From Botryosphaeria dothidea (lineage: Eukaryota; Ascomycota; Dothideomycetes; Botryosphaeriales; Botryosphaeriaceae), in assembly GCA_011503125.2 (NCBI GenBank), contig WWBZ02000001.1, positions 2,046,001 through 2,110,000 of the forward strand: 64,000 nt of DNA, read 5' to 3'. Below the pieces are notes generated by a model, which was not told the DNA's origin, ran no database searches, and was given only the letters and a program-made list of their open reading frames with translations. The translations under genes were made by a program, and so were the position numbers. Of the stretch, positions 1-64,000 are shown one piece after another (positions within the stretch are counted from its first letter, which is position 1; each line of letters begins with the position of its first letter).

Positions 1-1731
<1,731 letters not shown>

Positions 1732-3190
1732 TTTGAGTTGCTGTGAAACTCAGTGGTGCCGTTCCTGGCTATTGCCAGGGGGAGAGAAAGAAAGGTCGAA
1801 GTGACGGCAGTGGTCGCGAAAAAATATTGGTGGGGCTCGCCGCTAGGGCTGGCTGCTAGGCGGCCTGGAACTTGGGTGCGCCAGGCCAAAGGCAAAAAAA
1901 CCTTAACACGACACGCTCCACCTCGTTGCCTGCACCGATGGGCCCTGCCGCTGCCTTGAGTTCCTTTTTTGCCTCTCCTTCTGCCTGCCCGCTATTGCTC
2001 GCAGCGGGACGCGAACCCAAAACACGGCAATGACGCGCTTAGTTGCTGGCCGTTCCCATCACTCTGGTCAGCTAAAAATCTGACAGCTGCCCGAAGGGAC
2101 GCAATGCATACTCACGCGGCGATCTTCGATGTAATGGCTGCACAGCAGGCCTTGCACATCCAACTCACGCCCTGCGCTCTGCTTCCGTTTCTGCGCGCAG
2201 AAAATGCGACAAGATGAGACGGCTCTCCGTAGCGAGGGGCACTCCAAGCTGCGCCGACAGGTCCGGATGCAATGTCTTGGTCATAAATGATGCGTGAAAA
2301 CAGGACTTGCATGCGACCTTAAATCGTTCGCTCATCTGCACGGTTCAAGGCAGATTTGGTGTCTAGAACGCATGCGTCGGACGACGTGCTTCATGTCTGT
2401 ATGAGCTGTCCACATTTACTCCTGATGCGTAGAAAGATAACAGTCCCAAGCCTAAAAACGGAGCAACAGGTGTACGTAAGGAGTCGAAGCATTCATTCAG
2501 ATATGAATGGTTAGATCGACAGGACTGCTCCAACTGCCCATGAATCCTTGTGAGTTATTTATGTTATTGCTGAAGCTCTTAGATGAGTCTATCTCTTCGC
2601 GTTGTAGGGTAAGGAACCCCGGGGGGGTTTTTTTGCAACAATAAGCAGCACCCAGTGCTCTTCAAGATTGATGCACGTACAGTGATACAAAAGCCGATTC
2701 GGCGCGGACGCGGGGCAGATTCATGCTCGGCGGTACAAGGCAGAACCGAAGCCTGACTAGAAATTAACTGACAATGCGATCTTTACGACGTAGCGAACAA
2801 GTAATTGCACGCGAACCACCTCTTTTGCTATTTGGTCATATACACGCACCTGGTTCTTCCCACTACGTAGCCTTCATGATTCGTGCCATCCATACTAGTC
2901 TCGATCTTCCATCACACTGCCTCTTTCTTCCAGTGTGAGATATCATGACAGAAACAGAACAAGTCGCGCATATGTAGCTGCCAGAATGCTACGTACCGAT
3001 GCCTTTTGCCGAAATACGCGCACTCGCCGTAGGAAAAACAGATGGAAATCTTCGAATCCGTGCTGCGCGCCAAAGGGAGATAATAGAAGGGGTATGCCAT
3101 GCCAGCTTTAATATGACCCACAATATGCCCGTTTATCACCAAGTGTTCCTTAACAGTAATCCCGATTTTAGATACTAATTCCAGCTCAGC
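1732..3190. other. Intergenic: CTP synthase promoter and vosA 3' flank
   Basis: No supported gene. It contains the upstream region of CTP synthase (minus strand) and, nearer 3190, the 3' region of vosA. A short homopolymer patch (G7 then T7) lies near 2619-2634. The few ORFs are under 85 codons with no recognisable motif. Confidence 0.6.
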
Positions 3191-4718
3191 TTACTCTCTG
3201 CGCCGTTTGCGCCCTGAATGCGACTCATTGTCTCCTTGGTCGTCCTCGTCGCTGATGTGACTTGCCCGCCGCCGGGCGAGCGCCTTCTCATTCCCTTTCT
3301 TGACTTGAATGTTGCATCCTTGCAACTTCAGTGCTCTTGTTAGAGCACTGCTGGGCCTCATTCCTGGAAAGTCCTTGGCTGTGTATACGGTGAAGACATC
3401 GCTCAAGACTTCGGTCAAAATCGGCATCAGACCACCGACATGCAAGTTCATCGGGTCGATGCGCATCAAGACGAAGCGGAGCCTGTACTTGCCGTGTGTA
3501 CGGCAAGATAGGTCAGGGAAGCAAAAGAAACAGCCCTCCTGATCATGCTCGTCTTTCGCAACCGAGGGCGAAGCGACGAGTTGGCCCATGAGACGCCTGG
3601 TGGTTCTCCGGTCGGGTTGGATGAGTGCCGTCTCCTCGTTCGTCCCGTCGGCGTTCCAGAGCGTGCAGTGTACGACGTTCAGTGAATATCGAAGCTCATC
3701 CGGGTCTGACTGCCCAGTCTTTGGGTCTGTCACAGTGAGTTGAATAATTGGTGGAGGATCGATCACTCTCCGGTCACGCTCTCCAAATCCGCAGGCTCTC
3801 GCAGCGACTGGCTGTTGCCGAACGATGAGCTTATACTCATACTGTCTAGGAAGCTATTAGCAAATGCACATTTTAGCTGGGAGTTGGAGCGTACATCTTG
3901 TCCTGCTGCGGTCCACGGAAGGGTGCATTAGGAATGATGCTGGGTCCAGCACCAGCTGCTGCCGCTGCCGCTGCCGTTGCCGGTGGTGGAGGCGGAGGAG
4001 GCGGTGGTCTCTGGGCCGGCAGAGGAGCTGCAGGCTCGGGGTAAGTTGCAGCTGTTCCATAGGACGAGGCTGCCGATCCACGATGTGAGTCGATTGAGCC
4101 GCGGAAGGAGGCATTGCTGGGCGGGTAGCTGGATGTGTAATTAGGTGAGGGTAGCGGCTGGTACGCTTGCTGCCTCTGCGGGGGAGGTGGGGGAGGGTTT
4201 CCTTGAGGGGCGTAATGGGATTCCTGGTGAATGGGACGCGGCTCTTCTGGATATCTCGCCGCTACCGGCCGTGGTGGAGGTCCTCTCGGCTCGCCTTGTG
4301 ACCTAGGAGAAACGTTACGGCCATACTGCAGGGAAGGAGAGTACGGCGGGTCTGAGCGAGGCGGCGTATAGGGATTGGCGGACAATAACTTGTCGACGGG
4401 AGCTGCTGAGCGGGACTGGGAGCGATGTTGCTCTGGCCTGGACTGAACTGGAGCGGAGGTGGTGGTGGGCAGAGAGTGGATGGAGGGCAAAGAGCGCTGA
4501 GAAGGCGAGAAGAAGGGCGGGAAGTCAGGTCGCACGGGATCCCGAGGCACAGCGAGAGGAGGAAGCTGTACGGGCTGGGGCAGACGACGGTAGGGGTCTC
4601 CAAGGTAGGGCGGCGGAGGAAAGTGCGGGAGGTTCTGAGTCTCGGTCATGGCCATTTGAGTGGTGGTCTGGGTGGAGTTTGGAGGATGTATCGGCGACGG
4701 CGCTGGAGGTCGGGACAT
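3191..4718 (-). CDS. vosA: VosA-type velvet-domain regulator
   Basis: Nuclear velvet-family DNA-binding regulator of spore maturation, trehalose content and development; the family forms VosA-VelB heterodimers. Exons 4718-3895 and 3845-3191, joined by a 49-nt intron (3846-3894), give 492 aa. The velvet domain starts at about residue 276: YEYKLIVRQQPVAARACGF, then GERDRR and DPPPIIQL, then EGCFFCFPDLSCRT, DVFTVYTAKDFPGMRPSSAL and LQGC. These are VosA signatures; VelB carries an insertion in the domain that is absent here. The first ~275 residues are a Pro-rich, disordered region with a poly-Pro/poly-Ala tract next to the domain, much longer than the short N-terminus of Aspergillus VosA. The C-terminus is acidic then basic (SGRKRRRE), a likely nuclear signal. 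I chose the ATG at 4718 (MSRPPAP); ATGs at MAMTETQ or at 4886 are possible. The upstream region is about 10 kb without genes. Confidence 0.88.
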
Positions 4719-7700
4719 GCGTGTTATTAGTTGTCCGCGGCAGGACACGATGCACGAAGCCGCATTGGGAGCTCCGCTCGTCGTTGGCCGTGACCCGCAA
4801 ACCAGAGTCGGTGAGGGCAGCGAGACAGTCGAAACAGCAGGCGACCCAAACGGTCCAATGTGGCGGATACGGAGGTTAAAAGGCACGAGCGGGCCGCGGT
4901 GTCAAGGTTGTATCTGGATCGACATGGACAGGCAGGCAGGAAGCTTCAGAGCGCGTCGGCTATGCTGCTGGCTGTCGAGGGCTTCTGGGATTTGTTCCAG
5001 GGATGCCAAAGCCTCACGCCAGACATTTGCGACAACCTGGGATGGCAGCGGCCGAGGCGTGGGCTTGACTCAGGCCGGGCTGCTCGATTGGCGCGCTGGG
5101 GCACCGGGTTCGTCGCGGCCAATGGGCCCTGGGGCGTCCTGCAGGCCGTGGGGGAGGGCTTGGGATGGGACGGTGGGCGGCAGGCAGGCGTTCCGGCGGC
5201 AGGTCAGGATATGCCGGGTTTTATCTGCGCGGCACACGGGCTAGCCTGATGCGCAAGGAGAGGTGCAGCTGATGGTGGTGATGCAGCCGCAGATGCGCAT
5301 TTTCGTCGCGCATCGTCAAATAAGGCGCTTTCCCGGGTCAAACACAAACAGCGGCCCCAGGTTTTTCGGCGCGACTGTTTCGCATCCGCGGGCGCTGCAG
5401 GTGTCACGCCCAGCAATTTGTGAGTGCGCAGTTACATGCCAGCGCGCCTGCGAGGGCTCAGGGCGCCGCAAGGAGGTGGGCAGAAACTGGAATGCGGAAT
5501 GGTCAACACGGTGCCGCCGTGCGCCCTCTGCCCTCGTGCGACGCCGCTTGCCGGGCGCTGCAGGCCGGAGGTGTCTGGCAACCAGGAATCGATCTGTCAA
5601 CGGCGGCCCTTGGCGTGGCGCTCCTTAGCTGCCGTTGACTGACGGCCAGAGCCAGATCTGCCCCAGGCCCCACGCTCCCAAAGCGCCGTAGCTGCTTTCG
5701 CCGCCTCTTGCAGCGCCAGAGCCCGTCGGCTGCGCGCGCAGGCCCGCCGCCGCTGCCGCTGCCGCACGCCTCCCATTTGGACTGCGCTGCGTCGCGCCGT
5801 GCGACGTGCCCGCCCCGCGGCGCGAGTATATAACAGTGCCCGCCGCCGCCGCGCAGACTCACCACGTCGTCGCCGGCTGCGCAGGCGGCAGAATGCTTAA
5901 TCGCGCGCGCTGCAACTGCAGCCGTGGCGCCCGTCCGCTCTGGGCGACGCCTGCTGCTTTCGCGTGGCCCGCCCTGCCGTTTTGGGGCGCGCGGCGATGA
6001 AAAGGGATGGCCGGCGCAGGGCTGGTCACCTCGCTTCCAGCGCTCCACTGCACCAGCGAGCGCTTTTCGATAGCGCTGTGCGACGGGTCGCCTGTGGCGG
6101 TGATGTAAGTCTCATCCGCCAGGGAAAAGATGTGAGCGCGCGCGGCCTTGGCATTGAGACCACGCCTGGCTGCGAGGCTGCTCCGACATCATGTCTCGCT
6201 GCTGACCGCCCGCACGCTGCTGCCCGCCGGCCTGCCGCAGCATTTCTGAGGCGGCTCCGACCAGCGGCCAGCGGCCAGCGTCCTGCACATGAGCGCTGCT
6301 GGAGCAATGCAGGGATACCGCTGCCGGGCGACGCTTTAGCCCGGCGGCGATCAACGCCTCTGCCGCGAGACGAGATGGCCCGCGCAGCAGTCGCATTGTG
6401 GTGCTCGCTCGCCCTGGAGCCTCGCTACCGCCCGCGGCCGCTAAGCCATCGCGGTCCTTTCACCAACCTCATCCCTACTCCCAGCGCCCCCCGTCATCTA
6501 CGTCCGCATGCGCCCGCGAACAGCGGCCCTGCTCCCTGATCACCGCCCCTGGTCCCGACGCCTGCATGGCGATGCACATCTCGGCCGCCGGGCGCCAGCC
6601 TGGGTCAGTGGTCCGCGCGCGCCGGGCTCCCATGTCTTATGACGGGCATTTACGGTTTGGCTGCGTGCGCTGCGCTGCCGCTCTGGGCCTAGGGCATGCA
6701 GCTGTTGCCGGCGACCAGGACGCGACCCGGGAATGAGTCGAATTTCTCTCCGCTTGCGTAGCTCCTCGTAACAGTCCGTTGACCATGTTTATATCAGACA
6801 CGTCCGTTCATAGCTGTACCGGGTCGCTGGTTCCATTTCTTTTGCTCTGGCGTTTTGGCCTCCCCTTATTTTCTCGCCTATCCGCTGCCTGCACCTGCCT
6901 CGGCTGTCCTTCGCCGGCTAAATGCCGCCTCCAGTTCGCGCTGCCCATTGGCGAGCCCACCGTCAGGAGAAAGAGCCTTCCGCGGTGCGTAGCCGTAGCA
7001 TCAGCTCGTTTCCAGCCTGAATCCACGCATGGCTCGGTGGATCACCAGGCCCGCCCTCACTCTGGTCCAGGCGTCTAGAGCGCCGCGCCCGGCAGTCGAG
7101 CAGTCAAGCGCAGCGCGGCCTTCGCTCCCACCGACGTGATGCACGCCGACCGTACCGCCGAGGCAGCGGCGAAGCTTGTCTGGCGTTGATAAGATGGCCT
7201 GGGCAAATCACGATCGATATGGCTCTGAGTAAGGCGATCGACATCCAGGCACAAGCCACAGCAGCGTGACGATGCGGGGACGCTCGCGCGGGACGTGGCG
7301 AGGCGTTCGGGCCATTTCAGCACTGGCGCGAGTTTATTGCCATGAGTCGCGGCAGCCGACAATCAGGCAGTACGAGAACCAGGAACCAGGCTTCATCGAT
7401 ACCCGATGCTCCCAAGTGGCCTTCTGGGAGGCCGCTGGCTGTCGGCCCCGGATCAGATAACGGCAGTGATCACGCCTGCATGAATCTTGATCGTGCAGCT
7501 GTCTCGGAAGCTCGGGCAGCGGGCCAGCGTGCGTCAGATGGCGAAAAGTCGCCTCCTGACTCCCAGATGCTGGCGCTGCCTGCTGTCTGCTGGTTGCGGC
7601 GGAGCATTGTGGGCGCGATGGCAGCCGACGCTGGGAGAGCATTCGAGGAATCCGCAAGCGAGCCCGTTTCTGGCACCGCCAAAGTCTGGGTAATTGGCCG

Positions 7701-9085
7701 GCGTGGGTGCTCGAGGGAGCGACGAACAGCGGAGGTCCCTGCAGCAATGTCGCTGCTATGACGGCGGCCGGAAGGTTGCGACATCGCCTCCATAAGGGTG
7801 CAGCCAATAATGCAACCATCAGCCCATTGCTCAAAAGCACGGCTCGGCCGTTCTTCTCAGTAAACCTGGTTTTAGAGCACACCACCGCAATTTCGCATTG
7901 TTCGTCGTTGCCGGCTAGTCAGCGGTTGGCAGCTTGGTTGTGCACGACTCTACCCAATCACACGCCGCAGTGCCCCCCCGAGGAACATCGCCCTGCCTTC
8001 TTGGGCAATGGGGTGGCCATGCTGCACATTCACGTCCACCGGGCCGACTTCCTGAAGGCGTGCAGATCTCCAGTGTCCACCGGCGCATGTGAAGCCGGAG
8101 CTGCTCACCGTTGAGCCGACCGCCCCGAAACTCCCAACAAAGCATCTTGACCCTACACCCCCATTTAAACAGCAGCTGTGGGCGAAACAGGACCGAGAAT
8201 GCTTTAGACTTCTGCTAATGCACGCAAGCTGACATGGAGGCACTTGAGACCTCTTGGCATCCCCTATCCGCCCGCCGCGCGCGCTCATTGCCGCTTCAGG
8301 ATCCGCGGTCAAATCTCCATGCTTGGCTCCTCTTAACTCAGCGTTAACCTGGATCCGGGAATTGCACTCGTGGTGCCATCGTGTCAGGGTGCATGTCAGC
8401 CGTTCTGCCGCGCTCATTAAGCATTTACGCGCCAACTGCGGTAGTTCTATCCACGGCGATGCGGCTTGGGTGCCTTTTCCGGCTATTCCTAGTTGTACGC
8501 GTTCCTGAAGGCAAGGCTGCTATGGATGCCTAACTCTACTGACGGAGGGTAGCACTGTTAGCTGCGGATCTGGTGGCTCTGGTCTCCACTCCGCACCGTT
8601 CTCAGGCGCCCCGTACAATAATATCCATCCAAGCTTGATTGAATATGTCTCGGAGCGTGTACCGCAATAGGAAATAATTAAATACAGCCAATGGAGATCG
8701 TTCACACCATCTGGAATCCAAGCCGATCACTCCTTTTTCAGACTAGCGAAAGATCCTGTGTGGTTGGCCAAGTGCGAGCTATATTGCCGTCATTGACAGT
8801 CTCGCCCATCCCAGCGTCCAAGATTGTACCCGAATCGCCGCTTTTGGAATCAGGGTCCGCAAATACTCGGATCGGGAGCTTCTGTAGGCGTTGTCCTGTG
8901 GAATCGGCTGATTCGCCACTGAAATGCTGTAGGCGTATGAAAGAGCCAAAAGATGTTATAGGCCAAGTGCATAGTACGCTTTGGTCGTTTTCGGACGCGA
9001 GGGTTCCTTCTTTCCCTCCTAACGCGGTCAGTCTTGTCGAACTACCGAACAGTCCATATAGAATTGCCGAATTAACATGACTCCT

Positions 9086-9096
9086 GGTTCGATTCC
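9086..9096 (+). promoter_or_regulatory. Orphan Pol III B-box-like site
   Basis: GGTTCGATTCC is an exact match to the tRNA B box (GGTTCGANTCC). I found no A box or tRNA fold within the preceding 100 nt, so this is not a tRNA gene. It could be an isolated TFIIIC site, a tRNA relic or chance. Confidence 0.25.
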
Positions 9097-12000
9097 AAAA
9101 CGTACAGGTAAAAAGAGTTTAAAGTGTGGCGCTGATTACCCTTTTGAGTATCACTCGATCTCCGCAACCCGGCTTTTCTTTGTAATTATTGTTAAGATCA
9201 TGCACGGCATTTTCGAATAACTTCACGTTCCGGATCGACGCAATCGTGCAGCTCCCTCGTGCAAGCCCTGTCTCCAGGCGTCCTCGGCATAAAAAGGAGT
9301 CCGACTTGATTGGTGGTAATGGAACCTACTTGATCCGCGACCTAAATTTGAGCGGCCTCGACGCCTGCGTTGAAGATAATTCCGACTGCTAAGCGAATTG
9401 AACCCAAGAAAGACTCGTGTCTATAAAAACTCCGTCGTCTTCGGGTAGTCAACAACCTGCTCGCCTAAAATTTCCAGCAGTACTCAACTCCTCCCCCATG
9501 CACTGTGGAACTTCGGTCGATGACACTTAACATTTTCAAATTACTAGCCTCGGAGATATCCCTGCAGTGATTTGCCGCGGCTCGTATAGTTGAGGATTCA
9601 TCGCGGCACAGAGACTCGTTAAACGGCACAACCAACACATTCGGCTAATCCTTTTTATTTTGAGTAAGACCCTTTTCCTTTTTGAGAAATATAAAGTAGA
9701 AGTGTCTCAAGAAGCGAAAAGGCTGCGCGACGGAGGAACGCAAAGTTTGCGGCGTCTTGATGATTCTCAATTGCCTCCCCACAAATTGCTTTGCTGATGC
9801 CGCAGGCACGGAGGCTGTTCCGCTCAAGCCAATGAGGCAAACCTGTCTTTATCACATACCCTTCTCACACGGGCTGAATGGGGCAATGCAGCCTGATAAC
9901 CCTCCTCGCACGGTGACGCCATGGTGCGTCCATCTCAGTGTCGCTTCGTTTTCCCCGAAGCTTAACCTTTCCCAAAGAATGCGTGCTTCGCTGCCTCTCT
10001 TTGGTCAAAAGTGCCAAAAGGGGCGCCCCCAAATTAAATGCTCGCTGGCCTCGACTTCATCCAGCGGCGTCGCAGCGGGTCTGTGCGATACCTTTCTGCT
10101 GCAGCAAGCACTGATTTGATGTGGGAGATGGCACGGTAACTTTCGAAGCCACGGCCAGCTGTGACTATGCTGACGGAGACCCTGCAGAACGGCCCCCTTT
10201 TGCGGCTTACCTGTGACCGGGCATTCGTTGCCAGCTTGCCATTGCCTGGTGCCATACAAGTGTCACATTCACTCTGCTTCACGCCACCAAGCCCAGAGAC
10301 AGGACTGCCAACAGCAGGGGAAAAGACCTGGCTGACAAGGACGCGCTCCACGGGCCCCGGACATAGCTGCTGTCACAACGAGCAACTAAACCCCTCAAAC
10401 AGCGAGCACACAGAGGATCAACGTATCTGCCCGAGCGGGTTTTGTTATCCGAGAAGTTCTCATTCGACCGATCAGCGAGCATTGTGGAGACCCGAACAGG
10501 CCGGCAACACTCCACACGGACAGGCGCAGGCCTCGCGCACTACCCGAATACCCGGCAACAGGGCTCACAGCGGAGCAACGTATGAGCGTCAGCAACCCGA
10601 CCCAGCCGCCAGCGAACCGAGAAGCAGCACCTGCACTGCTGGGCCATTGGGTTTCGTCTTGAATCTTACCGCTCCGGGCTCACGGCTGCCGTGGCCCACG
10701 ACCCCATAGGGAAGGTAGCTGACTATGTACGTCCAAGTGGGTGGGTGGCCAATGTGGGTCGATGCGACCATTGCTGCGGACAATTCAGGCTATAGCGCCT
10801 GCGCTCACGCACACTGGAGTCCGGATGCACGAAACTCGTGGGCTACCTTTCTTCAAGGCCCTGGGGCCCTCTTCCATCCCGGCCAACCCTGAGCCATTTC
10901 ACTCTGCCCACGCGCCACCCGCACGTGTCAACCCGGTTCTCGCTCCGTCACGCTCCTGCAGATTGATTGCGACAACTTTGCCACAACCTACCGCCACTGG
11001 TGATGCTACCGTTTTGGGCGAGTGGCCGCGTTGCTCTGGATCTGTAGTCCGCTCACAGAGCTGTGGCCCATGCTTAATGCCGGAAGCTTTTTAGGTTGTG
11101 ATGCTGGCACAGGCTCTGGAGTCGGCTCATCATGCATGCCCATCCCACAGCTTACCATGGCCGTTATACTGCGCATCCTAGCGATGATGCATGGCTCCGC
11201 AGGTAGGTGACAGACTGCCGGCGCACCATACGCGATACGAAAACGGATGTACAGCTTCGCCTGCATCAACTACTACAAGCAGCTTAGCCATGATAATTTG
11301 CGCCGCTCGAACATACTTTGGCCGGGCTTCAACGTTCCGAGTCTCCACTTGGCTGGAGTTTGCATCCGTCTTTACTAAGAAGCTCTTTTTCTTTCCGCCT
11401 TTACCAATCCCCAGCCGCTCTAGACTTACGGCCGTCAGTCTCGACGTTCATCTGAGAATGACTAGCCTCTCGGCTTGATGGTTCCGCAGCTAGTGTGCCC
11501 TATTAGGTCCTCTACCAAACGTACGATGATGCACTGTCATCCGAATTCCCGTTTCTGCAGAGCAATGCCTGCAGTGATTCCATGAGCGTGGTCACCTTCC
11601 AACAGCATCGTGAAAAGCAAACGCTCCGTATTTCCCTAGGTCCGATGATACACACGTATGTAGAGCAAAGCTACCGTGCGGGGTCCGCATCCAAGTTCGC
11701 TTGACGCTGACGCATCGGGCTCGAATTGATCGATTAATTAACGCACTCTGTGAAGGCGTGGTAGAAGACAGTACTGTGTGCGTACTCCAATCGTTTTCTG
11801 CTTTCTTGTGTTCTCATCATGCTCAACCAATAGCACATCTACCGCCTCACTTCTGCTGACCGTGGAACCAGCCTCACTCGCTCTTCTGTACAGATTTGCG
11901 TCTCCTGTCAGGAGCGACTGCTGCACAACCCCGCCACAGCCCCATAAACTGTAAAGCACACGCCCACGCGCGTACCCGAATCATCCACACCTCATTCGCA

Positions 12001-12343
12001 GAATCTTTCTACCTGGCTACCCCGTCACCGGCACCTTCCATGCACCTGTTCTCCCATCATGTCGCTAATGGCATCCTCGGTATTCCTATCACTTGACTCT
12101 TAATGGAGGATCCCCCCGGCAAGTATCGCACGATCCGGCGAATTCATCCTTTCTCACGGCGTATCTACCTTGTCATTTGTCGCTTCCACATGTATACCTC
12201 GATTGTTACCCACGACATTCGCCACTTACACGCCTTTCCAATCTACAAAGCCGGCAGTTCCCACACCCGCATATATTAGCCCTCACCCTCAACAAGAGTG
12301 ACCCCGCACACCTTGAAGAAGATGCACGGTATCCTGTGGTTCT

Positions 12344-12480
12344 CTAGAATGATTTCTGTCTCTCTTCCAACCCCCCTCGCCAATATTTCCGCATTTCCCG
12401 CTCAACTCGTCCCTCCCGCCGGTTGCCTTCCCATTGATCCCGCACCCCTGCATCCCTCCCTTCCCTCCCTTCGCGCTTTT
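12344..12480 (+). promoter_or_regulatory. Pyrimidine-rich tract (promoter/leader-like)
   Basis: A strongly C+T-rich stretch on the plus strand, including ccctcccttccctccctt. Such tracts usually lie just upstream of transcription starts in filamentous fungi. No coding sequence follows that I can recognise, so any transcript would be non-coding or very short-ORF. Confidence 0.35.
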
Positions 12481-12628
12481 CTCCACATGAGGTTGCCGAA
12501 ATGCAACCGTTGATACCCCTACACCACCAGGGTATGGGTTCAGGCTTTTTCCCTGCGCCCGCAGCCGAGCCGCCCGTCAGCGAAGTAGGTAGCAATCCGC
12601 ACGCTCAACGCACGCGCACTCGCGCGCA

Positions 12629-12672
12629 TACACACACACACACACACACACACACAACAACACACACACACA
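12629..12672. repeat. (CA)n microsatellite
   Basis: About 44 nt of near-perfect CA dinucleotides with a single ACAACA interruption, inside the gene-free region upstream of vosA. Likely length-polymorphic between strains. Confidence 0.9.
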
Positions 12673-14877
12673 TGCACGCGCGGCACGCGCCGGGCGCTCC
12701 ATTAGATAGCGGACTGATGGGCTCATCGGGCAGCATCAATCAATCACACCGCAGCGGCGGACGGTCACGGGCTTTGCACCACTGACAAATGGGCGCGCAG
12801 ATGGAAGATGCCGTCCGTCACTCGCAGACCAGGGGAAACGTTTTTTTTTTCTGTCTCTGTCTCTCCCTTGCTGTTTCTTCTTACCGTCTCCGCCAAGCTG
12901 TTAGGCGAAGGTGTGTTGTATTGTGTGCGCAGTAGGTCAAGCCGTCATGCGCAGCCGACGTCGACGCCAATGCATGCACGTAATTTAAAAGCAACCTATC
13001 CAGCCATGTGGACGAAAAAAATGTCAAAATGATATAAGAAAAAGAAATGTGATATCTGCAGAAATGCAGGCCAAGCAACCGATATAGGGTCGGCGTACGA
13101 TTGCTGCATTCGGTGGTCGAGGAAATGGGAAGTGTGGATGATCTGGATCGGGGGGCGGGCAAAGCGGGAAGCTTATCGGTCCTTCAACCGGTGTCCAGGT
13201 GCTTGAGGTGGGGATAGAGTCATGCTCCTGGGTGAAAATCGTGTGATGGTGGTGGGAGTCATGGGTGTGTGCGATGATGTATGGTGTCGGTTCTGCGTTG
13301 AGACTGTGCTGAGGGTCAGTGACAAGGGGGGATTGCATGCAGGTGACTGCAACGTGAATAGCGCGGACAGCCCAGGCCCGGACGGAGATCCGCGAGACGA
13401 GGCATTTTCAAGCAGCCTCGGATCTCCTTTCGAGAAAGGGGCATAGAAGAACTGCGATTTTTGTCAAGTGTTCGCGTTGGGGATCAGCATCTCTCGGGAT
13501 TATCGACGCGGCTGGATTTGTAGGCTTGACCCCTCTCCTTCCGCCTATTTACCTTGATATTTTTGCCGGGGACGAACATTTTAATTTCTTGTAGGACCTA
13601 TGCACCTAGTATACCTTGTTTACGAAGTGAATGTTGGCTTCTTTTTTTTTTTTGCTTAAACTCTGTGTTAGTGGGCGCTTTGATACCAATGCCTGGCCAA
13701 TGAGCGGATATTCTTTCGATACCTATCATCGGACGTGCACGCCCAAACACTATGCGCCAGCCTCTTAATGCTCTTTTTTAACACACACGCGTCACGCATG
13801 AGGTCAAAGATCGCAGCAGCCGCCGGCACGGCCGTACCCGGCCCCGCTCACTCGGACAGCATGGCGCGCCGAGCCCAGCCCAAGCCACCGAGCAAAAGAA
13901 CTTAAATTCATGAAACACATCGTTCGCCCCCCGGCGGGAAGGGAAGCTCCTCTATAGCAGGAAGTCTATGTTGTGGATGCACGTCCCAGCGCACGTCCGC
14001 TCCGCCGCAACAACGAAAGTTTCAGAGAAGATGCTACAAGGGAGATGGCTGGAACGACGCACAGGGAGCCCTTCGTGGCCACGCATACCTGGCACATGGA
14101 AGCCTGCGTATAGGGTCTGGAAACAGGGGCGGCTAGCATGGAATTCATTACCAATACCACGGGCAGCCAGGGTGCGGAGATGGCACCGTGGACGTTGTTA
14201 TTACTAAGTACACTCTACCGGTTCACATAGGGAGGGAGGGGCAAAGACGTACCTAGGTTGAGTTTCTGCTTCCCGGCGGACTGGTGTCTTTGCGTGATGT
14301 TGGAGGTTGAGTGTATAGGCTTCCTCTAAGCTATCGTATCTCGCACAGCATACATGTGCTGTTCCGTTCTATCGGATGCCTTACGTATTTGATGATTGTG
14401 GCGAGATGCCATACTCTGCGAACTGTTGACCAGGGTGCGAGGCAGCAAAGCAAGATAAGGCATCCATTTGTCTGATGCGGCTCCTATACAACTAGTGGCA
14501 TTTTTCAATGCCGTCTTTTCCGGTTCTTCGTGCTTGCGACCGCACGATCGGTGGCGGACAGACTGACTATCGAGGTGATAGAGGAGGCCTGAATCGGGAC
14601 TCGGCGTGTTATTAGCGTTCCCACTGAAGACGGAGATGTGTACAGAGAAGGCATGCAGTGCGGCCGCTAGTTTACGATTGAATATCACGTCAGAAGCAAA
14701 TTGTGTACGTAGGCTGTGCTTATCTCGTTCAACATTGGCATGAAGAATTGATCCACAATGTCCTCTATTCAGAATATTTTGGCCCCCATGTCAGGGCTTG
14801 TAGTATATGCTACGATAGACGCTGTCTCATGTAGATGACTGATAGAGTACGGACGCAAGCTGAAGCCAACCCTTGAT

Positions 14878-17162
14878 TCAACCATCACCAGCCTCTACGT
14901 CGCTCTCTGAATCACCATTGTACTCCTTGGGCTTGGTGGTTTTCCCCTTGTTTCTCGCCTGTTCTGCCTCTGGGCCTGTGGACGCCTTGATGCCCTTGGA
15001 GCTAAGGTAGAGGAAAAACGGTTCTTTGTAGCCGTCGATATGAGCGAAGAATTGGTTGAATCTATTCAATTGGTGTCAGTAAGTGGCTGTCTTCCACGTG
15101 TCTAAGGATTGAATCGCTTTGCGTCTTACTGGTTGCTCTCCTCTTCTTCACGGAATATCCGCTCATATATCTCCCTCTGCTTGAACTCCTCCATGGCTTG
15201 TTCGTACTTTGTGAAAGCTACCTTCTCACGGTTGAACTTCTCTGCGGCTTTGGCATTGTACGAATCAAAGACGGGCCGCTCAAGTAACAGGCCGAGGCCA
15301 GGCACTTTGGGAATTGCAACGTCCACATTGCCAAAGGTCTCACCGATACGCTCGACTGGGCAGCCACATCGTACCACTAAAGCAGCCATGCCGACCATTT
15401 TTCTGATCTGGTGCATCATGAAGCTCTGGCCATGGACTTTGAGGCTTATCCATTCCGTACCGTTGATGATAATGGGGTTCTCAGCAGCCTTGAAGCTCTT
15501 GATCAGACGCTTGGACGATGGGTCCTTGAAGGTCTTGTGGACGGTGTAGTTGTGAAAGTTCTTGGTGCCGACGTAAGCGCTAAGAGCTGCGCGGAGGCGA
15601 TCGATGCGTTTAGGGGGCACACGGTAAGCTTTCTTGGCGTCCATGTAGATTCCCTTGACTTTCTTAATCGCTGCTTCTATCGCACGCTTCTGGCCCAAAG
15701 TAAGCTTTTCAGGGTCGACCGGGGGCATGTCATCGTCGGCAGATGGATTCGGTTTGTCAACGGTGGTCTGAACTGAGTCGTCCTGAGCCGGGGCCGACTC
15801 AGACTTCGTCGCTTCGGTGTCCATAGGCTCTGGGACCGGTGCGTTGGTCGATCCAGGCTCTTTAACAGACTCGGACGCACCGGCAACCTGAGACGCATGG
15901 ACTTGTTCTGGCTCGCTCGTCGGTTCCAGCGCCTCGGTCCGCCCTGGCTCATTGATGATGATGGCGGCTTCCTCTGTTTTTTCACTTGCATCAATATGCA
16001 CGGGATCGGAAGCTCTGTCACCTCCAACACGAACAGGCTGGGCAATGTCGGCAGCGTCTTCGGCAGCAGCCTCGTTGGTCTTCTCGTTGGGAGCCTCGGG
16101 GTCCGTTTCCGACTCCCAGAGGGCCTTTTCGACGAGCTCCCTGATCCACGGCTTCAACTCGGCTAATGCAGGCTTGATCTTCTCCTCATCCACCTCCCTC
16201 CAGAAGTCGGCAGCCTCCTCTTGCCTCTGCTCGTAGCCCTCGCGATCACCGACCTCGTCTGCCAATTCAACGAGCTTCTTTCCGAGATAGCTATTGGGAT
16301 GAGGGGGGAGAAGAGAGTAGGTGGGAATCAAGTATTCGTACCACCGCGAGTCGACGGCTTGGTAGGCGCTGAAGCTACCGGTAGTGCGCTCAATTCCCCA
16401 GACCCTGATCTGCGGAGACAGGTGGCTGTTGATTTTCTCAACGATATCTGGATCCTCGATGATAAGCTTGAGAGAGATAACGTTTCCAGCGGCATGCACG
16501 CCCTTGTCGGTCCTGGCGCAGCGCACAAGAGCAGACTTCTTGGGGTCGTCGGCGTTGGCTTTGGAGATGGCGCCTGCCTTAACAAAGGCAGTGAAGAGGT
16601 CGCCCTCGATAGTCCTGTGGTTTGGCATTCTGTGATCGTGTAAGAATCCATAGTCTCTCCCCGCAAGGAATATACGCACATCTGCATGCCTTTGTAGCCA
16701 CTGCCCGAATATCCAATCATGACGACGACCTTGCGCTTGGGACGGCGTTCCTCAGCGTCGACTTCTTCCTTGGAAAAGGCCTTGGGGAGGACAGACTCGA
16801 CTCCCTCGGCCTCTAGACGACGGCGCTTGGCTTTCTCGTCCTCGTTTCGGGCACGCTTGTCTGGTTGATTGCGGCTTTGAATTAATTAGCTGCGGTGTAG
16901 AAGGACGAGGAGTGGGTGCGTACATATACTCTCCTCGGCCAATATCCTTTCTCTTACCGCGCGAACCATGCTGGAGAGGGCCGCTGCCGCCGTGCTGCTG
17001 CCACTTGCGCTTGTTGCCGCGGACGCCCTTGTCGCGCCATTGCTTCTTGTCTGCATCTCCCGCCGCAGCGTCGACGGACGCGCTGTCAATGGGCTTGGGG
17101 TCCATTGCGGGTTGCGCAGGCTCTTGGGGCTTCGTCTCAGGCTTTGCGGGCTCCGGGTCCAT
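14878..17162 (-). CDS. PUS1: tRNA pseudouridine synthase PUS1
   Basis: TruA-family enzyme that isomerises uridines in tRNA (positions such as 27/28 and 34/36 in yeast Pus1), and also U2 snRNA in yeast; nuclear. Exons 17162-16924, 16874-16680, 16629-15130 and 15061-14878 (introns 49, 50 and 68 nt) give 705 aa. Motifs: VVVMIGYSGSGYKGMQ, KTIEG-like RTIEGDLFTAF, and CARTDKGVHAAGN with catalytic Asp186. The second half holds FHNYTVHK, GQSFMMHQIRKMVG and GLGLLLERPVFDSYN; the last exon ends with FLYLSSKGI. A Lys/Arg-rich N-terminus could act as a nuclear signal. Odd feature: a long acidic Glu/Ala/Pro-rich insert of roughly 150 residues between the two halves of the catalytic core, which makes the protein longer than yeast Pus1 (544 aa). 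It is divergent from TFA1, 299 bp away. Confidence 0.93.
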
Positions 17163-17461
17163 GTTGGAGGTCGGGGGAGCATGAGGCGGGGTGGGCGGAG
17201 GGTTGATACAAAAAAGTTACGGCGCGCGCGCAGCTTTCCGCCGCGAATTTCCATGGTCGGTGCAGATCTTCCCTGGCAAAACCCCGGCAATCGAGCTACC
17301 TATCTCCAGCTCCCCGGTGCCTGCGACTTCCCATTGTCTGCGCCTTTAACTCTCTCCGACAAAGTCCCCTAGGTGCCGCTCGCTCCTCTTCTCGGCCGCC
17401 TGCATCGTGCTTCTCCTCCGCCCGATGCGCACTCCCTCGGCTTATCGCTGACCCAGAGGCC
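17163..17461. promoter_or_regulatory. Divergent promoter PUS1 / TFA1
   Basis: The 299 bp between two divergent start codons must hold both promoters. CT-rich patches lie before the TFA1 start. No clear TATA box was seen. Confidence 0.6.
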
Positions 17462-18812
17462 ATGGAGATCGCCAAAGTCCTCGTCCGCACTGTCACCCGC
17501 GTCTTCTACGACACCGAGCAGGTCATCGTCATCGACGCATTGGTCAACCATGGCGCGTACGTGCCTGGAATCGCTCTGCTTCACACCGAGCTCCCATGCT
17601 GACCAGCGTGCAGGATCTCCGCCGCCGACTTGTCGGTCGTCATGGATGAGGGCAAGACCAACCACAAGAAGGTCCAGAAGTATTGCGCCAAGTTGAGGGA
17701 GGGCGGTCTTGTTTCAGTGTATGTGTTCGCACTCTGCCACTCCCAGCGGCCGTAGCTCATGCTCGTCTCATGGTAGTTACGTCCGTTCCGAGACCCGCGA
17801 GGGTGCCCAGAAGCCCACGAACCGCGAGTACTACTACATCGACTACCGCCGTGCCGTCGACTGCACAAAGTACCGTATTCACATGCTCGACGAGAAGATC
17901 AAGGCCATATCGAAGCCCACTCAGGAAAAGAAAGACTACTTTTGCCCGAGATGCAACTCGCAATGGACGACCATGGAGGTTCTTGATAATGTCGACATGA
18001 CGCGCGGTTTTCTATGCAAGCGCTGCAACTTCCCCTTGAAGCACCGCAGCTCTGCCGAGGAGGACGAGCCAGAGGCCGACGATACCCCCGCCAAATTCAA
18101 CAAACAGTTCAAGCCCTTGTTGGATCTATTACAGCAAATCGACTCTACTACTGTGCCAGCTGTCACCGGTGAAGAAGCTGTCGCAAACGCGAAGCCGGTA
18201 CCTCGCGATGAAAACATCAATCCCGCGCAGAAGACAGAGGTGGTGGCGGATGAGAAGCTCCGGCCTACTGCCGTTAAGGGCCTCACGAGTGGACCGGAGA
18301 AGGTGGAGATCACGATTTCTACCGAAGAAGAAAACACGGCGGCAGAACAGGCGAGAGTTGCAGCACACAAGGCCAAGATTGCCGCCTCTAATGAACTACC
18401 TGTGTGGGCCACGCATTCCACTGTCGGCGGTGAGACCGCGGGTAGCAAGACGAATGGAGAAAATATCTCGTCGAGTGACGCGGCGAACGGATACGAAACC
18501 GCCGAGGAGAAGAAGACAAACACAGCCGAGCTGGATGCTTACTTTGCTGCCCTGGAGGAAGAGCAGAGGAGGAAGGCCAAGGAAGAGGAGGAGGAAGATG
18601 ACGAGGATGACGAGGACGACGACGAGTTTGAAGATGTCATGGGCACACCTGCGGCCGTGAGCAGTGGTGATGGCGGTCCGGACGCGAAGAGGGTGAAGCT
18701 GGACGTTTCAGCGGCTCCGACCCCACCCCTGTCATCTGTGCCGGCGGCGTCATCTGCTCAACCATCTGGAGGCGAGGAGTCGGATGCGGACGAGTTCGAG
18801 GATGCTCTTTGA
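17462..18812 (+). CDS. TFA1: TFIIE alpha subunit (general transcription factor)
   Basis: Large subunit of TFIIE, which recruits TFIIH to the RNA polymerase II preinitiation complex. Exons 17462-17556, 17614-17718 and 17777-18812 (introns 57 and 58 nt) give 411 aa. The N-terminal winged helix (about residues 1-95) includes RVFYDTEQVIVIDALVNHG, KKVQKYCAKLREGGLV and EYYYIDYRRAVDCTKYRI. The zinc ribbon is CPRC (Cys123/126) ... CKRC (Cys147/150). The C-terminal half is low-complexity, rich in Ala/Glu/Lys, with an acidic block EEEEEDDEDDEDDDEFEDV, as in yeast Tfa1, and ends in another acidic patch. The start is the only ATG that gives the conserved MEIAKVLVRTVTR helix. Confidence 0.94.
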
Positions 18813-19215
18813 TATCGTAGTCTAGAGGTAGGGCTTTTTACATGCGTCGGTCGAGAGGGGTGACACAGCATTTGCAGGCGTTGGCGCAAGGAACTCGGAC
18901 TGCAGTTGTGCAGGGGAAAAAACATACGAAGCTGGCGCTCAAGTACAGCTCTTCACGAAATCAGTGAATGTATTAAATTAAATAGAGAAATGACAGCAGA
19001 GAGCGGCAGTGCAGCGGAGCTCGGAGCGGTGACGTCTTGTTCCTGAAATTTAGCGAAGCATGCCTCGCACCTCCCCACACAGACCGCCAGACCCCACCAC
19101 TGCTGTGCCCAAGACGCCGTGGATCTCCCGGCCGTCGCCGCACTCGACAGCTGCATCACCGACTTTCGATTCGCATGGCCGTCCGCTGAACCCGCCACCT
19201 TCTCCTCCCCCGACA
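18813..19215. other. Intergenic: TFA1 3' flank and SRP72 promoter
   Basis: About 400 bp with no gene. The second part is CT/CCAC-rich leader DNA before the SRP72 start. An in-frame upstream ATG at 19060 would add 52 Pro-rich residues to SRP72, but it lacks family support. Confidence 0.6.
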
Positions 19216-21228
19216 ATGGCCGCCAGCACTGGTAACTCGCTTGCCGCCCTGCTGTCCCAGACCCATCTCGACGACCACGACGAAATCCTCAAGGCCGCCA
19301 ACAACCACCTCACCAAGTCGAAAAACGACCTCGACGCTCAGCATGTCCGCACCGTTGCTCTGCTCAAGCTTGACCGTTTCGACGATGCTTTGCACCAGAT
19401 CGAGCAAGGTGGTGACAAGCTGAAGAAGAAGGCCGCTGTCGAGTACGCCTACGCGCTGTACAAGACGGGCAAGCTCCAAGACGCCGCCAACGTCGCTGCC
19501 GAAGCAGTAAACAGTGGCCGCGGAGCACATCATGTTTTGGCCCAAGCCACCTACCGTGCCGAAGACTTTGCACGCGCCGCCGAGGTGTACCAAGACCTAG
19601 CCACGCGCCCGCAGGATGGAGAGGGTTTCGAGCATTACAATGATCTGCGCATCAACAGCCTGGCCGTGGATGCGCAATTGCAATGGAAGGGTCAGGGCAA
19701 CTTGGCCCGGAGAATCAAGCCTGATCGGGAGGATATGGAGGCGTTTGAGACGGCCTACAATGCCGCTTGCAACAGCATCGCACGCGGCGAGCTGGGCCAG
19801 GGCGAGGTGCTGCTGAAGCGTGCGCGAGACTTGTGTCTGGCCTCGGAAGACCTGTCCGACGAAGACAAGAAGGTTGAGGTCATGTCTATTCTGATTCAGC
19901 AGCTCTACGTACTGCACAAGCTCGGCAAGTTCGACGAAGCATCCAAACTAGCCGAAGAAGTCTCGATGAAGGAGTATGGTCAGTGTACACTTGATACGGG
20001 ACTGTTGTCGCTGATTGATAAAAGTATCCCAGATCTCTCCACGCGGCACATTGCCCACGTCAACAATCTTGCAAGGACAACAGACGATCGCAATCCTTAC
20101 CTGAGCTCGCGCCAAATGCAGACTTCAAGCAAGCTTCCGGTCAGCGATAAGCCTTTCGCCTTTCAGTCATCCATTTTGGACCACAACGACCAGGTCATGG
20201 GACTCTCTGCCAATAAGCACAAAGGCGTAGCCAGCACGACTCTCCACAAAATTGCTTCCGAACCCCCCGCTACTACTTCCCCAGCCATCACAACCTTATC
20301 CGTGCTGAATGCCGCCGCCCATGCCAAAGGCGCGAGCGGTAAGGCCGCCATCAAGGAACTCCTCCCACTCGTCAACAAGCGGCCCTATGACGTTGGTCTC
20401 GCCCTCGTCGTAGTTCAGATTTATGTCCGTGACGGTAACTACGGTGCTGCCACGCCTCTCCTCGAGAACTTCCTCGTTCGCCTCGAGAACACTGGAAAGC
20501 CTGAGGATCTCGCGACCCGTTACGCACCCGGGCTCGTTGCCACGCTCGTCGCTCTCTACACGCACGCCGGCCGCCGCAGCTCCGCCCGCAACGAGCTCGC
20601 CAAGGCCGCCAACTACTGGCTGAACAGCCAGAGCAGCAACCCACCAGCCTCGCTCCTCCGTGCCGCCGGCGCCGCGCTGCTCGAGTCCTCGAAGCCCGCA
20701 GACTTGGAGCAGGCAGGCCAAATATTCTCCTCCCTCCTCACCCACGAACCCTCGGACCGCGGCGCGGCAGCAGGCCTGGTCGCCGCATACGCCTCGACGC
20801 ACCCGGAGAAGGTGCAAGCCGAGCAACTCGACGCCCTGACACCCATCCCCCGGCTCGTCACCGACATCGACACCGACGCCTTGGAGAAGGCCGGCGTCGC
20901 CACGAACGCCCCCTCGCAACAGCAACAGGCGAGCGCCAAACGGGCCGCGCCCAAGGACAGGCACGCGGAGGAGGGCAGGAACAAGAAGATCCGCAAGAGC
21001 AGGACGCCCAAGGGCTTCGACCCCAACAAGAAGGTCGACCCGGAGAGGTGGCTGCCCTTGAAGGATCGGAGCTATTACAAGCCCAAGGGTAGGAAGGGCA
21101 AGTTGAGGCAGGCTGGGCTGACGCAGGGCGGTGTGGTGGAGGAGAAGCCACAGCAGCAACAGCAAGTTAGTGGAGGAGGAGGTGGTGGTGGTGGAGCCAA
21201 TAAGAAAAAGAAGAAGGGAAAGAGATGA
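19216..21228 (+). CDS. SRP72: Signal recognition particle subunit SRP72
   Basis: Component of the cytosolic signal recognition particle; with SRP68 it binds 7SL RNA and supports ER targeting. Read as one exon it gives 670 aa. The body is helical TPR-like repeats: ILKAANNHLTKSKNDLDAQ, YALYKTGKLQDA, RAEDFARAAEVYQ, VAQVN-like IAHVNNLA. The C-terminus has the SRP72 RNA-binding signature DPERWLPLKDRSYYKPKGRK, preceded by a basic KKIRKSRTPKGFDPNKK patch and followed by poly-Gln, poly-Gly and a Lys-rich end. I chose MAASTGNSLAALL (good CAATGGCC context) over the longer upstream start at 19060. A 54-nt segment 19979-20032 (GTCAGT...TATCCCAG, stop-free, length divisible by three) looks like an intron; removing it gives KEY-DLSTRHIAHVN and 652 aa. 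Confidence 0.92.
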   Translation: MAASTGNSLAALLSQTHLDDHDEILKAANNHLTKSKNDLDAQHVRTVALLKLDRFDDALHQIEQGGDKLKKKAAVEYAYALYKTGKLQDAANVAAEAVNSGRGAHHVLAQATYRAEDFARAAEVYQDLATRPQDGEGFEHYNDLRINSLAVDAQLQWKGQGNLARRIKPDREDMEAFETAYNAACNSIARGELGQGEVLLKRARDLCLASEDLSDEDKKVEVMSILIQQLYVLHKLGKFDEASKLAEEVSMKEYGQCTLDTGLLSLIDKSIPDLSTRHIAHVNNLARTTDDRNPYLSSRQMQTSSKLPVSDKPFAFQSSILDHNDQVMGLSANKHKGVASTTLHKIASEPPATTSPAITTLSVLNAAAHAKGASGKAAIKELLPLVNKRPYDVGLALVVVQIYVRDGNYGAATPLLENFLVRLENTGKPEDLATRYAPGLVATLVALYTHAGRRSSARNELAKAANYWLNSQSSNPPASLLRAAGAALLESSKPADLEQAGQIFSSLLTHEPSDRGAAAGLVAAYASTHPEKVQAEQLDALTPIPRLVTDIDTDALEKAGVATNAPSQQQQASAKRAAPKDRHAEEGRNKKIRKSRTPKGFDPNKKVDPERWLPLKDRSYYKPKGRKGKLRQAGLTQGGVVEEKPQQQQQVSGGGGGGGGANKKKKKGKR

Positions 21229-24200
21229 AGTAGGTGGTTGCCTGCCATGGGCTTCACGTGGGCCACTGCGATAATCCTGAGGCTTGTGTTTCGGCCTAGC
21301 GACCCCATTGACCGCTGGTGCAGACGTCGCTGTAGAGGAGGATTATAGCCACATTAGCTTTGATGGGCGTGAGAAAGTGACGACATCAGCATGAATGTTC
21401 TCGTTAGAAGAGATATTACAAGAAATAAAATATTGTTCAAGGCGCGCCGCTCCTGGGGTGTGAAAAGGGAATGATTGAGATCTTGCAACAGGAACGAAAC
21501 CCCACTTGAATCTTATCTCTATATTTCCGGATATCAAAGCTTCCAAATCACCCCTTCCCATCCGGATAGATATAACACGGGAACGGCAGCGGGCGGTGAG
21601 CGGTGGGCGGCGACGGTGGGAGCGACGGCGATGGTGTTTTGCGCTATAATCATCCATTAGCAAATATTCTTCACCTGAGCAGTCCTCATAAGGTGATAGA
21701 TGAAATGTGAGATGTGAGATGTGAGATGCATGCACAATCAGCGCATACTGGTGATGGCTGTGCCTGGGGAAATTGTGAAGGGTCAAGGGGAACACTTACA
21801 GGTTGGGCCTAGAGCAAATGATCTGCCAGATCAGGTCTCAGCAATCAGCACGTTTTCTCTCTGGGGTACAACAGAGGAGAGTTGGGGTGTAGCGGGTTGT
21901 ACATACGAGAACGTTGTACGTCAGTGGCCGAAGAAGAAAAGAAGAAGAGGATGGACGAGGTGAGAGACTTGTAAATACTTGGGTGCTTCTGATGCTCCTT
22001 CCTGTGCTGTGAGGGCTGCGCTGCAGTGGAAGGCGTGGTCGTGGAAGGCGCGGTTTCCCGTTCGGGAAACCAGGATGCCTGCGTTAACCATTGCTCAAGA
22101 AACACGAGAAACAACCACAACTACATGTAAGTTGATATTGAGGGTTTCATTTGGAGTTATTGTATAGTTGGAGTAGGACGTCGTCTACTCAAGCTCAGAG
22201 AAATGCCAGGTACGTTGAAGTGACAAGTGCATCTTCGTCGGAGGCGGATTCTGACTAACAGTGCGCTGCAGAAGAATCACAAAATCTAGTTTGCATTCAG
22301 GATTCTATTCATTCCCTACTTCCTTCTCGAGAACTTCTGATTCAAATTTTGAATAGTGACGCTCCACTTCGATGGTTTTCTCAATTGGCCTCTGGGTACT
22401 ACTGACAGCCCTTGGTCGGATCCAAAGCGTCGGTCTGTCTCGAGCATGTCTTCCAAGTTCCTTCCAGCACTCCCCACTACATGTGTGGAATTCCAGGTCT
22501 CGTTCTTTTTCTCGCAGCTCTCATAAACGTCGCTTTTTACGCAGGCTCGCACGCGCCTCTGACGCCCTTCAAGCTGCTGCGTGAACACCGTCGTCACCAT
22601 TTCTCCCCGAGAGATACGGCACAATTTTCCTTCTGGTCCGTTGGAGGAAGGCTCCGCAATCTCCAACCGGCGTCCTACAAGAACCAGAAAGAAGCATTGC
22701 TGAACCTTATCGACCACTTTTAACAACGCCCTACCGAAGGCCTCGCCTTTATCCATAAGCCGTGGAATTGCGATGTGCTTGTCGAACCACAGCCTACTCT
22801 CCAGAGCCGAGGTTCGTTTGGTAACGAACGACGTTGTCAGAGTGCCCTGGTGCGCGCCTCGCTTATCGAGCTCTTTCGAAAACTGTCAGATGAAGGTCCA
22901 CACACATAGTCAGACGGAAGGCCCAGACTGTGCGCCGGTCCGAAGATTCCCTTCCACAGCTCAGCACCGGTGACCGCCACATGGTCCAGATCATCCCAAG
23001 CTAGTTTGGCTTTCTTCCATTGCTGAACCGGGGCGAAGAGCTTTCCCACCTGGATGACATGGTGTGCGTCGCTTGAGGATAAACGGTAATGGGAAGCAGC
23101 ACAGGGGGTTTCCCACAAAGCGGACGAAGTTGGCAAGGCATTCTGTTTCTTTGGTGGAGACGTCCCCGAAGACTTTAGAGCGTGTCTCTCTTTGGACCGC
23201 CGTGTTGAGGATGCGGAGGTGATCTTCGTGGGCTTCTGTAGCTTCGGGATATGGTGGAGGTGGGCAATACCCCATTTCGCGATGGGCGAAGTTCGAGAAT
23301 GTAGGATCCGAGCAGGAGCCGGTGCTCAAGGTCGAGACCTGCCTGTGCCGCGGAAGAACGAGCCGGCGCTGTCTCGGGAAGGAGCGTATGCCTTCTGGAC
23401 GTGCGTTCGTCGAAGAAGGTGCAGCAGCTTCCCAAACAGAAAATATGAATGCTAAAGACTTGGTGCTGTTGGAATTGGGAACCCCGCGGGGTGCATCCTC
23501 GCTGATGGCGGTCAAGTCTCGCCAGGGCGTTGGCATCCGAGGTGTTGTCGACGGAGAAAGAGAGTTGGTGGTGGGAAAATTCGCAGCCAAGTAGCTGCGA
23601 AAATGACTGTGGCCTTGCAGCAGGCAATTCACAGGAGCACATGTCTACTCGTCACTAGACTCGAAGGCAACCTCAGAAATCTATCTTATATTCTCCGAAG
23701 TAAAGACCCGGAATGATATATTTGTGGCCTGTAGCCTGATCTTTGTTCCATGTGTAACAAACGTATTAGAGCACCACCGTCCTGTCTGTTTCAAGGTACT
23801 ATTGGTTGCTGTGGCTCTGGCCGCGAGCATTTCTGTACATTTGGAGGAACAATTTGCAGCACTCTGACCGTATCCCCTGCCACCCTTGCAGAATCCCAGA
23901 ATCCACCAACTTGGTCGCATCCTCAGACTGAGAGCGTGGATTTGATCGTATGGCGGCGGATGGTTACGTAGAGGTGCCTGGTTGTATGATGAGAGCAGGA
24001 TCACTTGACCATTCCAGGCTACGAGAGAAGTAACCGGACAACGTAATGAGTTCACAACAATCTCCACTTCAGGTTATTTTCAATTGCATTAGAAATTACG
24101 ATCTACTCATCGAAGACAAAACAAGTAGGTGTGTGGTCTACAATACAACCGTCAAGAACGTATAACTCTTCGTGAATGTCATGGCTCAACAAACCAACCT

Positions 24201-24459
24201 CTTCTTTCTCTCCAAACGCCTCCACGATCTTTTTGCCAGAGATCACGTAACGAGGAGGCGGGGGCTCTCCATATGTACGATGCCCAGCCGCAATCCAATG
24301 CCACGGTCTTATTCCTCTCGACCGTACAAAACATGGCTCTCATGAGCAATCATTTCTCTCGTTCATCCTTCCAATGCTCACATCACATCTTCCTCTTTCC
24401 CTTCAACCCCAGACCTTCACTCATACTCCTTTCCAGGAACGGCAATACTCACGAACACC
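21229..24459. other. 3.2-kb intergenic stretch between SRP72 and ERG1 ends
   Basis: Convergent 3' flanks of SRP72 (+) and ERG1 (-). A 7-bp unit GTGAGAT is repeated three times at 21707-21727. The longest ORFs (about 155-213 codons on the minus strand near 22991-23642) overlap each other in two frames and show no family motif, so I do not call them. Nothing else is recognisable. Confidence 0.5.
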
Positions 24460-26057
24460 TCAAGGCTTCAACTCGCACCAAATGTACGGGAAGATGACCC
24501 TACACGCCGTCCAGAAGACCGCTATGCTGCTCACCAGCGCCCACGGCTTCAGCAGGAGCGGCGCCTCAGCAACACGGATCCTGATGGCGTACAAGGCGAC
24601 GGAGAAGAAGTGGTAGAACAGAATGAGCGGTTGGCGGATGATGCCGGCGAGGAGGCCCACAGGGCCATCGATGCAGTCGCCGCCGCGCTGGAAGTAGCGG
24701 AAGCAGCCGAGCTGGAGCGCCTTCAAGTTCGGGTCTGTTGGAAATGAATTAGCATATATCTCTGCTGTACGAAAGAAAGAGCCAAGTATATCGACTCACC
24801 ATCGGCGGCAAACAAGGCATACAGCGCCAGGGCCAGGATGTTGATGACGGCCGCCCAGTTCTTCCTGCGCCAGTGGAAAGCGCGCATCTGCTTCAAAACC
24901 GCACTGTGGTCCGCCAGGCTCGGAACGTTCTTCGGGTGCAGCAATTCCGCCAGCAGGACCACATCGTTAAACGCAACCGTCATGCCGCCTCCCGTCAGCG
25001 GGTGCCTCATGTTCAAGGCGTCGCCCGCAATGACAAGGCCGGGCGTCCTGTTGGTGGCTGGCGGCAGGAAGGAGTTGGGCATGGAGCGTAGCTTGCCGGC
25101 GCGCATGGCGGCTTCGAAGGACGGCTGGACGCACTTAGGAAGAGAGGGCAATACAACGTTCTCGAGGTGGTTCTTCACGCCGCCGTTCTTGACCGATGCG
25201 GAGGGCAGGCCATCCGGGATGTCGATCAGAGCACGGGTCTCGTGGGTGCCGATCTGGTAGAGCAAGACTGGCGGGCCCTCGGTCAGGATAACGTGACCGT
25301 GGCCAGGCATGGGAAGCTCAGCGTCGATGAGCTCGAGTGCGAAGAACTTCGACCGCACCTGCGGGACGTGGGGGTGGTTCGACTTCCGGAACTTCGAGGC
25401 GTAGCCATCAGCAACGAGGGTGATATGGCCAAAGTACTGTTCACCTGCATTAGCAACCACCTTCAGAAACCACCCGTCCGCCGAGCAACCTACATAATCT
25501 TTCTCCCCCTTCGTCTGGCACTCCACGCCCAAAACCTGCCCAGTCCACCCATTCCTCACCAAGTCCTTCGCCTCGGCCTCAACCACGGTGATATTCGGCT
25601 CCTTCAACGCCGCCTCCCTCAGCTTCTGAATGAACCTCCCATGATGGAACCCCTTCCCCTGCGGCGTCTTCGTCCCCGTATTCGCCGCGTTCTCCGGATA
25701 CGCAATCTTCACGCCGGTGCCGTAGTAGACGACGTCGTAGCCGAAGCAGGCGATGGCGTCGATGCCCTCGAGGCAGTCCTCGAGGCCGAGCTCGCGCAGG
25801 GCCTGCACGCCGCCCGGCTGCAGCAGCTCGCCGACGATGCGGTCGGGCATCTTGAGCGACTTCTCCAGCAGGATGACGGAGCGGCCCTGGCGCGCCATGG
25901 CCACGGCGGCGGCGGAGCCGAAGACGCCTGCGCCGATGATGACGACGTCGGCGTCGTGGTGCACGCGGCGGCGCTCTTCCTTCTCGTCGCGGAAGGGGCC
26001 CCGGGCGGTGGGGTCGGTCGCCGAGGGCGAGGGCGTTCCGTCAATTATGAGCGGCAT
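24460..26057 (-). CDS. ERG1: Squalene epoxidase (squalene monooxygenase)
   Basis: FAD- and NADPH-dependent oxidation of squalene to 2,3-oxidosqualene in the ER membrane or on lipid droplets; ergosterol pathway step and allylamine (terbinafine) target. Exons 26057-24800 and 24734-24460, split by a 65-nt intron, give 510 aa. Motifs: FAD Rossmann fold VVIIGAGVFGSAAAVAMARQG (about residues 40-60), the DG motif ITLVADGYASKFRK, and the GD motif LVIAGDALNMRHPLTGGGM. LEKSLKMPDRIVGELLQPGG is the family signature. The C-terminal exon carries the squalene-epoxidase tail CFRYFQRGGDCIDGPVGLLAG, followed by two hydrophobic membrane segments. I took MPLIIDGTPSP as the start because the 56 codons before it are Pro/Arg-rich and not family-like. 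Yeast Erg1 is 496 aa, so the length fits. Confidence 0.96.
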
Positions 26058-27242
26058 GGTTGGCGCGGGAGGTGGATTGGAAGCGGTGGTGCGGGCGGTG
26101 ATGGTAGTGCGATATGACTGCGCTCGCGGAGGAAGTCGCTGCGGCGGTGATGGTTTTTCGTTCGCAGGGACGAGGACGAAGCGATTGACGCAGGCGGACC
26201 GCAGCAGCGGGTTGAGTGGGCACACGCAGGCGTGGTGTGGAGATGGCGCGGGCTCGGAGGTGGTGGTGTGGGTTGAGGCGGGAGTGGGCGAGTCGTGGGC
26301 GGGAAAGTCAAGGCACGGCGTCCAGATTTAAAACAGAGCCGCAGCTTTGTTTCGTCGGAGATGTAGGGACCCGGGCTTATTATAAAACGGCAGCACAGGC
26401 ACAAGCCGGATGGGAGAAAAGAGATTGGTGCCAAGGGAAATGGGCTTTCAGAAAAAAAGTCGACGAGAGGTCTCGCGATTGCTGAGCCGGGGTCATGATA
26501 ATGGGGAATCGGGTGGCGCTACAACAGATGCACTCCAGGGGGCACCTCAGGAACTCAGGGCGGTGAGACACCCGCGCTTTCACATGCAGGAACCCACCAG
26601 CCAAACATGTGCCTGGAGATGACCCGCCGCCCATTGCCGCCCTGGCGCCGCCAACCGCTGCCACTCTCCGGCAACAACTTATCCTCGTCCCCCACACTGC
26701 GCGCCGTTGGCCTTGAACCACAAACACGTGGTGGTCAGCTCATTGTGCGCCCATCCACAACGCCTCATCACCCACTTCGTCAACCTGCCGATCGACTTCT
26801 CACAAAATCGTCGCACTCATTGGCGCAAGAGTCATGGTCGCCAGTAATCAATTTTCGAAAATTTTTTGTTCGTCTGTCCAGCGGGCGGCTCGACTGCTGT
26901 CCGCGCCGCCCATCGAAAAAGGGGGTTATTACTATTATACACTTTCTATACAAGTGCTTATTACTATACGTTCCTTCTTTTGTGCGTCATTGCTGCGACG
27001 TTGTAGGAGAGCTGCCGCGACAATCCAGTATTGTGCGGCCGTGAGAGGATGTAGAGGAAGGTAAAGGAGAAAATTTAATGGGAATCAAAAATCGTCAGTG
27101 AGGAGGAAAGGGCGTCGCTTGCCCTCCAATGTCAGCAAATGCTTGCAACGGTGCCGCTCAAGAAAAAAAAAAAAAAGAACGCCTACGAATCGCCTGTGCT
27201 ATGCATCAACGACTTCGCTCACCCGCTCGCTCGCGCAGCAAG
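26058..27242. other. Intergenic: ERG1 promoter and 3' flank of next gene
   Basis: About 1.2 kb. It is the upstream region of ERG1 (minus strand) and the 3' flank of the membrane protein gene that ends at 27243. An A14 run lies at about 27163-27176. No gene is supported. Confidence 0.55.
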
Positions 27243-28955
27243 TTATATTGCCGTGCCCACCTCGCTGACCCGCACGCTCATCCTCTTCTTGTACGGATTG
27301 GGCGATGCAAGCGGCGTTGCAAGCGGCGACGGCACCTCTACGATCGTTGAGTGTCTCGGGATCGCCAGCGTCTCCGTCCGCGCCACCTCGTAGCCATAGC
27401 TTGCTTCAGGTCCCGCCATCGACTGTGAATGGCGGTAGTAGGCGTCAAAGAATTCGCTGAACCTATCTTTGCTGGCCGTGTTCGGCGACGGAGGCGGCAT
27501 CAGTGAGTTCGCACCGACGCTGTGTCTGCGGCTGGCTGCGCTGTCACTACGTGCGAGGCCAATCTTGCTGGCCGCAGAAGCCTCGTGCGTGAGGGTTTCA
27601 ATGCTAGACACCGACGATCGCCGGCGGGAGTTTGTGCTGTACTCGCTTGCACTCATGCTCACATCACGGCTATGCGTCGGCACGTAGACTGTAGGCTGAA
27701 GAGTGTAGGTTTCAAGTTCAGGCGCAAGAGTTGGAACCTCAGGTACTCCTTCCTCGTCCTCGGCTCCTGCAGGCGGATTAGTACAACGGACCGTTGAAAA
27801 TGGATGCATATCGGATGACTCACTGGTTCGACGGCTCCAGGTCGACGAGTAGGAGCCTTTCCGGGAATGACGCTCACGAGGCTCGGCGGGGAAGATCGAG
27901 CGTGCCTCATCCCTTGAACGCCGGGGAATGTAGGTCGTCGGAGATACCTTGCCAGGGGACGGAGAAGGAGAGGCAGATCGTGCAGGTGACGAAGGGTTGC
28001 TTCTCACCGAGGGAGCACCCATGGTGTAATCCAGAGAAACAGCCACTGATTGTGCATTTGCCCCAATGCTATTTGCGTCTTCCGGCCTCCACGAAATGCG
28101 TGAGACGCTTTCCACGACAGGCAGCTGTGGTGCGTTGGGTTGGTAGACCGAGGGGCGAAGAAGCTCAGGCGACCTGGGGCTCTCACTCTCTAGCTCAGAG
28201 ACAGGCGATACGCGTATAGCCGGTGACCTAAGGGGGGTTCTCGGCGATCTGGGGGAGTGTTGCTCATACGGTGCCACCGGGGACTCGGGCTCGACGGGAG
28301 AAGAAGGCTGCTGAACCGTAACCTCGACGGCACCGTGGTTCTTCCTGCCGTTAAGCTCCGCTTGCGAGGGCTCCAGCCTCAGAGTGAGCGGGGGGTTCCT
28401 GCGCGGCGGCGACGAAGGAGCCTTCGGAGGAGCCTCTCCAGAAGTGTTCCTAGTATGGGGCAGATGCGTAACGCTTGTTGCCGGAGAAATGAGTTTGGGT
28501 GTTGGAGAAGCGGCGCTGCCGATCAAGGTATTGGTGCTGATGGAAGGATGCCTGGACGAGCCGCCCATAGAAGAGGGCGCGGGAGAACTCGGACGCGATT
28601 GGGCAACGCCGCCATAGTATCCTGCTTCCAGCGCTCTGATTCCAAACAAATCGCCTTCATCCCTTGCCCTTTCATTTAGGGCTAAATGGTCCGTCTCTTC
28701 CCTGTTTTGCTCTGATTTGAGCGCAATGTGCTTCTTCAACCTGCACGCGTCGTCAGTATAACCAAGGTGTGATCACAGGGTGTTTGCTTACTGTTTCCTG
28801 TTGTAGAGCACTTTGATGAGGCCAGCCACAATTGTAAGTACCAGCAAACAGGCAAAAACCAGACTGTAGGTCCCGTTAGCGACGACACAAGAGTGGCTGC
28901 TGCTGCGCACGCACAAGTACTTCCATGCCAAGCCAAGGCTTCCAAACCAGCCCAT
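27243..28955 (-). CDS. Single-span membrane protein with long Ser/Pro-rich tail
   Basis: Function not recognised. Exons 28955-28792 and 28740-27243, joined across a 51-nt GTAAGC...GTGCAG intron, give 553 aa. The N-terminus MGWFGSLGLAWKYLCVRSSS is followed by one hydrophobic segment (YSLVFACLLVLTIVAGLI, about residues 33-50) and then positive residues KVLYNRKQLKKH, predicting N-out/C-in topology by the positive-inside rule. The remaining ~490 residues are Ser/Pro/Thr-rich and probably disordered. They contain many SP and RRxS-type sites (likely phosphorylated), repeated SPRSP-type motifs and a conserved-looking FSEFFDAYYRHSQ near the C-terminus. A plasma-membrane or ER scaffold is possible but is inference. 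The model is supported by frame and good splice sites. Confidence 0.72.
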
Positions 28956-31206
28956 GATTAGAATTAGATATAAGAGTCAAAACGACGAAAGATCGGCGTG
29001 CTGCTGGACAGCTAGATTTCGGGACAATGATCCGGATGGGAAAGACGGCGGTCGGGGATATGGGGTATAAAGAACGACAATGGCAGCAGAGGCAGTCAAG
29101 CTCTGCTTGACCAAAGAGAACGAGAGAGAGTCAGGTCCGGTGGAGGGGAACGGGGAGGGGCGAACAAGGGCCTGACGGTCAGGCTGGCGGGTAATGCCTT
29201 CTATAGTAGTGTGACAGGGCGAGCCCTCGCGAAAGGTTCCAAAAAGGGCTACCGGGAGATCTACCAGGTCGTTTCGGGGGCTTGGCTATAGCTGAAACGT
29301 TTTAAGTATCCTGACTTGTGGGCAGGTGTACGCGCAAACCCCGGCCTGGTGTCGGCGGCGAAAGAAGCAAAGCACCCGGGATGCCGGGAGAAGGGGAGAG
29401 AGAGAGAAGGGCAGTGAGAGCAGAACAGCAACAAGCGCATAGCATGCATATACCACAAGAGACGGCACAGAGATCTGGAGACGGCGGAAGGATGGTGAGC
29501 GATCGGCGAGGCCCAGAAGCGGCGGTCGGGACCAATCCTCCAAGCCATGGTGAAGATGCTGCGCTGGACTCGAGAAGCCGGCGACGGCACTTCACGTCGA
29601 TAGCGGGCGGAAGAAGGAGGAAGGCTCCCTGCAACGGGAGTAGTACACGGAGCGCATGCTCGACCGGACTGGTGCCAAGAAGGGTGCGTTGCATGACTGA
29701 GGCCATATCGGGGCCTTCACTAAGCGATGGATGGGTTGACTGTTGTGGTGAGTTGCCCGATGGAGTATCGGCTTGCCAGAATCGGGCAGTAGGACCAGCC
29801 AGGTTCCTGGCTAGGCGGTGCAGCGGGCCTGGCACGTCGGCTTGCTCGGCCATAAGAAAATGGGCGAGGGTTCAAGCTCGTCTTGGTGGTCCACATGGCG
29901 ACCTGTCTAAGGCAGCGCTGACAGATTTCGAAACGATAGGGACCCTCTTAGCTCGCAGAGGAGCGCGCGACGGCAGCGGACAGGCGGGCGATCAGAGGCC
30001 GCAGGACGACAGCAGGAGGCAGCAGCTGGCCGCGCCGCGGGTGGGTGGAGCCGCAAGCGAGGAGGAGATGCGCGTGAGGCCGCGGAAGCGCTGGTGATGG
30101 GCGCGCGAGGTGGGCGAGCAGGGTCGGATGCAGCCGTGTGCGCGATGATTTGCCGTCGACGAGAGAGATGGCAGGGGGATACGGCCAGGAACAGGCTTAG
30201 CGCGGCGCAGAAGAGCTTGGAGCAATCAAACCACGGGCCGCTTTGGGGGGGAGGGGTGGCGAAAAATAGCAGCACACGTCGTTCTGGCTGTCATGGCGCT
30301 CCCGCAAAGATTCGCGAGATCACCACCACCGCAAGTCCCAGTGCGCCCTCACGTTTCACCTCGCGCCAGAACGCACTTCTGAGACGGCCGGTTCTGCCCC
30401 TCACGAGGCTGTGTTCTCCGTCACCGACAGCAACGCAAGCCAGCCCGGACTTCAGTGCCGCACGCGGTCGGCACCGAGCCCTTCGCCTGCACGGCTCACA
30501 GCATCGCGTCACTCGTTACCAGCGCATTCGTACTCGTCCCGCTCGCTATGCTGAATTCCCCGGTACGAGAGCCAAGCCCGCCGCCGCCCACGCTCCGGCC
30601 GAGACGGCGCCATGCAAACTCACCTGCGGACGATGGCACCGAGGCTGCTGGGGCGTGAAGGTTAATTGCATTCTCCGCACCCAACGCCAGCCTCGTACGC
30701 CAATGGGGATGTTTGTTTGCTCCTCCAACCACCTGCCTGCCTGCCGCATGACTCCTACGTAATGCACGACCGACGCCGACGCCACACGTGCAATCCATCC
30801 GCCGGCCTTATAGCACTTGCAGTTCCGCTCCACCTCCACTGTTTTAGTCTCCTTTTCATTGCCGGCCGCGTGCGCGGCTCGTCCCTGCGCGTCGTAGTCG
30901 CCTTCGCTTACCGCCGGCCCCGTGTGCCCGTTCTCGATTCGACCCCCGCAAATTTTTTCGGCCTCTTCCACGCAACGCTCGCCGATCCAGCATGGCGTTC
31001 CAGCCTTTGGCCTGCATTATTCTTCGCCGGTCCGAATTTTTACAGCCACAATCCTCGCTGCAGGAGCAAAAAGGTTATCCCACTCTTGACAGCCGCTTCC
31101 CGCCCCTGACCATTATTCCGCTCTCCCCTGGATACAAACAACCCCGTCTTAAGGAACACTGAAAAGCAAAAAGGAAGGATGTACACTGGACTTTAACCAG
31201 AATTAA
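28956..31206. other. 2.3-kb intergenic stretch with no protein gene
   Basis: Upstream region of the membrane protein gene, then GC-rich DNA with overlapping open frames on both strands (29302-30762) that show no motif. A TTTTT Pol III terminator for the tRNA lies at 31168-31172 (read on the minus strand). Confidence 0.5.
31168..31172 (-). terminator. Pol III T-run terminator downstream of tRNA-Ala
   Basis: TTTTT on the minus strand, 35 nt after the tRNA discriminator base; the first T-run of five or more downstream of the gene. Confidence 0.55.
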
Positions 31207-31375
31207 TGGATCCGCCGGGAATCGAACCCGGGACCACTCCCAAATTAGCTCAAATCAGCCCAGATTACAAGCCGGGGTGTCCCGTGCTAAGGGAGTATTA
31301 TACTGTTCACTTGTTAGTGTTGTGTTCGGCACCGCATCAGTGTCAGGGAAGACCTACCCACTAAACCACAGACCC
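31207..31375 (-). tRNA. tRNA-Ala (AGC) with two interruptions
   Basis: Removing 31353-31300 (54 nt) and 31284-31243 (42 nt) leaves a 73-nt cloverleaf. The acceptor stem GGGTCTG/CGGATCC includes the G3:U70 alanine identity pair. The D arm is GTTT/GAAT with loop AGTGGGTA. The anticodon stem CTCCC/GGGAG is perfect with loop TTAGCAT (anticodon AGC). The T arm CCGGG TTCGATT CCCGG is perfect; discriminator is A73. A box TGGTTTAGTGGG and B box GGTTCGATTCC both match consensus. The 42-nt intron sits at the canonical 37/38 site. The 54-nt insert lies between positions 22 and 23 in the D arm, where nuclear tRNA introns are not expected; it starts GTCTTC and has CACTAAC near its end. It may be a true second intron or a disabling insertion. 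Confidence 0.8.
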
Positions 31376-31803
31376 ATGCTGTTTGATGTAAATTTTACGG
31401 CATGTAAACAAGATGTAGCTTATGATCAACCAGGGCATCGAAGAAGCGGCCACTAGGTAAGAATGGTAAATGTTCCCCGTAGACTTCTCATACCTCTTGA
31501 ACTATGTTCATAAATTCAACGTGTGATGTACTATCAATTGGTGCAGTGGTGATCGCAGATACTTGGCGCAGTCCAGAGAAAGGGCGAAGTGTTTCATGAG
31601 CTAATCACGCGGCAGGAAGACGTAGATGCATTCTCCTCGTGAGCCCACGGGCTGCGTGATGAAATCTAATGACACACCCAAAACCCCCCAAGCCCGCCAT
31701 TCAAAGCAAAAAAAAAACCCCCCTTTTGGCCGTGACGTCGGACCAGCCGGACATCTATGGCCCATCTAATCATCCACCTCAACCCGACCTCCCTGTCTCC
31801 ATC
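31376..31803. other. Intergenic: 5' flank of tRNA and 3' flank of next gene
   Basis: About 430 bp, AT-richer than its neighbours. An A9-C6 homopolymer run lies near 31710-31723. No gene seen. Confidence 0.55.
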
Positions 31804-32487
31804 TCACTCCTCCTCGTCGTAATCGGGAAGATCCGCCTCTTCCCCACCCGTAACTCCCTCTCCTCCCTCGCTCGCCCTCTCCCTGTCCCTCCTCTCCATC
31901 TCTCTCGCCGCCTGCATCAGGCCCAGAGTCCGGGCACTCAACCACTCATCCACCCCTTCCTCGTCGTCGTCGTCGTCGCTCTCTGGCGGGCAAACTACCA
32001 ACCTAGGCGGCACCCTACCCGTCCTCCTTCCCCTCTCCCCAATCCTCACCGCGTCACCCCACAGACAACGAAACAGCAACGGCCAAGTAGCAGGGCCAGG
32101 CGCAGCAGCCCCACCGACACCTAGACGACCGGAAGCCGACTCCGCAGAACCAACCGGGGCGGCAAGAAGACGGCGAGACGACGGCGACGGCCTCGGCCTC
32201 GGCGACAGGGCGGCAAAGCCGGTTCGGCAGCCGACCGCCTTCCACTCCGAAAGCAGCCGGGCGCAATGCTTCCGGCCGCGCGTGATGCAGGCCGGCTCCT
32301 CGTCCGTGTCGCAGCGGGCGGTGCGCTTGCGCTTGTTGACGCCCTGCCCGGCGGACTGGGCGCGCGCGGGCAGCTCCGGGCTGGGAGGCGACGGGAGAGT
32401 GGTGGTGTTGGTGACTGGACCAGCCGGTGGTCAGTTGATGGGTGGGAGCATATACTGCTCAATCAGGTTTGACGCTTGGGCCGACAT
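31804..32487 (-). CDS. Hypothetical protein with acidic C-terminus
   Basis: Not recognised. The frame from ATG 32487 (MSAQASNLIE) contains one in-frame TGA, but a 75-nt intron (32455-32381, GTATATG donor, CTGAC branch motif, CCCAG acceptor) removes it and keeps the frame. Exons 32487-32456 and 32380-31804 then give 202 aa. Visible parts: a basic KRKRTAR patch, a Cys-containing EEPACITRGRKHCARLLSEW segment, an Ala/Pro/Ser-rich middle, WPLLFRCLWGDAVRIG, then an acidic ESDDDDDEEGVDEW block and a charged helix ending DLPDYDEEE. Codon use is GC-rich and coding-like. The mix of basic patch and acidic tail would suit a nuclear protein, but no function can be assigned. Confidence 0.55.
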
Positions 32488-33746
32488 GTTGTGAGTTGTT
32501 TGTTGAGGGGTGGTGGATCAAGAGGTGGCGCGGAGAGCCGTTGTACAGGTCGCCGAGGAAAGGAAGAAGGATCGAGGAGCGGAGCTGAATATAAGGTAAC
32601 CGAAAGTGAAAGCATATTGAGGCGTGTGGGACAATGGAAACATTAGAAATAATAGGCCGAAGTGGCAGGTGCGCATTCGAGTGGAGATGTGAAGTGACCC
32701 TCAATAGAGACAATGGGAAGAGGATGAGCGATAATCCGAGTTTTCGGGTGAATGAACGCTGGCGTCACTCATCGAGAAAACGGCTGCCATATGGAAGAGG
32801 AACCAAATCTAGAGTTTCTTGCAGATCTCTGTGCTCTTAAGCAATGATCGAAAGACGAGCGAACGAGCGTCTAAAGCCCCTCCCAACCTCCTCTCCCTAG
32901 CCCATGTACCCAGAAGTCAAGTAACACGCCCGTTTCTCGAACACACGAAAAGAAATCCCCCATGCCAGCCTGATAAAAACGAACTCGCTTCCCCTGTCAT
33001 CCAGCAACTCATTTGCCTTTATGCTGTCCCAGTCTCGCCATTGGTTCAACGAAGAAAGAGCCAGATGAATGAATGAACCATGATAAGAGCGCTCAACCCT
33101 AGTGTAAAGAAGAAGGAACCCCCATGAACTGAGAAATGATTCCGCCGTTACTACCTTGTCCCAAATTTTTGTAAGAAGCTTTCTTACCCATTTTACCCAT
33201 CGCCGTCGCCATGCATAAGAAAAGAATGGTCGTCACTAGACCCCGTTGAATACCCATTCGCTGGATTTGTTCACTGAAAACCCAAAGTATGAAAAAGGAA
33301 AGAAAGAAAAGGCCCATACTACAAGAAATCCTTCCCGCCATGCAAAGCCTGTTTCTGCTCACGAGCAACTGCCAGAGCGTGAAGCAATGTCTGCCAATGC
33401 TGGCAAATTGTCAAAACCCAGTCATTATCATCTGATTATAGCCTGAAGCAGAGAGCTATGTCAATCATCCCACCGTGTCTCCAATACGCCAATTCGCCAA
33501 CTGAGGCCTGTGCCTTCGCGACAAGAAGTTCGAGCTCGTATGGGAATACCGGGGCGTGGTGGTGCCAATTGACCCCGTCGTTCAAACGGCTTCGACGTCG
33601 TTGTCCGTGTATTCCAGTTCCTCGTCTCCCGAGAAAGCTGTTGTTGCTCGAGCGTTAGTTGCATTTTGAGTTTTCTTTCTTTCTTGGGTTGAGGAGAGAG
33701 TGTTGATGAGAACGTGCTGAGTGGGTCTTGGTCTCCCGTGGTATGC
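32488..33746. other. Intergenic: promoter of hypothetical gene, 3' flank of UBP gene
   Basis: About 1.26 kb. An 89-codon minus-strand ORF at 33099-33368 encodes hydrophobic sequence, but its codon use is T-rich and UTR-like, so I do not call it. Nothing else stands out. Confidence 0.5.
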
Positions 33747-36700
33747 TCAGAAGCCCGCCAACCGCTCATACCCATCTGCATGATCATACTTACTCGATTC
33801 GTACTCATCGCTCTCAGGCCACTCCCTCAAAATTCTATCCGTCGCAAGGCTTCTCTGTATAAGATCCTGAAGATCAGGTTCGGGAATCGCCTGCGGATAC
33901 ACGTTATGCAGAGTTCTGATGTATCGATGGCAATCGTGCACGAGGGCGCATAGAGGCTCGATGAAGTTCCTTGAGACATCCTCCTCTCTTTGGAAGCGAA
34001 CCATGCGCTCGTAACCGAGGCGTATTATGTCCTGCGCGACACGGGCGCGTGCACCGAGGCCAGCTTCGGTATCAAAATCTGGTCTCGAAGTAGGCCGAAC
34101 AGGCGGAGTTTCAGTGATCAGCCTCTTTGCGAGGTTCAGAGCGGATGCCTGGATATCAGAATCATCGAAGCATACAAGTCTGACGGCCCAGACGTGTGCA
34201 TGCTCGACGACTTGGATGTAGAAGAAACCCGGATACTTGAGGCCCCAATGCTCGTTGCGGAGATTCACGAGATTGGTGATGAAGCTGCAGAATGTCTCCC
34301 CAAGCAGCTGTTTCTCCAGGACCATGCATTTAACAATGTCCTCGATCATCAATAATGCGTCCCTTGGCTTAGGAGCAACCCAACAATAGTACACGGCACC
34401 CATGACAAATGGCGCGCTGATGTGAGGCATGAGAAGCTCAACACCTTCGTGAACGGTGACGTGGATGGCGCGCATATGGCCTGCATCTGGTTCCACCGCC
34501 ATCATCAATTTGATGATTTCTCCAGGAACGAATGGCCGAGTCGAAGACATGTCCCAGGTCTCGAGGAGACGGTTGAGAACGGTAAGACAATTGTTATCTT
34601 CATCCCACCTGTAGAAGAGAGTCCGCTCAGGATGAGTGAAAGGGAACTTTTGAGTCTCGGAATCAGAGAATGAACGGATGCGTTCGACGGTGTTGGGAAC
34701 CAGCTCGGCTTCCAAGTCGATGTACGAGACCATGCGCCCTACAAAAGTCGTCAATTCGGCAAAAGACGGCTTACAACTCTTCCTTAAGAGGACTTGTCTG
34801 AGCTGTGGATAGCGCTGGGCCATTTCTGCGACTGAATCGACGTGGTATATCTCAAGACACGCCTTAAGGAATCCGTAATCCAGGAGAAGCGCGACCTCAT
34901 GCAGACCAAAATCGAGAAGGGCAAGAAGAAACTTGAAGTACATGTCCCACACACGCTGTGTAATGTCCAGACCACGAGGGCAGTAGCGGAGATCCGGAAA
35001 CATCAATTTCATGCGCATGAGGATCTTGTTCACAGCTCCATCTTTGCCGTCTTCGAATGCCTGCTCAAGGTCTTGTTGGTTCCCATCGAGCCCATACCTC
35101 GAGGGATCACGGCTGCGAAGCTCCTTTAATGATTCGACGATGAAGCAACCAATCTGGAAACCGACTGGATTGCCATTGTCGACCTGGTGTGAGAAGATGA
35201 ACCAGTCAGACAATGCTTGATCGTGATTGCTGATCCAATCAAGCGCCAGCTTTGTGCACTCTGTGCAAGGGTAGATCGTCCTCTTCAAGTCAATCATAAT
35301 CTTATTTAGCTCTTCCGCATCTTGTCCACGGCCGATCACTTCGTGGGTATGTTTTAAGCTCATGTCGATGACGCTGCTCTCAAGAGCATGGTCCTCCGTA
35401 CAGACACCTTTGTTGACCATGCGCATCTGCGGGATCATCCGGCGGAGAAAGGTGGCATGTGCCTGGTCGAACATGCAATATTCCCGGATGTAACGCTCAT
35501 TCGAGTCTGCGATAGAGTGTTCAAGCTCCTTGGGCATCTTTGCGATAGGATTCAGCGATTGTGGAGCGCGAAGGACGTTCGTGCCGTCTTTGTCGATAGA
35601 AGAGGCACGCTGATACAGGAGCATGTAAGCAGAGGTGTGCCTGCCGTTCCCACCGTAACACTCCGATTCGACTTTGCTGAGGTCCTGTTCAGTGACGGTA
35701 TCATCGTTGAATTTTATCCATCGTGAAGAGCCCTTGTCGTCGGGCCGAACGCGGATGTAGGACCAATAATGGCCCTGTTCAACGCCTCCCGCGTGAACAA
35801 GGATACCAACAAGCTCGAAGAAATCGTCCTCGATGGGCTTCTCTGGATCACTGAGGTACTCCACCTTGTATGGACTCATGTTGATGCGTGACGGGAAGCG
35901 GAAGTAATCGTTGATCTTGCTCCGAGTCAGTGTAAAGGGATCGAAGTCGAAGCGTTTGAGGTGAACAATCAAGTTGTCGGGGACGCTTTGAAGACAAGTG
36001 CGCTTGACAGCGTTGACGAGACGTCCACCGCAAGGCTCGCATTTGTACTTGTTCTCGCCCTCCAAACTTTCACCCTCGACGTAGGCCCTTAGACTGTCCT
36101 CTAAGGTCTCCTTGCCTTTCACCTCCAGAGGCAGATTGAACAATGTCTCAGTGGTCTCCGAGACGTGCTGGCAATCCTTCGATTTTATCTGATTGACAGA
36201 GCGACCGCCGTAGAAGTTCCGCAGCCGCTGCTTCTCCCCAGGAGAACGCAGCTCGCTCTCGAGCTGATCCATCAGTAAGCGGAAGAACTCCTCGGTATCC
36301 ATTTGGATTGCGACATTAATGGGTTTCTTGTCCGTGCCACGAACGCAATTAGCAAAGGGCTTCATGTCAACCGATCTCCCATAGCTGCTCTGCATGGTGG
36401 CGAAAAGTTCTTGCATGGCTTTCAATAAACCATCGTCAGTCCCGCTCTCGGCCTCGAAAACAAATTTCCTGAATTCGATGTCCATGAAGAGCTGCGTCAT
36501 CATAGAGTTCATGTAACACAGTGCTTGTGGATTCTCAAGGCCCACGTAGCCGGTCTCGGAACGAAGGTCCCTTGACCCGCCTAGAATATATTCATCTTCA
36601 TCATGGTCGAGACAGTCCTCAAAGAGCTCCCGATTGAGGTCGATTATTCGCTTGTAGACAGCCGGATCCTCGCAGAGAGCCGTGATCAAATCGTAAAGCA

Positions 36701-39700
36701 TCGTTCTCGTCTTGGTGTCTAGTACCGGGAGTACGCTAGACCCTCCACCGATTGTGTCATAAACCTCCGGAAACAAGAGATTCGTGAATATCTTTTCAGC
36801 GAGTGCCTCGATGTTCAATGGCTTCTTGAATGACTTGAGGGATTGAACGGCTGTGCGGAGGAGCTGAGCGAACCCAGACACGACGAAGTCGATTTCAGAA
36901 CGGCCAACACAAGCGTTGTACTTGTGTGACAGAAGAAGCTCGCTCCATGTATTGATGTAGTTCCTGAGGAGATCCTCATCGCGTTGGAACTCATCGTACC
37001 AACGGAAAACTTTGACGGAAAGGTCAAAAAGCTGCTGACATGATTTCGAGTTATGCGAAGCTCGCGGGAGGAGATCGGAAAGAACATTCCAATAGAACGA
37101 CACCAAGTCATCCCTACCGACAGCCGACTTTCTGTAGTTTTGTACAAAATCAGCAAAGATTCCAGGGTTAAAAGGTCTGACGCCGTCTGGTTGAACGTAC
37201 TCAGAAGGATGTTGGCACTGGTTCTCAATGTTGATGCAAATCAGATCTCGGAGCCTGACACACTCATGCAAGACAAGAAGAGTATGGTGAAGCTCGATGA
37301 GATCAATCCGAGACTTGAACGCGTCCCACACGCCGCGGTTGTGATTGAAAGCCTCAAGCAGAGCTATGTAGCAATGCAAGGTCAGGTTCAGATTCGACGT
37401 ATCTTTCAACGAAGCTTGCAGGAACGACATAAGGCGATCCGTAAGACGAGGCTCATTGTCAAAATACGAGGAAGAAACCTCCGGCTCGACGCGCTCTGCA
37501 TCACAGTCAGAATTGTATCTTAAAGGAGCCGCACAGACAAACATACCTTTCAGCAGTTCCGTAAATGTTTCCAGCACCGAAAGAGCAAGTAACTCGTCCT
37601 GCGATTCGGAGAGGGAGCTATGAATGATCTCCTCATCAAGGAGGACCGCATTGAGCAGCTGAACGGAGTGACTAATTGATTGCACGTTCAATGGACCCTG
37701 CTCTACATTAATTGTTGCTTCCTGGACTGATGAAGGCTTCCGAGGGTATACCGATCTCATCTGATTCCTGAAATCCTTCCTAAGGGTGGAAACCGAGATC
37801 CTAGCCTTGAACAGCTTGCCAGGTGAGAAGGCGGATCTGACAATGTCCGATACTGAGTCTGTGTGCCGTCCGCCGAACGTTACAGCAAGAGCTTTGCCGT
37901 GGGGAGGCATTTGGTTCAGAAAGTCGTACGCCTGAGAGTGTATTAGCATTGCCATGAGCATTGGACGGATGACTTACAGCCTCGCTCAAGGAATCATCTC
38001 CGCCATCGAGGAAATCAAATATGGTGTCATAGTTCGCAAGGATTTCCTTTTCGATAATGCTCGAGCTTCCTTGTCCGTAAGGAGCCGTTGCAGAATCATC
38101 CATATTCTTGACCAGGATAGCGCCCTTCTCATGAAGTGCCAGGTCGCATATTGTTCGGTCGCCTAATGCTTGCAAATCCAGAGGAGACCCTCCATGAATG
38201 AGCCGAATCTCATGAAAGCCTGTCCACTCGCGCAACCGCTCTACAAGCCAGGACAAGGTCTGGAGATCACCTACGCGCACGGTCTGGATAGGTTCAGCAT
38301 GGGTACCGAAAGCCTGGAACTTAATCGATCTGAGGATGCCGTCCGTGCCATCAATCATGTCAGGGACTGCGGGTTTTGCAAGGCGAGGTGAGGTAATCTG
38401 CAGCTCAGGGTGCTTCTTCACCAAGCCGAGCAGCACCGTGAGGAACAACAATGTCCTCTGAAACTGAAGCTCGAGGACACTTGGGCTCTCCCTGGCATTA
38501 GCATCCATCATTTCAACTTCTCCAGGCAAAGAGCCTTTCAAAGGCCCTTTCAAGGCTGAATATGCAGTGACCAATTGGTTGACACAACGGCCGACAAGGG
38601 CAGTATGTGTATCGCGAAGTAGATCAGGATGATCTTCAATGTGCTGATCCAGCACCCAAGGCTCCAGGTATAGTTTGGCGAGGTACTCTGCTGTGGTCCC
38701 TTCGATTGTCCCAGAGGGTGCGGTGAGGATAATCCGCCAGGATAGTTCAATGTTAGGCGGTTCGAAGATGCCCTCCTCTGAAACTTCTACTCTGTCTGAG
38801 GCGCGCCGCTCATAGTCTGTGAGCTCACGGAGGAAGTCGAATAATCCGCTGCTGTAAAACTCAGGCTTCAAGGCCGGCAGGAGCTCCATCGCACAAAGGT
38901 TGAGAAATGCATTACTCGAGCACTGAGATTTGGTCATAGAAGAGAGATGGTGCCATGCAACGTCCCGGAGGTCAGTGCTGAGAGCATTATCGCCAACCAG
39001 GTGATCCCAGACCAATCTTTGAGTTTCCGTGGTGACTGAGTTGGAATCAATGTTCATCAGGTGAAATAAAAGCTGCAGGCGCGATGTGAGTGGGGTCTCA
39101 AGGTGCTGCCTTGGGCATCCCTTCCCTTCTGCCACGAAAGAGCAGAGCTCCTCGGCGACACTCTCCGCTACACCGCGTTCCAGAAGATATTCTGCATCAT
39201 CAGGCACTGCTGAAATCATAGTGAAGATGATTTCTGCGTTAGCAGCAGCCTGGCGTGTCTTCTTTGCTATGCCGGAGGCGCAGATTTTGTAGATCTCGAC
39301 CCTGTCTTCTGGAAGAGCGAGTTCGCCTCTGGAGAAAATACCAAGCTCTGCAGTCGATATGCGGTGAAGGGTCTGTAGCAAGGGAGTCAAAGACGCCTCT
39401 GGGAAGGGATAAGTCTCTTGTGCTAGATGCACACAAAGCGCAAATGCCTTCATACGGTCTGCTTCCTCAGTCCACTTAGGAAGGTCTCCCCGGGCTCTCT
39501 TCTGAATACTACCACAGAGGCTGCGGAAGAATTCGGCAAAAGTAGAAGTCATCCTGGGCAACGGGAGGGTCCGAAATTTACTGCAGAGGTAAAGCAAGTG
39601 AGATATTGACATTAATTGCGTTGTGTGCTGGAGCATCTCAATGAGAGCTTCAGCCATCCGCGGATCCTGGTTCTCGATGATAGAGTCCCAGATAATGTCG

Positions 39701-41642
39701 GTTTGTGCTTCTCCGTAGTGGTCAGTCACAGCAAGAAAGCCCACGATGTTGCCGCTCCGGGAGACGAGCTGAGGGTGGGAGTCAACGCCGATTATGTAGT
39801 CGATGATCTTGTCTTCCAACAAAAACCGAGCAAAATGGTGGAGAATCTCTGGAGAATGTGTCCTCTGGCTCCAACTGGACCAGATGTGGATAAACTGGTT
39901 ACTCATAGTCTCGACACCATAAATGCGGTGTGCCATATGTCCTTTCAGGATGTATTGCTTCAGAGTTTTCAGCATCCATGACGTCTCGATCACGTCCGCG
40001 TGCAATGCTGACTGGTGGGTGTCGCTTGAGTCGCCGTAGATAGAGGTTGCGAGTTGCCTCGCAGCTTCCGTATCCATACATGCGGCGGTGTGTAAGAGCT
40101 TTGAAGCAGTCCTCACGAGCCAAGTACAGACCTCGATAGGTGCCTTCAGCGACGCCTGGATCTCCTGGTCAAGCTTGTTGAAGAGCGATCGCAAGGTACG
40201 GACCATCCAGCGACAATCACTACGGATGGTATCGTTCTTCCACTGAATCGCAAAGGAGCTGAGCTGGTACAACAGGTTGAGACTTTCTTGAGCTGCCGGG
40301 CGCAGTTCGCGGTTCGTGAGAGCCATCGGAACCAGTCCGATTAGAAGCTCGAGGTCGTTCAGCTCAACAATGAAGGCTGACATTATATCTGAGCACATCT
40401 TTCTTGAATCCTCAGTGTGGTGGCCGAGGAGGTCGATCATCAGTGCCCAGAAAGGCAGACTCTCTTGGAACTGTAGCAGCTGGCTCAAGATCTTCATGTG
40501 GTTAGGGGACACAAGACGTGAGCTGTTTAGAGGATGGGTACCGCCCTCAAGTGCCTCAATTTCAACCTTCAGCATCTGAGCAACGCACGTGGCGTAGGCG
40601 CTCCACAAATCTCGCAGGGCGTCTCCTTCGCCATGTCCGGGGTCAAGCTCGAAGGCCTCCCCATACTGAATCTGGCGCTGGGAGATGCGGTGGAACATCT
40701 TGGCAATCTCATCCCAGAATGTAGGCTCCAGAAGATATGTAGCGTGCGCATCAATCTTATGTTGCTGAACGAGAGCGCCAAGCGACCTCAACCAATCTTT
40801 CAGTTGTGTCAGCTCACCATCAGGAGGATGGGCGTTTCCTGTGAGTAGTTCAGCATCAGTGTGGTTTCTAGAAGTAGCAATAGGATGTAGGACTTACGTG
40901 GTTTCGCTATCAGATTCAACATGCCCCCCAAAGCCGTTTCGCGGCCGACGTTCTTAGCGAATGGGAAGTTCTCGAAAACGTCGTCAGTGAATGCAACCTC
41001 TTCCGCATGCTCTTGCTCAACAGCATCCTCGTTCAGCTCCACCACGTTGTCCGAAGAATCTCCCATATTATCAGAGGTGTCAGCGGCAAGCTCAACCGCA
41101 GGGCTGGACAGGGCGCCAGGTGACAGCGCGGAATCGGTTCGTTCGGCGTCTGCAGGTGGAGTTTGAATTCCACTCTTCTGTGAAGAGGTGGAGGGCGAGG
41201 AACGAAGGGTTTCGCTGGAATCGGACCCTAGGTCTGCGTCCATGGGGTCGGCAGCCTCGTTTGCAGTGGCGTCGGCGTGAGCAGTCGGAGGAGCGGCACG
41301 GCGGGTGTGCGAAGGAGTTTGTGACGGACGTAAGTTGAGGGTGACGCGGCTGGGAGTTTTTGGGGTACGGGCGACAGGACCCTCGGTTTGCTCGTGCTGT
41401 TCCGTGGGCGTTGCAGGCGCGTTAGCAGCGGGGTGGGCCAGGCTTTCGGTGTCAAGCTGGTCCAGGTCCTGGGACATCTTGCGGACAGCGCGGCTGCCGC
41501 TGTCCAGGCGCGGGCGTTTGAATCGGGTAGGAGAGCAATCCGCGTCTTCCATAGAGTCACGGCGCTCTTCAGGCGACTCCAGGCTCGCTGGCGGAGTGGT
41601 GTTCTTTAGGCTAAGCGGATCCATAACATGTTGCGCCTCCAT
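33747..41642 (-). CDS. Giant ubiquitin carboxyl-terminal hydrolase (USP9X/USP34-like)
   Basis: Cysteine deubiquitinase of the USP (C19) family. Exons 41642-40898, 40838-37978, 37931-37547 and 37495-33747 (introns 59, 46 and 51 nt) give 2579 aa. The first ~250 residues are a Ser/Thr/Pro-rich disordered region. A long helical, ARM-like region follows. Near residues 1085-1160 is a ubiquitin-like segment (GFHEIRLIHGGSPLDL). The catalytic domain starts at about 1650: Cys box GLENPQALCYMNSMMTQLF (Cys1657), then KCEPCGGR, LIVHLKRFDFDP, and His box GGVEQGHYWSYIRV (His1906) with WIKFNDDTV. The C-terminal ~600 residues are helical. The Cys box has ENPQAL where most USPs have KNQGAT, but the Cys and CYMNS are intact. 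The 51-nt intron 37496-37546 is stop-free and divisible by three, so its retention would add 17 residues. Target not predictable. Confidence 0.92.
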
Positions 41643-42253
41643 GAGTCAGCAGACGGTGAGAGCGCGTCTACCGAAGCTGGCAGGAGCTGCGGAAGGGTCC
41701 AGAAGGCCTAGCAGGCAGGTGGAGGTGGTGGGTGAAGCGGAGCGGCACCATGCGTGAAGCTCTGGAGCTTGGAGAGGTGCGTGACAAGGGTGCGCGGACG
41801 GCAGCCTACTACAATTGCTTTTGGAGAGCGACGCACCGCAGGGGCTTTGGTGCGAGGCTGCAGGCACCGACGTCACGGGCTCGCGCACACGGCGATGAGG
41901 GCAGCAAGCAGCCAAATTGGACGGCAGGTCAACGGCGACGGCGACGTGAGAAGTGAGAGCTGGACGCGTCGCGGGGTGACTTCGCGGCGGCGGGAAGGCA
42001 AGTGCGCACCGATGGGGCGTGAGCTTCGATAGTTTTAGCGTCACTGCGCCCGCTGCGTGCTTCAATCATCGGCCCGCAAAGCCCGCCGCAAGCCCAGCCT
42101 AGGAGGCCCCGCGATACGCTAGTCTGCACCGCGCTTCACTAGCAGCTCGCGCACACCTCACCACTACCGGTAACTGCTTGCCTGTGCTCCCAACTCAACA
42201 GCACCAGCCCTGTGGCTCAACGCTCGCTGCGCTGACGACTACTGCTCTTCGCC
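41643..42253. promoter_or_regulatory. Divergent promoter UBP gene / POP3
   Basis: 611 bp between divergent start codons. Short antisense ORFs here are compositional. No clear TATA box. Confidence 0.5.
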
Positions 42254-43377
42254 ATGGTCGACGCCACCGCAAAGACGATCGCCCGCCCGGGCAAACCCGT
42301 GTTTAAGCTCGATGTACCCTTCACCACCGTCCAGTGGTAAGTTGTTTCAGCGTTCCGGAATGCTGCAACACCACTATGCAGCCGCTGATCAACATTCCCA
42401 GGCCCCAGTTCACTACCGCCGACCATGACATCATGCTCGAAATGCTCACCAAGTATGTACTTTCATGCTCTCATCTCTGGTGTAGTATGTGCTTTGCAAT
42501 GCTCGTTTTCTCTTTTTTGGGGGGGTCTTCTGTCGCAAACTCTGCCGCCCTTAGCTTGCTTTTTCGCTCCCGCACCTCCTGCCAGGAATCCCAGTCCTCA
42601 GGTTCTCAATCGTCAATTTGCCGCGGTTGCTGCGCGTCATGCTATTGGCGAACCCGGGATCTATCCTCCCTCTGCACTTGCTTCTCAGGGGAGCTTACCG
42701 GCGATCATGAAGTCACTGCAACAACATTCCCCAGCCCCCATATCTAACCGACACGCAGTTTTCTTGCCCCTATTGGTCAGCATCGCTCCACACACATCAC
42801 GCCCTTGAAAGGCAAGCGCAGTAAGAAGCGCAAACGCCACGAAGCCCAAGGGGAAGCACAACCGATCAAAGCACCGCCGCGGCGGCCGGACCTTTCACGT
42901 CACATCACCGTCGGCATCAACAGCACTACGCGCCACCTTGAAGAACTGGCGCAAGGTGATGCTCCACGCTTGGTGAAGCAGCCACACGCAGATGAAACCA
43001 AAGCGCCACGCTCACCGATTTCTCTCCCACACTTGCCCCTAATATTCACCCTGCAGCCTCCTTCATCTATCACAATTACACACCTGCCGCTGCTCGCGCA
43101 AATGGCCTCGCGTGAGCTCACATCTTTCGCATCCGCACGCATCATCCCACTGAAGCCGTCCTCCGAACACAGACTCACAGCAGCCCTTGGATTGCCAAGG
43201 GTTGGCGTTGTCGGCATTATGGAAGATGCCCCAGGCGCCAGGCCGCTCATTGACCTTGTGCGGCAGAAGGTCTCAGCCACATATGTCCCATGGTTACGCG
43301 AGGTATCGGACGGTCGTTATCTGCCGGTCAACGTCCTGACTGAGCAGGCTGGCTCGAAAACGGAACCCACAAAATAG
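42254..43377 (+). CDS. POP3: RNase P / RNase MRP subunit POP3
   Basis: Protein subunit of RNase P (tRNA 5' maturation) and RNase MRP (rRNA processing), nuclear/nucleolar. Exons 42254-42336, 42402-42452 and 42759-43377 give 250 aa. The N-terminus KPVFKLDVPFTTVQWPQ resembles the Pop3 KPVL-NPFT-WP motif. A basic GKRSKKRKRHEA patch, then HITVGINSTTRHLEEL, an alpha/beta middle (ITHLPLLAQ, ITITHLPL) and YVPWLREVSDGRYLPVNVL follow, as in the L7Ae-like fold of Pop3. Intron 1 is 65 nt; intron 2 is 306 nt, long for this window, and ends TCTAAC...CACGCAG. The starting ATG context is GCCATGG. Confidence 0.83.
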
Positions 43378-45174
43378 GACCCGAAGACCTCGATCAGAAT
43401 GTGGAAGTGGTCGTAAAATCTTCAGTAGCGATAGAACTCAAAATGTTCACTTATTTTAAAGTGCTTTGTAAGTTTCATAGAAGCGTCCGAGCGCAGGTCT
43501 ATTGTATGTAGCACAGCGAAGAGTGTCACGGTCACTTTCGGAAATGAATTATCTCCGAACAAACTACGTGTTGCTTTGCCACATTTTCGAGCAGTATCCG
43601 ACCATCCAATAATATGATGTCATTTCTTTTCGGAGCGGTCCGGCTTCTCTAGGGTTCCCGACGTCGGACGGAAGTCCAGGACTAAGCCTCCATCTGGTTG
43701 GGAGACCGTTAGTTGGACCCCTGCGAGCTGTGGATGCGGGAGTGGAAGCGAGCGGAAGTCTCTATCCGCCGGTTTGCTCGGCAACCGGGCATATTCCTGC
43801 AACCACTGCGTATGAAGATAAGAGCAGGGCTTCTGCTTGTCGCCGTTTCCTACTTACAATGACATGTCAGTAGTAATTCCGAAGCACTGCTCTTCTTTGA
43901 CTCAATCCAGTCTTTCGACTCTATTTTGTGAGATCGTTTGGCCTTATTCGCAGAATTTCTGATCACGGCCCCGACGTGTTGTTACCCCAACTGCTTTCAG
44001 AGCAATATTGTTAAGTTCCGAGACTTTGTATCTCATTTTGCCATGTCACATTCCCCGAGAATCATTACAACATGCACAAAAATTAATCCGTAAACCCCCG
44101 AGTCTCAAAAGCGACCAGTGCCAGAATGATAAAAGCAGCGAGAAGACGAATGCATTAGAACTAAGCTAAGCCCTGAGCTGTATTCCTTTTCAAGAATCAA
44201 AGAAGATTTCAGTAAAGAGGACAAAATGCGGAGACTTAGAATTAAATATCACACGATGGTATGTTGGCCGAGTAAAACAGCAGTCACATGTGACCGCCTA
44301 TCCTGTAGATGTGCACACGCGAACTGCAGGATGAGGGGAACAAAATCATACGAGACTTTTCGAAGAAGTCTGGTTCCTCACGCGATCGATTGCATGATTC
44401 AACGATTTTGTAGAAACTAGATCTGGATGAGCGGGTGTTACTAAGATTACTCGCGAGCGGGGCGAAGTTCTAGACAGAGAAATGCATAGACTAATCGCAT
44501 GTGACCTTTAATCAGTTGTATATCCTTGAGATATTTGTTTTGTGCGATTCCAAGTATGTGATAGAGCACTGCTATTCACAGTAGTCTGCATACAGGGAAA
44601 CAAGATATATACATCACGGTCAAAAGGGAGAGTATGGAACAATAGTCAAATACATGTTTGTTCCTTCCTATAACTTCACGGATTTCCACTATAAGATATA
44701 ATTGTGATCATGGTACAAGAAAAGAACAGAAGAGACAAACTGCCCCAGCCAGCAGATCCATTGACTCCTCCCACATGGATCCAAAAGGGGAAAAAAAGAG
44801 AAGAAAGGAGATCAAACCTTTGAAACATTACTCCGTGATGCATATCCTCATGTAATCTGATGTCCGTTGTTAGACTATGCCCAATGCTCTGCATGATAGG
44901 TATGCGTGTTGAATGTGGTGCTTTTGTGCCAGGACTCCGAATGCGTGATGTTATGTGTGCCCCTCCGTTCCGATGAGCGCCTTCAAAATCAACAAAATAA
45001 TCCTTAATTGGTAACCAGAAAGGAAGGAACCGGGGAAAAAATCGAAACAGGCGGAAGAAAAAGGAGCGGATATCCACTTCAGTCCCCAGAACATCCGACT
45101 GATCCCATCAATGCAATTGGTCGTTGACCAACTCGCTCGACTCACGAGAGGCAAGAGACGGCTGCTGTTGCTGC
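43378..45174. other. 1.8-kb AT-richer intergenic stretch
   Basis: Convergent 3' flanks of POP3 (+) and the 45175-46266 gene (-). ORFs are under 135 codons with no motif. AT-rich compared with the flanking genes. No repeat or RNA gene recognised. Confidence 0.5.
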
Positions 45175-46266
45175 TCACGCGAAGCTGCTCAAGCTCAAGC
45201 CGAGCCTCTCAATACGACGGATCCTCTCCTCAAGGGCACCTATTGCTCCCTTCCTGCCTGCCCACCATAGCTCGAACTCCTTCGCCATCCGTGCGTCTTC
45301 TTCGCGCTCGCACGGCCGCACAGCGCCCACCCGCTTGCACTCGCCCCACTCGGCGTCAACCCGGCGCGCGGCGTGCCGCAGCCGCACCAGCGCCACGCAA
45401 CGAAGTTCCGCCATTTCGGCAGCGTAGTACGTAGCGTGCGGGTGGCGTGGCGGTTGGGAAAACGGGTGCAGTGGAGATAGGATACTCGCCGAAGTAGGCG
45501 TTATGGGCGTATTGGCGGGCGAGACGGGCGTCTCGGGTTCCGGAGGAGAGAGAGGCGAGGTGAAAGAGGCTGGTGAAGCAGATGGCGGCGTGTAACACCG
45601 AGTTTGCTTGTCGACTGGGAAACTGAACGGCGAAATAGGAGTCGGAGGACTTGCAGGCGTGACCGGTGAAGAGTCACCCGGCGTCCCTGGCATTGAAGAA
45701 TCCGCAGACCGGTCGCTGGCGACTTCGCTGCTCGGGGGAGTAAGAGACGGTGTGGAGAGCGAGGGCGTTGCGAGCGAGTCGTGCCGAGCGCGCGGGCCCT
45801 TTATCGTGGTATCGATAGTCATGTTATTGAGCAAAATGTCGAGTTCGTTTTCTGCGCAGGCATTGTTATCCTTGGACGCCGTGGCTTGAGCATTGTCTTC
45901 TTGCGGCTCTTCCAGTTCCACAAGGTCGGTGAGCAGCGTCGTCTGGATCTCTTTCAGGCGCTCAAAGCCAGTAAGCACGGCTGCTCCAGCATGCTGTACG
46001 CCGACGATGTGGGGCTGTAACCGGTCAGGAAGGCTCTCCCAAAGACCCTGCGGCATGCTCCATGCAGGCAGGTGCGAGGGATTGAAGCTGAAGGCATCGA
46101 CATCTCTCGGACAATGGGTTCGTGGTGCAGAAACGCCTGGTGAGACCGGGGTAAGCGTTTTCTTCAATGAGGGACGGCGGTAGTGATTGCGTGGAGGCGA
46201 ACCGCCGGTGGCAGAAAAGTATGTAGGCGCAGGCGAAGCCGAAGTTGGAGTGGACGAGGTCGCCAT
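45175..46266 (-). CDS. Hypothetical Ser/Thr/Pro-rich protein with C-terminal helix
   Basis: Not recognised. Single exon of 363 codons. The Ser/Thr/Pro-rich N-terminus (residues 1-60) leads to a conserved-looking block LPAWSMPQGLWESLPDRLQP followed by GAAVLTGFERLKEIQTTLL (about residues 68-115, amphipathic helix). A long middle (about 150-275) is built of repeated TP/SP-rich motifs (TPSLSTPSLTPPSS, PVTPASPPTPISP) and probably disordered, rich in proline-directed kinase sites. The last ~90 residues are charged and helical (AEMAELRCVALVRLRHAARR ... EERIRRIERLGLSLSSFA), likely coiled coil. The unusually sustained open frame, GC-rich codons and structured ends support a real gene. A scaffold role is inference only. 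Confidence 0.7.
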   Translation of the reverse strand: MATSSTPTSASPAPTYFSATGGSPPRNHYRRPSLKKTLTPVSPGVSAPRTHCPRDVDAFSFNPSHLPAWSMPQGLWESLPDRLQPHIVGVQHAGAAVLTGFERLKEIQTTLLTDLVELEEPQEDNAQATASKDNNACAENELDILLNNMTIDTTIKGPRARHDSLATPSLSTPSLTPPSSEVASDRSADSSMPGTPGDSSPVTPASPPTPISPFSFPVDKQTRCYTPPSASPASFTSPLSPPEPETPVSPANTPITPTSASILSPLHPFSQPPRHPHATYYAAEMAELRCVALVRLRHAARRVDAEWGECKRVGAVRPCEREEDARMAKEFELWWAGRKGAIGALEERIRRIERLGLSLSSFA

Positions 46267-47566
46267 GGTGGAGAGCGAGGCCGGGGTGTAAAAGAAAGTG
46301 ATTCGGACTGCGGCTGCTCCCTAGCGCTCCCGCAAAGCTTTTGAATGCTGGGCAAGAAGAGTCGGCGAGTAAGGCAAGCGAGCTGACGTAGCGTTGGGCA
46401 GTGTCGAAGTATAGTAAGGCGGTTAGGTTGGCCGAGTCACGGACGGGACCATGTGGTGGGGAATACGGGGGCAGCGGATCGTGGGGCGGCAGGGCTCAAT
46501 GAAATATAACCTCTGGACAGCAGGCGCGACCCCAACCCCAGAAACCTCTCAAACCTGTCAAAGCGGCGTTAGGAGGTCACTATTACGGTGGCATCGATCG
46601 AGCCCACGGCCTCCAACCACGCAGCCGGTGGTCTGACGCAACGCTCATCCAGGAGCCGGATGCAGCATAAGCGGCTTCAGCGGCATCCTCTAGAGCTTTC
46701 GAGAAGGGCCGGCTGTGGCCGATAGGCGCTGGGGAACGCGCCCGCGGGACGCGCCCAGCATACCCAAGATTGGCTCAGATGCCGGGACAACCAGGGCCGT
46801 GGTCGGGCTCTGGGAGCGTTGTGCTGGCCTGCACGGTGGCATCGCCGCTGCACTATACTTGATAAGGCGGGTAAGGCTGCAACTCTGCTCGACCGCCTCG
46901 GAGAAGAGCGGAGCAGAGAGTGGCTTGGCTAGAAAAAAAACCTCAATGCGAAAATTGCGCAGTGCACCAACAGAAAAGACAATGGGAATAGACAAACAGG
47001 CAGAGCGGGGGCGCCACAATGCGGGATGCTGCCACCAGACACGCATACTTTAGCGTCGTGCATCATCTGGCTCACGCTACTGGGCCCGGACAGCCTGCGG
47101 GGGCTAGTCTGGATTAGCTGGGCGCTGCAGCCGGAAGTTGATGCCTACCGGCTGGGCATGAATACTGTATGGCGGTGCACACACGCGACTGGCTCGGCCA
47201 TTGTCTGCAACGGGCAACATTGCAAAACCTGCAGGTTATCCAGGTCATTGTGAGCGGAGAGACTACGACAGGAAAACAGGCGGCGTTGGAGTGTGGGGAT
47301 CGGGCGACAGGCGCCGGATCGAGTGCTAGTCCATGTTGTGCGTACGTCGGCGGCCCCTTGCAGCACTGAACCACCACTCCATTTACTAGGTATACTCGAC
47401 CACGGCTATTATTTCATCCGCTGCCCAATCCACGTCGTAGTGACGGTCGGGCTTTCCATTTGTGATTCACATGTCATTAGCTTTTTGTCCGTTCTACCGT
47501 TGTGATTCGCCGGCTGATGCCCTCCGCAGCTTGGCCGGTGGATGCTCATGGAAGAGCCTCATCATT
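46267..47566. other. 1.3-kb intergenic stretch
   Basis: Upstream region of the hypothetical gene at 45175-46266 and 3' flank of PIN1. Overlapping short ORFs on both strands have no motif. No gene is supported. Confidence 0.5.
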
Positions 47567-48311
47567 CTACGCGTTCGGCAGCCTGTCAAGAACAACATTC
47601 CGATATGCGTCAGCTCCCTGCACGACCACGTGTGCTGCCGACTTGGATGTGTATCGGGGCGGTGTGCACTTACCTCTCAATCAGGTGGAGGCCAGAAGCA
47701 GTCTCCACGATGCCACTGACCTCGCCCGCCTGCAGCGCAAACGCCGCATCCTCAAACTCCCGCTGCATGTCGCCCCGCTTGAAGAAGCCCCTGTAGTAGA
47801 AAGTTAACGGCTGATTCACTGCAGGCCGACTTGCCCATGCCAACTCACAGGTCACCACCCTTGCGCGCACTGCTGCAGTCCGACTCAGTGACGGCCAACT
47901 CAGCGAGCGTGGTCTCGCCCGACTTGATGCGCTGCTCGTATCCCTTCAAAATCTCCATCGCCTCCTCCTTGGTACGCGTTATCTTGGCCTCGCGCCAGCT
48001 CGAAGGTCGCCGACTGCCCTCGTGCTTGACTAGGAGGTGAGCAGCGCGGATGGCATCATTGCCTCCGCCCGGCGCGGCATCTCCAGCCTTGGTGCTGTGG
48101 TAGCTGGCCATGAACAGCTTCAGCTTCTCGGGGTCGGTGCCCTCGGGCGAATCCCAGCGCGACTCGGTGGTCTTGGTGTTGAAGTAGTAAGGCAGGCCCT
48201 TGGACTTGGAGATGCGCACCTCCCATCCAGGCGGAAGACCGGTCTCAGACTGGAAAAGTGTCAATGCATGGGACGCACGGCCTGGAGTTGCGTGGCGACT
48301 GGGCATACCAT
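47567..48311 (-). CDS. ESS1: PIN1-type peptidyl-prolyl isomerase (WW + parvulin)
   Basis: Isomerises phospho-Ser/Thr-Pro bonds, classically in the RNA polymerase II C-terminal domain; nuclear. Exons 48311-48309 (ATG only), 48249-47849, 47790-47674 and 47582-47567 give 178 aa. The WW domain (about 4-38) is [20 protein letters not shown]...SRWDSP. The parvulin domain holds [20 protein letters not shown] (phosphate-binding basic loop), [20 protein letters not shown] (catalytic Cys) and SGLHLIER. Intron 1 (48250-48308) directly follows the start codon, which makes an ATG-only coding exon. The last intron (47583-47673) has good GTAAGT/TTGACAG sites and gives the end LIERLPNA; without it translation stops at LIER (47670). 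The fold is complete either way. Confidence 0.93.
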
Positions 48312-49646
48312 TCTGTGTGTGTGGGAAGAGTGATGCAAGACGAGGTGTTTGTTGGAGTGAATGATAGCGCGACGCTATGGGAGCGATTGTTGTAGCGTGC
48401 CTGGTGCTGGTGCAGTGCAGATGTTTGTGAGATGGTCGCGCACACGCCCAAATGCGCGCGCGGGGTTCAGGTTCGGCCAAGGCGGCATCGTCACCTCAGC
48501 AGCCGCCCCGCCAGTGCCAGGTTGTCGGCAATCGCTCCCGCCCAGGCACCGACACTCTCTGTCCCATGAACCTGACCACGAACCCATTCCGTCCCAACTA
48601 AATCTCTTGCGCCGCAGTCACGCACGCGCACGTGAGCGCAATCATGAAGTAGGCACTTTCCTGCAATACCGAGTTTACCGCAGCCGATGCTTAGCAGTAA
48701 TGACCGTCAACAAGTACGACTTCATGGTGAGTGGAAGCATTCGTCCAGATGTAAGTGATGAAGTGTCCAGATGAATGCTTCAACTCCCCATAGCAGTCAG
48801 TCTTGAACAAACCTTTGTTCGGCCTGATGGTACTTACTTGGCGCTAGCCGTCAGCTGCAGCACCCCTCTGTACTAGCCTGGCAGGGTAGGGCGCCTGTCG
48901 TCTGACATGGGCAACGGTGCCATGCTGTCTCAGCCCAACGTCAGCTTCTGAATTCATGACCCAGAGCGAGTCTATTAGCGCCTTCTGTACGGCGCGTCAT
49001 TGCATTACGAAACTGCGAGGCGCATGTGAATTTAATCCGTGACACGTCTTCTCTTCCTAGCCCTGCACTCGGCGGCGCAGCGCGGCGGTGCTGAGTCCCA
49101 AGGGAGGAAAGGCCATTGTGACGTCCGTTGCCAATCCAACTGCCGCCTTGGGCAAAGCTGCTCCACGAATCCACGCCCAGCAACTGAGGCGTTCGCACTC
49201 TGACTCGGCAACAAGCATGCACTCCAAGACTGTCTGCATATGCCAAGCAATGCCGCACCTGCTCCGTCCAAGGTCGGTCCGAGGATCATGCCTCAACACC
49301 AGAGAGCTCGTTAGCATCCTTTGTTCTCGGCCATGACGCGTTATCTTCGCCATCTGACGATCGTTGAATGTGGAGAAATAAGAGGTAGGACGCACTCACT
49401 TGCAGGGGGTGAGCAGAAGGCGGAGTAAACTAGCGGAATGCACCAGAGGACTCTATTGGCTTACTTTTATTCTGGTGAACTCCAGACTATGACTGGGCAA
49501 CAATCTTGAAGTCGCTAATCAATTACGGGCTTTGAGGCTGGGAAACACTCGTATCACGCCTTTGAGTCGTTTCATCTATCTATATCTACCGTCTTTAAAT
49601 TGGTAACAATGTCCACCCTGCACCGGAACAAGATACTCCCGCAAAC
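48312..49646. other. 1.3-kb intergenic stretch upstream of PIN1
   Basis: PIN1 promoter (minus strand), then DNA with short ORFs only. A plus-strand mini-exon-like pattern (ATGAAG at 48644-48649, MTVNKYDFM at about 48700-48726 followed by GTGAGT) looks splice-like but leads to no recognisable protein. Confidence 0.45.
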
Positions 49647-49956
49647 ATGCTGCCAAAAATCGTCGCAAAAGAGCACGCCGGCTGCTGGTGCTTTTCCGAT
49701 GGTACTCGATATTTGCGGCCACGGCTATGGCTCAAGATGCGCCCTGACACGCCTCTTCATAACGGAATAGCTAATGATCAAGTACCCGCGTGGTCTATCA
49801 GCCCTCTTACGGTATTCAGGCTCGTCCAGCTTATCTTTGTCCTCTCACTCTCCTTTCTTGCCTTGTAAGTCCCGCCCAGCATGTCGTTACATTTGTCTCA
49901 CAGATTGCTACAGCACCGCCTTCACTCTTCTGCCGTGACCGATAGATTCGTTCGGC

Positions 49957-50810
49957 ATGGCATTCACTTTCCAAAGAGATAAAATCTCAATTGACCCCGA
50001 CTCTCCTGGTTACCCGAAGAAGCTCCTTTCGATTGTTGTGCCCATACCCTGCCATTCTCATAGTCCGTCTGCCCTTTACCCCAGTGGGCGCAACAGTTGC
50101 CTTCCCGTCCAGCAACTTATGCTCAGTAGATGATTATTGGCGTACGACCCCCTTATATACTGCTCTCGCAACGGGTTGTACCGGAGTTGAAGTGGACATA
50201 TGCCTTTTTGATGATCAACGACATCAAGACGGGGGGGTTGCGGAGACGTGGCCGTATTTGTACAAAGCTCTCGCGCCATTGCGAGAACGAGGCTGGCTGT
50301 CACACTGGAACGGAACGCACCGCATTCCGCGACCTATTACAGTTGTCGGAACAGGTGCAACCCATTATGATCTTGTTGTGGCGAACCAGACCTACAGAGA
50401 CATATTCCTTGATGCCCCTGTCAGTAAGCCAATCCCTCGTGTGGTAAAGACAGACACTTGCGTATGATTTACACCTTAAGCTCGCAAAACTCCTCCACGC
50501 ATCCGACGTCGAGACAATTAAGAAATTCGAATATAACCCGTCGAACTCGCACTATGCATCAGCTCCACTTATTGAAGCAATCGGAGATGTCAAGAGCCTA
50601 CCATCAGTAGAGCAACGTGGCATTTTGAGAGAGCAAATCAGAAATGTGCGCGTGAGAGGTCTTATCCCTCGGTATTGGGACACGCCTAGATGGCCTAGAG
50701 GCTTCAGAGATCAGATATGGGAGTTGCTGGTGTTAGAAGATGTGGGTGTCCTGAATGTCGACGATCTGAGGGCAGTGGCAAAGGGTCATTGGGGGTTCTG
50801 GCCAGAGTGA
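49957..50810 (+). CDS. AIM6: AIM6-family protein, internally shortened (possible pseudogene)
   Basis: Resembles AIM6, a fungal PLC-like phosphodiesterase-fold family. Exons 49957-50062, 50130-50419 and 50481-50810 give a 241-codon open frame. Matches: VPIPCHSHNDYWRTTPLYTA (formed across intron 50063-50129), GCTGVEVDI, ETWPYLYKALAPLRERGWL, ITVVGTGATHYDLV, ANQTYRDIFLDAP, NSHYASAPLIEAIG, RYWDTPRWPRGFRDQIWELL and LNVDDLRA. Between GVEVDI and ETWPY the family has some 60-80 more residues, including LYVGH and a [LV]xIDxKTDG strand. Here that part is missing, and a trace of it (LMINDIKTGG) appears in the +1 frame at 50203-50235 beside a G7 run. A possible membrane-anchor exon at 49647-49866 does not join in frame. 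The active site is therefore probably lost: a decayed or neo-functional copy. Confidence 0.62.
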
Positions 50811-51419
50811 CTTGGTCTTCTGACGCACAATATAACTTGACTCAGAGCAAGCTGTCTAAGAAACAGGACTCTAGGCCGCGAATATCAAAAGAAACCGTAT
50901 TCAGAGCCGACGTGCGTAATATAAAATTATCATAAAGCCTGCAAAAAGGCTTGGGATATTTCATTTATACTGCCTAATTTTGCGCATGATTGGGTCAAGC
51001 AGCTCCTGACACAGTGACGAGACTAAACTAGGGTCGAAAAGTTATGCTGCTACACGTAAGCATCTCGTTCTTAGCACGTGAAGCGTTTCCTCGTTAGGCA
51101 TCCTGTTTCTTGAATGACTCTTCGCTTTGTTGTAGAAGTTGGGCTTAGGAAATGCTGCCAAGCTCACGGCTGACCGGGTAGTGTTGCTGGGCCTGAGCTG
51201 GGCCGCATTGTTACATGACCAGTCAAAACCGGCCGGCGATCGCCCCCAAGGGTTCCTGCTCTTGCCCGCAACAACACAGCAGCTTCAACTCGCCGCGTCG
51301 CCCGCTTCGACTCCCCGAGCACCACAAAGCTTCTCAACCTTACGCTACCCATACCTAGCTGGCAGCACACGCGCTATCCCTTTGACCCTCGCACCGACCG
51401 CTCCACCGATCTCTCTCCC
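50811..51419. other. Intergenic: RPB9 promoter
   Basis: About 610 bp. 3' flank of the AIM6-like gene and upstream region of RPB9, which becomes CT/CCAC-rich before the RPB9 start. No gene seen. Confidence 0.55.
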
Positions 51420-52416
51420 ATGGCGGATTACGCTAGCCCCGCGCCGTCCGACGGCGACAACGAGCCCAAGAAGATTACCTTCAGGTTCTGCGCCGACTGG
51501 TAATAACTCTCACTCCTCGAATCTGTTGATACCCGCAGCTAACTTCGTTGTAGCTCAAACCTGCTCTATCCCAGGGAGAACCCAGAGAACCGCAACTCGC
51601 TCCAGTTCGCATGCCGCACCTGCAACTATTACACCGACGCCGATACATCGTGCATCTACCGCAACGAGATGAGCAACACGGCGGCCGAGACAGCCGGCGT
51701 GACAAGTGACCTGGGCCAGGATCCGACGGTTAGTACTGCTGCTGGCGCACACACCCTGCATAGCAACTCTGTGAGCCCCTACATGGACGTGGAGGATTTG
51801 GACGTGGACGTGATGGGGGATGTGCCGTCCTTCTGCACCATGTGCGGCCAAGAGATCTTCTGCGAGATTTGCGGCCAGGAGACCAAGGATGCTGGTCTGT
51901 TCATCGAAGCCGACGACGAAGATCCACGTCGCGCTGTGCACGCCAGCCGGCCCAAGGAGGTTCCGCTGGGCGCAGCCAACGAGTACGATTTCGACGAGGA
52001 TGAAGATGCCGACATGATGGACCACGACCACCCACCATCAAACCACCTGGCGGAACAGTCGCACATGACAGAGCGGAACGGCACGCAGCAAGAGCAAGGG
52101 TCATGAAGAAAGAGGCTATTTGCGTCGATCCCCGCGTTGATTTGATTTTATCATGCAACCGTCGTTAGTCGCGCTGAGCCTGGAGAGCTTTGCTCGCTGA
52201 CTTGTTGCTTTTCATGAATAGCTGCCCAGGTCCAACAAACCCTGTCCTAAGTGCGGAGAGACCGAGGCGGTTTTCTTCCAGTCGCAGCAACGTACCGCTG
52301 AGACGGGCATGGTATGATATGAGAGGACTTCCAGATGCGACGGCCAAGTTACTAATATGCTTCAGAAACTGTATTACGTCTGCGTTAGTCCCACTTGCGG
52401 TCATGTGTGGCAGTGA
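51420..52416 (+). CDS. RPB9: RNA polymerase II subunit RPB9
   Basis: Small Pol II subunit with two zinc ribbons; helps start-site choice, fidelity and TFIIS-stimulated cleavage. Exons 51420-51499, 51554-51728, 52222-52311 and 52366-52416 give 131 aa. Zn1: [16 protein letters not shown] ... FACRTCNYY. The linker is [24 protein letters not shown], joined directly to [24 protein letters not shown] and [11 protein letters not shown] (Zn2). The junction DPT|LPRS matches the uninterrupted family motif (yeast SDPTLPRS), so intron 2 (51729-52221, 493 nt) is certain in the standard isoform. It has a CTGAC branch motif and a GAATAG acceptor. Introns 1 and 3 are 54 nt each. Intron 2 carries a coding-like ORF in frame with exon 2, listed separately. 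Confidence 0.95.
51729..52106 (+). CDS. In-frame ORF inside RPB9 intron 2 (alternative 3' end or nested gene)
   Basis: Reading through the GTTAGT donor of RPB9 intron 2 stays open for 125 codons to a TGA at 52106, giving a 210-aa read-through product (85 residues of RPB9 Zn1 plus this tail). Codon use is GC-rich and coding-like (many GAC, GTG, GGC, AAG). The tail starts [13 protein letters not shown], then [19 protein letters not shown], then a compact [13 protein letters not shown] (CxxC-x5-CxxC, zinc-knuckle-like), and ends in an acidic [16 protein letters not shown] region. No family recognised. It could be an intron-retention isoform ending before Zn2, or a nested gene starting at [11 protein letters not shown] (51783). 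5' limit is therefore uncertain. Confidence 0.45.
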   Translation, partial: VSTAAGAHTLHSNSVSPYMDVEDLDVDVMGDVPSFCTMCGQEIFCEICGQETKDAGLFIEADDEDPRRAVHASRPKEVPLGAANEYDFDEDEDADMMDHDHPPSNHLAEQSHMTERNGTQQEQGS

Positions 52417-52780
52417 GGAAGCTGCTGCACGCCCATGGGGCCCTACAACCACTGGAGGTTTAAGATCGAGACTACGGAGTGGCATTTGCAAGGTGTTCAA
52501 GCCCACACATTCAGGCTACGATCAACGAAAAAAGCGATTACACATGGAGTTAAGATCGGGATTGAGATGTCTTTGGCGGCTACTTCCTGATTATACAAGG
52601 CGTTCATGATGAGGATGAAAAGTTCTGGGGGTTCCTAATACCCAGATATCATATTCGGCATCCAGCATAGCTACAGATATTCGATACAGATATACATGCG
52701 GCATTTCACATGCGCCAAACTCCATTTCCCGGCGCTCCTTTTGTGTGTGTTCTCTTTATGGTTTTGTTTACATTCGGAAA
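52417..52780. other. Convergent 3' flanks of RPB9 and MRPL38
   Basis: 364 bp between the two stop codons; AT-rich towards 52780. No gene seen. Confidence 0.6.
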
Positions 52781-53524
52781 TTATAGATGCATCGGGGCAA
52801 GGGACAGGATCTTAGACCATTGCGTCTTACGCAGCTCCTGACCAACGACGCCTGTAGACACCATGATTAGCTTGGGGTTCTCGCGTACCCCCTGCCAGCT
52901 CCTACTCGTGACGGGGGTAATTGTCTGCAGATGTACGCACCGTTCAAACGACTTCCGATGGGCTCGCCGGCCTTGTTTATCAATACACATGCGTTGTCGT
53001 CGAACTTGACGACACTTCCGTCCGGTCTCTGAAGCTTCTTCGCAGTGCGCACGACGACGGCATGTCTGATATCACCGCGGCGGACCTTGTTGGCGGCGCT
53101 GACCGAAACGCTGCCACCGGACTCGGGGCCGAAGGAGCGTTGCTTCTGGACGACGACGACGATGCGGTCACCTGCGGAGTAACAAAGCCAGGGTCAGACA
53201 GCATGTCTAAGCTGGGCGGGATCGCGAGAATGGGCGAGGTGCGGCAATGGATGCATGGAGGCGTAATCGAGAATGGCGAAGGTGCAGCGTTGACGCAGGT
53301 GGCAGACGGGGGATGCTGTGTTTGCTCACGTACCGATCTTGGCCGGCCTCTTGCTGCGCAACACCTTGACGCACTCGACGATGGCGGCGCCGGAGTTGTC
53401 GATGCAGTTAACGAGCGTCTACATGCACGCCGGCATCGTCAGCGGACCCGATGAACCTTCACGCGCAGCGCGGGATTTCCGCCGACGCGACGTGGCCAAT
53501 GTAACTGACCTTGAGCTGGATCAT
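52781..53524 (-). CDS. MRPL38: Mitochondrial large-subunit ribosomal protein uL14m (L14/MRPL38)
   Basis: Structural protein of the mitochondrial 54S ribosomal subunit. Exons 53524-53510, 53418-53334, 53171-52941 and 52851-52781 give 133 aa. The protein reads [79 protein letters not shown] and [20 protein letters not shown]. This is the five-stranded uL14 barrel, with mitochondrial/bacterial-type spacing rather than cytosolic L23. The first exon has only five codons. Introns are 91, 162 and 89 nt with GT...AG sites (GTCAGT, GTACGT, GTGCGT). It is close to the bacterial L14 length, with no cleavable presequence visible. Confidence 0.94.
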
Positions 53525-54254
53525 GGCGACTCGTCTCGTCTTCAACGCGGAATGCTTAGGGGACGCTGCGGCGGCGGCGGGAAGTGCGGCGCTGGGACGG
53601 GTCGACGCGGTGGTGGTGAGCGAGAAATGTCGGCGGGATGTTCCGCAGAGCTGCACTGGGCTCGGAGGTGGTGCGGTGCGGCTGCGGCGCGGGCAGCCTC
53701 AGGCCTTGGGGCTGGCTTCGTGCTGCCAATGGCGGCCGTCTGGCGTGCTGCTTTGGGGGCCCTTCCTTGGCCGGAGATTCCTGTCCATGCGCCGCTCAGC
53801 TTGCGCCTGCGCTTGGCCTGCCTCACTCTCCATCCGTTTCCCCAGCCTCCTCCGCCTTCTCCCTCGTTCTCTGCACTCGCCCGCCCAAAGTTGCGCCGAA
53901 AAGTGAAACGAAACTTTGCTTCTGTCGCCCGCCTCTCTCAATGAGTCTGCAATTCACCCTGCCCGCGCTCCTGCCAAGGTAGCGCATCCCTTTTCCTCCG
54001 TTGCCTTTCTTTTCCTGCTTGCGTCTCAGCCGCTCTCTCAATCTGCAAACCCCAAGCGCCTGTCTTTCCGTGTTCTGTTCACCTTCGCAAGCCGCCCCGG
54101 CCAGCGCACGATCCTTCGCTGCGAGTCTACGTCACCTCCCCTTTTTCGAACCCAGCTCCAGAGTCCCAATCCACGCTCGTGTGATCGCCTGCAGCACATA
54201 TCTGCGCTCCCTCCGCCCTAGCCGCTTGAGCGCCTTTGCACTTCCTCCTCCACC
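53525..54254. promoter_or_regulatory. Divergent promoter MRPL38 / SET9
   Basis: 730 bp between divergent starts. The SET9-proximal half is strongly pyrimidine-rich (ctctctc, cctcc tracts), as in fungal leaders. Overlapping ORFs on both strands are compositional. Confidence 0.55.
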
Positions 54255-56445
54255 ATGGCCAAGGAGAAGGAAGCGCCGCTCAAAGAAGCGCTCGCAAAGA
54301 AGGGCGGCCTGACGCTGTCGCAACTTGCGCAGTACGACGACCTGGCCACTGATGTATTGGTCGACAAGGTAGGCAATTGCCCTAGATTGCGACTCCAAAC
54401 TTTGCACCGGCGAAGCTGACACTTGCGCGGCCAAGGTATACTTCTGGACGACCATACGCAAGAACCGCACCCGCTATTCGCCATGCCGCAGCATCCGCGA
54501 AGAAGATATCGCAAAAATCCTCCGCGACTCGGTCGTCACTCGTAAGGATCCGGCCAAGGCGCAGGAACAACTTCTGGAGTTATCCGGCTTGAAACGCTAT
54601 CTGGCGAAATTGGACACCAAGGACGAGAAGGAGCACTTCAAGCGGCATTTTCGCAAGTACATTAATTTGTACATGCCGGACTGCCCTTGGGAGGTTTCGA
54701 CGACCAATCGCTACACAATCACTCAGCATGAGGCCGCGGTAACCGCGCGCCGCGATATCCGGAAGAACGAGGTGATCAAGTATCTCTGCGGCATCCAGGT
54801 AGCCATGACAAAGGAGGAGGAGGAGACGCTGGACTTGAACAAGCGCGACTTCAGTATCGTTATGTCGAGCCGCAAGAAGGCCCCTTCGCTATTCCTAGGA
54901 CCGGCGCGCTTCGCAAACCATGATTGCGACGCAAATGCAAGGTTGACGACAGCGGGGCCGAACGGTATGGCCATCGTCTCCAAGAAGGATATTGAAGTTG
55001 GTGAGGAGATCACGGTGTCTTACGGCGAGGATTACTTCGGAGAAGACAATTGTGAATGCCTGTGCTCAACTTGCGAGAGGCTAGCCAGAAATGGCTGGGC
55101 ACCACAAAAGAAAGAGACGGACGCTGAAGAGGATGACGAGTCTTCTGAATCGCTTCCACAGGACGGACCGTATTCATTCAGGAAAAAGAGGAGGTATGCG
55201 ACAGACTCAGCAACCGCCTCGCGCGACACCACCACTGAGCCCGGGACCCGGGAAAGTGGGAAGAAGGTCAACACACTACCAGTTTCGCATAGTTCAAGCC
55301 CTAGAGGGAAGAAGAGAAAGTTAGATACGGAAGAGGATCTGAAGGGATTTGCATCAGCGGGCCAAGAGAACAGCAAGCGACGCAGGTCAGAAGATGGAAC
55401 TCAAATCAAGATGGAGCGCACGGAGTCACAACAGAGTCACGACCTATCTCAAACTTCTGAGGAGGATTCTGGTCCGATGACCACGGCTATGGCAAGATTG
55501 AGGTCTATTCGCAGCCACCAGCGTGACAGGCTTCTGGCTTCCACACTCGCGGGATCCGAATCGGTCAGCGCAAGCTCGCCGGGATCGTTCAGCGAGACGT
55601 CCCAGCATTCGTCACAGTCAACGGCCGCCACATCTGTTGATGGAGATACTGCTGCAAACGCACCAAGTGACGGTACTGATGTATCTCTGAAGACTGAGAC
55701 GACAGTTGAGCAGATTCCTGCCATCCAGGTCAAAGTCGATGCGTCTGAGGTCCAAGCCGTCAAACCAGCAGGCAGCCCTCTGGTCACCAGCACTCCGGCC
55801 AACGAAACTGCCGAAGACTCTGAGCTCTCTGAATTGTCTGACAGCCTCGCATTCGATGACGACCATCAGCAGATCGTCCGACAAAAGCGCATCAATACGC
55901 CTCCACGTACACGCTCTCAGAACAGTCACAATGGTCCGACTTCATCTTTCACTGCCCCCATCCCGACAATCGAGTCCGGGTCGAACGAATCTTCTGATCC
56001 TCTTGACCCGAACCAACGGTGCCCAGGTGACTATACTCTGACATCACTGCTTCTCTGCGCCAAGTATAGTCGCTGGGTTGTCTGCCGCACATGCGACGCC
56101 GACTTCGTTCAGGAAGATGCGTACCTGACGCGCGCTGCGTGTCCGCGCTGCGAGCGTCACAGCAAGCTCTACGGCTATGCGTGGCCGAAAACAGAGAAGG
56201 AAGGCAAGCACGATCGCGAAGAGAGGGTGCTAGACCACAGGGAAATCAACCGCTTCGTGTCTCCTGGGGAGGAGAGAGATATCAGGAAGGGCAAGAGACA
56301 ATTGCAGATTGAGCTGGCAAAGAGGAGAGCGAGTGAGCTGAGCGAGAGGATGAGGAGCGAGAGCGTTGGTGCTGAAGGGGAGAGCTCGCCTTCAGGACGC
56401 AGGAGAGGTATGAGGAAGAGGAGCAGTCGATTAAGCATGGTGTGA
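54255..56445 (+). CDS. SET9: Histone H4-K20 methyltransferase SET9 (Suv4-20/Kmt5 type)
   Basis: SET-domain lysine methyltransferase for H4K20, chromatin-bound. Exons 54255-54368 and 54436-56445 (intron 67 nt) give 707 aa. The N-terminal helices GGLTLSQLAQYDDLATD, VYFWTTIRKN and RKYINLYMPDCPWEVSTTNR belong to the Suv4-20 subfamily. The SET core has RFANHDCDANARL (Asn199-His200), GEEITVSYGEDYFGEDNCEC and the post-SET CECLCSTC zinc cluster. A long Ser/Thr-rich, charged, disordered region with KKRKL-type basic patches follows. The Set9-specific C-terminal module has CRTCDADFVQED and CPRCERHSKLYGYAWP, then a basic helix rich in Arg/Lys/Ser. Start at CACCATGG is the best match. Confidence 0.94.
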
Positions 56446-59400
56446 GCCTCTCACGGGGGTTAAAGGTGAGTCCGCAAATCAACAGCTACGAGGCGTTCAA
56501 AGTTGCTTTTCACAGCGACAAGGAGGATTTCATTCGTCGCTTTATCATCTCCATCTGAGGAGATGCAGAGAAGGATGCTTGAAACCATGTTTCATACGGA
56601 AGACTGGCTGTAACATCTGACTGGTTCTTTTCGCCTTTCTCTTTCGTCTTTCTCTTGTCTTTTAACCAAGCCGACAAGCGCTTGGATTTTCCCAAAGATG
56701 GGCCGCTAGCTTCATGGAGGGTAATCTTTCACTTTCTTCCGTCACATGCACTTCCCTGGAGTTGGAAAATTAGGGGAATTGGGTCACTGAGTGCACACCT
56801 CAATACAGAGCAGACAAGCATACGCGCGGAAGATGATTGCATTTGAGATCTGCCTCTCTTTATTCTTCAGTATTGAATTAGCATTACCGCAGTGTAAATA
56901 TGTTTCTTGCATTGGAGAGGATCTAATTGAATCAGAAACACTTCGAGATGTTGATTATGTCTATTGGAGAGCGGGCTGCGTCATGCTTTTACGTGCTGAT
57001 TCTAATTAGTATGAGAGAGAATAGTATAATTAGAAAAGTGTGCACAGCACATTGATTTCCAAAAATGTGCGCTATCCTTAGTCCTTCAACCGCTCTGAAT
57101 AGCAAGCAATGCTTCACAAAAGGCAACGAGCACGTGGAGTGGCTCGGCCAACGAGACAAGCTCTGCATCCACAGCCCTGTGATGACTTATTCTTGGCAGA
57201 GAAAGAAACTACCAGAATACGGAATACGGTATCATGGACATATGCCGCTGCATGCACTGGGGTTCCCGCTGATTGAGTCTGCGGTAGCAATCCTGGTTAC
57301 AACAAACTCAAAAGAGTCAGTCTCTTGGAAAGAGTCAGGTAAGGCTGGTCAAGGCCGCAGAGTTACTGGTCCATGGAATCTATTGAGCCCTCGGCACATG
57401 CCTTGGCAACGGTGTTGCCCCGTATGCAAGATTGGCGAGTCGGGACGATGGGTGAGGCCTGTATGGATCGGAGATTGGTGTGTATGGGAAGGGTGCGGGT
57501 AAGCTTGGGTTGCTTGGTGGCGGAAGAAACGGTCAGCATCATGACGGGGCTATCCCTGCTGCAGGTAAGCTTCAATCATACGTCTGCAGACGAGAAATTG
57601 CATATATATGCATCTTCTTGGAACAGACGAAATCCAGTTCAGAAAGTGCGGGCGCTAAAAAAGACAGATGTGCACGATTTGACATCGTTGACGTTTTTCC
57701 GCCTTAGTTCACAGCCTCTCTACCAATCTGGACATGTATTGGATGATCAAGGCGCCTTTGTCATGGGGTTGCCGTCCATCTCCGCGAGACCGGACATCAA
57801 CGTAAGCTTGCCCGCGTCATGGTCTCGGTTCCCTTCGAACAGACGCGTCTACTGTTGGATATTCTCTTCCCTACAGACACTGACGATGCTCTACGATGGT
57901 CTCATCCCCAGGTAACCGATCGAAGTTGGAAAACTCCGGGATCGAGAGGTCTTGACGGTCATCGTCGAGGACTTGAGTTCAGAATTCCCATGAGCAAGTC
58001 GTAGTCCAATAGGTGAGGCATTTCCACTTGGTCAGTTGTTCGACACAAAGATTCGGGTTGCAAGTGGCCAACTTCACCATACCTCCTCAATCTGCTATCA
58101 CGCACAAAGTCTTCCGGCTCTAGACCTCTTCACCGGCCATTTCCACGAACGCCGGGCCTCGTACCGAGAACATGCGCACATTCATGCGCGTCCGCGGTGC
58201 GATCGACGTGCACGCGAGACCGTTGACGCGGACGGCGTCGATCCCAATGGGTCTTGCAGAGGAACGAGCACGGACAAGGCCGAGAACGACCGCAGACAAG
58301 GCACGAAAAGGGAACAGGCCGCGCAACAGTCCTGCTCTGCTGTTCAAGCTTCAGGGCTGTCAATTACATCAATTGCTTCTCCCGTATCACTTTCCGACGC
58401 TGAAAACAAGAATTCGCGGGAGAAAGTGGAAAGACGAGTCGGCTTGGAGCTGAGCGGATCGCTCCCTTGTAGGCAAAACCATCATCACCTCGTGATCTTT
58501 GTTTTCCTTCTTTCCTTCGCTGCCTTCCCCGGTTTCCGGCATAGCATGATCTCAATTCGTGTTTTTGCGAATTCGACAAGAGCAGGAGGAAGGAAAGAGA
58601 AATGCTGAGAAAGTCGATCCTATCACGATCCCTCCTCAAACCACCCGAATGCGATCATCAACCCCGCCAATTATCTCCTTACACCCCATCGTCTGGTGAC
58701 GTGACATACTCCCCTATTTCCTCAGCTCCGTCTACCCAGCAACAGCTCTTCCTGGTCCGCACACGAGAGGAGGAAACAAGGCGCCTCCTCAGAGTCTAAG
58801 AAAATGACCTCACACCCAACTGGGTAAGCCTTGATAGAGGAGAAGCCCTTGTTCTCCGCTTCCGCCACCGCACTTAACACAACCATTAGCGCTGACCGGC
58901 TTGTCGGCACGCCGGGGCGCACCTTTCGGTGTGGGCGTGAGAAACGATCTTGCTCTCAGTACCAAGCTAAGCGTCGCCTCCGAACGACCATCGATCGTCA
59001 GTCACACCCGCATTTGGCAAAACGTAAACACTTGCGGGCGGGCGGGGGAACGAGTCGAGACCCCTTCAAGGCCAACGTCATCTACGGAAAGACCAAAAAA
59101 AAAAAAAGGTGGCAGGACATCGGGTGAGGATGATGAGAAAAAAAGGCCCCCCAACCGTCTACGTGAGTGAGCCTGCAAACGTCACGGAAGGGCCCTGCAT
59201 TTTACTTGTCCCCTCCCCCTCGGATCCACGGCCGGGAACCTGGTTTCATTCCGCACCTCCTTCCTCTACCTCAAGCCCCGACAAAAATCGCCTCTTACAT
59301 CACGATTGATACAAATTCCCAAGCAAAAGCGAATGAATACAACAACAGCTCCCTCTATCCAGGCACTGATATGCTCCGTCATCCTATCGTGAGCGCCAAT

Positions 59401-60491
59401 GCCAAGGCAACAGAGGCAAGAGAGGAGACTAACAAACGACGGACCCGGGACTTGATTTAACCCACCATGCCGTAACCGCTCCCCAATTGACGAAAACGGA
59501 TCGATCACGACACGGAATACGGAGCTTTTCCGATAGCGCACGCCATATCTACGGCGCCGTCCAGGCTGTAAGTCCATTTAAGGAGGACGACAACCCAGAG
59601 GGAGGCACCATCACATCGAGGTAAGTCGTTCGCGGTCGTTCCAGAGACACCACATCATCGATACTCAAAATACTGAAAATGGCATTAAAGCACCGCTGCT
59701 TGGCTCCACCCCACAATCCTTCCTAATAGGATAGCAGTTTGAGACGTAAGTTACGTACGTAGCTCGTTCATTACACAGCGTCACTGGCATACCATCGTCA
59801 TCCGGAGAGAAAAAAGAAATCCACCAATCCCGTCCCGCCACCCGAAAAAAAAGAAAAAACCAATCAGATTGAAAACGGAGTAGAAGACAGCAAAAGAAAA
59901 GGAACTCCCTCCTTCGCCGAACACAACGCCACCCGCATATTGCCTACCAACTACAACCGACCCCTCTCCATGGCCGCCGTCAACTCTCCAAACCAATTAC
60001 TCAAAGAAGGAACTTGCAAGAAAGCTAAAACCTGGCAACACAGAGAATTTTGTTTCTATCCGCGGCACCAAGGAAATCGTCAAAGGAGCGTGATAGGGCC
60101 GCAGAGAGCAAGGTCACCGCGAACCCAAGAAACTGTCAGATGAGAGCAACATGATCAAGAACAGAAGGGAAAAGGTGGCCTGTACAACGATGTACGTGTG
60201 ACGTGGCTCGCCGCCCCATATCCATGCTCAGAGAGGATGGAATAGGTGAAGGGACCAAAATGAACAGAGGAACCGAGAATATGGCCAACTTTGGGCAGAC
60301 AGGAGCTCTACTGCAAAGTTTATTCCGTCCAGCGGCCGGCCAGCAGTACGAGGGATCCGAAGAGCAGCCAGCAACGAGATCGAGATGAGTGGGTGGGTAT
60401 CGGCACCAAGAAATGCAACCAAGAGGACCAAGGAAATCGTCGTTGCGTCCATCCATCTGCCCGCCAGTAACCTGGTAGAGAGCTACCAAGC
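56446..60491. other. 4-kb stretch without a supported gene
   Basis: Convergent 3' flanks of SET9 (+) and BUD4 (-), with 4 kb between. Plus-strand ORFs of 145-190 codons at 57065-57502, 57373-57915 and 58036-58608 overlap in different frames, have mixed codon use and no family motif. A runs lie near 59096-59106 and 59842-59857. I see no RNA gene, repeat or transposon. Confidence 0.5.
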
Positions 60492-63400
60492 TTAAAAGAT
60501 CATGGACTTGACTTCACCGCGCCGTGGGTTGGTCTGGTGGCGCGGGCTCTTGTCCACGGGTGGCGGGGGGACTTCACTGCGACGGTGATACCTCTTTGCG
60601 CTATCTGGCGCGCTGTTCGTGGCTCCCCGGTCGTACATGCCTGGACGTGTGGGATCGAACTTGGAGTCTTGGCCATCCTGCTGAGATGAACCAGCTTGCT
60701 GAGCTTGAGCACGCATAGCGGCCCTCTCCGCCTTCTCTTTCTGGAACACCAGCTCGGTCCAGGCCTTTGCAGAACTGGACATGGCGGTCTTTCCGACCAC
60801 TTCGGAAAGCACTTGCATCCAACCATCCTTTTGCTCTGCACTATCTGCGTAGAAGTCGATGGTCTCACCGTTGCCAAAACGGATGCGAAAGCCCTCTTCA
60901 ACAAAAGCGTAACCCTCGTCTTCCTCGGCGAAGCCTGACTTGCGACGACCGCCAGCTTTGTTGTGGACCAGCGCTGTACGGTCATCGATGAGCTTGGCCG
61001 CTTTGGCGAGATTAATGGTAGCACGAGGCTGACGGGTGGTCTCATGATAAGCGGTGAGCTTTGAGCCAGAGAGGCGGAAAAAGCGGCGGCGCCAGTACTA
61101 TAAAGTCTAATCAGGATATCTCCTATTCTTGCCAGTACATGGAGGTACGAACTCAGGGACGGGGAAATACTCACCGGACAATCACCACCCTGCTGACTGA
61201 GGTGCCCCTCCCAAATACGTCCCTTGGACTCTTCGGCCTCCTTCATCTCCCGAATGCATGCGTTCATGCTCTTGGGCATATCATCATCCGTAGCGCCCTT
61301 GGGCTTGGGAACGTAAAGCAGCTGAAGAGTCAGCTTGCCAACCTTGTAAGGTGGGCGGCGGACCGGGCCACCGCGCTTGCTCTTGACACTGCTGGCAATC
61401 TCGGCATCCTCAAGTGCCCACTCATTGAAGCATGGAATATCGATGGTGAAAGGACGGCCGTATGCCTGACGCTCATGGTTCTTGAGGCAGACATAAGCGC
61501 GTGCAAACGAGCCATCAGTGGCAACCAAATCGTGGAGCATGTCCCAAGCAGTAGGATTAGCCTTAGCACGCCTGGCAGCTTCACGCTCCTCCTGTGCCTT
61601 CTGAGCGGCTACAGCAGCGCGCTCAGCTTCCTCCTGCTGCTTGCGCTCGAGCTCCTTCCGCTTTTTCGGTGAGGTTAGCAGACGACCAAAGGCAGAGTTA
61701 CTCTTCTTGTGGCCTGAGGTCTTCGCAGCGGCAGGTGCAGGCGCGGTGACCTTGGGCTTCGGCGGCGGTGTCAGCTTAGTCTGCAAGGTAAGTTGAAACT
61801 CCAGATCGTTCAAAACAACCAGCTCAAATTCTTGACCGATAGGAGCGTTGCGGGCCAGGTCGAGCCAGGCAGTCGTCACACAATGCAGGCCATTATCTAG
61901 CGTAAGCTGAAACCATGTACGCTCATCTGTTGCAGAATGTCAGCATGTTCCGTTTTATAAGTAGTGCGTGAGTGTACGACACTCACTTTTAGGAAGCGGT
62001 AAGTCTAGATCCTTCACACCGACAACCTTGACGAACAGCCTGCCCCTTTCCAGGTTCTCATCACCTTCATCAATCATCGACATATCACCAAAGTTGTCAG
62101 ACACTGCGCTCTCCTGCCCAGGGAGAGGCGGAGCGTTTCCAGGAGCAGTCTTTGGCCTAGACTCGCTTACGGTGACCGAGGCGTTCGATGCATTACGGAT
62201 GCTGCGGCGCCTCATCTTACCATTCCAAGGCTCAGTCGTCCAGGTGTTGCTGCGATCACGGCTCCTCTTTGCAGAGCCGCTGCCGGACCTGTTGCCAGGT
62301 GCAGGAACAACACCACGGTCATTAGTAGGCGGAGGGGCCAGGCTGTCACCTGAGGATCCTGTAGATCCTGAAATAGTGACTTCATCGCTGAACTTGCGGC
62401 TGCTTGCAACGACGACTTTCGTATTCTGGCGCATGAGGTACCCCTTCTGTGTGCGGAAACTACCGTTAGCAGTCTTGTTCTGATTGTTGAACTCCGATCT
62501 TCCGCTACAATACGCCGTTGATTGCATAGGCGATGTCGCAGGGAAAAGAGCATAAGATGGAATAGGAAATAGAGGCTGTTGTACCTTTTGAGCCTCGACG
62601 ACACGGTCGAACTCCCGGTCAAGGTCGAAGCTCAAGTCTTCACCAATGTCACCCATAGGGAAGTCAAGCTTCATCTTGAAACTCTGACGGCGCCTCGGCT
62701 GGTCGCCCTCACTCTTTGTCTCATCATCAGTAGCCGGCTCCTGTTCCTCAGAGACGTGTGATAGGTGAGTGGGCTCATCCGCATCCTCCGCAGTCATCGA
62801 CAAGCGGTTGGGACTCCGCTCCGGGACTGAGGGAGGAAGCTCACCGCTGACCTTGCGGCGAGTGGCTGCCATGGTAGAGAAATCGGAAGGCGTGGCAGAA
62901 GGACGAGTCTTCAGAGATCCGCCGGGAGCTTTGATCGTTGCAACTGGATCCTCAACCTCCGATGAGGACTCACGCTCCGGAGGCTCGATGGGATGGTGTA
63001 TGACGGAATCTGGAGTGCCGGGTTCACCATCCTCCTGCATTCCAGGTGCTTTCGGGGCCTCCAACTGATCCGTTGGGGTGGCCGACCGCTGGAGGAACTC
63101 CTCGTCAGGCTCGAGACTGGGGGCGGAGTCCACAGGAGTGCCACGGTTCTTTCCAAGGTAAGATTGGAGTTGAAGGTGGAAGTCTTCTTCGTTGGTGAAT
63201 GATCCAAACTCGGGCAGGCTCGAAGAAACCTTGTGGTGGCTCTTTCTGGGCGCCTCGTCGTCCGTCGCAGCATCTTCGGCCTTTGGAGTTGGAGGGCCAT
63301 CGTCGTCATCGGTGCTGTTGTTTTGAGTTTGCTTTTCCTCAGGCTCAGAATGAGGAGATGAGTAGCGACTCGCATCGTCGTCGTCGTCGACTTCAGTCCC

Positions 63401-64000
63401 GCTGATGTCATGATGGATCACAGAGCCCTCTCGCGAGCTGTCATCGTCACGGTCGGAGGAGGCAGCAGGGCTGTGGAGGTGTGGAATGTTGTTGAAATCC
63501 AGTGCACCATCCTCATCCTCAGTCTTGATCTTGGCAGGCTCATCAGGAACGTCCTCATCGAAGTTGGAAGAAACCTCGCGAGACGGAATGGGAACGTCGG
63601 GATCATAAACTTCGAGATCTCCGTAGCTACGCTCCGAAATCATGGAGGGCTGCTCGGCAAATTCGTAGTCGTCGTAGTTCCGGCTCTTGACCTTCTCCAG
63701 GATTGACTCCCGGGAGATGTGGGGAATGTTCATTCCATCCAGAGCTGACACATCACCTTCAGCAGGTTCCCCGGCTGTCAATGTATCCAGGCTGTCCTTC
63801 TTCTCGGGTTCTTCCTCCTGCGGAGTGTCTTGATCATTCAGCGTGGGGGTCGCCTCGCGCGATCCCTGGATGCCCATCAGCTGCAGACGATCTTCCAGCG
63901 ACATGGAATTACGACCGATGCTAAGGATGTCAGACTTGGTGATGGTGGCGCCGATACGAGGAGGTGAAGGCAGCGAACGGTGTGCACTGCTGGCACGCTC
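60492..64000 (-). CDS. BUD4: Bud4/anillin-like septation protein (partial, N-terminus beyond right edge)
   Basis: Anillin-related scaffold at septin rings and septation sites. Exons read from the edge: 64000-62585, 62446-61987, 61926-61175 and 61097-60492 (last two introns 60 and 77 nt). The frame is open to 64000 upstream of MSLEDRLQLMG (63904), so the true start lies outside. The long acidic, Ser-rich N-terminal part is disordered. Then FDRVVEAQKKGYLMRQNTK, the anillin-homology/C2-like part (VKVVGVKDLDLPLPKNERTW, TTAWLDLARNAPIGQEFELV, FAEVYQ absent; KSNSAFGRLLTSPKKRKE helix), and a C-terminal PH domain (WRRRFFRLSGSKLTAYHE ... IDFYADSAEQKDGWMQVL). The segment 62447-62584 (GTACAA...CACACAG, 138 nt, no stop, divisible by three) is taken as an intron because the Bud4 motif EAQK-GYLMRQNT is continuous without it. 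Confidence 0.92.

Follow-up and report, generated by a model that had tools for sequence, protein, structure and literature searches.

Sequence evidence for mRNA-type GT-AG introns in several tRNA genes of Botryosphaeria dothidea, including a tRNA-Ala(AGC) gene with an interrupted D arm

Introduction

What kind of intron interrupts the D arm of a fungal tRNA-Ala(AGC) gene, and how might a tRNA be made from such a gene? The introns of tRNA genes are regarded as a class of their own, which protein enzymes remove, and spliceosomes normally act on RNA polymerase II (Pol II) transcripts. The gene considered here lies in a 64,000-nt stretch of the Botryosphaeria dothidea genome (hereafter the window), where an earlier note, made from the letters alone, had described a tRNA-Ala(AGC) gene at 31207..31375 with a canonical intron and a second interruption in the D arm. 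The tRNAscan-SE 2.0 paper limits eukaryotic tRNA genes to one intron (PMC8450103), a limit that the ectopic introns of algal tRNA genes already exceed.

Results

The window gene and its parts

The window gene runs from 31375 to 31207 on the minus strand and scores 34.3 bits with the Rfam tRNA model (gathering score 29), in agreement with the identity first proposed. The G3:U70 pair, the anticodon AGC within a CTCCC/GGGAG stem, the perfect T arm, the intact A and B boxes and the canonical 42-nt intron at 37/38 (31284-31243) are likewise all present as the note had described them. The parts are as follows.

31376..31388, minus strand: 5' leader CATCAAACAGCAT; the paralogues have a similar leader
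31358..31375, minus strand: exon 1, 18 nt, with the acceptor 5' strand, the D-arm 5' half and the A box TGGTTTAGTGG; identical in 7/7 loci
31303..31357, minus strand: D-arm intron, putatively of spliceosomal type, 55 nt, GTAGGT...CTAAC (31317-31313)...CAG
31285..31302, minus strand: exon 2, 18 nt, with TATAATA, the anticodon stem 5' strand, AGC and A37; identical in 7/7 loci
31243..31284, minus strand: canonical 37/38 tRNA intron, 42 nt; 21-42 nt across the seven loci
31207..31242, minus strand: exon 3, 36 nt, with the anticodon stem 3' strand, the variable loop, the T arm, the acceptor 3' strand and A73
31228-31218, minus strand: B box GGTTCGATTCC within exon 3
31186..31200, minus strand: 3' trailer hairpin CTGG-TTAAAGT-CCAG with a B-box-like core GGTTAAAGTCC
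31162..31173, minus strand: T-runs CTTTTTGCTTTT, probable Pol III terminator

Removal of both inserts leaves a 72-nt tRNA. The cloverleaf with G3:U70, the A and B boxes (the latter split in four of the seven Ala loci described below), the terminator and the conserved exons are what would be expected of a functional tRNA gene. The predicted genes around it are ordinary ones, for a ubiquitin hydrolase (33747-37961), a SET-domain protein (54589-56445), squalene epoxidase (24723-26225) and SRP72 (19060-21228).

Seven Ala(AGC) loci share the exons and the D-arm insert

Our search covered the window's genome, 51.7 Mb in 78 contigs. With the 169-base gene as query, three further places were found, one of them fragmented. 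The pattern CTCCCTTAGCA gave 30 matches (31 in the reversed control), of which 7 fall in Ala genes of this kind, and a D-arm pattern gave 17 (27 in the reversed control), of which the 7 with at most one mismatch are the same seven genes. These lie on contigs C1 (the window gene), C58, C69, C36, C3, C12 and C78. The copies on C3 and C12 do not differ, which leaves six distinct loci. The exons of 18, 18, 20 and 16 nt, of which the window gene has the third and fourth as one, join to 72 nt, with two inserts each in C1, C58 and C69 and three each in C36, C3, C12 and C78.

The 72 exon bases vary at a single T-stem pair, by a compensatory change from C50:G64 to G50:C64 that accompanies the third insert. 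The inserts vary far more. Those of the D arm, present in 7/7 loci, read GTARGT or GTTAGT...CTAAY...YAG over 53-60 nt and are 51-69% identical (15 pairs, six distinct loci); the 37/38 inserts are 36-69% identical in pairwise comparison of the same six. The third insert, in 4/7 loci (three distinct), splits the T loop at G57|A58 and reads GTTAGT...[CT]TAAT...AG over 52-53 nt, with an identity of 79-98% among the three loci (98% for C36 and C3). As the copies are paralogues, they do not necessarily represent separate intron gains.

Could these loci instead be tRNA-derived repeats or pseudogenes, with intact genes elsewhere supplying Ala(AGC)? Several copies have related 3' flanks, as SINEs do, and the window gene is reported neither by ARAGORN on the window nor by the genome-wide Rfam scans. 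The earlier note had itself named many normal Ala(AGC) copies, together with RNA data showing the D-arm insert retained or no mature product, as the finding that would make the gene a pseudogene. However, all seven copies carry the D-arm insert, the joined D-arm junction is absent from every locus fetched, and the genome matches include no Ala(AGC) copy free of the insert, in searches that used this gene's letters and that a strongly diverged Ala(AGC) gene, intron-free or not, could escape. Furthermore, T-runs follow the gene in 7/7 loci, and the exons are identical in all seven save for the one compensatory pair, next to D-arm inserts that are only 51-69% alike. Because the exons do not drift as fast as the inserts, we rejected a SINE or pseudogene family, and we regard this explanation as extremely improbable. 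The second interruption appears to belong to a conserved gene rather than a relic, as the note had argued.

Borders of the D-arm insert

The comparison of paralogues moves the borders that the note had drawn. It had placed a 54-nt insert at 31353-31300, which gives a mature form of 73 nt and requires that the TAT after the CAG be removed as well. Conserved exon 1 ends at 31358, variation beyond it sets in with the third insert base (GTAGGT, GTAAGT, GTTAGT), and the D-arm inserts finish with CAG or TAG directly before the invariant TATAATA with which conserved exon 2 starts at 31302. Since exon conservation stops at these points and the inserts finish with YAG before TATAATA, we place the insert at 31357-31303, with a length of 55 nt and a mature tRNA of 72 nt; the TAT is exon sequence, the start of TATAATA.

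Position 21 of tRNAs is an invariant A. With the borders 31353-31300, the C78 copy, whose D-arm 5' site is GTTAGT, would receive a T at this position and lose A21, and TATAATA is kept in 7/7 loci; we thus rejected these borders. An alternative start, GTGGGT at gene position 15, which a loose script picked for most Ala loci, would delete both G18 and G19 and was rejected together with a still earlier GT start that the same script picked in C58.

When forced into a cloverleaf, the 73-mer is slightly better than the 72-mer (-25.3 vs -23.5 kcal/mol), and it has a T13:G22 pair in the D stem where the 72-mer has a T13.T22 mismatch. By hand reading, the same mismatch occurs in L184, a Pro(CGG) gene of the same genome that has no intron, and the 72-mer has a 7-nt D loop, AGTGGTA, like those of the genome's Gly(GCC) and Pro(CGG) genes. 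For the joined Ala exons (the 72-mer) ARAGORN returns Ala(AGC), but it accepts the 73-mer and a 76-mer equally, and so cannot choose between the borders.

The inserts carry the signals of mRNA introns

Including those found in other tRNA genes (see below), there are 17 distinct inserts of this type. All 17 start with GTNNGT, have YTAAY 9-12 nt before the final AG and are 52-60 nt long. The 5' sites are GTAAGT (seven), GTTAGT (four), GTAGGT (three), GTGAGT (two) and GTACGT (one), and the inserts end with YAG in 14 cases and with AAG in three (the T loops of Ala C36, Ala C3 and Pro). The features of U2-type introns, GT...AG with an extended 5' consensus and a branch motif near the 3' site, are present in 17/17, with GT...AG in the Pro T-loop and Arg inserts already demanded by the search pattern. 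The note had remarked that the initial GT and a CACTAAC made an odd splicing route conceivable, and the signals common to all the inserts lend this suggestion considerable weight.

The same signals are found in protein genes of the window, in which seven introns have GTRNGT, CTRAY 10-16 nt before CAG and lengths of 46-65 nt, although these introns were themselves picked with a pattern (GTNNGT...CTRAY...YAG) similar to that of the inserts. The window holds 22 stretches of this pattern, whereas 20 dinucleotide shuffles average 9.1; alternative GT starts of the tRNA insert account for three of the 22. When eight of these stretches were examined for reading frames, seven joined open frames in predicted genes, including those for squalene epoxidase and ubiquitin hydrolase, and for three of the seven mRNA introns (25493, 27823, 37546) the frame stays open without splicing as well. 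The stricter form, GTNNGT...[CT]TAA[CT] with the branch motif 9-12 nt before AG, occurs in 7 of the 1,150,902 stretches of 52-60 nt on both strands of the window (6e-6), and two of these seven are the Ala D-arm insert with alternative GT starts, so that the insert is more than a chance resemblance.

Comparison with tRNA-endonuclease introns

A different explanation is that a relaxed Sen complex cuts the D-arm and T-loop inserts, which would then be ectopic endonuclease introns of the sort found in archaea, red algae and nucleomorphs, with GT and AG incidental. None of the 5' site, the branch motif or the AG spacing is needed by the tRNA endonuclease, and yet all three are shared by 17/17 inserts. 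We looked for the central helix of the bulge-helix-bulge motif as pairing of intron +2..+5 with exon +2..+5, a test of this helix and not of a full motif model. At the borders adopted here, the full 4-bp helix was found in 0/17 inserts, each of which has one to three of the four pairs, and we rejected the motif at these borders. When other registers were allowed, 4 of the 14 inserts tested (three Leu, one Val) did reach 4/4 pairs, and the slightly better D stem at the note's borders also speaks for an endonuclease. Multiple introns of this kind are known from Cyanidioschyzon and the Guillardia nucleomorph, and many of the latter lack a defined bulge-helix-bulge (PMC3978253, PMC4090602). Weighing these points, we consider endonuclease removal of the D-arm and T-loop inserts very unlikely. 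The comparison that the note had drawn with archaeal and red-algal D-arm introns does not hold up, since those are endonuclease introns and the inserts here have no full central helix at the borders adopted (17/17).

GT-AG inserts in other tRNA genes

Beyond alanine, GT-AG inserts were found in the D arm, the anticodon stem and the T loop of further tRNA genes. By hand reading, 14 of 79 tRNA-like loci have at least one such insert (seven Ala, three Leu, one Glu(TTC), one probable Val(CAC), one Pro(AGG) and one Arg(CCT)), a count that is biased to intact B boxes and, for Pro and Arg, to the splice pattern used. The Leu, Glu(TTC) and Val(CAC) inserts were found through B boxes and acceptor pairing, with no splice motif in the search. 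In contrast, the Pro(AGG) gene (L208, two GT-AG inserts) and the Arg(CCT) gene (L210, one) came from a pattern search in which GTNNGT, TAAY and AG were required, so that their fit to the motif is not independent.

An empty site is available for Glu(TTC): L112 (C3) and its copy L127 (C12) read TTCTCCGCTTTCA uninterrupted, where L162 has a 57-nt insert, GTAAGT...CTAACAATCTCAACAG, between TTCTCC and GCTTTCA, and removal of the insert restores the junction of the two intron-free genes. Similarly, the intron-free Pro(CGG) gene L184 reads TCTAGTGGTATGATT uninterrupted where Pro(AGG) L208 has its D-arm insert, and its junction is that given by removal of the insert. That exact removal restores the uninterrupted gene is supported by the Glu(TTC) paralogue, by the Pro(CGG) D arm and by the cloverleafs of the joined Ala, Pro and Arg exons. 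The Leu genes L111 and L123 have an identical exon 2 and different inserts.

Once the GT-AG inserts are removed, ARAGORN names L162 as Glu(TTC), L119 as Leu(CAG), L180 as Val(CAC) and L208 as Pro(AGG), and it names L210 as Arg(CCT) once the 37/38 insert is removed as well. The Val(CAC) name comes from this output and hence is given as probable; the Leu names come from hand reading, with which ARAGORN agrees, after removal, for L119 only, misreading the joined L111 and L123 as Gly(CCC). It also wrongly returns Gln(CTG) for the Arg gene when the 37/38 insert is left in, and leaves the Pro gene without its 37/38 insert unassigned between Leu and Pro. Among the six distinct unspliced Ala genes, ARAGORN gives a wrong name to three and reports nothing for three. 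Canonical 37/38-type inserts occur in many other fetched tRNA genes of the genome.

The 79 loci, all read by hand, comprise 40 from the Rfam list, 30 from B-box sites, the seven Ala loci and two from the T-loop pattern. Left out of the 61 Rfam matches were 16 on the mitochondria-like contigs C14 and C26 and five more, three of which score like Val(AAC) genes and two of which resemble copies of fetched genes. ARAGORN confirmed 39 of the 40 Rfam-list loci; the other, L093 (C58:2826308-2826373), is damaged, a tRNA-Lys-like sequence without part of the T loop and the following T-stem strand, and is rejected by the program. For a further locus, L077, ARAGORN gives Ala(TGC) and hand reading Thr(TGT).

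The B-box searches yielded 100 stretches that were fetched: 66 of the 86 sites of GGTTCGABTCC (85 in the reversed control), the other 20 being 17 genes already in the set, one window site and two sites on C14 or C26; 30 of the 55 sites of GGTTCGANCCC (99 in the control); and four sites of GGTTCGAATCC, among 100 of its 172 matches listed (96 in the control). A further B-box screen gave 65 matches and its reversed control 14. Because B-box screens miss split or unusual B boxes, the list is incomplete; within these 79 loci, hand reading found no Asn, Phe, Tyr, elongator Met, Ile(AAT), Ala(TGC) or Ala(CGC) gene, among others.

Pattern searches complemented the screens. A Leu T-arm search with at most one mismatch gave six matches, namely the three Leu loci, L152 and two Arg(CCT) genes. 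Of the 11 matches to the T-loop splice pattern (reversed control: four), four are Ala genes, one is a Pro gene and two are Arg genes, one of the latter a copy; the remaining four include C47:2760406. The other three of these four were discarded, L209 and L211 because they look like mRNA introns and L212 because it holds no tRNA. The D-arm pattern TGGCNNARNNGG...GTRNGT...CTAAY gave seven matches and its reversed control six, with an A box so narrow that it excludes AGNGG forms such as those of the Leu genes.

Transcription signals

The A box is intact in 7/7 Ala loci and the B box in 3/7, the T-loop insert splitting it in the other four; T-loop inserts split the B box of the Pro(AGG) and Arg(CCT) genes too. 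With its B box split, a Pol III promoter should be weaker, unless other sites take over. The Ala trailer has CTGGTTNNANNCC followed by T-runs in 6/6 distinct loci, with the B-box-like core kept in place throughout and the outer hairpin pair lost in C78. This core fully fits GGTTCRANTCC in 3/3 distinct Ala genes with a split B box and in 0/3 with an intact one. There are also B-box-like sequences inside the T-loop introns of Ala (GTTCGAAT) and Pro (TTCGATTC), and none was seen inside that of Arg. It is tempting to speculate that the trailer and intronic sites have a promoter role.

These data bear on the possibility that Pol II makes longer transcripts that include the tRNA sequences and would be spliced normally, with the tRNA released or otherwise used. 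Such transcripts would be the spliceosome's normal substrates, and the splitting of the B box in four of the seven Ala genes and in Pro(AGG) and Arg(CCT) fits them. Nevertheless, the A box and the T-runs, the former intact and the latter no more than about 50 nt beyond the 3' end in 7/7 Ala loci, and, Arg apart, the B-box-like sequences of the Ala trailers and the Ala and Pro T-loop introns argue for Pol III, and we judge a Pol II host transcript to be very unlikely.

Discussion

The window gene is, very probably, a working nuclear tRNA-Ala(AGC) gene with an ordinary 37/38 endonuclease intron and a U2-type spliceosomal intron in the D arm. The evidence that several tRNA genes of this genome contain GT-AG introns is strong. 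It lies in features read directly from the DNA: the borders of the inserts, their splice signals, the conservation of the exons, an intron-free paralogue with the exact junction and the presence of matching signals in introns of the window's protein genes. Removal of the inserts by the spliceosome would follow naturally. We infer transcription by Pol III, spliceosomal removal, the order of the steps and the function of the product.

In the proposed pathway, Pol III, acting from the A and B boxes, would produce a transcript with the leader, the exons and the two introns that finishes with a short trailer at the T-run. The spliceosome would then excise the D-arm intron as a lariat, using the 5' site GTAGGT, the branch sequence CTAAC and the 3' site CAG, and with this intron gone the tRNA core would be able to fold. 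The Sen endonuclease and tRNA ligase would take out the 37/38 intron, and RNase P and RNase Z would trim the ends to 72 nt. It counts against spliceosomal removal that exon 1 consists of 18 nt plus the leader only.

The presence of mRNA-like introns in several tRNA genes suggests that the mRNA splicing machinery is needed for some tRNAs. We favour, with some reserve, a broader proposal: that part of the tRNA set, including Ala(AGC), is made only with the spliceosome; that single precursors use two unrelated splicing systems, so that translation depends directly on the spliceosome; and that genes with a split B box keep their promoter through B-box-like sequence in the intron or trailer.

There are precedents for parts of this proposal. 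The U6 snRNA gene of fission yeast has an mRNA-type intron in a Pol III small nuclear RNA, which is spliced during maturation and is thought to stem from reverse splicing near the catalytic bases (PMC10484740). Both cases have an mRNA-type intron in a Pol III-type gene, with Pol III transcription inferred for the genes described here. However, U6 is a component of the spliceosome, whereas the hosts in B. dothidea are tRNAs of several isotypes, interrupted at several positions and often beside a second, protein-enzyme intron. The rDNA of lichen fungi has spliceosomal introns, one of which is removed by yeast when placed in its rDNA (PMC8527467); these too are mRNA-type introns in a transcript that is not made by Pol II (presumptively so here), but in Pol I rRNA rather than tRNA. 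In Cyanidioschyzon merolae, the Guillardia nucleomorph and Crenarchaeota, tRNA introns lie outside 37/38, several to a gene, including in the D and T arms, and are ascribed to the tRNA endonuclease and the bulge-helix-bulge, although many nucleomorph introns have no defined motif (PMC3978253, PMC4090602). The inserts described here are similarly multiple and similarly placed, but they read GT...CTAAY...AG and the central helix fails at the borders adopted. The 42-nt insert of the window gene resembles the canonical 37/38 introns of fungi, to which up to two GT-AG inserts are here added. Among the matches listed in a search of the open-access literature, as far as their text was available, there is no report of spliceosomal introns in tRNA genes and no precedent for a spliceosome acting on a tRNA precursor; novelty is therefore provisional.

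If the proposal is correct, the spliceosome acts on tRNA precursors, tRNA supply is tied to splicing capacity, and these genes offer a natural system for the study of intron gain outside mRNA. Introns of the mRNA type would also account for tRNAs that are missing from fungal annotation, the window gene being one that ARAGORN and the Rfam scan both missed.

Some minor observations concern the surroundings of the Ala loci and of the pattern used to find them. Collinear matches between C36 and C78 and between C3 and C12 lie at near-constant offsets (885,552-885,673 and 1,699,472-1,699,486 bases, respectively), a sign of either large segmental duplications of recent date or haplotypes left uncollapsed. 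A lone Ala 3' end without a T-loop insert (L012, C36:2124299-2124338) is found some 200 bases downstream of the Ala gene on C36. Finally, CTCCCTTAGCA also occurs within a dispersed repeat (L016, L019-L021, L024, L025, L030-L032, L035 and L043), the copies of which seem by eye to vary mainly by C/T (G/A), recalling repeat-induced point mutation.
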